Assembly: GCA_946405435.1 (NCBI GenBank)
Contig: CAMJHF010000011.1
Coordinates: 32,703 to 96,702, forward strand
Length of the DNA stretch: 64,000 bases
Source of the DNA: an uncultured Bacteroidales bacterium
GTDB lineage: Bacteria > Bacteroidota > Bacteroidia > Bacteroidales > UBA932
Reading direction: 5' to 3'
The position numbers and the translations under genes are program-made. Positions 1 through 64,000 of the stretch are shown one piece after another. The first letter of the stretch is position 1. The number at the start of each line of letters is the position of its first letter. A model generated the notes under the pieces. The model worked only from the letters and a program-made list of their open reading frames with translations. It did no database searches and was not told the DNA's origin.

Positions 1-225
1 CACAAAGGCCCCGCGACCTTGACCTACAAGGTCCTGCAGCTCAGCGAGAACCGTATGGGAGCCCAACTAGTGCCGGACTATGCTGAAGATCTTACTCCGG
101 AGTCGGAGAGGGCCAAGTTCCATGCTCCGAGGGAAACTATCGTGATGCGCCGGGACAAAGGCGCCGGCCGCCCCACTAAGAAAGACCGCCGGACTCTCGA
201 CGCCTTGATGGACCTGCTTGACTAG
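1..225 (+). CDS. C-terminal part of RNA-binding S4 domain (Hsp15/HslR-like) protein, truncated by window edge
   Basis: Frame is open from base 1 (HKGPATLTYKVLQLSENRMGAQLVPDYAEDLTPESERAKF...GAGRPTKKDRRTLDAL); the tail GRPTKKDRR is typical of HslR-like proteins. Confidence 0.75.
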   Translation, partial: HKGPATLTYKVLQLSENRMGAQLVPDYAEDLTPESERAKFHAPRETIVMRRDKGAGRPTKKDRRTLDALMDLLD

Positions 226-1402
226 CGGACAGCAAGGCTATGACCAGCCCGGTCAGCGCCACGCCGGCTGCTGTAAGAAGCACGTCGGTAAACTTGAGCA
301 CCACCGGATACGAACTCACGAGGAAGTTCCCGGGCATCTTGACCAGTCCGAGGTGCTGCTGCAGGAGCGCCAGTGCGATACCGGCCACAAGCCCTGCAAC
401 CAGGCCGCAAAGCGATATCAGCCAGCCTTCCAGCACGAAGATGCGCCTGACCAGCGCATCGCTTGCCCCCATTGCCCTGAGCGTGGCGATGTCCTCTTTC
501 TTTTCGATGATGAGCATGGACAGTGAACCGAATATGTTCAGGGCCACTATCAGGACCACGAACATCAGGATCAGGAAAACGGCCAGCTTCTCGTACTTCA
601 TCATCTTGAAGAGCATAGGCTGCTGCTGATAGCTGTCGAGCAGGGTGCAGCGGTCGGAATAGTCATTACGGAAGCGCCTGACAGCCCTGGGACTGTTGTC
701 GGCGAGCCGGATTTCCACTCCGCTTACGGACTCGGAATTGCCAGTAATCCTTTGCATTATCTCAAGCGGGAGGATCAGCAACTCGGCATCGGTGTCGCTG
801 CTTATGCTGAAAATGCCTGCGGGAGCGACCTTTTCGCATCGGGCCGATGCCGCCGGATTGCTGACGGAGATGGATGCGTTGCGGTCGGGGTAATAGACTT
901 CGAGGGGGTCGAGGAACCTTGTATGTATGCCGAGGGTTTGGGCCAGTCCGGCCCCCAGCAGGGCTGTTGGGATATCTCCCCGGTGCAGGGTAATCTCTCC
1001 CTCGGTGAGGTGTCCGCCCAGGCGGCTTTCGGAGGTGTAGGCGTCTTCGACACCTATTGCACGGGCTACTGACTGGGTTCCTGAATAATTGAGGAAAACG
1101 TTGTCTTCCAGGCAGTAACATACAGAGCGCACCCGCGGATCGGAGGCTATTTCGTCTATCAGGGCGGAATCGGGGCGGAACTTGGCGGCGCCCTGCGGGT
1201 CTACCAGAAGCAAGTCGGGATTGAGGTCTCCGAGATTGCTTTTAATAATTGAATCGAAGCCGTTGTAGACGCTGAGAATCAGGATCAGCGCGGCCGTTCC
1301 GATGGCCATTCCGGCCGCGCTGATCGCCGATATCACATTTATTACGTTATGGGACTTTCGGGCGAACAGATACCTGCGTGCTATGAATAGCGGCAGGTTC
1401 AT
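176..1402 (-). CDS. LolC/LolE-family (FtsX-like) ABC transporter permease
   Basis: N-terminus [49 protein letters not shown] plus C-terminal FtsX-type TM segments. Confidence 0.88.
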   Translation of the reverse strand: MNLPLFIARRYLFARKSHNVINVISAISAAGMAIGTAALILILSVYNGFDSIIKSNLGDLNPDLLLVDPQGAAKFRPDSALIDEIASDPRVRSVCYCLEDNVFLNYSGTQSVARAIGVEDAYTSESRLGGHLTEGEITLHRGDIPTALLGAGLAQTLGIHTRFLDPLEVYYPDRNASISVSNPAASARCEKVAPAGIFSISSDTDAELLILPLEIMQRITGNSESVSGVEIRLADNSPRAVRRFRNDYSDRCTLLDSYQQQPMLFKMMKYEKLAVFLILMFVVLIVALNIFGSLSMLIIEKKEDIATLRAMGASDALVRRIFVLEGWLISLCGLVAGLVAGIALALLQQHLGLVKMPGNFLVSSYPVVLKFTDVLLTAAGVALTGLVIALLSASQAGPSRRRESGGLS

Positions 1403-1749
1403 TTGCGGAGCAATTCTTCGATGTGCTCGGCGTAGTCAAGCGTAGAGTCCAGGAAGAAGTCGATTTCCGGCACGATCCTCAACTGCGAACCTACCTGCCG
1501 GCCAAGCTCGCCGCGTATCGTTTTTTTGTTCTCTTCCAGAATCTGCATTACCTTGGCCTGCTTGGCGGAGGGGAAGATGCTCACGAATACCTTTGCTATG
1601 CTCAGGTCGGGGCTGATCCGGACTTCGCTCACGGTGACCATGGCCCCGTCGAAAACGGCCATTCCCTTGCTGCGTATAATCTCGGCAAGGTCGCGCTGTA
1701 TTTCGCGGGCGACTTTGAGCTGGCGGGTTCCTGCAGGTTTGTTATCCAT
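1399..1749 (-). CDS. rbfA: 30S ribosome-binding factor RbfA
   Basis: [18 protein letters not shown]...[23 protein letters not shown]; overlaps lolE-like gene by 4 bp. Confidence 0.9.
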
Positions 1750-3034
1750 TGATCTTGATGATATAATAGTCTTTCTTGCCCTTCTGGGCGAGTATGTATT
1801 TGCCGTCTATGATGTCCTGCTCCGTGAGCTGGCCGCCGAAGTCGGTGAATTTTTCTTTGTTGATGCTGAATCCGTTGTTCTGGATCATCTTGCGGGCTTC
1901 GCCTTTGGAGGGGAAGATTGAAGTTTCCACAGCAAGGGCTTCAAGGATTCCGATAGGCAGGCTGGAGCGGCTGATCTCGAAGGTGGGTACACCGTCGAAC
2001 ACGTCCAGGAAGGTCTTCTCGTCCAGCTTCCTGAGGTCTTCGGACGTGGCTTTTCCGAACAGGATGGATGAAGCGCGCACTGCGTTTTCGTATTCGGCCT
2101 CTCCGTGGACCATGACGGTGACCTCGCGGGCCAGGAGTTTCTGGAGCTCGCGGCGCTCGGGGCTCTCCCTGTGCGCAGCGACGGCGGCCTCGATTGTGGC
2201 GCGGTCCAGCATCGTGAATATCTTGATGTAGCGCTCTGCGTCGGCGTCGCTTACGTTCAGCCAGAACTGGTAGAACTGGTAGGGGCTTGTGCGGGCGGGG
2301 TCGAGCCAGATGTTGCCCTTTTCCGTCTTTCCGAACTTGCCGCCGTCTGCCTTGGTGATGAGGGGGCAGGTGAGTGCGAAGGCCTCGCCCGAGCATGTGC
2401 GGCGTATCATTTCCGTGCCGGTGGTGATGTTGCCCCACTGGTCGGCTCCACCGAGCTGCAGCTTGACGCCCTTGTGCTGGTACAGGTACAGGAAATCGTA
2501 GCCCTGCAGCAGCTGGTATGAGAATTCGGTGAAGGACATGCCCTCGGAGGAGTCGCGCGAGAGACGTTTCTTGACAGAGTCTTTGCTCATCATGTAGTTG
2601 ACTGTGATCATCTTGCCGATGTCACGGGCAAAATTGATGAAAGAGTAGTCCTTCATCCAGTCATAGTTGTTTACCAGCTCCGCCTTGTTGGGAGCGCTGG
2701 AATTGAAATCCAGGAACTTGCCCAGCTGGGCTTTTATGCACTCGACATTGTGGGCGAGGGTGGCCTCGTCGAGCAGATTGCGCTCCTGGCTTTTCATGGA
2801 CGGGTCGCCTATCATGCCCGTGGCTCCGCCCACAAGGGCGTAGGGCTTGTGCCCGCATGCCTGGAAGTGCTTGAGAATCATTATGCTGACAAGATGCCCG
2901 ATGTGCAGGGAATCTCCGGTTGGGTCAATTCCGACATATGCGGATGCAGGACCTTTGAGAAGTTCTTCTTCTGTCCCGGGCATAATGTCGTGGATCATGC
3001 CTCTCCATTTCAACTCTTCTACAAAATTCTTCAT
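1742..3034 (-). CDS. tyrS: Tyrosyl-tRNA synthetase (likely start [13 protein letters not shown])
   Basis: [21 protein letters not shown] motif, [28 protein letters not shown]-terminal S4 domain. Confidence 0.95.
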
Positions 3035-3114
3035 AAGATAAATGTTAATAGACCGCAAATTTGGACAATTATTAGTAAATTTGCAATCTCTAAAGCAAAT
3101 TAGATTAAAAAAGT

Positions 3115-3870
3115 ATGAGAAAAAAGATCGTTGCGGGAAACTGGAAAATGAACACTACGGTTCCCGAGGGCGTTGAGCTCGCAAAGGCGGTTGTGGCCCG
3201 TTCGGCTGAAGTGCCCGCCAATGTCAAACTTATTGTAGCTACTCCTTTTACTCACCTTTATCCTGTATGCGAGGTACTGAAAGGCAGCCCCGTGGGTCTG
3301 TCGGCAGAGAACTGCGCAGACAAGGAGAAAGGCGCCTACACAGGTGAAGTGTCTGCCGCCATGCTGGCATCCGTCGGTTGCCAGTACACAATCCTCGGCC
3401 ATTCGGAGCGTCGCCAGTACTACGGTGAAACCGATGCCAAGCTGGTGGACAAGGTGCGTCTGGCACTCGGCGCCGGACTGGACGTCATCCTCTGCGTAGG
3501 AGAGAACCTGGAGGAGCGTGAAGCGGGCCGTCATTTCGAAGTGTGCGAGTCTCAGATAAAGAACGTTCTCTATACCCTCGAAGCCGAGGATATGAAGCAC
3601 ATAGTCGTGGCCTATGAGCCCGTGTGGGCTATCGGAACGGGTAAAACCGCCACTGCCGAGCAGGCCGAAGAAATCCATGCATTCATCCGCAAGACCATAG
3701 CCGACAAGTTCGGTGCCCAGGTTGCAGAAGACACCACCATCCTTTACGGCGGCTCCTGCAAGCCTTCAAACGCCAAAGAGCTGTTTGCACAGAAAGACAT
3801 TGACGGCGGTCTCATCGGAGGCGCAGCCCTCAAGGCAGACGACTTTATCGGTATTGCACTGTCATTTTAA
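3115..3870 (+). CDS. tpiA: Triosephosphate isomerase
   Basis: [53 protein letters not shown]. Confidence 0.97.
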
Positions 3871-4278
3871 GGTGCGGACCACTACGGCCGTGTGCTGAGT
3901 GGCATCGCACAACCATATTATATCACCCTTGATGCGCTGGACATTGAGGGTGATGTTGTTTCTGTACCTCTCTCCGTAGGTGGTGTTCCAGGAGATGTTT
4001 GCAGTGACTTCTCCGCCTGCCGAAAGTGGGATGCGGTCCAGTTCTACCACAAAGAAATAGAGCATGGTGTCGGAATGGGCACGGAAGCGGCAGCGGTCCT
4101 CGTTGTACGAAAGCTGGCAGGTGGATTCGTTGAAGACGAATACCTTTTCCCCGTCAAGTTCCAGCCGGACGGTTTCGTCGCTCAGGAAGGAACTCATAGA
4201 GGTATTGCCCGGATGGCAACCGGCCGCCATGGCGCACAGAAGCATGAGTGGCAGGAATATGCGGAGAAGCGTTTTCAT
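3862..4278 (-). CDS. Small lipoprotein, unknown function
   Basis: [24 protein letters not shown] lipobox; internal Met chosen as start. Confidence 0.6.
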
Positions 4279-5999
4279 CTGATACTGATTCTTTTGGTGA
4301 TTATCTCCATCGTACCGTCCGAATACCATATTTCGGCTTTGAGCGTACCATTGGATTCAGGGTGCCAGTAGCCGTCGGAACCGGGGAAGATTCTCATGTT
4401 GTTGAAGTACCAGAGGACGGTTTCGGCATTTTCGAGGTTGTATACCCTCAGGGGCAAGGGCTCGCCGGATTTGAAAGTTCCGTCTTCGTTCCGGGAACTG
4501 GAGTTCAGGTAGATGAAGGGATAAGCTCCTTTCTGCTTGCCTTTCGTGCTGAGTCTCAGGTTGTTGGAGAAGGCTGAACCGCTGGTGGAAATGGCTTGTA
4601 TCCGTATGGAATAATTGGAAGAAGGTTTGAGCCCCTCGATAATATAATAGAAACTGCCGTCATCTTGGGGACGTACCTGCACCGAGTTTGCCGTGCCGTC
4701 GCCGGGGGAGTTTTCATCATACCACGATATGTTGCAGAGGTTGACGTCCATTTCCGAGTCGGTGACCCAGTTGATGATGATGGCATCCTGGAAGACCTGG
4801 CTCGAAAGCACGGTAATGGGTGTGAGGATATAAAAACTCACGCTCCCGTCTCCTGCCAGGGTGATGCGGTCCAGGGCGAAACGGCTGGTGGCTCCGTTCC
4901 AGAAACGGAAGGAGGGATCGGTGTCGGAACTGAAGAATGTGCGCCCCTGCTGCGGGAAAAAAGCGTCTTTAAGGGAACTGGCGCCAGGAATCGCGCTTAC
5001 TACGTATGCACACTGGTGGTCCGGACGGCAGTTGACCTGATTGAGGCTCCAGCGCTCCCGGGCTGTGAGATTGCGCTTGTAAAGGTCAGAGTACCATGCG
5101 TTGTTGTCCGACCGGTCTACGTGGTAGATGACGAGTCCGCCGCCGTCGATGTCCTTGTCCCATCCTTCGGCTTTCCTGCATTCCAGCAGATAATACTCAT
5201 CGTCGGTGTCGGAGTTGATGCGTACATACTGCTTGCCAGAGCTGATGGGCTGCAGGCGGACGAATCCTCGGGAGAAAGGTATTCTGTTGCCGATTCCAAG
5301 CATCTCCAGGTCAATGGCGCTGAAATTGGCCGGCAGTCTTCCGGGGGAGTCTCCGGCACCCAGGTCCATCGGACTCAGCTTCCCCCAGAGGCCTCTGGCC
5401 GTTCCGCTCCCGTCCGCCCCGTCGGTGTCGTAGAGGTCGGGAAGGCCGAACACATGACCGAACTCATGGCAGAAAATGGCCGGAGAAGCAAACTCGGTAC
5501 AGATTGAGAAGCTGTCCACGAAGCAGCCGCTGTGCGTGAAGCGGCCTCCGTGGGCGCTCATGAAACCCTGCTGGGGCCATAGAAGGTCGGCTCCGCCTCC
5601 TTCGGCTTCGCTGGGACCGGCGGCAAGGATGTAGATGTTGTCGATTACTCCGTCGCCGTCGTTGTCATAGACGCTAAGGTCGGCGGACACTGCTGCGGCA
5701 ACGTCCCGTATCAGTTCGCCGCAGCGCATGTCGCGCATGGTGGAGGAATTGGCTCCGTACCAGGAATAGATCTTCTTGAGTCGTACTGTAGGGAGGACTT
5801 CGAAGGAAAATGTACGCTCCGGATGGAACTGGTCGTTGAAAAAGCTGGTTGCGGTGCTGATCTTGGCCTCCGTTGCGGACTGATGGTCGGAGAAAGTGAG
5901 GTCGCTGAATTCCACGGGAATGACAACTGCCCTGAAATTCTCCGCCATGAGGGCGAGGGGGAGCAGTAGTGAGATCATAGTGTAAATCAGGCGCCTCAT
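4275..5999 (-). CDS. M6-family secreted metalloprotease with C-terminal Fn3-like region
   Basis: HEFGHVFGLPDLYDTDG zinc motif, N-terminal signal peptide. Confidence 0.88.
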   Translation of the reverse strand: MRRLIYTMISLLLPLALMAENFRAVVIPVEFSDLTFSDHQSATEAKISTATSFFNDQFHPERTFSFEVLPTVRLKKIYSWYGANSSTMRDMRCGELIRDVAAAVSADLSVYDNDGDGVIDNIYILAAGPSEAEGGGADLLWPQQGFMSAHGGRFTHSGCFVDSFSICTEFASPAIFCHEFGHVFGLPDLYDTDGADGSGTARGLWGKLSPMDLGAGDSPGRLPANFSAIDLEMLGIGNRIPFSRGFVRLQPISSGKQYVRINSDTDDEYYLLECRKAEGWDKDIDGGGLVIYHVDRSDNNAWYSDLYKRNLTARERWSLNQVNCRPDHQCAYVVSAIPGASSLKDAFFPQQGRTFFSSDTDPSFRFWNGATSRFALDRITLAGDGSVSFYILTPITVLSSQVFQDAIIINWVTDSEMDVNLCNISWYDENSPGDGTANSVQVRPQDDGSFYYIIEGLKPSSNYSIRIQAISTSGSAFSNNLRLSTKGKQKGAYPFIYLNSSSRNEDGTFKSGEPLPLRVYNLENAETVLWYFNNMRIFPGSDGYWHPESNGTLKAEIWYSDGTMEIITKRISIR

Positions 6000-6126
6000 T
6001 GGAAAAAGTTTAGATGCAAAAGGCCGGTAACCTCGCGGCTCCCGACCTTTAAACGTGTACTAAAACCTAAACCTGCTATATAGATGCATAAGGTTTTAGA
6101 AACGTTGCATCAAAAACAAAAAAAAA

Positions 6127-6303
6127 TTATTTTTTTGCTTCGTCTACAGAAATCTTGCGGAATTCTTTGAGATCCTTCATGAGCTCGAGGGCTGCTTTAC
6201 GTGCGCGTGCACCGGCTGCTTTGTTGCCTTTTACAAGCTGAGCCTCTGCATTGACTTTGAATGCCTCAATGTTGGCGTTGATTTTTTCTACAAGTGCTTT
6301 CAT
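6127..6303 (-). CDS. Small histone H1/Hc1-like protein
   Basis: 58-aa MKALVEKINANIEAFKVNAEAQLVKGNKAAGARARKAALELMKDLKEFRKISVDEAKK, as in Bacteroidetes histone-H1-like proteins. Confidence 0.75.
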   Translation of the reverse strand: MKALVEKINANIEAFKVNAEAQLVKGNKAAGARARKAALELMKDLKEFRKISVDEAKK

Positions 6304-6401
6304 AAGAAAAATAGTATTTAAAATTGTTTTGGTGTTAGTGTTCAAAAATCCTCCGCAATATATAAATAATTTTTTAAATAACAATTATTTTTGGAAATAA
6401 C

Positions 6402-7004
6402 TTATTGACCTGATGCGCTTTCCACTTCTTTGACCTTGGTGTTGAGCTGGGTCATTGCCATCTGGCTGCCCGCCAGGGCCCATGTCTTGATTCCGGCGGC
6501 CACTTTCTGGGTTATGGACGGCAATTCCGCAATCTGCTCCAAGCTGAAATGCCCGAGCACGAATCCTATCTGTCCGCCCTCGTTGAAGTCGTGTCCCACG
6601 CCTATGCGTATGCGGGCGTACTGTCTGGTCTGGAGAAGTTCCTCAATGTTGCGCAGCCCGTTGTGGCCTCCGTCGCTGCCGCTGGTCCGCATGCGGACAG
6701 TCCCGAACGGCAGGTTGATGTCGTCGCACACGACAATCAGGTTCTCGACCGGAATGTCAAGCTCGCCAAGCCAGTAGCGGACGGCGTTGCCGCTAAGGTT
6801 CATGTAGGTAGAAGGCTTGAGCAGATGGAAGGTGCGCCCCTTGAGGCTGTCAGAGGCCATCGCACCGTAACGCTTGTCCTCAAACGTAATATTGGACGCC
6901 TTAGCCCAGGCGTCCAATACTGTGAATCCAATGTTATGCCTGGTCCCGGCATATTCGGCACCTATGTTGCCGAGTCCGGCCACCAGATAACTCTTGTCGG
7001 CCAC
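6402..7004 (-). CDS. pth: Peptidyl-tRNA hydrolase
   Basis: YLVAGLGNIGAEYAGTRHNIGF, KPSTYMNLSGNAV, GSDGGHNGLRNI. Confidence 0.95.
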   Translation of the reverse strand: MADKSYLVAGLGNIGAEYAGTRHNIGFTVLDAWAKASNITFEDKRYGAMASDSLKGRTFHLLKPSTYMNLSGNAVRYWLGELDIPVENLIVVCDDINLPFGTVRMRTSGSDGGHNGLRNIEELLQTRQYARIRIGVGHDFNEGGQIGFVLGHFSLEQIAELPSITQKVAAGIKTWALAGSQMAMTQLNTKVKEVESASGQ

Positions 7005-7006
7005 TT

Positions 7007-7582
7007 TTATGCCTCCTCGGTGCTTACCACGGTGTTGCGGGTTGTCTTGACGCCGCAGATGATAGCATCCTTGTCGGTGGTGACGACGACGTTGTCGAGC
7101 TTGATGTCACCTGCCTTGATGCGCTTGTCCAGGCCGAGGCTGGTGATGTCGACGGTAACCTCGTCGGGAAGGTTGGCCATGGTGGCGCAAACGCGGATGT
7201 CGCGGGCGTTCTGGTAGAACTTACCACCCTGCTGCACACCTACTGCATGTCCGGTGATCACGAGGGGCACCTTGATGTTGATGGGCTTGCTGTCGTTGAC
7301 TGCAAGGAAATCGACATGAAGGCATGCGTCGGTGACGGGATGCCACTGGAGCTCGTGGAGAACGGCGTTGTACTGCTGGCCGTTGTCGAGCTTGAGGTCG
7401 ATGATGAAAGCCTTGGGCGTATCGGTGACGGCCTTAAGGTCTTTTGCGTTTACTGTGAAGAGGATGTCCTTAACACCGCAACCATAGAGGTTGCAAGGGA
7501 CGAGACCCTGCTTGCGGATGGCTTTGAGAGCCGCCTTGCCGGCCGCTTCGCGGACCTGGCCCTGGAGTTCGAAATGTTGCAT
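7007..7582 (-). CDS. rplY: 50S ribosomal protein L25/general stress protein Ctc
   Basis: LQGQVREAAGKAALKAIRKQGLVPCNLYG, HVDFLAV, VPLVITGHAVGVQQGG. Confidence 0.92.
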   Translation of the reverse strand: MQHFELQGQVREAAGKAALKAIRKQGLVPCNLYGCGVKDILFTVNAKDLKAVTDTPKAFIIDLKLDNGQQYNAVLHELQWHPVTDACLHVDFLAVNDSKPINIKVPLVITGHAVGVQQGGKFYQNARDIRVCATMANLPDEVTVDITSLGLDKRIKAGDIKLDNVVVTTDKDAIICGVKTTRNTVVSTEEA

Positions 7583-7699
7583 TTTCTAATGTTTAAAATG
7601 TGTTACTCATCCCGGATAAACCGGTACCCATTGCACCAAAACCATAAAGGTTTTAAAATGCGGCTGCAAAGATAAGCAGAAAAATTAGTTTTGAAACAC

Positions 7700-9556
7700 T
7701 TAACCCAGTAATTTTTCGCTTCTTTGTATGAATTCTGCAAGGGCTTTGCCTTTGAGCATGCCTTTACCCAGAAGGGCCAGGTCGACAACCTGCTTGAGGA
7801 GGTCGGAGGTACCTTCGCGGTCCGCCCATATCTTGGCGATCACCGGATTCTCCATATTCACCTTAACGTCGTAGGACTCGGGCATGGAACCATAGAAGTT
7901 CATGCCTCCTCCCAGGGCGCTCATCTCGCGCCAGCGGCGCATGAATTCGCTCTGCGTAAGCACTACAGGGGCCGCCTCGGCGCCCAGATTCTCCGGTTCC
8001 ACCCTGTATTCGTTGCCCTCGGGCAGCACACCCTTGAAGAGCTCTTCCAGAGCCTTTTTGTCGTCGTCGCTCATCTCGGGCTTGACTTTCTCCTCCTTGG
8101 GTATCAGGTTGTCGGGAGTGTCGCTGTCCACGCGCGCAAACCGTGCATCCTTAAGTTTCTGCTCCAGCATGTTCACGAAGTGGCTGTCCAGTTCGCAGTC
8201 CATGAGCAGCACGTCGTAGCCCTGATTCTTTGCGGCCTGAATGTCGCTGTACTGTGCATCTGCATCGGTGGCGTAGAGGTACACCACTTTCTTGTCCTTG
8301 TCGGTCTGGTTGCCTTCGATGCCTTTGCGGTAATCCTCAAGCGAGAAGAATTTGCCTTCCGTGTTCTTGAGCAGCGCGAAGTCCATGGCCCGTTCGCAGA
8401 ATTTCTCGTCGGAGAGCATTCCGTATTCGATGAACAGCTTGATGTTGTCCCACTTCTGCTCGAACTGGGGGCGCTGCTCCTTGAATATCTCTTCGAGGCG
8501 GTCCGCCACCTTCTTGGTGATATATGTGCTGATTTTCTTGACGTTGGAATCGCTTTGCAGGTAGCTTCTGCTCACGTTCAGGGGGATGTCGGGGGAGTCT
8601 ATCACGCCGTGCAGCAGCGTCAGGAAGTCAGGAACGATGTTGTCGACATGTTCGGTGACGAACATCTGGTTGCAGTAGAGTTGGATCTTGTTGCGGTCGA
8701 TGGCCATGCGCTCCTTGATCTTTGGGAAGTACAGCACGCCGGTGAGGTTGAAGGGATAGTCGACGTTGAGGTGTATCCAGAACATCGGTTCCTCTTCCAT
8801 GGGGTAGAGGGCCTTGTAGAAGTTCAGGTAGTCCTCGTCCTTGAGCTCCGAAGGCGCCTTGGTCCAGATGGGATCGATGCTGTTGATGACGTCGTCCTCA
8901 TCTGTCTCTACGCTCTTGCCGTCCTTCCATTCGGTCTTTTTGCCGAAGACCACCGGGACAGGCATGAACTTGCAGTACTTGTCCAGCAGGCTGCGAATCT
9001 TGCCCTTGGTGCCGAATTCTTCGGCGCTTTCGTCGTCGAAGTAGAGGGTTACGGTGGTGCCGCGCGTATCTTTCTTGCTCTTTCCCATGGTGAACTCGGG
9101 AGTGCCGTCGCAGCTCCACTGGACCGCTTCTGCGCCTTCCTGCCAGCTCAGGGTGTCGATGGTCACCTTTTTTGACACCATGAAGGCCGAATAGAATCCC
9201 AGTCCGAAGTGGCCTATGATATTCGTCTGGTCTTTGTACTTCTCGAGGAATTCGCCGGCGCTGGAAAAGGCTATCTGATTGATGTAGCGGTCCACTTCGT
9301 CGGCTGTCATGCCTATGCCGTTGTCGGTTATCGCGAGGGTTTTCTTCTTCTCGTTCAGCTCTATGCTGACCTTGAGCTCGCCCGTTTCGCCCTTGAAGGT
9401 GCCGGTGGATGCCAGCGCCTTGAGTTTCTGGGCGGCGTCGACTGCGTTGGCTACCAGCTCACGCAGGAAGATTTCGTGGTCGCTGTAGAGAAATTGCTTG
9501 ATTACCGGAAATATGTTCTCGGTAGTTACTCCGATTTGTCCTTTTGTGTTTGCCAT
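7700..9556 (-). CDS. htpG: Molecular chaperone HtpG (Hsp90)
   Basis: FLRELVANAVDAAQKL, LAITDNGIGMTADEV, GHFGLGFYSAFMVS. Confidence 0.96.
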   Translation of the reverse strand: MANTKGQIGVTTENIFPVIKQFLYSDHEIFLRELVANAVDAAQKLKALASTGTFKGETGELKVSIELNEKKKTLAITDNGIGMTADEVDRYINQIAFSSAGEFLEKYKDQTNIIGHFGLGFYSAFMVSKKVTIDTLSWQEGAEAVQWSCDGTPEFTMGKSKKDTRGTTVTLYFDDESAEEFGTKGKIRSLLDKYCKFMPVPVVFGKKTEWKDGKSVETDEDDVINSIDPIWTKAPSELKDEDYLNFYKALYPMEEEPMFWIHLNVDYPFNLTGVLYFPKIKERMAIDRNKIQLYCNQMFVTEHVDNIVPDFLTLLHGVIDSPDIPLNVSRSYLQSDSNVKKISTYITKKVADRLEEIFKEQRPQFEQKWDNIKLFIEYGMLSDEKFCERAMDFALLKNTEGKFFSLEDYRKGIEGNQTDKDKKVVYLYATDADAQYSDIQAAKNQGYDVLLMDCELDSHFVNMLEQKLKDARFARVDSDTPDNLIPKEEKVKPEMSDDDKKALEELFKGVLPEGNEYRVEPENLGAEAAPVVLTQSEFMRRWREMSALGGGMNFYGSMPESYDVKVNMENPVIAKIWADREGTSDLLKQVVDLALLGKGMLKGKALAEFIQRSEKLLG

Positions 9557-9635
9557 AATTATGAAAAAAATTAACCGGCCCTTCTGGCGGGCCGGTCAAT
9601 CATAACTCAAATTGTATTCCAGTGACAAATTGTCA

Positions 9636-11282
9636 TTATTTGTAGAGGAAGCGTTTGATGCTCATCTTGGGAGTCTTCTCGAACGGAGCGAGCACGGTTT
9701 CAACCTTGGCGATCTGGCTGTAGGCAGGCAGCTGGCGGTTGGATGCGGTGCGGATCTTCTCGGGGATGTCGGACACGCTTTCGCTGTCGAGCTTGTCGCG
9801 CTTGATGGAATCATTGTCCAGATACACCAGGGCAACGATCTTGCCGGCCCTGTCCACGACGACCGACTCGGCCACGTAAGGCTGGTTGTTGATGATTGCC
9901 TCAAGCTCCTCGGGATAGATGTTCTGTCCGTTGGCAGAAAGGATCATGCTCTTGGAGCGGCCCTTGATGAAGATGTTGCCGTCCTTGTCCATGATTCCAA
10001 GGTCGCCGGTGCGCAGGTAACCGTCTTCGGTGAAAGCGTTTGCAGACGCCTCGGGATTCTTGAAATAACCGATGGTGATGTTCTCGCCCTTGGCCTGGAT
10101 CTCTCCTGCAATGTGCTGGGGATCTTCGGAGTCGATGCGGACGGTGGCCACGTCGACGGCCTTGCCGCAGGAACCGGGGACGAACTTGGTCCAGTGTTCA
10201 TAGGCCAGCAGGGGACAAGCCTCGGTCATGCCGTAGCCGACCAGGTAAGGGAAGTTGATGCGCTTGAAGAGTTTCTCCACTTCGGGATTGAGAGGTGCGC
10301 CGCCCATGATGAATTCCTGGACTTCACCTCCAAAGGCCTGTACCAGACCGTCCTTAACCTTCTTATAAATAATATTGTTGATGCCGGGGATTTTGAGGAG
10401 CACCTTGACGATGGGCTTGTCGAGGGTGGGCTTGACCTTGCTCTTGTAGATCTTCTCCATTACCAGAGGAACTGTAATGAGAAGGTAGGGCTTGACCTCG
10501 GCAAATGCCTTGAGAAGGGTTGCGGGGGTCGGGGCTTTGCCGAGCCAGTAGATGGCGGTGCCGTTGCAAAGAGGGTAGATGAACTCGATGACCAGTCCGT
10601 ACATGTGAGCCATGGGGAGCATGGAGACCATCCTTTCGCCGGCAGGTACGTTGCGCTGGCTGTAGTCTACGTTGGCGCTGAAGTTATGGTAGGTGAGCAT
10701 GACGCCCTTGGGGTCGCCGGTCGATCCGGAGGTGTAGCTGATGGTGGAAAGGTCTTCCCAGTTGTCGGTGGGGAACACCACGTTGTCGGGGCCGTAGCCG
10801 TCCTGCCATTTCTCGTCGAACAGGTCGTCCATGGTGTCGTACACGGCCTTGGTCTGCTCGTCCTTGGCCCAGAGGCAGCTCCAGTCGTCGATATTCACGG
10901 CAAGCTGCAGAAGGGGCATCTTGGAGATGTCCATCTTCGCCCATTTGTCGGCGTTGGTGAAGATAGCTATGCTCTCGGAATGGTTGACCAGGAAGGATGC
11001 ATTTTCGGGAGTGAAGTCGGCCAGCAGCGGCACGATGACGGTTTCGTAGGTATTGACTGCCATGTAGGACATGCCCCAGCGGGCGCCGTTACGGGCGTAG
11101 AGGGCGATCTTGTCGCCTTTCTTGAAGCCGAGCTTGTCGAACACGAGGTGGAATTTCTCGATCTGGGTAGCCATCTGGCCGTAGGTGAAGGATTCGCCGC
11201 CGATGCTGTTGAGGGCGGACTTGTCCCAGTATTTGCGCGTCGCGTCCTGCAGGCGCTCAAGGTAATGAGGATAATTAGGCAT
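9636..11282 (-). CDS. AMP-dependent long-chain acyl-CoA synthetase/ligase
   Basis: ISYTSGSTGDPKGVMLTY, YGMTEACPLLAYE, YLRTGDLGIMDKDGNIFIKGRSK. Confidence 0.92.
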   Translation of the reverse strand: MPNYPHYLERLQDATRKYWDKSALNSIGGESFTYGQMATQIEKFHLVFDKLGFKKGDKIALYARNGARWGMSYMAVNTYETVIVPLLADFTPENASFLVNHSESIAIFTNADKWAKMDISKMPLLQLAVNIDDWSCLWAKDEQTKAVYDTMDDLFDEKWQDGYGPDNVVFPTDNWEDLSTISYTSGSTGDPKGVMLTYHNFSANVDYSQRNVPAGERMVSMLPMAHMYGLVIEFIYPLCNGTAIYWLGKAPTPATLLKAFAEVKPYLLITVPLVMEKIYKSKVKPTLDKPIVKVLLKIPGINNIIYKKVKDGLVQAFGGEVQEFIMGGAPLNPEVEKLFKRINFPYLVGYGMTEACPLLAYEHWTKFVPGSCGKAVDVATVRIDSEDPQHIAGEIQAKGENITIGYFKNPEASANAFTEDGYLRTGDLGIMDKDGNIFIKGRSKSMILSANGQNIYPEELEAIINNQPYVAESVVVDRAGKIVALVYLDNDSIKRDKLDSESVSDIPEKIRTASNRQLPAYSQIAKVETVLAPFEKTPKMSIKRFLYK

Positions 11283-11413
11283 TATTGAAATTGGTTTTGG
11301 TTTCCGGAAGCAAAAGTAAAGTCGCCGTCCTATTTTTGCAATCAAGGATATGGGTATGTGGCGAATAATTCCGATATTTGTGGCGAATTGTTAATATTTG
11401 TGGCGAAAATTAT

Positions 11414-12256
11414 ATGAAAAAGAAACCGATTGTAGCCTTGATCTATGACTTTGACGGCACTCTTTCGCCTGGCAACATGCAGGAATTCGGATTCATCCAG
11501 GCGGTTGGTTCCACACCGGAGGAGTTCTGGCGTATGAGCGACAGCATCGCCATTGGGCAAGATGCGTCCAATGTGTTGTCTTATATGAAGTTAATGTTCG
11601 ATGAGGCCCGCCGTCAGGGCATCAAGCTCCGTCGCGAGGATATGCGGCGTTTCGGCGCCCATATCAAGTTGTTCGACGGAGTCAGGGAGTGGTTTTCGCT
11701 GGTCAACGAGTATGGCAGGACGCACGGCGTCCGCATCGAGCATTACATAAATTCGAGCGGTCTCAAGGAAATAATAGAAGGCAGTCCCATCGCTTCGGAG
11801 TTCAAGCATATTTTCGCCGGATCCTTCATCTACGACGAGGCTGGCGAGGCCGAGTGGCCTGGCATCGCTGTCGACTACACCGCCAAGACGCAGTTCCTCT
11901 TCAAAATATCAAAGGGCATTTTCAGCTCCCGCGACAACAAGCGGGTCAATGCCTCCATCGCCGATGACAAGAAGCGCATACCGTTCTCGCACATGATTTA
12001 TTTCGGAGACGGTGAAACGGACGTGCCCTGCATGAAAATAGTTGGAATGTTCGGCGGTAATTCAATAGCGGTCTACGATCCTTCTTCGGACAAGAAGCGC
12101 GCTTCCGCCCTCAAGCTCAAGCGTCAGGGAAGGGTAGCCTTTGCCACACCGGCTATTTATACGGAGCAGTCGCGTACATTCCGGGTTGTCTGTGCAATAA
12201 TAGACAAGATCAAGGCGGACAGCGAGTTGGAAAGACTGGCCAGGCTATCTGATTAG
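11414..12256 (+). CDS. HAD-family phosphatase
   Basis: [32 protein letters not shown]. Confidence 0.88.
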
Positions 12257-12832
12257 GTTGAGGAATTCGTTCCTTGTGCGGGACGAACTCAGGAAGATTC
12301 CGCTGAAGGCAGAGGTAGTGGTGACGGCGTTGGCTTTTTCTACGCCGCGAAGCTGCATGCAGGTGTGGTTGGCCTCGATGACCACGGCCACGCCGAGCGG
12401 GTGCAGCGCCTCATGGATGCAGTCGCGGATCTGTACGGTCAGGCGTTCCTGGACCTGCAGGCGGCGGGCGTAAGTCTCCACCACCCTGGCGATCTTGCTG
12501 AGGCCGGTGATCTTTCCGTTCGGAATGTAGGCGACATGGCATTTGCCGATGAACGGCATCATGTGGTGCTCACATGTGCTGTAAAGGTCGATGTCCTTCA
12601 CGAGTACCATCTGCTGGTACTTTTCGTCGAATATGGCCTTGTGTATGATCTCTATGCCGTTTTCGGTGTATCCTTTGGTGCAGAACTGCAGGGCTTTGGC
12701 CACGCGCTCGGGCGTTTTGAGCAGGCCCTCGCGCTGCGGGTCTTCGCCCAGCAGATAGAGAATTTCCTTTACATGCTCCGCTATCCTGGCAGTTGTTTCA
12801 GGGGAGTAAATATCTTCCTTTGTATAACTCAT
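12245..12832 (-). CDS. folE: GTP cyclohydrolase I
   Basis: [56 protein letters not shown]. Confidence 0.95.
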
Positions 12833-12854
12833 ATTGCAAAAGTACTTAAAAATA

Positions 12855-12884
12855 TTTGCACTTGAGAATTATTTTCTATATTTG
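12855..12884 (+). promoter_or_regulatory. Bacteroidetes-type promoter upstream of DUF2795-like gene
   Basis: TTTG (12855-12858), 18-nt spacer, TATATTTG (12877-12884). Confidence 0.6.
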
Positions 12885-12899
12885 CGCCCGAAACTCTAA

Positions 12900-13133
12900 A
12901 TGTTTGATGATATGTATTGGACACTAGAACTTGCCAGCAGCCTGGACGATGCTCCATGGCCGGCCACAAAAGACGAACTCATTGACTACGCAAACCGCTC
13001 CGGCGCCCCCGAAGAGGTCATCGAAAACCTCCAGGAACTCGAAGAGGAAGGCGAAATATACGAAACCATCGAGGACATCTGGCCCGATTATCCCACGAAG
13101 GAGGATTTCTTCTTTAACGAGGAAGAATATTAA
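12900..13133 (+). CDS. DUF2795-like conserved Bacteroidetes protein; 3' end appears to be the island insertion site
   Basis: MYWTLELASSLDDAPWPATKDELIDYANRSGAPEEVIENLQELEEEGEIYETIEDIWPDYPTKEDFFFNEEEY. Confidence 0.8.
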   Translation: MFDDMYWTLELASSLDDAPWPATKDELIDYANRSGAPEEVIENLQELEEEGEIYETIEDIWPDYPTKEDFFFNEEEY

Positions 13134-13222
13134 GCCTATTAACTGACTGAAATACAGTTGATTAAAAGAACAACACGGCAGAACTTAAGGGCTCTGTCGT
13201 GTTATTTTTGCGTATTAAAGCG
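13111..13222 (+). repeat. Direct repeat, left copy (att-like): 3' end of DUF2795-like gene plus terminator
   Basis: tctttaacgaggaagaatattaagcctattaactgactgaaatacagtt... matches 38752-38861 with about 8 substitutions plus small indels near the end. Confidence 0.9.
13172..13209 (+). terminator. Rho-independent terminator after DUF2795-like gene
   Basis: AACACGGCAGA/TCTGTCGTGTT stem followed by ATTTTTG. Confidence 0.75.
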
Positions 13223-13442
13223 TAACGAAAAGCGTTATAAGTTATGCCATTTTTGGGGCCAATCATAGTCTTCAAATATGAAAGAAGAAGAGTAGTTTTG
13301 AGGCTGTCTGAAAGATATGCAAAGTTATGTTGGAATGGTAATCTGAGTCTATATGCTGAAAAATCTCCAGCAGTCACTTCAGGATGAGTATGTTCCGAAA
13401 ACTGGGCGTAAAGTCTAGACAGATATGCGATGTGTATAGTTC

Positions 13443-14870
13443 TTACACTTTAGAAATTGTTCGGTGTCCTACTAAGTAGCAATATAAAGCTGAAGGCATA
13501 AACAACAACTGCTTTCCTTTATAATCAACAACACCACTCACGCTCTTAGATGTTACTATAGCTTCTGTGATCTGGTTTTTACTCATAAAGTCCTCAAGAG
13601 AAGTCAAGTCCCCCGGTTTACTGAAATAACGGTCACTCCACTTGATTTCCACAAGCCATTGCGGCTTAAGTTTAATATCGTCTAGCCTCACAATGTCCAC
13701 TTCGCCCTCTTTTTTCCCAACTTTCCAGTTGGCATAGAACAACTCGTATTCCCGTTGAAACCACTGTGCGAAGATAGCAGTTTCAACCATTCCGCCAAGA
13801 GCCTCATCCCCTTCCTTTAGGGGTGAAAACAAAGCACAACGCAGTGCTGGATTGGTCAGGTAGATCTTAAAAGCACTTACCCGTTGCATTTTTTTAGCGC
13901 AAACATCAATTTTATGGACGATTTTTATAAGAAACGCCGATTCTAGATATGTTAAATACTTCCTTAGAGTCTCCTTTTTAATATTCGATTCTTTTGACAA
14001 CGACTCATAAGAAAACTGTGATCCTGATCGATATGCTATATGAACAAACAAGCGATTCAACTCTTGAATGTCTTGAATGCCATACAGGCTTGGTAAATCC
14101 CGTAACAAAACTTTATCAACAATATCACTACGAATAAATTGACCGGGATTCTTTCTTATGGCTTGCGATAATGTAATCTCTGGATAGCCTCCATAGTTTA
14201 TATAATCAATATAATGCTGATTAAGAACATCTATATCAATGCTGTCGAATACTGATTGTTCCCGACCTTTCCAAATAATTGTTTTGGGACGGATTAAGTT
14301 ATCATAGTTGAGGAGATGTATGTACTCCTCAAACGTGAGTGGTGGGAGCATAAAATCGGAAAAACGCCCTGCCCCGCTCTCAATGCTTTTCACCTTTAAT
14401 GCAGCAGCTGCAGATCCTGATGCAATAAACCGAGATTGCCGATAACTGTCGGTTAAAGTCTTTAAGTGTATTTCCCAATCTTTGAGGTACTGTATTTCAT
14501 CAAAAATCACATAGTAGCCATTCGCATTATTATCTTGAAGAATCTCACGAGCATATGTAAATAAATCTTCTAAACCGATATTATTATAAATGGGGGTGTC
14601 AATAGAGAGATAAACAACCTTCTGAGGATTGATTCCGTCATTAATAAGCCTCTGTATTGTATGGAAAAGCATCACAGTCTTGCCGACACGTCTCGGCCCC
14701 ATAAGGATTATGCTCCTCCGAATATCAGGTTCACATAATAAACGATAGAAGGAGTCAAGATATAGTCGTGGCTGCATTTCTCTATAATCATCTTGAATCA
14801 TTCCAGTGATCCACCAAGGATTATCAAACCGCATCCTCGAAAGTATTTGCTCTTTTAAATAATCGTTCAT
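13443..14870 (-). CDS. AAA_14/DUF4143-type ATP-binding protein
   Basis: Walker A GPRRVGKTVMLFHTI, YVIFDEIQYLKDWE, C-terminal KKEGEVDIVRL...WLVEIKW. Confidence 0.85.
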   Translation of the reverse strand: MNDYLKEQILSRMRFDNPWWITGMIQDDYREMQPRLYLDSFYRLLCEPDIRRSIILMGPRRVGKTVMLFHTIQRLINDGINPQKVVYLSIDTPIYNNIGLEDLFTYAREILQDNNANGYYVIFDEIQYLKDWEIHLKTLTDSYRQSRFIASGSAAAALKVKSIESGAGRFSDFMLPPLTFEEYIHLLNYDNLIRPKTIIWKGREQSVFDSIDIDVLNQHYIDYINYGGYPEITLSQAIRKNPGQFIRSDIVDKVLLRDLPSLYGIQDIQELNRLFVHIAYRSGSQFSYESLSKESNIKKETLRKYLTYLESAFLIKIVHKIDVCAKKMQRVSAFKIYLTNPALRCALFSPLKEGDEALGGMVETAIFAQWFQREYELFYANWKVGKKEGEVDIVRLDDIKLKPQWLVEIKWSDRYFSKPGDLTSLEDFMSKNQITEAIVTSKSVSGVVDYKGKQLLFMPSALYCYLVGHRTISKV

Positions 14871-15007
14871 AACAAGTTCTATTTTGGTGCAAAAATAAGA
14901 GTTTTTTTGTTTATATACAAAGTAAACATTAAAATAAGCATATTTAAAAGTTCTTAATCATTCTTTTTCGTGGAATTAATGGGATATTGGTTAAAATTGA
15001 GGCCTTA

Positions 15008-15748
15008 TTATCCCGTTTTCATGACCGTGTACCAGGTATCCTTGCCGTCGAAGAACTCTCCAGTCCTGTTCTTGCATATTGCTGTGCTGATAGACTCCGG
15101 CTCTTTTATGGGGCGTATTACAATCATCTCGCCCCTCTTCGTCATGTCCAACAGCTGTTTCTTTGTCGGCCCGTCGCTGTAGAACGGTCTGAACAGCTTT
15201 TCTTTCGTATTCCCGTCGGACATGTCGCCGGTCTTCATTTTTAGCATCTCAACGAGGAGGGAGGTCGCGTTATCGACGGTCAGGTATTCGACAAGATCCG
15301 ATGCGGCCTTTATCAGACAGTCTTCTTTTGCGAAGCCGTCGAAGTAGCCGTCGGTCACATTCTCCAGGTCGTCTCAGGTCATATTACTCTCGCCGAATAA
15401 CATATTGTCGTTGTGTTTGTCTAATGCGAGTATAGCAGATATAAGCGACATAAAAAAATATTCATTATCTTTGTAAAGTCGGGGTAACTCACGGCAGACA
15501 TATTTGATGAAAGTGTAAGCTTTTGTACTTGGACTGAAATCTGGAAAATTTACGAGATCAAGGAAGAAGGCAACATTCATCACTTGTATTGGCTGGTCGG
15601 CACGGCTCCGTGCTCCCTCAATACGAGTGTGGAGTTGTTCATTTGCTCTAAGGTTTTCCAGAACCCCACTACAGATAACGTAGAGCTCCACACTTTTGTT
15701 TTGTAAAGGAGTACAATTAATAACGTTTACAATATGAATATGAGACAA
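15008..15748 (-). pseudogene. Hypothetical gene interrupted by an in-frame TGA (15374-15376)
   Basis: ORF 15374-15748 and ORF 15008-15358 are in the same frame, separated by a stop and five codons (NMT*DDLEN-VTDGYF). Confidence 0.55.
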
Positions 15749-17782
15749 TTAATCTGGCGATTTTGCTTCTCGATGGTCACCGTAGTGATCGGTGTAACCT
15801 GCTTTGCCCAGAACTATCACTTTGAAAAAGGGAAAACCTATTCACGGAATCGTTATATGCACGATGACGCATTCAAAGAATGGGTTGCCGGGATGAATGC
15901 AGGAGAATCCAGTTCTGCCTATATGGTCATTCTGTGTTATATGACGGAATTCGGAACGCCCAGAAATGTTTCTAAAGCTACGCAGGTAATGGATCAGTGG
16001 TATACAAAGGATGAAAGTATATGCCGTTGGGCTGCGTATTTTTGGGGGGCAATGGATTCTGGTGCTGTCGATTATGCTGGTCAGAAGGGGCTTAGATTTA
16101 ATGATCAAAGCCCGTATTACCACTATGCAGAACGTTATGGGTTGAAACCGGATTACAAGCGAGTATATAAGTACTCCACATATTCAGAGAAAAACTACAC
16201 TCCGAAAAGCAGACTTAGTAAACAGGAAAAGGACTTAGAAAAGATATTGTTGTCATATTGCTACTGGAAAGGTGTAGGAGGGGCTTCAGTCAATTTAGCA
16301 AAGGCTGTAGATTATACAAAAAATATTTACTACTATACTTCCGATGTGTTTCGACCTGGAGATGGAGATGAATATAATAGATCCAATCCCGATGCGATTA
16401 TTGGCCCTTGGGGGATTGCAACTTCAATGCTGGATGGAGTATCTTCACTTGAGGCTCTGGATAAGTGTCTGGAGGAGATAATTAATATTGGAGTATATAA
16501 TGGAACGGTCGATCAATTCAAGAATTATATTAATAATATCGACCGATTCGATCAGTATGGGGACTATAAAAATGATCGTTATTTCATTAAGAAATACAAA
16601 GAATCATTATCTGGAATTGAGAGTTCGCTTGAAGAGGAGGTTGAATCTCGTGTCTCGGAATTTCTCTCGAGTGTCTCTTCAAGTAACTGGGCAGAATGGA
16701 TTGAAGCATACATTGCTTTGCCAGAATTCGTCCGAAAGAGTTCCGATCTTCAAGATGGGATAAATGGTTTTTTGTATCGAAAACTGGGAATGGCCCCAGG
16801 CGCATTGAGTTATGCCGCTCCAGACTGGGAAGGATATCAAGAAGTAGAGAATAAGATTCCACATGAGATAAAATCTCAATGTCTATCATTGTGGATTAGC
16901 ACATTCCGGGCGGAAGAGAACAGAGATCATTATAGTGAGTATTACAAGGATTTGCCTTCTTCTTTCAAGCAGACCATTTCTGCATACTGCACAGACAGGA
17001 TGAATAATGAAAGGGTCTGGAATGACCCTGGATATCTGGAAGCTGCACAGGAGGCATTGTTGATGTCCGAAGATCCAAAGGTGCAGAGAAGAGCAAGAGA
17101 GATGTGGACGAAATATATGGTAGAGAATTTCTCAGATGGACAAATCGAAAATTATGAAAGCATCTTATCTGACGGACGTTTTTTTGATGATGGTTACACC
17201 AAGAAAAAACTGACGGACCGTTACAACTATTACATTGAGACAAGACAGAAGAATCGTGAATTCGAAGAACAAAGCATCATATCTTCTTTTGACGATGAGT
17301 TTGATTGGCCCAATTATGAGATTGCTCAAGAAATGCTTTATGGTAGCCCCCAATTGGAATCGATTAGGGATAAATATTTGAAAGCGGGGGAAACCATTGA
17401 GAAATACAAAAAGAAACTGAGTGCGCTTGATAATGAAAAACGATTCCTGCATACTGCTCAAGGCGACCAGGCCAAAGGATTTGACAAACGAATCGAAGAA
17501 GAAGCGGCTTTTGTCGATATTTTGAAGAAAGAAGATGCAGGAATCGTCACGCCAAGTGACTATGAGCTTTTTAAAGCTAAGTATCTTGCGGACCGTGGCC
17601 CGAGATCAGTAATGACATATGATGCTTATATTGCTGATTCTTATGCAATCGCGAGATTAAAAGAACTGAATCATCTTTCGACGAGCAAAGAGATAAAGGC
17701 CGTAAAAGCCCTGCCCGTTTCGTCGTATGTTTCCAAGATGATAAAAGAAGGAACAAAAAAGAAAGTGCTTCAGGAAAAGTAG
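15734..17782 (+). CDS. Large secreted protein of unknown function
   Basis: 682-aa ORF with N-terminal signal peptide (LIWRFCFSMVTVVIGVTCFAQ), charged helical body. Confidence 0.7.
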   Translation: MNMRQLIWRFCFSMVTVVIGVTCFAQNYHFEKGKTYSRNRYMHDDAFKEWVAGMNAGESSSAYMVILCYMTEFGTPRNVSKATQVMDQWYTKDESICRWAAYFWGAMDSGAVDYAGQKGLRFNDQSPYYHYAERYGLKPDYKRVYKYSTYSEKNYTPKSRLSKQEKDLEKILLSYCYWKGVGGASVNLAKAVDYTKNIYYYTSDVFRPGDGDEYNRSNPDAIIGPWGIATSMLDGVSSLEALDKCLEEIINIGVYNGTVDQFKNYINNIDRFDQYGDYKNDRYFIKKYKESLSGIESSLEEEVESRVSEFLSSVSSSNWAEWIEAYIALPEFVRKSSDLQDGINGFLYRKLGMAPGALSYAAPDWEGYQEVENKIPHEIKSQCLSLWISTFRAEENRDHYSEYYKDLPSSFKQTISAYCTDRMNNERVWNDPGYLEAAQEALLMSEDPKVQRRAREMWTKYMVENFSDGQIENYESILSDGRFFDDGYTKKKLTDRYNYYIETRQKNREFEEQSIISSFDDEFDWPNYEIAQEMLYGSPQLESIRDKYLKAGETIEKYKKKLSALDNEKRFLHTAQGDQAKGFDKRIEEEAAFVDILKKEDAGIVTPSDYELFKAKYLADRGPRSVMTYDAYIADSYAIARLKELNHLSTSKEIKAVKALPVSSYVSKMIKEGTKKKVLQEK

Positions 17783-17869
17783 AGCTACGCCTATTGATTA
17801 TGGTTGATCCCGTGCAAATGGTTGTGCGGGATTTTTTTATACTCAAACCGATCAGCTATATTCGCTGAC

Positions 17870-18241
17870 ATGATACACGAAGATGAATTGCCTGCCTTCA
17901 TGGAAGAGGTCAGAAGACGTGCGCTGCTCGCATGTGACAACAAGCCCGAATATGTGCGGGCATTACGGGAGAGCCCGACCTGGTACCGGTTCGGGAACGA
18001 CGAAATCGGCTACTGGAAGAACACCGGCTACAGGTACGATTTCTATGAAAAGCCTAACGAGTTCAGGGATATGATGATGCAAAACAAAATTGCCGCATAC
18101 CTGTCGGATAGGAGACAAGGTTGCAGCAATCTGATGGACTACCTTCCTTTACTGACGTTCAAGAATGAGAGAGAGGATGGGGAGTACCTGCATTTCTATT
18201 GTATAGAGGTTTTATGTAGAGATGGGCTCTATTGGCTGTAG
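17870..18241 (+). CDS. Hypothetical protein
   Basis: ORF starting MIHEDELPAFMEEVRRRALLACDNKPEY; C-terminus resembles the following 43-aa ORF. Confidence 0.5.
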   Translation: MIHEDELPAFMEEVRRRALLACDNKPEYVRALRESPTWYRFGNDEIGYWKNTGYRYDFYEKPNEFRDMMMQNKIAAYLSDRRQGCSNLMDYLPLLTFKNEREDGEYLHFYCIEVLCRDGLYWL

Positions 18242-18262
18242 TTGTAGCACAAAATCATTCTC

Positions 18263-18394
18263 ATGACACGCGAGGAGTGGGAAGGATGGGGCAATATAGA
18301 AAAACTCCCTATCTTGTCGTATGAGAACGAGCAAGAACAGGGAGTGTTCCTTCATTATTATTTGATAGATGACCTCCGGTTTATGGACGTCTGA
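18263..18394 (+). pseudogene. 43-aa fragment paralogous to the C-terminus of the preceding ORF
   Basis: MTREEWEGWGNIEKLPILSYENEQEQGVFLHYYLIDDLRFMDV* versus MDYLPLLTFKNEREDGEYLHFYCIEVLC of 17870-18241. Confidence 0.45.
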
Positions 18395-18789
18395 AATGGT
18401 GCGAGAGCTAAGGTTGGCCATTCATCCTTAAACAAAAGCAATTTGAAAACGTATGCATATAAAATAGGATGCATTCTCGCTTTTCTCGCCTAAAAACCAT
18501 ATATTTGTCTTTTGTTATCCTCATAAGGTAAAAGTTACTACATAGGGAGGCGTTTAGGTTTGTTCCTTACAGATGGATTTGGGAGATTCGCGTTGAAGGG
18601 AATGATGATTATTCGTTTATGCTCGGCTGTTTTCGACTTGTTCGTTCTACAGTATAGCATGAGTTAATGGGCATGAGTTCCTTCTTCTCCTTTTATATTC
18701 ATTCATGGAAGATACTAAAGTGGCTCACGCATTCCGAGATAAGGGTATATTGACACCAAAGGGCCGCTGGTGAATGAGAAATTGAAAGG

Positions 18790-20043
18790 ATGAAATCGTT
18801 ATTTTCTTCGATAACCCTGGCCGCAATTGCAGCCTCTCTCTTATTGATATCCTGCTCATCACCCATTAACAGCATCGACGATCCGCATTTCGATGAGAAC
18901 GGTGTCTATCTTGACAGCCTTGGTGCAACCTTCCAGGCTGTGATGCCGACTTCTATTGACTTCTATGTCGAGGTAAGTGGTAGCATGAATGGTTTCTTCC
19001 GAGCCAATAAAGCAACCGCATTTAAGACTGATGTTTGGGCGATTGTTTCCAATTTCGGCAGCCCTGGTGTCTCTGTGTTGTCAAATACCGGCACTCAGGC
19101 AACGAAATATACGGGAGACCAATTCCGCAGCAGGATGAATTCAGGTGGCTTTGTATCTACAGCTGAGACCCAGGTGCCTGCTATGTTGGAGAGCATCCTG
19201 TCGAAACTTGATTACGAGAACGGAGCAGTCGCAGTCTTGATTTCTGACATGAAGTATAGCCCTGTTGGTAATAAAGCTCTTCCGGTTCTTCTCCAGCAGT
19301 ATGCTACCGATATCAGGAATATCGTCGGCAAGTATCCAGGCTCTGCATATAGCCTTGTAGGAGCTTATTCTGAATTTCTAGATGCAAAAGGTAACGTCGC
19401 ATGCGAAAAGTCTCCATATTACTATCTCATCGTCGGTAAGGATGTTTGCGTAGCCGAGGTTCGCAATTGCATTACTACTATTCTCTCTGACCGTGATAAT
19501 TATCTGGACAATATCGAGACTGGTTTTGACTATAAGCGGCCGGCTTATGGATTTGGAGTTCCTGATAATGTAATCCAACTTGATAAGGAACCAACTTTCT
19601 ACAATTACGATGTCTCCTTTTCCGACACCTGCAAAGTGGTGCTGAATCTTGACCTCTCTGACTACCGTTGGCTGATTGCAAGCGATGAAGATGTCCTAAG
19701 GGAATGTCTCAAGGTTAAGGCAGCCTACGGTTCCGAGATTGAGATCGGAAAAATCGTCATCGACATTAATAACCACAATCAGAAGAAACTTGAGAGATTT
19801 GCCGTCGCTTCAGTTGAACTGAAACTTTGGAATATGCCGATGGATGCCGACGTTATTGAGTGGACTTTGGATCATCCGGAGTATTCCGTTACCGATACTT
19901 TTATGCAGATTCAGAACGCTGCTGCTGAAGCAGACCTAACCGGTTCCTTCTCACTGGCCAATTTTATTCAGGGTGTTTTCCAGGCCGTTCAGAACCACTG
20001 GAACCAGGAGCCTAACCGAATCTTGATTTCAAAAAGCAACTAA
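18790..20043 (+). CDS. vWA-like lipoprotein (first gene of the ZorAB-like/cytoskeletal operon)
   Basis: Lipobox LLLISCSS; degenerate MIDAS DFYVEVSGSMNGF and AVAVLISDMKYS. Confidence 0.65.
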   Translation: MKSLFSSITLAAIAASLLLISCSSPINSIDDPHFDENGVYLDSLGATFQAVMPTSIDFYVEVSGSMNGFFRANKATAFKTDVWAIVSNFGSPGVSVLSNTGTQATKYTGDQFRSRMNSGGFVSTAETQVPAMLESILSKLDYENGAVAVLISDMKYSPVGNKALPVLLQQYATDIRNIVGKYPGSAYSLVGAYSEFLDAKGNVACEKSPYYYLIVGKDVCVAEVRNCITTILSDRDNYLDNIETGFDYKRPAYGFGVPDNVIQLDKEPTFYNYDVSFSDTCKVVLNLDLSDYRWLIASDEDVLRECLKVKAAYGSEIEIGKIVIDINNHNQKKLERFAVASVELKLWNMPMDADVIEWTLDHPEYSVTDTFMQIQNAAAEADLTGSFSLANFIQGVFQAVQNHWNQEPNRILISKSN

Positions 20044-20046
20044 CAT

Positions 20047-20502
20047 ATGAAGATTGTTGACATTTACGGATGGGGGCTTCCCAAGCAGGCGGATTTCCTC
20101 AACCACTTCAAAAGCAACGACACGCTGTACAATCAAGCTCGTGCCTTGTGGAGTAAGCTCGACTCTTGCACAGTTTGGTTTATCGTCGCATTCGTAGTTA
20201 TTGCACTGGTCTTCGCCCTCATCTACTACGGGCCCTATAACAATAAGCCTCGTCGTCACTACAAAGTGAAGCATTGGCTTATCTGGATGCTCATTACTGC
20301 TGTCGTTACCTTTGTGATTACTTCGGTAATGGGGCTGATTATGGTTAAGTCTCCTCTTTCTGCAAGAATTGGCTTGATTCTCCGTGTCAGCGGAATCAAT
20401 GTCCTCTATAGCATTGGAGTATATTTCATCGCTGCACTTCTGGTCTGCAATATGCCGTTCCTGAAGACTAACGCATATAGGTTCCTTAAAATCGGCAAGT
20501 AG
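20047..20502 (+). CDS. Integral membrane protein (about 3 TM)
   Basis: Hydrophobic segments TVWFIVAFVVIALVFALIYYG, LIWMLITAVVTFVITSVMGLIM, VLYSIGVYFIAALLVC; 3-nt gap to next gene. Confidence 0.7.
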   Translation: MKIVDIYGWGLPKQADFLNHFKSNDTLYNQARALWSKLDSCTVWFIVAFVVIALVFALIYYGPYNNKPRRHYKVKHWLIWMLITAVVTFVITSVMGLIMVKSPLSARIGLILRVSGINVLYSIGVYFIAALLVCNMPFLKTNAYRFLKIGK

Positions 20503-20504
20503 TT

Positions 20505-21902
20505 ATGGCAAATAAAGTATTCGTTTTCTGCATTGGCGGAACCGGTCTCCGGGTAATGAAAGCCATCACGATGCTCGCTGCATCTGGCGTAAAGACGAAT
20601 GGATATTCCATCGTTCCTATTATCATCGATCCTCATATCGACCTTGAAGAGAAGACCAAGGTTGACAATCTTATCAACGACTATATCAGCATCTACAAGT
20701 ATGCGACGACAAGCGAAGGGCAGCAAATGAATCCGCTTGACGGGTTCTTTAACACTCAGTTCCAGCGCCTCGCAGAGATTGATGATGAGCAGAACAACAC
20801 TAGCGCCAGCATGGCGGAACGCCGCACGTTCGGTGAATACATGAATGTCGGCAATCTCAGCAATGATGACGTTAACAATTTTCTCGTGCAGACCCTTTTC
20901 TCGAAAGAGAATCTCACAAACAGCCTGTCCGTGGGTTTCAAGGGCAACCCTAATATCGGAACCGTAGTCCTGAACGAGATGGTTAATGGCGCTGACTGGT
21001 ACAGTGCTTTCACTCGTCATTGTGAGAGCGGAGACCGTGTCTTCATCATCAGCTCAATATTCGGTGGTACCGGAGCATCCGGCTACCCTCTCATCGAAAA
21101 GAAGATTCGCGATGCAGAAGGGTTCCCGAACGTTCAGCGGGCAATTATGGGGGCCGTGACGGTGCTTCCTTATTTCTCTCTGGAAGACCCGACGGTTTCC
21201 GGAAGCGACATTGACTCTTCCAGTTTCTTCACGAAGTCTAAATCCGCCCTGAGTTATTATGAGAACACCGTTAAATCGGATTATCTCTATTATGTCGGTG
21301 AGCAAACCCTTCGTGCAAATTATAAGAATAATGAGAAAGAGCAGAAAGACTTGGCCCATTTCGTAGAGTTGGTGGCTGCTACAGCTCTGTTTGACTTCCT
21401 TTCCAAACCGAAACCGGATGCGCCGCAGGCATTGACACGAGCCATCTATGATGACAAGGTCGCCCTTGATTTGGCTTCTCTCGGCGCAGGATATAAAGGA
21501 ATCGTCAAGAATGTTGCTGATATGATGCTGCTTGATCTTCTGGTTAAGATTCTGCCTGAGGAATCTCAGTTCCCTCTGAAGAAAGACCGTAAGATGAACA
21601 AGGATTTCTATCAGGACCATGCGTTCGTCGCTCTTGACCAGTTTACTAAGGGGTTCTACCAGTGGTATAAGGAGTTGTCCGAGAATGCTCGTGGTTTCAC
21701 TCCGTTGAACCTTGTTGGTCCCGGAAAGGAACTGACCAACTGGGTCAAAGGAAATACGCTCAAAGGCAAAGATGAGTCTTACTATCTGCTTGAGATGATT
21801 AAGGCCAGCAACAAAGGTAACGGCGAGAAGCATGACAATATCTTCCGCTATTTCCTGGAGTTTGCATACAGCGCCATCAATGTTTACACCAAAAATCTGT
21901 AG
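20505..21902 (+). CDS. Tubulin/FtsZ-like GTPase family protein
   Basis: N-terminal FCIGGTGLRVMKAITMLAASG and tubulin signature-like SSIFGGTGASGYPLIEKKI. Confidence 0.7.
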   Translation: MANKVFVFCIGGTGLRVMKAITMLAASGVKTNGYSIVPIIIDPHIDLEEKTKVDNLINDYISIYKYATTSEGQQMNPLDGFFNTQFQRLAEIDDEQNNTSASMAERRTFGEYMNVGNLSNDDVNNFLVQTLFSKENLTNSLSVGFKGNPNIGTVVLNEMVNGADWYSAFTRHCESGDRVFIISSIFGGTGASGYPLIEKKIRDAEGFPNVQRAIMGAVTVLPYFSLEDPTVSGSDIDSSSFFTKSKSALSYYENTVKSDYLYYVGEQTLRANYKNNEKEQKDLAHFVELVAATALFDFLSKPKPDAPQALTRAIYDDKVALDLASLGAGYKGIVKNVADMMLLDLLVKILPEESQFPLKKDRKMNKDFYQDHAFVALDQFTKGFYQWYKELSENARGFTPLNLVGPGKELTNWVKGNTLKGKDESYYLLEMIKASNKGNGEKHDNIFRYFLEFAYSAINVYTKNL

Positions 21903-21909
21903 TTGAATT

Positions 21910-30185: not shown

Positions 30186-32576
30186 CTATGAGTCAATTTT
30201 TGACAGTCGTTTTTCCCATTCCTCTATGATAGCGAATGGATTATAGAGTTCAAAGACGCCGTTAAAATATGAAATTTTCTTGCCTTCACTTATCCGTTGA
30301 GCAAGGAAGGCTTGTGCTCCATATTTATCGGCAAGCTGTTCTACATACTTGCGTCTACTTTCCTTTAAAGCCTTGAAATGTTCGATGCTTGCAATAAGGA
30401 CTTCCTTCTCCGCAATTCTTAGATGGGCCTTTGAGTATATCTTGATTAAGCGGTCAAACGGAGCAGGCATATAATACTTCTCAAACAGCAGCTGTTCATA
30501 ATTATAACAAGCTTTTTCCATTTCTCCCTCAGATTCGAACTTCTCAGCGGCATCCAGCACGCTGCGGAAGTGTTGTTGAATCTTGTAGACCGGTTCCAAA
30601 CTCCGTTTAAATGACAAAAAATCATTTTGTACTCGTTCGCCAGTTGATGATTGATAGAAATCAAACTCGGGGACCCTGTTTCTTATTACAGATTCAAATA
30701 CATCACCAAGAACTTCTCTACCTTCAAACACAACACGGGTAGTTGGGTATTTCGTCTCGGGTTGTGTTCCTGTCAGTTTCTCAAGGTGTTTTTTGTATTC
30801 CAGTTCTTCAGGGAATTTCACCACAGCCAACTTGGTAATCCTCAACTCGTTTTCCTTATCGTGTTTCTTGCTGTACAGAACCATCAACCGTTTATAGGCA
30901 TGGTGTGCAGGATATCCAATCTTGACATTTTGTTCATAGGTTTCTATGGCTTCATCAATCTTGCCTTCCTTTTCCTGTCGAATACCAAGGTTGTTGAGGT
31001 ATGTTGTCTGGCCAAGATCTTCTATCGGTAAGGACCTCTTAGGCTGGGCATCTGTCACGCTAGGCATATACAGCGCAGCAATGCGGTCTGCGTTCTCAAC
31101 AACTGGCACCCCAGCGTCCTCAACATCCACCTTTTTGGGGGCTACATTAACAGGCTCGATAATGGGCCTTTTCTTCCCTTCTTTCTGGGGAAAAATGCCC
31201 CTGTTTTTGTCGTTCTCTCCAGGTATAGCAAAGGGGAGAATAGTCGAGAGTACACCAGTGGCAGAAGCCTTTATACGGGAAGGAAATTCTCGTAATGCCT
31301 CAAGAGGATCGATGTATTTCATCCCCAGGAGGGAGAAGGCTTCTCTGTCGAAGAATACAGAATACACGTAATCGTCATCAGCCACGCCGTTGGCCTTGTT
31401 GATACGCTGGGTAAAGCCGTTGATTTGGATATAATCAATGGCAGAGTTGACATTGAAAAGACGCCCGGCCACATAGAAAGCCAGTCCGCAGATGCATTTC
31501 ACATAGTCAAGCTGTATCTCCTTCATCGTTTTCTGCTTGAACGATACGTTCCCAGAAGGAAGATATACTGCCTTGTCATTTGGAATCTCCTCTACCTCCG
31601 GTAGATCCATCGACACATATAGGGCACCGTATTGGAAATCAAAGTAGAAGGCCATTCCAGAATCACCGGGCAAGTCCTCATTTAAATTCGCCGACTCCGT
31701 CTTCAATGCGTCCAGAATCACATCTACATCGCGAGAAAGGTAGGCTTCAAGGGGTTTCTTCTCCTCAAGATACTCATGGAAATACTCTGCGTCCTTGAAC
31801 TTCTTTTCCCGAGCCTGCTCCGCGTTAAAATCATCCCTCCTGCTCTCCCATTCCGCGACTTGCTGGTCATATACAACAGGAAGTTTTTCTTCTACATACT
31901 TAGCCCTTTCCGGCTTGTTCTTCCACCAGAAGAAGTGGCGAATCTTCTCTTCAGCTTCTGACTGCAACTGGCGCTCAATCTCATTTTTGTCCGGAGCCTC
32001 TTCCGTAAATGGAAGCGGGGTATAGTGTTTCTGGCTGACACGGCTCAGTGCCATGTTTACTTCAGATTCTGTCTTGAGTGCCGGAGTTTTCTTGAAAAGA
32101 TCCGTAAACGCCTCGGTATCGGCATTGACCTCTTCATAGGTCATCCTTGTTACTTCAGCCAGTTTCTCCTTGTAAATAGGGAGTGACTTGGTCTTGCGGA
32201 TTAAGCGTTGAATAGTTGCATCATCGGTAATGGGATAACCAAGACTGTCAGTAAACGAGAAAGTCAGATTACCTTTACGGTCCATATTCATATCTACACC
32301 AAAGCCTTCGGTATAAGAAGACCGGCTCCTGGATGCAGAGGAACCAGTATCCAATAGTCCTGCGGCGTAAGACGGTTTGGAAGATGAAGATGGTGACCCA
32401 ATCTTTTGGCGACTGTAGATACCGGTCCCGGGGATACCTGTATGCAGGTAGGTTCCCTTGGGACCTACTGTTACTTTAGCACCTTTCGGTCCAATCGAGG
32501 TGCTAATGCCGCTTTTGCTCAGGTTAATGGAAATTCCAGGAGCAATCTTAATCCGTTTTCTGTAAGACCAGGCCAT
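30186..32576 (-). CDS. DUF4236-domain protein with long helical/TPR-like C-terminus
   Basis: N-terminus KRIKIAPGISINLSKSGISTSIGPKGAKVTVGPKGTYLHTGIPGTGIYSR. Confidence 0.82.
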   Translation of the reverse strand: MAWSYRKRIKIAPGISINLSKSGISTSIGPKGAKVTVGPKGTYLHTGIPGTGIYSRQKIGSPSSSSKPSYAAGLLDTGSSASRSRSSYTEGFGVDMNMDRKGNLTFSFTDSLGYPITDDATIQRLIRKTKSLPIYKEKLAEVTRMTYEEVNADTEAFTDLFKKTPALKTESEVNMALSRVSQKHYTPLPFTEEAPDKNEIERQLQSEAEEKIRHFFWWKNKPERAKYVEEKLPVVYDQQVAEWESRRDDFNAEQAREKKFKDAEYFHEYLEEKKPLEAYLSRDVDVILDALKTESANLNEDLPGDSGMAFYFDFQYGALYVSMDLPEVEEIPNDKAVYLPSGNVSFKQKTMKEIQLDYVKCICGLAFYVAGRLFNVNSAIDYIQINGFTQRINKANGVADDDYVYSVFFDREAFSLLGMKYIDPLEALREFPSRIKASATGVLSTILPFAIPGENDKNRGIFPQKEGKKRPIIEPVNVAPKKVDVEDAGVPVVENADRIAALYMPSVTDAQPKRSLPIEDLGQTTYLNNLGIRQEKEGKIDEAIETYEQNVKIGYPAHHAYKRLMVLYSKKHDKENELRITKLAVVKFPEELEYKKHLEKLTGTQPETKYPTTRVVFEGREVLGDVFESVIRNRVPEFDFYQSSTGERVQNDFLSFKRSLEPVYKIQQHFRSVLDAAEKFESEGEMEKACYNYEQLLFEKYYMPAPFDRLIKIYSKAHLRIAEKEVLIASIEHFKALKESRRKYVEQLADKYGAQAFLAQRISEGKKISYFNGVFELYNPFAIIEEWEKRLSKIDS

Positions 32577-32670
32577 TGTATTGAAATGAGTACGTGATTA
32601 ATATCCCAAAAAACAAATTTAACGATTTTTATGGAAACCTATTGAAGCAAGGCACAATTGAATTAGAAAT

Positions 32671-32827
32671 TAGTTATGCCGTCTTTTGTTTCCGCCTGTT
32701 TTGATGTGTAGAAGTGTGAAATAAGTCATGCCAAATCTGGGGCCAGACCATAGTGAAGCAGCATAACCCATTGACAATCAATCAGCATTCAATCCTCTGC
32801 AACCAATTTAATGAGGAAGAGTACTAA
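32671..32827 (+). repeat. Cassette-end repeat copy 1 (ends with FNEEEY* codons)
   Basis: 32714-32827 matches 35559-35672 with 5 mismatches in 114 nt by eye. Confidence 0.9.
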
Positions 32828-32857
32828 TTGTAAATCATTTATCTACAATGTGTTATA

Positions 32858-32896
32858 GAAACGGTCTGGTTTGATGCCGGATCGTTTCTTTTTAAA
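32858..32896 (+). terminator. Terminator-like hairpin following att-like copy at 32.8 kb
   Basis: GAAACGGTCTGG ... CCGGATCGTTTC then TTTTT (one wobble and one mismatch). Confidence 0.55.
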
Positions 32897-32898
32897 GC

Positions 32899-34215
32899 CT
32901 ACTTGTGCCACATATTCTTGAGCTGCCAGTATGAATACTGTGGTCCGGAACTATAATAACTATGGGACGGCTTTGATTCTTCGGTCTTGATGATCCTTGG
33001 ATTGATCAGTTTGTCAATATGTTTCTTAGAGAGAAGGGGGTCCTTTCCTTTGATGAATGGATCGATGAAATCGGCTTTTGATTTCATCCATCCAATCTCA
33101 TCCATTTTCTCCTGATCTTCGGAAAGACCTTGTTTCTCCAGATGTGCTTCAAAGGCGGCGATGTATTCCCGGATCATGCAAGAGACTCTCCATCGATTTA
33201 CATCAAAGAGCAGATCCTGGACTTTTTCCAGTTCCGCGTCTTTAAGTGCCTGAATCCGTTTGCGTTCTTCCTCCTCAAGACGTTTCCGCTCTTCTTCCTG
33301 TCTTCTGCGTTCTTCTTCCAATTTCCTTTGGCGCTCCCTCTCATCTCGGTCATCCGCGATTTTTCCCAGAACCTCGATGACATGCTGAATCTTTTCCTCC
33401 AGTTTCGTGTATTTGGTATCCTGTGCTGCACATAGGTCATATGAAGAACCACAGTGGTGCTCGTACCGATCGCATTCAAATCTCAATACTCCACTACCGA
33501 CGGTATGATACCGGTCCTTGGTCCCATCGTCATTGGTTGCCTGGCGATAAACTTCTCTCAGGAAGGTTTGGATTTCGTGGCCGCGTACGATGATGAAGGT
33601 AGTACATTCCGGACGATACTGGCTCTTGTCATTGACTATTTTCAGGTCATATCCTTTGGCCTTGGCAGCCTTGATGATGGTGGAATAGATGCGGAGAGCT
33701 CTGTCCTCTTGCTCTTGTGACACTCGCATGGAAAGCCATTTGTCTGCCTTGCATTGAAATGGGTTTTTGGCATTCCATGGATTATTCTCGCGGAAATTCT
33801 TCTCACGGAGTTTCGCTTTCGTGTCCAGGATAATCGGGTCTATTGCATAGAGGACATCCGGCACCCGATAGAGGGGGGCGATTTCATTTTCTTCAGAAGG
33901 CAGTTCTTTGGTCGGATACTTTCCGCCCGGATCTTTCTTGGCTTCCGTTTTCTTCGGTTGTACCGAGAAATATTTCTTGATGATATATTCATCGGTATTG
34001 ATCAAGACTGAATCATCCTTTGTCTCGGGCAATGCTGTCTTCAGCGCTGGCTTCCCGAACTTCAAAGCACTCCAATATCCGCTGGAGGGCCGTGGGATGT
34101 TGTATTTAAAGCAGATAGCTTTCAACTCAGTTTGCTTAAGACCAAGGGCTTTTTCGGTTTTCCCGACACCTTCGGTCCACATCATGTCATAGATTTGTTT
34201 CCTTGTCAGTTCCAT
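32899..34215 (-). CDS. Hypothetical protein with N-terminal HTH-like domain and coiled coil
   Basis: LTRKQIYDMMWTEGVGKTEKALGLKQTELKAICFKYNIPRPSSGYWSALKFGKP resembles a recurrent bacterial HTH-like module; charged coiled coil RKLEEERRRQEEERKRLEEEERKR. Confidence 0.6.
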   Translation of the reverse strand: MELTRKQIYDMMWTEGVGKTEKALGLKQTELKAICFKYNIPRPSSGYWSALKFGKPALKTALPETKDDSVLINTDEYIIKKYFSVQPKKTEAKKDPGGKYPTKELPSEENEIAPLYRVPDVLYAIDPIILDTKAKLREKNFRENNPWNAKNPFQCKADKWLSMRVSQEQEDRALRIYSTIIKAAKAKGYDLKIVNDKSQYRPECTTFIIVRGHEIQTFLREVYRQATNDDGTKDRYHTVGSGVLRFECDRYEHHCGSSYDLCAAQDTKYTKLEEKIQHVIEVLGKIADDRDERERQRKLEEERRRQEEERKRLEEEERKRIQALKDAELEKVQDLLFDVNRWRVSCMIREYIAAFEAHLEKQGLSEDQEKMDEIGWMKSKADFIDPFIKGKDPLLSKKHIDKLINPRIIKTEESKPSHSYYSSGPQYSYWQLKNMWHK

Positions 34216-34217
34216 GG

Positions 34218-34550
34218 CTATCTTCTGTAATAACTGGAGTATGTAACGGGCTTTACTTTGGATTCTTCAACCCATTTGATCAATTCATCCTCAAAGAAAT
34301 AGATGTTATGTCCCCGTTTGTAATGGGGGATTTCCCTGTCATTGACAAATCTTCGTACAGTACCGACTTTCATTTGAAGGATTTCCGCCGCACGCTCGAT
34401 CAGGATAGGCCGATGCTTGTCAGCGCCCAGTCCCAATTGTTTTTCAATATGATCCAGGGCGGCACGCATCTCAGCGACTTCTTCGATGAGATAGTTCACC
34501 GCTTTGGGAACTGCACTCATTGTGAGTTCCTCTTTGATAATTTCTTCCAT
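34218..34550 (-). CDS. Helix-turn-helix (MerR/excisionase-like, HTH_17) protein
   Basis: RPILIERAAEILQMKVGTVRRFVNDREIPHYKRGHNIYFFEDELIKWVEE. Confidence 0.82.
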   Translation of the reverse strand: MEEIIKEELTMSAVPKAVNYLIEEVAEMRAALDHIEKQLGLGADKHRPILIERAAEILQMKVGTVRRFVNDREIPHYKRGHNIYFFEDELIKWVEESKVKPVTYSSYYRR

Positions 34551-34786
34551 AATATGTTAAATGAGATTGGTTTTTGAAAAATAAGAATAAAAGCTGCTAT
34601 TTGCAACATTTAATAACCTATGCTTTTTACATAGGTTGATACGATTTGGTACGTCGTATTGTTTTCTGCTAAATCATCGAAACATTTCGAGATTTAGCGG
34701 AAAATGATCACATACTGCGTTGAGAATATCGTAAATAATATTTCGTCATTTTGGGGCATATTTATTGCATCTTGCTATAAATGTAT

Positions 34787-34794
34787 TATATTTG
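34787..34794 (+). promoter_or_regulatory. -7-like element of the TA operon promoter
   Basis: TATATTTG with TTGC at 34765-34768 as possible -33. Confidence 0.5.
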
Positions 34795-34814
34795 CATGAC
34801 TAATAGATGATAAT

Positions 34815-35111
34815 ATGTCACAGGTTTCAATGACTGTCCGGATGGATTCCGGCCTTAAATCTTCATTTGATGCGCTCTGTTCCCAGTTTGGAATGAGTGC
34901 CAATACTGCTATGAATATCTTTGCCAAGGCGGTTGTCCAGCGCGGCAAGATTCCTTTTGAGATCCGAGGTGATAAGCCGGTTGCTGCTGAAGAAAGTGAG
35001 GGACTGAAAGCATTTCGTGCCATACGTGCTATGGCGGAAGCGGGTGCTTTCCCTGACCTTACCCTTGATGAAATCAACGAGGAAATCCGCGAGGCGAGGA
35101 GGACAAGATGA
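34815..35111 (+). CDS. RelB/DinJ-family antitoxin
   Basis: VSMTVRMDSGLKSSFDALCSQFGMSANTAMNIFAKAVVQRGKIPFEI. Confidence 0.85.
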   Translation: MSQVSMTVRMDSGLKSSFDALCSQFGMSANTAMNIFAKAVVQRGKIPFEIRGDKPVAAEESEGLKAFRAIRAMAEAGAFPDLTLDEINEEIREARRTR

Positions 35112-35515
35112 AAGTATTCGCTGTTTTCGACACGAACATCCTTGTTTCTGCGTTGACCTCACGTCGGTCCGACACTGCCGTCGTGCTTGCATTGGAGACT
35201 TTGCTCTCGGGTGAAGTCATTCCGTTGTACAATGACGAGATTCTTCAGGAATATGATGAGGTGCTGCACCGGGAGAAGTTTAATCTTCCGGAAAGTCTTG
35301 TTGATGCGACTATAGGCCAGATTAAAAAGGATGGGATCGCTTCCGAGAGAATTCATACGGAAGAATCATTCCCGGATTCGACAGATATAGTCTTCTACGA
35401 GGTCGCATTGTCAAAGGACGACTCCTTCCTGGTTACCGGAAACATCAAACATTTTCCCAAAAATCCCATTGTCGTTACTCCTTCTGAATTCTTAAGACTG
35501 ATTGGGAAACTATAG
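35108..35515 (+). CDS. PIN-domain toxin
   Basis: MKVFAVFDTNILVSALTS...LYNDEILQEYDEVLHREKF...LVTGNIKHFP; 4-bp overlap with antitoxin. Confidence 0.87.
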   Translation: MKVFAVFDTNILVSALTSRRSDTAVVLALETLLSGEVIPLYNDEILQEYDEVLHREKFNLPESLVDATIGQIKKDGIASERIHTEESFPDSTDIVFYEVALSKDDSFLVTGNIKHFPKNPIVVTPSEFLRLIGKL

Positions 35516-35516
35516 T

Positions 35517-35672
35517 AGGTTATGCCATGTTTCTTTCAACTCGTTTTAGGGCATGGGCGTGTGAAACAAGTCATGCCAGATCTGGGGCCAGACCATAGTG
35601 AAGCAGCATAACCCATTGACAATCAACCAGCATTCAATCCTCTGCAACCAATTTAACGAGGAAGAGTATTAA
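35517..35672 (+). repeat. Cassette-end repeat copy 2 (ends with FNEEEY* codons)
   Basis: 35559-35672 near-identical to 32714-32827. Confidence 0.9.
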
Positions 35673-35703
35673 GAGAAAGATTTACTCTTAAAATACTGAT
35701 TTG

Positions 35704-35747
35704 CAGCGAGATAAGCAAAAATAACTTGTTTATCTCGCTGTCTTTTT
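35704..35747 (+). terminator. Terminator following att-like copy at 35.65 kb
   Basis: CAGCGAGATAA (35704-35714) / TTATCTCGCTG (35730-35740) plus TCTTTTTT. Confidence 0.8.
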
Positions 35748-35878
35748 TGGCTATTTGTTTGCCGACGTTCCCGTTGTGCACAAGGCTGGCCCGGTGATTA
35801 CGTCTGTCTTTCCTTCGATGAGGTTCATAGAGACCACGACAACGAGGGGGTTGATTGGCATGCCCAATATGCGTATAC

Positions 35879-36589
35879 TTACAGGTAGAAGCGCAGTCCG
35901 ACAACAGCGGATGTATTCATTCGGAAGCCAATCGTCTGACTATCAATACTGATATTCTTTTCTTGGGCATCTCCCGACAAGGAGACATATTCAATCTGGC
36001 CGAAGGAAACAGCAATGCCGATTCTGTCTGAAGGTTTGTATTCCAAGGCAAACAGGTTTGCGGCCAGTTCAAATCCATGCAATTCGGTCGAGAAATCAGT
36101 GATGCCTACAGTAGCGGTTCTGTTTTGGGTATCTCCTGCTGAACCTGAAAAAATAAGGGAGATGTCCCGCTGTTTTGTCGTTCCAAACGCATAGAATGCG
36201 CCTATCTCAAGTGTAAAATACAGTCCCCGTGCTACCTTCAGATAGTATGAGACACTTGGGCCTATCGCGAAAACTCCTGTGGACATCTTTGGCTCCACTC
36301 CTCCATATGTGCCCTCTTTTCTCTCGGATTGTAGAGCATAGCCGCCTGATAAGGAAATTTTCAAATTGTCGACGATAAAATAACCGATTTCGGGCGAGGC
36401 TGAAACACCGAATGAGTAAACCGAGTTATTATTCGTGTTTCCGTTCATTGTTGTCTTTGACAATATCGTAGCATCTGTATACGAAATCCCGGCAGAGAGC
36501 CCTAGCGAAAAATCGCCTTTCTTTTGTGCATTGAGGCAAAGGACCGATGTCGTAAAGAGGATGGTCAGAAATAACTTTTTAATTTTCAT
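35879..36589 (-). CDS. Outer-membrane beta-barrel protein
   Basis: Signal peptide LFLTILFTTSVLCLNAQKKGDFSLGLSAGISY, beta-rich body, C-terminal VGLRFYL. Confidence 0.8.
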   Translation of the reverse strand: MKIKKLFLTILFTTSVLCLNAQKKGDFSLGLSAGISYTDATILSKTTMNGNTNNNSVYSFGVSASPEIGYFIVDNLKISLSGGYALQSERKEGTYGGVEPKMSTGVFAIGPSVSYYLKVARGLYFTLEIGAFYAFGTTKQRDISLIFSGSAGDTQNRTATVGITDFSTELHGFELAANLFALEYKPSDRIGIAVSFGQIEYVSLSGDAQEKNISIDSQTIGFRMNTSAVVGLRFYL

Positions 36590-36690
36590 ATACTATATTA
36601 TTTATATTTGACTTTCTGTAGCACAATACTTTGCATTCATAGCATCAATAGCAAGAAGGAAAGGTTTTTCTTCATGACAACATCATCTCT

Positions 36691-38364
36691 TTAGTCTATG
36701 TATTCCAGGTAGAAATCCCTGTTCGGCGAGTCCAAGGCCGAGATTTCTGCTTTAAGTCGGTTCTTCTTTGTGTAAACCGTCCCTACTGCATAACCTGTGA
36801 GATTGGCGATGGTCTTGGCATCGAACCCCACGATGAGTAGCACAAGGAAGCGGAAGTCCCGCTTCTGACGGTCGGGAAGATCCTCCTTAAGTTTATCGAT
36901 GATACCGTCCAGGGACTGATTCACGATGGCCATAAACTTGTTCTGGGAATCCACATCCTGGCCGATGACGCTTATCTGCCGCAGGGCTTCTTCATAAATC
37001 ATCTCCTTCTTGTCCCTCTTGATGGGTGACCAATAAGCTGCGCACAAATCGTTCAACGTTTTGTACTGAGCCTTATACATAGATGCGAACTCCTTTCGGA
37101 GCGCCAAAAGTGCCGCCTCCTTCTGCTTGAGTTCGGTTTCAGACTGTGCGTTTTGAAGTTCAAGCATTCTTTGCGACTCCAGACTGAGGGATGTCAACTG
37201 CTCTATCTTCCTATTCAAGTGATTCCGTTTCCTCTCGTAAAGAAGGACCAGGGAAGCAATCGCGAGCAATGCAATGATGACAATGAAAGTGATGCGCTGC
37301 TTCTCCAGTGCATTTTCATTCTTCAATCTCGCCGTATCGGCCATAAGAAAGGCCTGCTGGGCCTGAAGCAAAGATTGATACAGGGCTTTTGTGACAATGG
37401 AATCTTGTGCAGCCAGGGAGCTCTCCAGATTGGCCAACGCTTCCTTGTATCTGCCTTGACTTTTTCTGATTCTATATCTCCACAACTTTAAGATTTCGTT
37501 GTCACCTGCCATGGATTCGAGTTGTCCTATAATAATGTCGGCTGCTTGCTCATTACCCGATAACTGAAGAGCTGCGGCATAAAGGCAGTAGCCTTCTACA
37601 GACAAGGGATTATGACGGGCAGCCTCCTCAAGAATCCCAATACAACGCTTTGCATCAGGCTGAGGCCCCAGCAATATCGCTTTCGCGTGATTGACTTTTC
37701 GGCGGTAGTACGTTAGGGAGTCGTACACTGGCATGGAAAAGAATTCGTTGTACGTCCTCTCTGCATCATCCCACATATGCATATTGGCATAGCATGCGGC
37801 CAAATGTCCGGTTTCAGACCAAATGCCCACACTGTCTCCAGCCATTCTTCCGTACTTCAACGCATCCAGCGCGTATTTTAATTCCTGAGGACTGTTATGA
37901 CTTCGGGAATACACATTTGAAATGGCCGAATTAACCAATTCTTTGCAGCGGTTGTCCCGAACAGCAGAGGAATCCTCAAGCGCCATGGAATAATAATACA
38001 ACGCTCGGTCATCTTCCTTCCTGTTTTGATGAATAACACCCTGGTAAAAGCAGGCAGCCATCTTATCAGCCGGATTCCCATGCCTCGAAAAATAGTCGAA
38101 TGCCGGGGCAATTACACCCATATCTGTTGTGTCGATGTAGTTCTTGTCCAACGCCATCGTATACAGGAGCGAATGCCGCGCCTTCAACTCCCGCGTGTTC
38201 AAATTCCTTTCAGACATCGATTGAAGAACAATCAACGCACTGTCCGGCCGCTCATTAATATAAGCCCCCACATCTGCCAAAGTCTTAGCCGCCTCCCGCC
38301 TCCCGCAGCCGCAAAAAAACAATGCTGTTAAAAGAAGGATTATGTAATGCTTTCTCATGCGCAT
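36691..38364 (-). CDS. TPR-containing lipoprotein/transcriptional regulator with C-terminal HTH-like region
   Basis: MRMRKHYIILLLTALFFCGCGRREA lipobox; TM FIVIIALLAIASLVLLYERKR; C-terminal DAKTIANLTGYAVGTVYTKKNRLKAEI. Confidence 0.75.
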   Translation of the reverse strand: MRMRKHYIILLLTALFFCGCGRREAAKTLADVGAYINERPDSALIVLQSMSERNLNTRELKARHSLLYTMALDKNYIDTTDMGVIAPAFDYFSRHGNPADKMAACFYQGVIHQNRKEDDRALYYYSMALEDSSAVRDNRCKELVNSAISNVYSRSHNSPQELKYALDALKYGRMAGDSVGIWSETGHLAACYANMHMWDDAERTYNEFFSMPVYDSLTYYRRKVNHAKAILLGPQPDAKRCIGILEEAARHNPLSVEGYCLYAAALQLSGNEQAADIIIGQLESMAGDNEILKLWRYRIRKSQGRYKEALANLESSLAAQDSIVTKALYQSLLQAQQAFLMADTARLKNENALEKQRITFIVIIALLAIASLVLLYERKRNHLNRKIEQLTSLSLESQRMLELQNAQSETELKQKEAALLALRKEFASMYKAQYKTLNDLCAAYWSPIKRDKKEMIYEEALRQISVIGQDVDSQNKFMAIVNQSLDGIIDKLKEDLPDRQKRDFRFLVLLIVGFDAKTIANLTGYAVGTVYTKKNRLKAEISALDSPNRDFYLEYID

Positions 38365-38751
38365 GTCAATCAAAATAATCCGATATAATATCTGTGCAAA
38401 AATACGAATAATAGCGTTAGGATACGTCTCATCCTGTTTTATCAAAGAGCACGCCAATGATTTCTTAATCAATGAATTAAAAAAGGCTCTTCGCAAAAAT
38501 CTCAACAAGCCTTGTTTTTGCATCAAACGCTGCGGATTCTTCCTCGTGAGTATTGTCCGGTTCTCGACAGAATACGGGAAACAACCCGTTATATTCTTAA
38601 CTTTGTTTGTCACCAGGAATGGGACTTGAGATGGCCACGCTCTTCCAGCACAATCAATCCACATGCCTTTCCTAAGCCATCCAAAACGAAATATGTTTGT
38701 CCAAATTGCCGGTGAAAATAATAAATAGCTGATAATCAATATAGGATAACA

Positions 38752-38861
38752 TCTTTAACGAGGAGGAATACTAAGCCTATTAACTGACTGAAATACAGTT
38801 AATTAAATGAATAACACGGCAGGACTCAAGGGTTCTGTCGTGTTATTTTGGTGTTAAAGCG
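38752..38861 (+). repeat. Direct repeat, right copy (att-like) of 13111-13222
   Basis: tctttaacgaggaggaatactaagcctattaactgactgaaatacagtt...ggttctgtcgtgttatttt. Confidence 0.9.
38813..38849 (+). terminator. Second copy of the DUF2795-like gene terminator
   Basis: AACACGGCAG ... CTGTCGTGTT plus ATTTT. Confidence 0.7.
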
Positions 38862-38918
38862 ATGCAAGATTGTCCTGCGGCTCGGACAAAACTTTTGTCC
38901 CGTTATTAATCGAAGGAT

Positions 38919-39194
38919 TTATTTTATTTTTTTGAGTGCGGCATCTATCTGAGCCATCTTCTCATTATACTCGTCTTTGTCTACCTTTGTAGAAATAAGT
39001 TCCTGAATCGCATCCTGCATGAGTCGAATTGTCTCAGCGGTAGCTTCTTTATATTGTTTAAACTCTTCTCTGGTGATTGTTTCGCCTGATGGACTCTCTG
39101 CTCTGGCTTTAGTACATCCAGTTGACATGAGGGCTGTTCCGGCTAACAGCAATACCGCCAGCATTGTAGCCTGCTTTAAGGCTATTGTGGTCAA
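38919..39194 (-). CDS. Small lipoprotein
   Basis: LLLAGTALMSTGCTKA lipobox, short coiled coil. Confidence 0.65.
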   Translation of the reverse strand: MTTIALKQATMLAVLLLAGTALMSTGCTKARAESPSGETITREEFKQYKEATAETIRLMQDAIQELISTKVDKDEYNEKMAQIDAALKKIK

Positions 39195-39225
39195 AGTTAA
39201 GTTGTTTATATATAGCTATTTAAAT

Positions 39226-39260
39226 GTTTCAGGGTACTCTGTTTTAGGGTACCCTGAAAC
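39226..39260. promoter_or_regulatory. Perfect 12-bp-stem hairpin upstream of the 38919-39194 lipoprotein
   Basis: GTTTCAGGGTAC (39226-39237), 11-nt loop, GTACCCTGAAAC (39249-39260). Confidence 0.6.
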
Positions 39261-39373
39261 GCTTAATTGCCTGATAAAGAAGAACTTAAAAATGACGCCC
39301 CTCTTCCTCCGCGATTATGAGTTACCGTTAATCTGAACGCCGCAGATTAATCCATCGCCGCGAATCGCTGTTG

Positions 39374-39835
39374 TTATCCCTCCAGGATTTGTTTTGCGGC
39401 GTTCTTGGTATCCACCTTTTCGATGATGCGCTCCAAGATGCCGTTTTCATCAAAGATGAAGGTGCGGCGGAGTGTGCCCAGGACTGTCTTTCCGTACATT
39501 TTCTTCTCGCCGATGGCACCGAAGGCCTCATGCATCTCCTTGGTGGTGTCGGCAAGGAGCGTAAATGGCAAAGCGTGTTTGGCGGCAAATCCTGCGTGGG
39601 ATTTTCCTGAATCCTTGCTCACGCCCACCACATTGTATCCTGCGGCGCGCAGCGCTTCCCAGTTGTCCCGGATAGAGCATGCCTCGGCCGTGCAGCCGGA
39701 CGTGTTGTCCTTAGGATAGAAATAGACAACCGTCTTCTTTCCTTTCCCGATGAAATCCTCTGATTTCACCTCGTTCCCGTCCTGGTCCAAAACCTTGAAG
39801 GACGGCATTTTGTCTCCAATCTGTATCATATTCAA
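39374..39835 (-). CDS. bcp: Thioredoxin-dependent thiol peroxidase (Bcp-type peroxiredoxin)
   Basis: VVYFYPKDNTSGCTAEACSIRDNWEAL. Confidence 0.93.
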   Translation of the reverse strand: MNMIQIGDKMPSFKVLDQDGNEVKSEDFIGKGKKTVVYFYPKDNTSGCTAEACSIRDNWEALRAAGYNVVGVSKDSGKSHAGFAAKHALPFTLLADTTKEMHEAFGAIGEKKMYGKTVLGTLRRTFIFDENGILERIIEKVDTKNAAKQILEG

Positions 39836-39969
39836 CTATACTTCGGCCTCTTGAGTTACCACAAAGATACTAATTGCCGTGCGATAAATCAAATAGTTCA
39901 AAATCCACCAGAAGTTGGCGCCTCGCCTGGACTGTCTTGGTGATATCTCATGACTATCGCAAAGCTGGA

Positions 39970-41352
39970 TTAGTCTTCGCCAGGCAGACTTGGGCCGAGC
40001 GCCGGAAGGGCATTCTTGCCAGTCGGTGCCTGAATGCCGTGGTTGATGGCTTTCATAGCGGCCTTCACGATGCTCTGTTTGCTGTCCACCAGGCGTTTGG
40101 AGTTCTTGTGGAAACCTTCCAGCACCTTCTCCAAGTCTTCTTCGAGTTCTGCGTTGGCATGGCAGAAGATACCCACACGCTCCACCATTTCCTGCGCTGC
40201 GTTGATGATTTCGGAGATGTTTTCCATCTGCTCCTTTTGCACCCAGGCTGTGCGGATCAGGCGAAGGAATGGTATCAAGGTCTCTTCGGTAGTGATGAGG
40301 ACATTCTTCTGGAAAGCTTTGGCGAAGATGTCATTGTCCTCCTGCTTTGCGAGTTGGTAGGCCCCGTAGTTCGGAATGAACATTATCACATAGTCCAGGG
40401 TATTGCGGCCTTCTACGTACTTCTGGTACTCTTTGCCGGTGAGTTCCCCGATATGGGAGAGGACGGACTCCAGGTTGCGGCGGGAGGCCGCGGCGCGTTC
40501 TTCATCGGTTTCGGCGGCGAAGTAGTCGGATAGCGCGCTCATCGAGACTTTGGAATCGATCAGAATGTCCGTGTCGTCAGGGAAATGCAGGACGAAGTCC
40601 GGACGCATGCGCTTGCCGGTCTCTCCGTTTGTGATGATGTTGCCATTGCGGTCACGCAGCCAGAATTCGGCGTCATAGTCGTGTCCTTCGCGCAGGCCTT
40701 CTCCTTTCAGGATGTTCTCCAGTATGGTTTCACCGAAGATGCCCTGCATCTTATTCTGGCCCTTGAGGGCGCTTGCAAGATTCTCTGCCTTGGTACCGAT
40801 GGTTTCGGTCTGCTCCCTGAGGTGTTTCACTGTTTCGGCAAACTGTGTCTTGATCGAGGAGCTCTCCTCGGCGTGCGACTTCTTCTGCGCCTCGAAGGCT
40901 TCCGTCATGCCCTTAATGGTCTGGTCAAGGCCGCCGGTGATGTTCTTCATGGTCTCGGCGGCCTCTTTCTTGAGGGCTTCCTCACGGGCTTTGAGGATCT
41001 TCTCGTTCTCAAGTGCAAGCGCGGTCCTGGCGGCCTCGATTGCCTTTTCCTGTCCAGCCCGGAGGTCGGAAAGAGCCTTTTCATGGCTGGCCTTTATCTC
41101 CGCCATTGCTTGTTCGTACTGCTTTCTCTCACTGTCGCGGAGGGCTTCGGCCATGCGTACGTCGGACTCCTTGCGAATAAGGTTGGCATCACACTCGGCA
41201 ACTTGGCTGGTTAGCGTGCGTACCTCTGTTTCCTTACGTCCGAGTTCTTCCTTGAAAGCGGCCTTTGTCTTGTTGGATGTGAGAATCCAGACGGTTACGA
41301 TGGCGATGATGATGACTGCAGCAGCGATGGCGATGATAATGGTACTGTTCAT
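39970..41352 (-). CDS. rmuC: DNA recombination protein RmuC
   Basis: Single TM, coiled coil, GQNKMQGIFGETILENILKGEGLREGHDY, RPDFVLHFPDDTDILIDSKVSMSA. Confidence 0.92.
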   Translation of the reverse strand: MNSTIIIAIAAAVIIIAIVTVWILTSNKTKAAFKEELGRKETEVRTLTSQVAECDANLIRKESDVRMAEALRDSERKQYEQAMAEIKASHEKALSDLRAGQEKAIEAARTALALENEKILKAREEALKKEAAETMKNITGGLDQTIKGMTEAFEAQKKSHAEESSSIKTQFAETVKHLREQTETIGTKAENLASALKGQNKMQGIFGETILENILKGEGLREGHDYDAEFWLRDRNGNIITNGETGKRMRPDFVLHFPDDTDILIDSKVSMSALSDYFAAETDEERAAASRRNLESVLSHIGELTGKEYQKYVEGRNTLDYVIMFIPNYGAYQLAKQEDNDIFAKAFQKNVLITTEETLIPFLRLIRTAWVQKEQMENISEIINAAQEMVERVGIFCHANAELEEDLEKVLEGFHKNSKRLVDSKQSIVKAAMKAINHGIQAPTGKNALPALGPSLPGED

Positions 41353-41386
41353 ATTCTTCTAGTGTTTTCCGCGTTTGTGAAAGAAA

Positions 41387-42544
41387 CTACGTCTGGTTTT
41401 TGATTTCAGCCCGCTGCTCGTCATACTGCCGGTCCCATTCGCGGTAGTACTCCAGCTTCGGATCTTCGAAAAGGGACATCTGGACGGCGGATTCGTGCGT
41501 GAGTTTGCTCACGCCGAGGCCCACCTGACGGATGGGCGTAATCCCGTCCCAAACTTCTGCGAGCATGCGTCGGGCCTCGTTCAGGATAACGGCCGTTACA
41601 TCGGTGGGCTGGTCCAGGGAGGTTTGTTTCTGCGCAACGGAGAAGTCCTTGTACTTGATGAACATGGAAACGGTAGACGCCCTGAAATCATGCCTGCGTA
41701 TGCGATGGGCTACGATGCAGGCCACATTGAACAGCGCCCGGTCGATGTCCTTCGGGTCCGAGTAATCCCGGGAGAATGTACGCTCGGCACTTACGCTTTT
41801 TGCTTCGGCGCGCTCTGTCTCCACCGGAGAATCATCACGTCCGTTGGCGTTCTCATGCAGCTGCTGCGCAAATTTCTGCCCCACCAGGCGCATAAGGAGT
41901 CCCATGTCCAACCCGGCCAGCTGTCCTATTGTGTGGATGCCGTAGGCTGTCAGGCGCTCCTCGGTTTTCTTGCCCACCCACAGCAGGTCCCGCACTCCCA
42001 GCGGCCACATCTTCTCCTGCACCTCGTTCTCCCACAGAGTGTGCACCTTGTCGGGCTTCTCAAAGTCGGAGGCCATCTTCGCAAGGAGTTTGTTGGAACC
42101 GATGCCGACGTTCACCGTGAAGCCGAGCGTGTCCCGTACCTGGTCTTTCAGTCTGGTGGCCACTGCCACGGCGTTCTCCGGCTTGCAGCGAAAGCTCATG
42201 TCTATGAAGCATTCATCAATGCTGAACTGCTGAAGCACAGGAGAATAGCTTCGGCAGATTGAGATGAAGCTTTCCGAGCATTGTTTGTACCAAGTCCAGT
42301 CGCCGCCTACTATGACCAGCTGCGGATAAGTCCGAAGCGCCATGGATACTGGCTGCGCGGTCTTGATGCCCAGCTTTTTGGCTGGAATGGAAGCAGCTGT
42401 GATGATGCTGCGACGGTCGTTGGGGTCGCCCGACACCACTGACGGGACAAGGCGGATGTCAGGCTTGCCTTCGCGCATCATCTTGACTGCCGTCCAGCTT
42501 AGGAAGGCGGAATTGACGTCGATATGAAATATGATGCGGTCCAA
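41387..42544 (-). CDS. dinB: DNA polymerase IV (Y-family)
   Basis: IIFHIDVNSAFLSWTAV, YSPVLQQFSIDECFIDMS, VGIGSNKLLAKMASDFEKPD. Confidence 0.93.
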   Translation of the reverse strand: MDRIIFHIDVNSAFLSWTAVKMMREGKPDIRLVPSVVSGDPNDRRSIITAASIPAKKLGIKTAQPVSMALRTYPQLVIVGGDWTWYKQCSESFISICRSYSPVLQQFSIDECFIDMSFRCKPENAVAVATRLKDQVRDTLGFTVNVGIGSNKLLAKMASDFEKPDKVHTLWENEVQEKMWPLGVRDLLWVGKKTEERLTAYGIHTIGQLAGLDMGLLMRLVGQKFAQQLHENANGRDDSPVETERAEAKSVSAERTFSRDYSDPKDIDRALFNVACIVAHRIRRHDFRASTVSMFIKYKDFSVAQKQTSLDQPTDVTAVILNEARRMLAEVWDGITPIRQVGLGVSKLTHESAVQMSLFEDPKLEYYREWDRQYDEQRAEIKNQT

Positions 42545-42553
42545 AGACTATGC

Positions 42554-42922
42554 TCAGTGAATTTCTTTACCGAAAGGGAAGATGGAGCCGATGGCCATCT
42601 TGAAGTGTTGCAGGCCCCAGGGGATGCCTACGATTGAAATGCAGCACAACAAGCCGAACGCCAGATGGAGGATGGCGATCTCCCACCAGCCCAGCAGGAT
42701 CCATATAAGATTCATCACTACGGACAAGCATCCAGGTTCATTTGGGCCATTTACAAGTTCGTGGCCGAATGGCCATAGGGCGTAGGTTCCCAGTTTGAAG
42801 AGCTGAACGCCAAAGGGGATGCCGATGATTGTGATGCACATTACAAAACCAACAATATAGTAAACCAGGGCGATGAGAAGGCCGCCGAGGATGAGCCAAA
42901 GCAGGTTGCCGATGAATTTCAT
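42554..42922 (-). CDS. YccF-domain membrane protein
   Basis: GNLLWLILGGLLIALVYYIVGFVMCITIIGIPFGVQLFKLGTYALWPFG. Confidence 0.9.
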   Translation of the reverse strand: MKFIGNLLWLILGGLLIALVYYIVGFVMCITIIGIPFGVQLFKLGTYALWPFGHELVNGPNEPGCLSVVMNLIWILLGWWEIAILHLAFGLLCCISIVGIPWGLQHFKMAIGSIFPFGKEIH

Positions 42923-42924
42923 GA

Positions 42925-43377
42925 TTATTCCTTGTTTTTAGTGTCGATACAAATAGTTACAGGCCCGTCGTTCACAAGGGCTACTGTCATGTCTGCGCCG
43001 AATTCTCCGGTGCCTACGGGGCGGCCCAGGGCGGAGGAAAGCGCCGAGCAGAAACTCTCGTATAGAGGAATTGCGATCTCGTGCCCGGCGGCGCCGATGT
43101 AAGATGGCCTGTTGCCTTTCTTGGTGGATGCCATAAGGGTGAACTGGCTCACGACCAGGCACTCTCCCTCCACATCTGCCACGCTCAGGTTCATCACTCC
43201 GGCGTCGTCGTTGAAAATCCTCAGGCCGGCAATTTTCTTCACCAGCCAGTCGATGTCTTCCTGCCCATCCTCATGACCGATGCCGAGCAGCACCAGAAGT
43301 CCCGGCCCTATGGAGGACTTGACTGTCCCGTCAATTGTGACGGAAGCGGAAGATACTCTTTGAATCACTGCGCGCAT
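42925..43377 (-). CDS. dtd: D-aminoacyl-tRNA deacylase
   Basis: [56 protein letters not shown]. Confidence 0.95.
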
Positions 43378-43516
43378 AAAAAAGAGTTTTATTGTTACTA
43401 TTCTTCACGTTGCTATACTACCGGTGCAAATTTAGTTATTTTCGGCAAGAATGAAGATCGCACACTGGATTGCTTATCCGTCAAAAATGACTATCTTCGC
43501 GCCCCCTTTTTGAAAT

Positions 43517-44440
43517 ATGGCAAGAAAACATGCATACAGAGTGACTGACCGAAGGATTATCGGTCTTGTCTGCGGCGTTGCAGCCGGAATATCCTACGGG
43601 ACAAATCCGCTGTTTGCCAAACCGCTGCTCCAGAGCGGGGTGCCGGTGCTTGTGATGCTCTTTTTCAGGTACGGGATATCGGCAGCACTCTTGAGTTTGC
43701 TGATGCTCGCCAAGAAAGATAAATTCTCCGTACAAAAGAGCGAATTCGGCCTTCTGGCGCTGCTGGGAGTTCTTTTTGCCGGGAGCAGTCTGTTTCTCTT
43801 CGCTTCCTATGAATACATCCCGTCCGGCCTCGCTACTACGCTGGTATATCTGTATCCTGTATTCGTGGCCCTGATCATGGTGTTTCTGCGCTTTTATCCC
43901 AGTTGGCGTACATGGCTGTCGATTGTCGCTACATTCGGAGGAATCCTCCTGCTGTCGGCCCCTTCGTCCGGAGCGGAAATCCGCCTGCCGGGTATTATCC
44001 TGGCCGTATTGTCGGCCTTGAGCTATGCCTTCTATCTGGTAATCGTTGACAGGAGCGGCCGTATCAAGCATGTATCCGAGCACACATTGACGCTGTATGC
44101 TCTTGTCACCGGGACCGTTCTTTTCGCCGCCATCCGCTGCTGTCAGGGCGGGAGCATTACGGAAGGAATCGATACTGCGGCCGATTGGGGAAACCTGCTG
44201 GGGCTGGCAGTCGTCCCCACCATGATTTCCATGCTCACGCTGGCGGTGTCTTCCCGTTTCATAGGGCCGACCAAGACTTCTGTCCTTGGTGTGTTCGAGC
44301 CGCTTACCGCCATACTGATCGGTACTTTCATATTCGGGGAGCCCATGACCTGGAAGATGGGCGTCGGCGTTGCCATCTGCGTCGGGGCGGTAGTCTTCAT
44401 GATTCTGAAGCCGGGACCTTCTCAATGCGAAGAAAAATGA
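43517..44440 (+). CDS. EamA/DMT-family transporter
   Basis: About 10 hydrophobic TM segments; duplicated EamA layout; FIGPTKTSVLGVFEPLTAILIGTFIFGE. Confidence 0.85.
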   Translation: MARKHAYRVTDRRIIGLVCGVAAGISYGTNPLFAKPLLQSGVPVLVMLFFRYGISAALLSLLMLAKKDKFSVQKSEFGLLALLGVLFAGSSLFLFASYEYIPSGLATTLVYLYPVFVALIMVFLRFYPSWRTWLSIVATFGGILLLSAPSSGAEIRLPGIILAVLSALSYAFYLVIVDRSGRIKHVSEHTLTLYALVTGTVLFAAIRCCQGGSITEGIDTAADWGNLLGLAVVPTMISMLTLAVSSRFIGPTKTSVLGVFEPLTAILIGTFIFGEPMTWKMGVGVAICVGAVVFMILKPGPSQCEEK

Positions 44441-44511
44441 TTATATTCGCAGCGGAGCATGACGGAGTCGCTTTCGAAGATCTCCCGGACGACTGGAGGT
44501 GCCCCCGTTGA
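44425..44511 (+). pseudogene. Rubredoxin C-terminal fragment (remnant)
   Basis: [20 protein letters not shown] versus [18 protein letters not shown] of the adjacent rubredoxin. Confidence 0.5.
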
Positions 44512-44572
44512 AAGCAGCCCAAATCCAAGTTCAACAAGGCATAATAGTTCAATTAAAGATAAATCGATGATT

Positions 44573-44734
44573 ATGAAAAAGTACGTGTGCAATATCTGCG
44601 GGTATGTTTATGACCCTGCGACTGGCGATCCGGACAGCGGCATCGCCCCCGGAACAGCATTTGAGGACATTCCCGCCGATTGGGTATGCCCTGTGTGCGG
44701 TGTTGGAAAGGAAGACTTCTCGCCTGAGGAGTAA
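44573..44734 (+). CDS. Rubredoxin
   Basis: [49 protein letters not shown]. Confidence 0.95.
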
Positions 44735-44767
44735 CATCCGGAACACGAATTTTGTCATAACGGAATC

Positions 44768-45547
44768 ATGGTACCAGTAGGTTCACTCATCATGATGTCC
44801 GTCAATGCTCTGCTGGGCATTGCCGTACCGGTGTGCATCACGTGGCTGCTGGTGCGTAAGTACCGGGTAAAGCTTTCCACGGTACTTATCGGCGCCGGTA
44901 CCTTTTTCCTGTTTGCATTGGTGCTGGAGAGCATCATGCACCAGCTTGTTTTGAAAGGTCCGCACGGGTCGGCTATTATGGGCAATACTCTTGTGTATGC
45001 CCTCTATGGCGGACTTGCCGCGGGCGTCTTCGAGGAGACAGGCCGCTTCCTCGCCATGAAGCTCTTTATGAAAAAGGAGCCTTCGCACCCACTTCCCGGC
45101 ATAGCCTACGGTGTGGGGCACGGCGGCATGGAAATGATTATGGTGTTTGGCGTTACGATGATCAGCAATCTTGTGATGTCGGCCATGATCAATACCGGGC
45201 ATACCGAAGTGCTGTTCTCCCAGGTCCCGGAAGATGCTGCCGTGCAGCTGCAGGCTCAGTTGGATCAGTTGCAGAACTTTAGCGCCGGAGCCGGTTTCAT
45301 CGGTCTTTGGGAGCGGTTTTCCGCCCTTGTCCTTCATCTTGGTCTATCCATGATGGTGTGGGTGGCGGTACGGAAAGGCGGCAAGTGGATATGGCTGTTT
45401 CCTGCGGCCATCGCGCTGCATGCGATTGTTGATGCCGGGGTTGTCCTGCTTCAAAAGTCGGCGGGGATGGTGCCGATCGAGCTCATTGTGATGTCGGAAG
45501 CCATTGCCGTCTCCGCCATAGGGTATATGGTGGCAAAGAAATTATGA
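44768..45547 (+). CDS. YhfC-family intramembrane metalloprotease-like protein
   Basis: GLAAGVFEETGRFLAMKLFM, GIAYGVGHGGMEMIMVFG, multiple TM. Confidence 0.82.
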   Translation: MVPVGSLIMMSVNALLGIAVPVCITWLLVRKYRVKLSTVLIGAGTFFLFALVLESIMHQLVLKGPHGSAIMGNTLVYALYGGLAAGVFEETGRFLAMKLFMKKEPSHPLPGIAYGVGHGGMEMIMVFGVTMISNLVMSAMINTGHTEVLFSQVPEDAAVQLQAQLDQLQNFSAGAGFIGLWERFSALVLHLGLSMMVWVAVRKGGKWIWLFPAAIALHAIVDAGVVLLQKSAGMVPIELIVMSEAIAVSAIGYMVAKKL

Positions 45548-45930
45548 GAACAATCGAAGTCGTCGCCGCGATAATCCGGAGAGGAGACAAGATTTTCGCC
45601 ACCCAGAGGGGATACGGTGATTTCAAGGACTGGTGGGAATTCCCGGGCGGGAAAATGGAAGCGGGGGAGACTCCTAAGGAAGCGCTGGTGAGGGAGATAA
45701 AGGAAGAGTTATCCGCAGATATACAGGTAGGGAAGCTATTGCATACCGTTGAGTGGGACTATCCTCAATTTCATCTGACCATGCATTGCTTTATGTGCAC
45801 CCTTGTCCATGAAGGGCTGCACCTCAATGAGCATGAGGCGGCGAAATGGTTGGATATAAGCTCTTTACACTCGGTCCGCTGGCTCCCGGCCGACGAGATT
45901 CTTCTCCCTATGATTGAGAAGGAACTGTAA
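45544..45930 (+). CDS. NUDIX hydrolase (8-oxo-dGTP-type/MutT-like)
   Basis: GGKMEAGETPKEALVREIKEELSADI Nudix box. Confidence 0.92.
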   Translation: MRTIEVVAAIIRRGDKIFATQRGYGDFKDWWEFPGGKMEAGETPKEALVREIKEELSADIQVGKLLHTVEWDYPQFHLTMHCFMCTLVHEGLHLNEHEAAKWLDISSLHSVRWLPADEILLPMIEKEL

Positions 45931-47013
45931 CCTTCCGGTATTGCTCATCGCTCACGGGTTCCAGCCACTGGTTGGAAGCTCCGTCGAGAACGTCCTTGTG
46001 GAAGGTCAGATGCTGCATCCAACTGTCGGCGGCGGCTCCGTGCCAGTGTTTCACTCCTTCGGGAATCTCTACAATAGTCCCCGGAACAAGCTGCACGGCT
46101 GGTTTGCCCCATTCCTGATACCATCCCCGGCCGGCCACGCAGATCAGGACTTGAACCTGCTTGTGGTGTATGTGCCAGTTGTTGCGGCAGCCTGGCTCGA
46201 AAGTCACGTTGGCCACGCCGCCTCCATAGGCGCCAGATAGCTGTTGCCCGTAAAGTACTGAGCATAAGCCGTGTTGGGCTCTCCTTTGGGCCACACGGAG
46301 AAATCCACCGTCTGTACGGGGGAGTGGGCGTCTCCCAGAACAACCTTCAGGGCGCCGCGCAGGCGTTCTGCTTCGGCCAGCCCAACCTTCCCTTCCAGCA
46401 AAGCAGGCAGGGCACGAAGCTCGGCATCCGTTACGCCCATGTTGCGTGCTCCGGACACATGGGCGATCAGCTGCGGCTCACAGCCCGGCAGTGCGGAGAT
46501 GGCGCTCACGGTTACAATCTCGCGGTCTGCGAAATCCAGGTTGTTGCGGGCGAAAATATCTCCGAAAAGGTGTGCCTTGAGGTAATAATCGGTGGCGGGG
46601 ACAAAACCGTAGTTGAAGGGCTGTCCCGATAGCCGCGTCTGCACTGCCGTGCCCTGTTTCAACGCATCATAATCGTCCGGAAGCGGATCGGCGTCCTTGC
46701 CGGGGTTGTCCTTTATTTCCGCAGCTTCCCGCTTTGCCAAGACGCGCTGAAGTGTGCCCAATGCATTGAGTGAACGGGGGAAGCCGGTATAGGCATACAG
46801 CTGCGAGAGGGCTTCTTTGGCCTCGCTTACAGTAAGACCGTTGTCCAGAGCTTCGGCGACTGCCTTTTCAAGGCCTGCCTGGTCGCCCTTGGCTTCCAGC
46901 GCGGCAATGACGGCGAGTCCCTGCCGGCGCGGACTGAGTGTATTGTCCATATTATGTGCGTTTATTGTCAAACATGGCAGCAGGGCTGCAAGAAGAAAGA
47001 TCCGTCTGAGCAT
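45908..47013 (-). pseudogene. Carboxymuconolactone decarboxylase-cupin fusion split by a frameshift near 46220-46235
   Basis: 46204-47013 (AhpD-like) ends ...FTGNSYLAPMEAAWPT*; 45908-46294 in the other frame gives YGGGVANVTFEPGCRNNWHIHHKQVQVLICVAGRGWYQEWG...IPEGVKHWHGAAADSW. Confidence 0.75.
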
Positions 47014-47017
47014 ACTA

Positions 47018-47575
47018 TTACTTAATGCTTTCTACCCAGACCTTGATATCGTCCTTGGAGGCCTGGTTGAGAGTCTTTCCGGCCTTCCAGTTGATTTCCG
47101 GGTACTGTGTCTTGAATTCGGCGTTGGCCTTGTCTATGCTGCTGCCGCCCGAAGTTGCAAAGAAGATGACGGTCTTGCCCTTGAAGGAATAGTTCTCGAT
47201 AAAGGTGTTTATAATAGTCGGAGCGGTGTACCACCAGACCGGGAATCCGATGTAAATCACATCATAACTGTCGGCATCCTTGAGGTCTTTCACGATGGCC
47301 GGGCGGGAACTGCGGTCCTGCATCTCCACACTGCTGCGAGAGGTCTTGACGGTCCAATCCAGATCGGCTGCGGCATATTTGACCTCCGGCTTGATTTCGT
47401 AAAGCGTTCCGCCGGTGACGGCTGCAAGGTCCTTGGCCACGGACTCTGTGGTGCCGGTGGCGGAAAAATAAGCTACAAGTGTTTTCATTTCACCGTTTGT
47501 TTTCTTGTTACTGTTCTGTCCGCATGCGGTAAGTGCTAATACCATGACGGAGATTGTGAAGAGGAACTTTTTCAT
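47018..47575 (-). CDS. Flavodoxin family lipoprotein
   Basis: VMVLALTACGQNS; TLVAYFSATGTTESVAKDLA, YDVIYIGFPVWWYTAPTII. Confidence 0.9.
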   Translation of the reverse strand: MKKFLFTISVMVLALTACGQNSNKKTNGEMKTLVAYFSATGTTESVAKDLAAVTGGTLYEIKPEVKYAAADLDWTVKTSRSSVEMQDRSSRPAIVKDLKDADSYDVIYIGFPVWWYTAPTIINTFIENYSFKGKTVIFFATSGGSSIDKANAEFKTQYPEINWKAGKTLNQASKDDIKVWVESIK

Positions 47576-47838
47576 TGTATTGCTGATTTATTTAAGATTG
47601 ATGAAATCAAAGGATTGGTATCTATGAGTTTAAGGGACTTGACCATGCTGGAGGTGCCATTCTTGTATTTCTTGAAATGGGCGGTCTTCAGGTGGGACTG
47701 ATAGGCTTCTGCGTCGGCATAGACCTCCAGGATATAGACCTTGCAAGGGTCGGCCTTGTCCTGCATGTCGATCTGGGCCGAGGCTATAGAGGTCGTCAGT
47801 ATCATTGATGTCAGGCAGGCCAGGACTTGTTTTGTCAT
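47572..47838 (-). CDS. Antibiotic biosynthesis monooxygenase/quinol monooxygenase-like protein
   Basis: VYILEVYADAEAYQSHLKTAHFKKYKNGTSSMV; N-terminal signal peptide. Confidence 0.75.
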   Translation of the reverse strand: MTKQVLACLTSMILTTSIASAQIDMQDKADPCKVYILEVYADAEAYQSHLKTAHFKKYKNGTSSMVKSLKLIDTNPLISSILNKSAIQ

Positions 47839-47839
47839 C

Positions 47840-48781
47840 TTACTCCATCGTATGTTCCCAGTCGCCCCTGGTGTCGATTCCGGCAGCATCGGCAAGGGTT
47901 TCCAGGCGGGTGATTTCTTCGGGGGTGAGGACGGTGTCCATCGCCTGGGCCGCCTCCAGAACATGGCGTTCCTTGGTGGCTCCGATAATGGGCATGGTGA
48001 CTTTGGACAAGGCCCATGCTATTCCAACCTGCGAGCAGGACAGACCATACTTGGCTCCGATTTCCTTCATGGTGTCCGTGAGTGCCGTGAGCTGGCCCAG
48101 GACGGGATTGTATTTCTGCCCGCGGTCGCTGTCTGCGGGAAGAGGGTTATCTACATTGTACTTGCCGGAGAGGGCGCCCTGTTCCAGGACCATGTAGGCC
48201 CAGAACTGTATGCCGCTGCGCTTGCAGTAGTCCAGCACGCCGCCTTTTTCGGAAGAACGGTACAGCAGGCTGAAGTGGTTCTGGACGGCGGAAACATGGA
48301 ATCCTGCTTCGCCCAGAATCTCATTGGCACGGCGGATTTCCTTTATATTGTGGTTGGAAACTCCGACTTTGCGTACTTTACCGGACTGCAGAAGGGGAAT
48401 CAATCCAGGAGTCCAGCGCTCTACATCCATCGGGTTGTGAATCCAGTACATGTCGATGTAATCCAGCCCCATGCGCTCCAGAGAGGCTTCGGCCATCTTG
48501 GTCACGCTGTTGTCGTACACCTCCGCCAGCTGCGGGGTGAACTTGGTGGAGATGAGCACGTCCTCGCGCTTGAAGGCCGATGCCAGGTGCCCGAGTATCC
48601 TCTCGGATTCGCCCATGCCGTAGGCCGTTGCGGTGTTCCAAAGGTTCAGGCCGGACTTCATGGCCGCGTCAAAGACCGGTTTCAGGTTGTTCTCGTCGGT
48701 GTTGCTCCCAAAAACGGTGTCCCCTCCGAACATGCCTGCACCCCAGGCCCAGGTTCCAAGTGCTATTTTAGTCTCTTTCAT
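47840..48781 (-). CDS. Aldo/keto reductase
   Basis: IALGTWAWG, GLNLWNTATAYGMGESERILG, MGLDYIDMYWIHNP, VGVSNHNIKEI. Confidence 0.92.
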   Translation of the reverse strand: MKETKIALGTWAWGAGMFGGDTVFGSNTDENNLKPVFDAAMKSGLNLWNTATAYGMGESERILGHLASAFKREDVLISTKFTPQLAEVYDNSVTKMAEASLERMGLDYIDMYWIHNPMDVERWTPGLIPLLQSGKVRKVGVSNHNIKEIRRANEILGEAGFHVSAVQNHFSLLYRSSEKGGVLDYCKRSGIQFWAYMVLEQGALSGKYNVDNPLPADSDRGQKYNPVLGQLTALTDTMKEIGAKYGLSCSQVGIAWALSKVTMPIIGATKERHVLEAAQAMDTVLTPEEITRLETLADAAGIDTRGDWEHTME

Positions 48782-48900
48782 AAATACTGTTGATTTCTCT
48801 GGTACAAAGGTCATGTTTTTCTTCCGAAAAGGACTTAACCGAATTACTGATTCATGTATCAATTTTACGGAATCTGCGCTAATTTTCGTAACTTAGAGGC

Positions 48901-49176
48901 GTGGAAAAAGTCCTTAGTGTACATTCTGTCAATGATTATGCCCGCTATGTGGGTGCTCCGGTCCTGCATCCGCTGGTCCGCGTGAAAACCGGCGGGAGTG
49001 CTTCTCAGTACATCCGCCACTTTCTGATGCAAAAAGCCAGGTCGATGCTGCATGAGGGCAGAAGCGTATCCGAAGTCTCGGACGCACTTGGCTTTGAGTA
49101 TCCGCAGAATCTTACGCGCATGTTCAAGAAAGAATTCGGAGTGGCTCCAAGCAAAATCGGGAAGAACGGTTATTGA
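48901..49176 (+). CDS. Internally deleted AraC-family regulator (91 aa, GTG start)
   Basis: N-terminal YARYVGAPVLHPLVRV joined directly to C-terminal HTH part KTGGSASQYIRHFLMQKARSML...SEVSDALGFEYPQNLTRMFKKEFGVAP. Confidence 0.7.
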   Translation: MEKVLSVHSVNDYARYVGAPVLHPLVRVKTGGSASQYIRHFLMQKARSMLHEGRSVSEVSDALGFEYPQNLTRMFKKEFGVAPSKIGKNGY

Positions 49177-49189
49177 ACCGTTTTTTTTC
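49165..49189 (+). terminator. Terminator overlapping the stop of the mini-AraC gene
   Basis: AACGGT tattga ACCGTT TTTTTT. Confidence 0.65.
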
Positions 49190-49514
49190 ATATAAAGAGT
49201 CTTACTGTGTGTCGGAAGCCTCTTCTTCCGATGCTGATGCAGACTATTCCCTGAATCGTGATTCTTTGAAAGGATTTCTGGACGGAAAGGACATCGAGCC
49301 CGAAATCCACTACAACGAAAACGGCGGGGTCGTCCGTCTTGAAGTCTACTACAGCGCCGAGGCGGCAGTGGCCTATGCCCAGCTCTTCGATTTCTCCAAC
49401 TACGCCTATGAGCCGGCAACGGAAATCGTGGAACTGCGTGGCCCCAGAGCCGAAAAGCTCATAAGCAAACTATGATACAAGGGCATGTGTCCCTTCCGGA
49501 AAGAGAAGGTAGCC

Positions 49515-49982
49515 TCAGTCGAAAGTGATGCTTTCGATTCTCAGGCGCATGATTCCGGAGGGGACGCGCGCCTCGGCGATTTCGCCGACTTTCTTGCCCA
49601 TCAGGGCGGCGCCGATAGGGGATTTGAGTGAAATCTTGCCAGCCTCGAGGTTCATCTCGTGAGGACTGACTATCTCGAAACTCATGCGGGTATTTGTCGA
49701 GAGGTTCGTGAATTCGACATGGCTGAGGAGACAGACCCTGTCTTTTGAGAGCGTGTCGGGATCTATCACGCGGGAATGTTCCAGAACCTTCTGCAGGAAA
49801 CGGATGCGGCTGATTGTCTTGCCCTGGATCCGCCTTGCTTCACGGTATCCGGCATTCTCGCTCAGATCCCCCTGGGCGCGGGTTTCCGCGAGGTCTTCCT
49901 TTACCTTAGGGTAGACCACGTTGATAAGGTGCCTCAACTCGGCTGCAATCTCGTCGTATCGTTGCTTTGACAGGTATTCCAT
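49515..49982 (-). CDS. GreA/GreB-family transcription elongation factor
   Basis: DLAETRAQGDLSENAGYREARRIQGKTISRIRFLQKVLEHSRVID...SPIGAALMGKKVGEIAEARVP. Confidence 0.9.
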   Translation of the reverse strand: MEYLSKQRYDEIAAELRHLINVVYPKVKEDLAETRAQGDLSENAGYREARRIQGKTISRIRFLQKVLEHSRVIDPDTLSKDRVCLLSHVEFTNLSTNTRMSFEIVSPHEMNLEAGKISLKSPIGAALMGKKVGEIAEARVPSGIMRLRIESITFD

Positions 49983-49989
49983 GGTTCAA

Positions 49990-52479
49990 TTATAGTTTTC
50001 TTTTGATGCCCCGGACCGGGTCCGCCTCCAGCGGTTTTTCCGGCCAGGAATGCTTTGGATACCGGCGGCGGAGTTCCTTGCGGACTTCAAAATATGTTCC
50101 CTTCCAGAAACTCCCGAGATCGCTCGTGAGCTGAACCGGCTTGTATCCAGGGGAGAGGAGCTCCATCAGCACCGGCATTCCGTCAACCTTGGGTGTGTCC
50201 ACAAGCCCGAAACACTCCTGAAGGCGGACTCTCAGCACCGGTGCTTCGGCGCCGACACGGTACTCCAGCCTTATCCGGCTTCCGGTAGGCACACAGATGT
50301 GGGTTGGCGCGATGCGGTCGACGGCCTGTTGCCGGGCATAATCCAGGCGGCTCCAAATCACGGCGCAGAGGTCGACTTTCTTGAGTTCTGCCGCCGTGGA
50401 AGCCTTGCTTATGAATAAAGGCCCCCACTCCCTGGCGCTGCTGCAGACGGCTTCCTTCGAGACATCCGGCAGTTCCAGTTCGGGATGCCTTGCGCGGACA
50501 AAGGCAATGCGGCGCTGCAGGTTGTCCACTTCTTCGGAGAAGGACAATAGCGCGTCTCCATCTTTCTCGATAGCCTGGCAGATGATCTCCGTCACTTTCT
50601 CTCTGATATTGCCGGAAAGGGGCGCCGTACTGAGCAGTATGGCGCCGATGCGGCTTTCCGATCTGGCTACGACGGTCCCGGCCTTGGCATCCCAGCTGAT
50701 ATTCTCCCTCCGGGCGGCATATTTCGAAAGGTCTTCCGGGGCGGCTACACCGGCAAGGAATACCTTCCCGGTCCCTACTGCATTCCTGTGCATGGAGGCC
50801 GCAACTATCCATTCCGATCCGGAGACCGGGTCGGTCTGGTCGACTGCCACGAGACTCCCTCCGGAGAGCTGGAAAACGCCGACGCCCTCTTTCCAGGCTT
50901 TTCCGATTCGTTCGGGGTAGGCCGAGGCGAGAAGTGACCCGGCCTCGTATGGGTTAACGGGAGAGTTGTCCTCGGGCGCATTCATCATGAGGGCATATTC
51001 GTGAGATATCCGGGCGATGTGGGACCACTTGCCGGGATTCCCGGATTGCCTGGCTCGCCGCAAGGCATCAAGGCGCTTTGAAATGTCGACATCTGCCTCG
51101 CCGGCAAGCGGGTCTTTCTCTTCGAGAACGGCCGCAATGTCGGCGGCAAGAGCCTTGCGCTCCGGGGTGCCTGCCGAAAGCAGCATGCCGGCGATGCGAG
51201 GGTGGCAGGGGAGTTTTGCGAGAGCCTTCCCGTGATCTGTCACCTTTCCATTTTCGTCAATGGCACAAAGGGAAACAAGAAGGCCTGTCGCGTGGAGTAC
51301 GGATGCCTTGGGCGGCAGAGTGAGCCATGGCAGGTTCATGATATCCTTTTCTCCCCAAAGAGCGGCATCCAGCACAAGTGACGAAAGGTCTGCTTCCAGT
51401 ATCTCAGGAGTCCTGACCGGGGCCATCCTGCTTTCGGTTCCGGGGCCGAAAAGCCTGTAGCACACTCCCGGGGCAACCCGTCCCGCGCGTCCCGTTCTCT
51501 GGGCGGCCATATCAAGGCTTATGCGTACGGTTTCCAGGTGGCTGAGGTCGCTGCGGGCATCGTATACCTTCTTCCTGCAAAGTCCGCTGTCCACAACGAT
51601 GCGCACTCCTTCGATTGTGAGCGAGGTTTCTGCTATGGGCGTTGCAAGTACTACCTTCCTCTCTCCGGGGCCGCTCGGAGCGATGGCCAGCGCCTGCCCG
51701 GCATTTGAGAGTTGCCCGAAAAGGGGAAATATCTTAGTCCGGCCGAGTTGTCCATCAAGCCTTTCGGCGCAGCGGCGTATTTCAGCCTCCCCCGGTAGAA
51801 AGGCCAGGATGTCGCCTTCGTGCTGCCTGTGGGCTTGCAGGATAGTCCGGGCCATAAGGTCGGAGACATTGAAAGGGTCGGCCTCTTCCCTGGTGCGGAT
51901 CACCTCCACGGGGAACATTTTCCCTTCGCTCTCCAGGACGGGGGCTCCGAGACTGTCCGACAGGGCCTTGGCGTCGATGGTCGCTGACATTATGACCATG
52001 CGAAGGTCTTCCCGCAGGAGAAGCTGGCTTTGGCGGGTAAGGGCAAAGGCCTCGTCCGTATTGAGACTCCTTTCGTGGAATTCGTCGAAAATCACAGCCG
52101 CAACGCCTTCGAGGGCCGGGTCGTCCAGCAGCATCCTCGTCAGGATGCCTTCCGTTACAACCTCTACCCGCGTTCTTGATGATACTTTGCTTTCGAAGCG
52201 GATCCGGTACCCGACCGTCTCGCCTACGTTCTCTTCCAGGAGCCAGGCCATGCGCGCCGCTATCTGGCGTGCTGCAACCCGTCTGGGTTCCAGCAGGATC
52301 ACCTTCCCCGCATCGGCAGGAAGGCTTTCGAGAATTGTCAAGGGCAAAAGGGTAGACTTGCCGGCGCCTGGCATGGCCGTCACGATGACGGCGGAATTAT
52401 CCCTCAGAGCTTCGTTTAAAGGCCCTGCGACAGCGGAGACGGGAAGCGCCTCCAGTTCTTTTTTCAGGCGGACAGTCAA
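49990..52479 (-). CDS. hrpB: ATP-dependent RNA helicase HrpB
   Basis: VTAMPGAGKSTLLPL, LEPRRVAARQIAARMA, VIFDEFHERSL, QRTGRAGRVAPGVCYRL. Confidence 0.93.
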   Translation of the reverse strand: MTVRLKKELEALPVSAVAGPLNEALRDNSAVIVTAMPGAGKSTLLPLTILESLPADAGKVILLEPRRVAARQIAARMAWLLEENVGETVGYRIRFESKVSSRTRVEVVTEGILTRMLLDDPALEGVAAVIFDEFHERSLNTDEAFALTRQSQLLLREDLRMVIMSATIDAKALSDSLGAPVLESEGKMFPVEVIRTREEADPFNVSDLMARTILQAHRQHEGDILAFLPGEAEIRRCAERLDGQLGRTKIFPLFGQLSNAGQALAIAPSGPGERKVVLATPIAETSLTIEGVRIVVDSGLCRKKVYDARSDLSHLETVRISLDMAAQRTGRAGRVAPGVCYRLFGPGTESRMAPVRTPEILEADLSSLVLDAALWGEKDIMNLPWLTLPPKASVLHATGLLVSLCAIDENGKVTDHGKALAKLPCHPRIAGMLLSAGTPERKALAADIAAVLEEKDPLAGEADVDISKRLDALRRARQSGNPGKWSHIARISHEYALMMNAPEDNSPVNPYEAGSLLASAYPERIGKAWKEGVGVFQLSGGSLVAVDQTDPVSGSEWIVAASMHRNAVGTGKVFLAGVAAPEDLSKYAARRENISWDAKAGTVVARSESRIGAILLSTAPLSGNIREKVTEIICQAIEKDGDALLSFSEEVDNLQRRIAFVRARHPELELPDVSKEAVCSSAREWGPLFISKASTAAELKKVDLCAVIWSRLDYARQQAVDRIAPTHICVPTGSRIRLEYRVGAEAPVLRVRLQECFGLVDTPKVDGMPVLMELLSPGYKPVQLTSDLGSFWKGTYFEVRKELRRRYPKHSWPEKPLEADPVRGIKRKL

Positions 52480-52660
52480 AAGATAAGGCCCGGATTATCA
52501 TTTCATGGGCCTACAAAATTATATAAAAATATATAAAATCTGCTGTGTAAAGCTGATTTTCCGGAATCTGAACAACAATGGCGGCGAAACCAATGGCGGT
52601 CTCAGACACTGCCGGTATGAATGGGGCAAACAGACCAGCGATGCCTGTAAGTATCGGAAT

Positions 52661-53569
52661 TCAGCCGTCTGCTTTTGCCCCGAGGAACTTGGTCGGCGCG
52701 ATGCCGGTTACCTTTTTGAAGAGGCGTGTAAAGTGGTGTGGGTACTCGAAGCCAAGCAAGAGTGCGGTTTCGCCTACATTGTGGCCGTTCATCAAGAGGC
52801 TCTTGCCCTGCTCTACGACGAAAGAATGGATGTAACCTATAGCAGTGCCGCCGGTGGATTTGTGGATCACGTCGCCAAGGTACCGGGGTGAGTAGGCCAT
52901 CTCTTTTGCGCAGTACTGGACGGAAGGTATGCCGAGATCCATTTGCCTGCCGTCCAGAAAATACTCCCTTAGCAGGTTATGGAATCGTTTAAGTATGTCC
53001 GACGACGTTTTGTCTTCCTTCGAAAGCTGGCGCAGGTAGATACGCTGGCAGTATTCCAGGATCAGGCGTATATATCCAAGAATGACGTTTCTGAGTGCCT
53101 GGGAATCCTCATTTTCCTGCAGTTCGTGCCGGAGCTGGGTGAGCAGCTGGGTGATCCGTCCCCATTCCGAAGGTTCCATTTTCAAGGTCTCCGTAGCGAA
53201 GTAGGAGAAGAAATGATAGTCCTTCATCTTCGCTTCCAGATCGGTTCCCCGGAGAAGTTCCGGCGAGAACAGCAATGCCCATCCGCTGATATAGAGGTCT
53301 TCTCCTTCGTCTTCCTTGCCGCCGATCTGTCCCGGTTCCGTGGCGAATATGGAGCCATCGGCTGCATCGAACATCTTCATTCCATAAGTGAGGTTCTTGG
53401 GAAAGTTCCGCTGGATGAAGAGTCCGTAAACGCCGTATCGGTTCAAGCTGGTGCGTACTGGCGACACTTCGTCGTAGTGGATGACGCTTACAAGGGGATG
53501 CAGCTCCGGAGCCCCTACGGAACGGGCGTACACATTGGGGGCGGTAATGTGAAGGATGCTCTTCATTGC
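52661..53569 (-). CDS. AraC-family transcriptional regulator, full length
   Basis: MKSILHITAPNVYARSVGAPELHPLVSV...STGGTAIGYIHSFVVEQGKSLLMNGHNVGETALLLGFEYPHHFTRLFKKVTGIAPTKF. Confidence 0.88.
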   Translation of the reverse strand, partial: AMKSILHITAPNVYARSVGAPELHPLVSVIHYDEVSPVRTSLNRYGVYGLFIQRNFPKNLTYGMKMFDAADGSIFATEPGQIGGKEDEGEDLYISGWALLFSPELLRGTDLEAKMKDYHFFSYFATETLKMEPSEWGRITQLLTQLRHELQENEDSQALRNVILGYIRLILEYCQRIYLRQLSKEDKTSSDILKRFHNLLREYFLDGRQMDLGIPSVQYCAKEMAYSPRYLGDVIHKSTGGTAIGYIHSFVVEQGKSLLMNGHNVGETALLLGFEYPHHFTRLFKKVTGIAPTKFLGAKADG

Positions 53570-53666
53570 TCTTGAAAGGGTATGAATTTCAGCAAAAATA
53601 AGCATAATTCTGCGATATTGGTAAATAATGAGCAAAAATAGGTAAGATAATACCATACAGACCGAT

Positions 53667-53674
53667 TACCTTTG
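53667..53674 (+). promoter_or_regulatory. -7-like promoter element for alpha/beta hydrolase gene
   Basis: TACCTTTG (TAnnTTTG), 21 bp upstream of start codon. Confidence 0.45.
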
Positions 53675-53694
53675 CAGTACCAAATCAAAGATAC

Positions 53695-54780
53695 ATGGAC
53701 ATCAAGCATTTCACCGCGGTTTTCCTCGCAGCCCTGGCGCTGCTTGCCTGCAAATCAAACACAAACGAGAATATGAGTACATTGAGTCTTACCCAGGAGT
53801 GGGACAAAACCTTCCCAAAATCCGAACTGGTGAACCACAGCAAGGTTTCCTTCCATAACCGCTATGGCATTGAGCTGGCGGCTGATATGTATGTTCCCAA
53901 ATCTCAGGATGGCAAGCGCCTTCCCGCGATTGCGGTGAGCGGCCCTTTCGGCGCCGTGAAGGAGCAGTCCAGCGGCCTATATGCCCAGCACATGGCGGAA
54001 AGAGGATTTGTGACCATTGCCTTCGACCCTTCTTTCACCGGGGAATCCGGCGGGCAGCCGCGCAGGATGGCATCTCCGGACATCAATACGGAGGATTTCC
54101 TGGCAGCAGTCGATTTCCTGTCCAACTGCGACCTTGTGGATCCTGAACGCATCGGTATCATAGGCATCTGCGGTTTTGGAGGCATGGCCGTCAATGCGGC
54201 AGCCCTTGATCCCCGCATCAAGGCAACCGTGGCCTCCACGATGTACGACATGAGCAAGGTGAACGTCGAAGGCTACTTCGCCAGTGAAGATACTCCTGCA
54301 CAGCGTCAGGAAAAACGCATCGCCCTTGCTGCTCAGCGCACCAAGGATTATGCTTCCGGAACATATGAGCGTGCAGGCGGCGTCGTCGATCCGCTTCCTG
54401 AGGATGCGCCCTGGTTCGTCAAGGACTATCACGCATACTACAAGACCCCTCGCGGCTATCACAAGCGCAGCGGCAATTCCAACGACGGCTGGAACGTTAT
54501 CGGCTGCCAGAGCTTCCTTAACCAGCCGCTCTTGGCCTGGGCTCATGAAATTGAGAATCCCGTGCTCCTTATCCACGGCGAAAAGGCCCACAGCCGCTAT
54601 TTCAGCGAGTATGCCTTCGAGCGCATGACCGGAAAACATGTCGTAGGAGAAAGTGCCAAAGAAGGCAACAAGGAGCTACTTATCATTCCCGGGGCATCCC
54701 ATGTGGATCTCTACGACGATGTTGCAGGGGTGATTCCTTACGACAGGATGGAAAACTTTTTCAAAGAGAACCTCAAGTAA
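53695..54780 (+). CDS. Alpha/beta hydrolase (dienelactone-hydrolase-like), lipoprotein
   Basis: LAALALLACKS; GIIGICGFGGMAVNAAALDPRIKA nucleophile elbow-like, ENPVLLIHGEKAHSRYFSEYAFERM, IPGASHVDLYD. Confidence 0.85.
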   Translation: MDIKHFTAVFLAALALLACKSNTNENMSTLSLTQEWDKTFPKSELVNHSKVSFHNRYGIELAADMYVPKSQDGKRLPAIAVSGPFGAVKEQSSGLYAQHMAERGFVTIAFDPSFTGESGGQPRRMASPDINTEDFLAAVDFLSNCDLVDPERIGIIGICGFGGMAVNAAALDPRIKATVASTMYDMSKVNVEGYFASEDTPAQRQEKRIALAAQRTKDYASGTYERAGGVVDPLPEDAPWFVKDYHAYYKTPRGYHKRSGNSNDGWNVIGCQSFLNQPLLAWAHEIENPVLLIHGEKAHSRYFSEYAFERMTGKHVVGESAKEGNKELLIIPGASHVDLYDDVAGVIPYDRMENFFKENLK

Positions 54781-54850
54781 ATTTGAAGATAGTGCTTTGC
54801 CGTTTTTGTTTCAGTTGGTGTTGTAGCTGCGCCGTGCAGGAGGCGTAATC

Positions 54851-55819
54851 TCAGAACTTCCAGCCTATACCGGTGGTGAAAGCCACTTCCCTTTGCCACC
54901 ATAGGCCGGCAAGCAGATTCACTTTGCCAATGGTGAGGACGGCTCCGGCTTCGGCTGCAAGGCCGCGGAAACCATAATCTGAGACGCGAGCCCATTTGCC
55001 GCCGGCGTCGAGAAGCGTCAGGCTGCTGTCTGCATAGCCTGCTCCCGCATACAGGGCGAGAGACGGAAGGATGTGCCAGACTGGACCCGCGCAGATGCTT
55101 CTTAACGAATAGTTTGAAACCCCCTGTCCCCAGAAGAGTCCTCCGCCCTCGATGCGTCCGTCGGAGGCGATGTCGTAAGATTCCCGTATGGCTGAAACGA
55201 AGTTGGTCCTGGCGCTCAGGAAGGCTCCTAAAGCCTTGTATGATGCGCTCGCAAAAAAGCCTGCAGCCGGCGTGGCGTTGAACTGGAATGACAGGGCGGC
55301 GTCGAATCGCCATGGACTGGGACCTATAACCGGAGACTGGACCGATGTCTGCAGCCTCGGAGCAAGCGCTCCGGCAAATGAAGGGCATATCGGCAGTGAA
55401 GGCACCTCTGGCGATGGCAGAAGGCGCTCTATCCGCTCGTGCCTTACTTTTGAAGGTTCTGGGGGAGCAATATCTTTTGCCGAAGCTTTCCGGGGACTTT
55501 TTCCGCTGCGGGCGGTGCGCTTGCCCTCGGAAGAGCCGCCTCCGTCGTAGCGGGCTCGTATCGCGGCGAAACGGTCTTTCTGCTCTTTGGTCATGGAGCC
55601 GGAGGCGCTGCGCAGTTGGGCCCGCAGTTTGCCCAGTTCCCCGAGCAGACCCGTAACGGCGCCGTACTCTACCGCTTCACCTGCTGCCATGCGGCCGCGC
55701 AGTTCAATGCATTTGTCGCATATCTGTTCGTAGCGGTCGAGTACGCTGTCGCAGTCGTTCTGGGCCGTCAGGCGGAGGCATGACAGCACGAGGCAGAGTA
55801 TGACTGGGACACCTCTCAT
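54851..55819 (-). CDS. Predicted outer-membrane-type beta-barrel protein with N-terminal coiled coil
   Basis: Signal peptide VPVILCLVLSCLRLTAQ; alternating beta-like C-terminal half ending TTGIGWKF. Confidence 0.6.
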   Translation of the reverse strand: MRGVPVILCLVLSCLRLTAQNDCDSVLDRYEQICDKCIELRGRMAAGEAVEYGAVTGLLGELGKLRAQLRSASGSMTKEQKDRFAAIRARYDGGGSSEGKRTARSGKSPRKASAKDIAPPEPSKVRHERIERLLPSPEVPSLPICPSFAGALAPRLQTSVQSPVIGPSPWRFDAALSFQFNATPAAGFFASASYKALGAFLSARTNFVSAIRESYDIASDGRIEGGGLFWGQGVSNYSLRSICAGPVWHILPSLALYAGAGYADSSLTLLDAGGKWARVSDYGFRGLAAEAGAVLTIGKVNLLAGLWWQREVAFTTGIGWKF

Positions 55820-56739
55820 TCGTACTGACCTTCAATCATTTCCGTAGCCTGCTGGAAGAGTTCGTCTATTATCTCAGGATTTTCCAGCATCCTTGCCGAT
55901 GTGGTATCTGTGGTTTCCTGTTCCTCGGGTTCGCCTTCGGGAGTGCTTCCCAGGGTGGAGAGAGCGGCAGTTCCGGTTGCAAGTGCAGCCGCAAGCAGGA
56001 ATGGCCATACCGGCATGGCTTTCTGCAGTGCGTCCATGACCTGTTGCGCGCTGCCCGGACGGCCAGATGGATTCGGGTCCAGGCACTGCCGCAGTACTCT
56101 TCTGTGGCCGGAGAGCAGTTCTGAGAGGACTTTCCCAAGACTCCAGATGTCGGAGCGCCAGTCGCCGTGGCCACCGTCCAGAACTTCGGGCGCGGCCCAC
56201 TGGCGGGTGCCGACCGCCCCCTTGAATTCGGCCCAGCTGTCGGCGTCGGACAGCCCGAAGTCAATCAGTTTGAGCTTGCCTCCGTTGCGCGATACCAGCA
56301 TGTTCGCTGGTTTGATATCCCGGTGGACTATCTGGTTGGAGTGAATATACGACAGGGCCTCGCACAGCTGCAGGGCAAGGTCGAGCGATTGCTTGCGCGG
56401 CGGACGCCCGTCGCCCAGGTATTCCTCCAGCGTAAGCCCGTCAACCCATTCGAGTTCAATTACATTACCCAGCTGCGGAGTACTGCGGTATGCGTATGCT
56501 TCGCGAATGTTTGGATGGTGCAGCTGGGACGTAATACTATGCTCCTTGAGCAGCAGCCGCTCGTACATGGAACGTCCTCGGAACTTGGGCTTCAGCGCCT
56601 TCAGGACACTCAGGCGGCCGTCGGCACGCAGAAGGTATAGTTCGCTCCAGCCGTTCTGGGAGCGGTGTAGAAGCTCCATGCCGTCCGCGGCCGGACTTTC
56701 TTCTTGCAACGGTGTGAGGAATCCTGAATCTTCCGTCAT
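55816..56739 (-). CDS. Serine/threonine protein kinase with C-terminal TM
   Basis: IVHRDIKPANMLVSRNGGKLKLIDFGLSDADSW, GTRQWAAPEVLDG; TM PVWPFLLAAALATGTAAL. Confidence 0.92.
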   Translation of the reverse strand: MTEDSGFLTPLQEESPAADGMELLHRSQNGWSELYLLRADGRLSVLKALKPKFRGRSMYERLLLKEHSITSQLHHPNIREAYAYRSTPQLGNVIELEWVDGLTLEEYLGDGRPPRKQSLDLALQLCEALSYIHSNQIVHRDIKPANMLVSRNGGKLKLIDFGLSDADSWAEFKGAVGTRQWAAPEVLDGGHGDWRSDIWSLGKVLSELLSGHRRVLRQCLDPNPSGRPGSAQQVMDALQKAMPVWPFLLAAALATGTAALSTLGSTPEGEPEEQETTDTTSARMLENPEIIDELFQQATEMIEGQYE

Positions 56740-57300
56740 CTATTTTACTGTTTCAATGCAAGTTATCCCAGCGCTGCGGCCGGCGACGTAAGGTGGCAGT
56801 TGTTTGCTGTCCCGGGTGAGGTCGTCGATATACAGTGGATGCCCTTTGATGAACAGTCCCGCGTGAAACAAGTCTTTTGGACGGAGTTTTGAAGTGCCGG
56901 GGTCGAGTACGCAGAAAAGCCCCGAGCCTTTGTGCTGGAGAAGCACGCAACGGTCCGGCATCCAGCGCAGGCGCAGTTTCATACCAGCATCAAGGGCTCC
57001 GCTGTCGACGGATTCTGCCGAAATGAATCCGGATGTCGTGTTGAGTTCGTTGCAGATGGCCCTGTAGCTGGCGCGCCCGACATACTGGGAGAGGATGTCG
57101 AGAGTTGCCGTGCGGGGACGCGGGTGCAGGTTTACGTAGCCCCAGAGGCGTTTGAGCGTAGAAGAGGATATGCGCTGATGGACGCGGGAGTCGATGGACT
57201 CGGACAGGGCATCGAAATCGGTGGTCGTCTCGAGCCTGCCGCCGAAAACGGAGGCCACTTCGTCGAGCAGGAACTGCAGTTCGGTTTTTTGGTCAGTCAT
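56740..57300 (-). CDS. Kinase-associated putative DNA-binding/regulatory protein
   Basis: ISSSTLKRLWGYVNLHPRPRTATLDILSQYVGRASYRAICN, HTH-like; adjacent to kinase start. Confidence 0.6.
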   Translation of the reverse strand: MTDQKTELQFLLDEVASVFGGRLETTTDFDALSESIDSRVHQRISSSTLKRLWGYVNLHPRPRTATLDILSQYVGRASYRAICNELNTTSGFISAESVDSGALDAGMKLRLRWMPDRCVLLQHKGSGLFCVLDPGTSKLRPKDLFHAGLFIKGHPLYIDDLTRDSKQLPPYVAGRSAGITCIETVK

Positions 57301-58420
57301 TGCGTATGATGGTTACGCCGTCGTCGGTTCGCAAGGTGCTGAGCACTTGACCGGGGGCGAGTACTATGGTTTTGAGGAAAGGACAGCAGGAACAGTCTGC
57401 GACGTTCAGCTTCGGGCAGCGGGAAAAATCGACGGTCGTCAGCTCTGTGCCGTGGAGGTCTATATACCTCAGGAGCTTGTTGTCTAGGGTTATGGTTTTC
57501 AGTGGGTTACAGTCTACGTGGAGCTCGTCGAGCCGGTCGAGGCCGCTTAGGTTCAGGGAGGAGAAGCGGTTATGGTCGAGTTGTACGAGAGAAAGTGCCT
57601 TGTATGCCATCAGGTCAACGCTCTCCAGGGCATTGTAGGATACTTCGAAGCGGTTGAGCGCGCCGGTTTCTTCCGGGAGGATGACGGTGCTTATTATGTT
57701 GTGCGGGGCGTAAAGATGGGAGAGCTTACAGCATTTTTTTGCATCTATCTTCGTGAGTTGCCCCAGGTTCTCGTCGTCCTTGAATCCGCCTTCGGCTTGA
57801 AGCTTTACAAGCTCCGGGAAAGCCTCCAGAGGTGCGACGGAGCGTATGGCGTCCGTATTAATCTCGATTGTTGTGATAATGGCGGCTTCGGAGGTACTCA
57901 GGGAGCCGTCGCCATCGGCATCGAAGAACCACAGGAGCCAGGAGAGGAACTGGGCGTCCGGGACCTCTACCGTGCTGCCGGGTTGCTGCGGATCATCGGG
58001 TTGTTGCGGCTGTTCGGGATTGTCAGGGTCATCATCCTGCGGTGGCTTCTGACTTTCAAGCGTGGTGAAACTGTGGACAGGGGAGTCGAGGCGCATGCCG
58101 GCTCCGTTCCTTACGAAAGCAGTAAAATCGTAAGTGCTGGACGGTTGCAGTCCGCTAAGTGAACATGTGAATATGTCCCCGTCCATTCGTGCTGAGTGTT
58201 CTGTCTTTTCGTCTTCGCCGCTGAGAGAGATAACGAAACCGCAGTTCGAGACCTGGGAACTGCCTGTCACGGTTGCAATGAGCGTAGCGCCGTCTTCCGA
58301 TACCGACGTCGCCGTAACCGCAGCGAATTCCGGCGTACTCAGCTGAGAAAAGTCGGGCACGGAGGTGGCGCAGGAACTTACGGCCAAAATGGTGAGGAAA
58401 ATACTCAGCAGTCTTCTCAT
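57293..58420 (-). CDS. Lipoprotein with Fn3-like domain and leucine-rich-repeat region
   Basis: MRRLLSIFLTILAVSSCATS lipobox; LDELHVDCNPLKTITLDNKLLRYIDLHGTELTTVDFSRCPKLNVADC LRR pattern. Confidence 0.72.
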   Translation of the reverse strand: MRRLLSIFLTILAVSSCATSVPDFSQLSTPEFAAVTATSVSEDGATLIATVTGSSQVSNCGFVISLSGEDEKTEHSARMDGDIFTCSLSGLQPSSTYDFTAFVRNGAGMRLDSPVHSFTTLESQKPPQDDDPDNPEQPQQPDDPQQPGSTVEVPDAQFLSWLLWFFDADGDGSLSTSEAAIITTIEINTDAIRSVAPLEAFPELVKLQAEGGFKDDENLGQLTKIDAKKCCKLSHLYAPHNIISTVILPEETGALNRFEVSYNALESVDLMAYKALSLVQLDHNRFSSLNLSGLDRLDELHVDCNPLKTITLDNKLLRYIDLHGTELTTVDFSRCPKLNVADCSCCPFLKTIVLAPGQVLSTLRTDDGVTIIRND

Positions 58421-58500
58421 AACATTCACAAATATAACAAAAATATCCATGCGATTGCCCGCCGGCCCTGTCCTCACCGGCATTTGACCCGGAGGTGAAC

Positions 58501-58531
58501 TTGATTACGAGGACAAGCTGGTTTATTTTTG
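58501..58531 (+). promoter_or_regulatory. Candidate promoter of the AAA+/LHH operon
   Basis: TTG (58501) ... TATTTTTG (58524-58531), 20 bp upstream of the first start codon. Confidence 0.5.
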
Positions 58532-58550
58532 CGAAAACATCAATTTTATT

Positions 58551-58766
58551 ATGGCACTATTTACGATTAAAACCAAGCGCAAAAAGATTTGCAACGGCAT
58601 TCAGATTGACCCCGGGATGACAGTACAGGTCGTTTCACCTTTCAACAATCCAGTCACCGTAAACGGAGGGCAGGCTGTCGAAGACGCCTTCATGCGCATG
58701 TTCGGAATCTCGCTCAAGAAAGCCAATGCGCTTAATATGTCGGATTTGGAGGTAAAAAAACAATAG
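58551..58766 (+). CDS. Small conserved-looking protein (DUF6140-like), first gene of AAA+/LHH operon
   Basis: MALFTIKTKRKKICNGIQIDPGMTVQVVSPFNNPVTVNGGQAVEDAFMRMFGISLKKANALNMSDLEVKKQ. Confidence 0.6.
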   Translation: MALFTIKTKRKKICNGIQIDPGMTVQVVSPFNNPVTVNGGQAVEDAFMRMFGISLKKANALNMSDLEVKKQ

Positions 58767-58768
58767 CC

Positions 58769-58849
58769 ATGTCAGAATTTGAAGAAATGTACAAAAATGC
58801 CGGAGAGGCATTCAAAGAAGCTCTTAGAAACAAGAAAAAGGAACAATAA
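58769..58849 (+). CDS. 26-aa mini-ORF between operon genes
   Basis: MSEFEEMYKNAGEAFKEALRNKKKEQ*, fitted exactly between flanking genes (2-nt and 1-nt gaps). Confidence 0.4.
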   Translation: MSEFEEMYKNAGEAFKEALRNKKKEQ

Positions 58850-58850
58850 A

Positions 58851-59183
58851 ATGGATTATTCGGATTATTTTAATGACATTCTCTCATCTGCAGGCAATGA
58901 AAGCCAGTTAAACAATGAAACTTTGCTTGCTATTGCCAAAGAAAAGGGACTCGATGACGACACGGTCCTTGAGTTGCAACGTGCTTTTGCGCTGATAGAC
59001 AGCACTAGCATTAAGGTTGAAGGCTTGAATGATGCGAGGCATGACGGAATCACCAGGGCTGAGTTTGTGGAGGAGGAAATCAAGCGTTTGGCTGATACTT
59101 TGGAGCCGGAAGAACAAGACGCCGTCTTCACTGCAATCGAGAAGACAGCAGAGAAAACAATAGAACAATTATCAGCAGAGTAG
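58851..59183 (+). CDS. Small acidic protein, unknown function
   Basis: MDYSDYFNDILSSAGNESQLNNETLLAIAKEKGLDDD...; in operon array. Confidence 0.6.
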   Translation: MDYSDYFNDILSSAGNESQLNNETLLAIAKEKGLDDDTVLELQRAFALIDSTSIKVEGLNDARHDGITRAEFVEEEIKRLADTLEPEEQDAVFTAIEKTAEKTIEQLSAE

Positions 59184-59186
59184 TTT

Positions 59187-64000: not shown

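Follow-up and report, generated by a model that had tools for sequence, protein, structure and literature searches.

A predicted tubulin–actin pair with a Zorya-type motor and an exchangeable exported hydrolase in a mobile operon of Bacteroidota

The closest described relatives of the locus studied here are the FtsZl1 proteins, which the main text of Makarova and Koonin (2010; PMC2875224) links to vWA and OmpA-family proteins, with a proposed role in membrane remodelling, and most of which, in the same account, carry an extended coiled coil and a helical domain at the C-terminus. A later survey equates FtsZl1 with the Tubulin_2 family and reports a scattered distribution (PMC9871819). The ZorA/ZorB motor is known from the Zorya systems, where it occurs with other partners (PMC11890865, PMC8565338), and tubulins and HSP70s have been placed in GTPase-centred conflict systems (Kaur et al. 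2020, PMC7159879). For an operon uniting a tubulin, an actin-fold protein and ZorAB, for a fusion of the first two, or for a swappable slot behind them, we found no account in the open-licence literature, a body outside which most subscription papers and bioRxiv preprints fall.

A nine-gene operon with a tubulin-like protein in third place

The window, by which we mean the whole stretch of 64,000 nucleotides analysed, comes from an uncultured gut Bacteroidales bacterium. The reading frame that an earlier note had singled out as tubulin/FtsZ-like lies where it was placed, at 20505–21902 on the + strand, with an ATG start and 465 codons for amino acids. Far from being an isolated oddity, it stands third in a tight operon of nine genes on one strand (+, 18790–29063), separated by gaps of a few bases or joined by 4-base overlaps. 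The order is vWA-like lipoprotein, small membrane protein, tubulin, actin-fold ATPase, ZorA/MotA, ZorB/MotB, exported endonuclease, DUF6804 protein and lipoprotein, with the following assignments and their sources:

18790–20043, +, gene A: 417 aa exported lipoprotein, lipobox Cys22, vWA-like (translation, alignment)
20047–20502, +, gene B: 151 aa small membrane protein (translation; 89 homologues in the same position)
20505–21902, +, gene C: 465 aa, predicted tubulin-superfamily protein of the FtsZl1/Tubulin_2 type (Pfam, AlphaFold2 model)
21910–25110, +, gene D: 1066 aa, a ~530-aa N-terminal region followed by a predicted actin/Hsp70-fold ATPase core (AlphaFold2, profiles)
25114–26784, +, gene E: 556 aa ZorA/MotA-like motor subunit with a long coiled-coil cytoplasmic tail (PADLOC, profiles)
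26793–27500, +, gene F: 235 aa ZorB/MotB-like stator with an OmpA-like periplasmic domain (PADLOC, profile alignment)
27497–28276, +, gene G: 259 aa exported lipoprotein, DNA/RNA non-specific endonuclease (PF01223, 5.4e-56)
28273–28587, +, gene H: 104 aa DUF6804 membrane protein, 4-base overlap with G (PF20619, 2.8e-29)
28584–29063, +, gene I: 159 aa lipoprotein, 4-base overlap with H (translation; homologues in loci L042, L083, L091 and L093)
18849–28246, +, extent of the mobile cassette: DNA homology to the copies L039, L040 and L041 in unrelated contexts

The operon sits inside a stretch of ~28 kb of low G+C content (window 12000–40000; 43–46%, compared to 52–56% around it), which is bordered by genes for GTP cyclohydrolase I and for RmuC/DNA polymerase IV, and the flanks of this copy consist of chromosomal housekeeping genes. 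Convergent with the end of the operon is a gene for a voltage-gated-type ion channel (29383–30147, −; PF00520, 4.7e-32) that gives no sign of belonging to it, and beyond this lies a gene (30186–32576, −) for a 796-aa protein whose sole recognised part is an N-terminal DUF4236.

Protein A carries ExSGSM, a variant of the vWA-like MIDAS motif, at residues 61–66 (18970–18987). In the family alignment Cys22, E61, S63 and M66 are kept in at least 90% of the sequences, and S65 and D153 are invariant. A search of the PDB with the sequence of A gave no match, so that the assignment as a vWA-like protein comes from this motif. The C-termini of B in one group of loci (L061–L118) often show a conserved ...SPF or ...VPF tail, possibly a docking motif. 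Some loci have a further exported coiled-coil protein of ~200–450 aa between D and E, here called Z, which is absent from the window's own clade.

The tubulin, the actin-fold protein and the motor

The earlier note had based its suggestion on two glycine-rich stretches of C. In the alignment of 45 homologues their cores, IGGTGxR and FGGTG, are invariant throughout, so that neither is a chance motif:

20526–20555, +, T1-type loop of C, FCIGGTGLRV (residues 8–17): I10–G14 and R16 invariant in 45/45
21051–21083, +, T4-type signature loop of C, SSIFGGTGASG (residues 183–193): S184 and F186–G190 invariant in 45/45

The Tubulin family (PF00091) matches the window protein at 3.5e-5, under the curated Pfam cut-off, and 40 of the 45 homologues with a best value of 3.1e-9. 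The comparison with Tubulin_2 (PF13809) that the note had proposed came out positive for the family, 31 of the 45 homologues being matched (best 3.2e-9), and negative for the window protein itself, which matches PF00091 only; C thus belongs to the already known FtsZl1/Tubulin_2 family through its homologues. An AlphaFold2 model of C built from 10 sequences (pTM 0.80, mean pLDDT 69.6) has tubulin-superfamily structures as all of its top 50 PDB matches, with probabilities of up to 1.00, E-values around 1e-3 and low TM-scores of 0.19–0.33. The predicted fold is therefore that of the tubulin superfamily and not the other type of Rossmann fold that the note had named as its refutation; the C-terminal half is mostly helical in the model, at low confidence. 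The placing of C in the tubulin superfamily is thus supported by the Pfam matches, the invariant loops and the predicted structure, and from the loops we infer that C would bind GTP.

That C is neither a canonical FtsZ nor a TubZ, as the note had also held, agrees with what we found. The genome's true FtsZ is encoded on another contig (C6; E 1.2e-41), and when C was compared with genomic FtsZ profile to profile, the alignment covered no more than the T4 region and lacked significance. The T7 motif NxDxxD, invariant in nine genomic FtsZs, is absent from the corresponding place in C, where the only near-invariant acid is D297, past the helix that follows Q280/E288, and C has no Pfam match to the FtsZ C-terminal domain (FtsZ_C). 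The FtsZ elsewhere in the genome and the missing T7 motif rule out C as the division FtsZ. As regards TubZ, Pfam and NCBIfam point to no DNA-binding adaptor among the operon genes. A phage origin of C was also considered and rejected: tblastn found no phage record and a scan of viral contigs found no relative.

The gene directly downstream of C does encode a protein of the predicted actin/Hsp70 fold, as the note had said. The AlphaFold2 model of D (pLDDT 85, pTM 0.74) gives 609 PDB fold matches at E≤1e-3, the top 50 of which are all of the actin/MreB/ParM/Hsp70 fold (best MreB, 4.3e-9); BeeR, ParM, actin and DnaK are among the matches, and the sequence profile of D finds MreB (2.7e-5). The ~530 N-terminal residues fall into no recognised family. 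The residues expected of an ATPase are conserved as follows:

23503–23544, +, phosphate-1 motif of D, IDLGTSNTY: D535 and G537 invariant in 45/45
24100, +, glutamate E731 of D in the connecting segment, upstream of phosphate-2: invariant in 45/45
24172–24195, +, phosphate-2 motif of D, DIGGGSTD: D755, G757, G758 and D762 invariant in 45/45
24568–24582, +, adenosine motif of D, SGNGS: G888 invariant in 45/45, G890 in 43/45

Since the three motifs and E731 are invariant, D looks like an actin-fold ATPase with its machinery intact. The two proteins are found naturally joined in one family of the same phylum, where a single open reading frame of ~1600–1700 aa (L037:7097–12142, L038:548–5395, and L174–L183) carries a C-type tubulin loop in its N-terminal part and IDFGTS, DLGGGTLD and LRGNG, in this order, in its C-terminal part. 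Both regions are matched by profiles built without L037 and L038. The fusion protein was matched in 8 of 196 genomes of that class, in 4 genera and mostly as single frames without stops, and in L038 its gene is followed by MotA- and MotB-type genes. Such a fusion provides strong, if indirect, evidence that C and D would act as one unit.

Proteins E and F correspond to the subunits of an ion-driven motor. PADLOC identifies E as ZorA (4.6e-8), and its profile matches the ZorA chains 8vvn_C (4.3e-8) and 8vvi_F (1.2e-5); the pore-helix residues T119 and S160 are invariant in the family alignment. F is identified as ZorB (2.2e-8) and its profile aligns over the full length with ZorB (8vvn_B; E 1.1e-12), compared to 2.1e-3 for flagellar MotB. 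Both thus match ZorA and ZorB from the solved structures of Zorya types I and II (PDB IDs: 8VVN; 8VVI; PMC11890865) better than other solved motors. In the alignment with ZorB, F retains the Asp that carries the ion as well as the Arg of LSxxRA, and the His of EGHTD is replaced by Gln; this His contacts peptidoglycan in ZorB, and its replacement counts against a Zorya-like reading. The position of the Asp is:

26838–26840, +, Asp16 of F in FWxSYxDLMT, the ion-carrying Asp position of ZorB/MotB: invariant in the family and aligned with the ZorB Asp

None of ZorC, ZorD, ZorE, ZorF and ZorG was matched by PADLOC in any protein of the operon, and a plain Zorya of types I–III is thereby ruled out.

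An exchangeable hydrolase slot and the spread of the operon

One scan of a genome collection (GTDB) yielded at least 553 confirmed relatives of C, and the loci of 80 of these were taken with flanks of up to 10 kb. The order A-B-C-D-(Z)-E-F-hydrolase is found in most of the 80, across Bacteroidota. The earlier note had called the pairing of a tubulin and an actin in one operon uncommon; this does not hold, as the pairing recurs as a module across the phylum, and the note had also overlooked the other operon genes, among them the ZorA/ZorB motor and the hydrolase slot. A homologue of A is present in 81 of the 84 loci with room upstream, and, among 68 loci with enough downstream sequence, 57 have E and 52 both E and F. 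Spirosoma-type loci keep A to D and often the aspartyl protease, and are missing the motor. A vWA lipoprotein, a tubulin and an actin-fold protein also occur together on cyanobacterial plasmids (Gloeothece verrucosa and Picosynechococcus; L171 and L172), with a small membrane-type open reading frame in the place of B, and no ZorAB was seen in the stretch examined of these plasmid loci. The motor is thus not indispensable to the A–D core, and, as A, C and D keep company on these plasmids, the vWA–tubulin–actin core probably existed before it was combined with the motor in Bacteroidota. Two more distant tubulin–actin pairs (L025, L026) have TerD-like genes downstream of them, as judged by eye, which suggests a link to Ter-type stress systems.

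The slot behind F is occupied by a non-specific endonuclease, a trypsin-like protease, a retropepsin-like aspartyl protease or a transglutaminase-like protein, and no locus has two of these four classes in it. The catalytic residues are conserved within each class, including the GH..P and N..PQ....N.G.W...E of the window nuclease G. A simple pattern finds a lipobox-like N-terminus in 9 of 24 nucleases, 9 of 16 trypsin-like proteins and 11 of 12 aspartyl proteases. On the tree of C at least 9 changes of class are counted, where 3 would be the possible minimum. One locus offers a direct view of module exchange, in that the F-G-H-I end of L042 is 79% identical to the window and the core only 64–67%. 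In a Prevotella-type clade (L043–L060) a DUF4357 protein of ~200–500 aa lies between ZorB and the nuclease; that of L046 has no match in the PDB. A scan of 90 tail proteins showed staphylococcal-nuclease domains in 6.

The distribution is patchy, with C present in 15 of 396 genomes sampled from the phylum and in none of 36 congeners of the host. Three copies (L039, L040, L041) are 78–85% identical to the window at the DNA level over the operon only, with no identity over the fetched flanks of at most 10 kb on each side. Since these close copies share the operon and none of its surroundings, the operon moves as a cassette. The parts list, the gene order, the mobility and the modular end of the operon are all solid observations.

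Possible functions and relation to known systems

What favours a conflict system is the combination of a core that stays constant with unrelated effectors that are swapped, together with patchy spread and transfer as a cassette; given a motor of the Zorya type, defence against phages is the leading guess. We therefore think it somewhat probable that the operon encodes a mobile cell-envelope machine acting as a Zorya-like anti-phage or anti-invader system. E and F would form a ZorAB-type ion-driven motor in the inner membrane, in a 5:2 ratio by analogy and with the OmpA-like domain facing peptidoglycan, which might sense a disturbance of the envelope and turn ion flow into motion of the coiled-coil tail. 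Coupled tubulin C and actin-fold D would replace ZorC/D or ZorE as the cytoplasmic partner, possibly forming an assembly that is driven by NTP and passes on or amplifies the signal. Lipoprotein A and membrane protein B could connect this assembly to the periplasm, and the exchangeable exported hydrolase, here nuclease G, would be the effector there, for instance on incoming DNA. The joint assembly of the parts, their use of GTP and ATP, polymerisation, a phage trigger and the site where the effector acts are all suppositions of this model. More tentatively, and as a possibility short of probable, we put forward that it represents a new class of immune device. Two NTPases of separate cytoskeletal folds, tubulin and actin, fused in some bacteria, would in this case be linked to a rotary motor that is driven by ions and anchored to peptidoglycan, and would bring into action an exchangeable nuclease or protease of the periplasm.

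Exported nucleases and proteases would be unusual effectors and also fit envelope turnover, which speaks against defence. The main rival is a remodelling of the envelope, in housekeeping or under stress and with no part in conflict, in which the motor would power or position filaments of tubulin and actin at the inner membrane and the exported hydrolases would turn over envelope material. Such a role is consistent with the FtsZl1/Tubulin_2 affiliation of C, given the vWA and OmpA-family genes reported with that family (PMC2875224, main text), with the number of components that are exported or membrane proteins (most of them), with the motorless A–D core of cyanobacteria and with the two distant relatives adjoining TerD-like genes. 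We nevertheless consider it rather unlikely, as transfer between unrelated flanks, patchy distribution and the repeated swapping of unrelated hydrolases in one slot, a DNA/RNA nuclease among them, are hallmarks of conflict systems. The genomic neighbours were also compared by PADLOC, using 137 flank proteins and two control sets of 126 and 127: family counts were 49 compared to 5 and 57, distinct proteins being uncounted, and as the third is nearly all due to one UvrD-like helicase on many GajB models, the count is a poor statistic. Among the matches listed, named PADLOC systems look ~2–3 times richer in the flanks than in either control, again with distinct proteins uncounted.

An exported hydrolase of varying class as the last gene would also suit a device for secretion or contact-dependent antagonism, with the motor and the NTPases delivering it into other cells, and the energy for events at the outer membrane could come from the motor, as in the Ton, Tol and type 9 systems (PMC11890865). 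This seems improbable: Pfam and NCBIfam recognise neither an outer-membrane channel nor a matching immunity gene among the operon genes, and the lipobox-like N-terminus of many slot hydrolases would hold them on the cell. Least probable of all, and very much so, is DNA segregation or an alternative division of the TubZ/ParM kind, where tubulins and actins are the classic plasmid-partition polymers and where the related A–D core on cyanobacterial plasmids would find a place; it is opposed by the want of a recognised DNA-binding adaptor noted above, by the chromosomal housekeeping flanks and separate canonical FtsZ of the window copy, and by the remaining operon genes, which encode envelope proteins.

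FtsZl1 tubulins, for which the membrane remodelling of 2010 is, as far as we found, the only role proposed, are given a concrete context here, with a partner of the actin fold, a motor driven by ions and a slot for effectors. The natural tubulin–actin fusions are striking in their own right and offer the cooperation of two NTPases for study in one polypeptide. If the operon is an immune system, defence would make use of cytoskeletal NTPases to relay signals, and nuclease-based immunity would take place in the periplasm; with more than 550 relatives in public genomes the question is directly testable.

Among known systems, FtsZ–FtsA in division and TubZ and ParM in plasmid segregation share tubulin- or actin-fold NTPases with this operon, though gene content and genomic setting are unrelated. 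The FtsZl1 operons, as far as the main text of 2010 describes them (PMC2875224), are alike in the Tubulin_2 membership of most homologues by Pfam, in a vWA-type exported protein (here A), in an OmpA-domain protein (here the MotB/ZorB subunit F) and in a canonical FtsZ elsewhere in the genome; we found no mention in that text of the ~1100-aa downstream protein being an actin-fold ATPase, of the OmpA protein being a ZorAB-type stator or of the last slot holding an exchangeable hydrolase, as identified here, and the present operon showed no gene for a kinase or a P-loop GTPase. The DO-GTPase/GAP1-N2 systems (PMC7159879) resemble ours in predicted NTP-dependent conflict, tubulins, HSP70, vWA proteins and variable effectors. 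However, they centre on TRAFAC GTPases and GAP1, both absent here (no operon protein matches a P-loop GTPase in Pfam or NCBIfam), their tubulins and HSP70s are separate themes from Firmicutes and Actinobacteria, and MotA goes unmentioned. Zorya (types I–III) shares the ZorA/ZorB-type motor with its long ZorA tail, OmpA-like ZorB domain and invariant ion-carrying Asp, as well as interchangeable partners on a common motor; unlike Zorya, this operon has tubulin and actin NTPases and an exported hydrolase in place of cytoplasmic nucleases or helicases, and adds a vWA-like lipoprotein. With conflict systems built of a core and variable effectors in general, it has in common a constant core with unrelated, exchangeable effectors.
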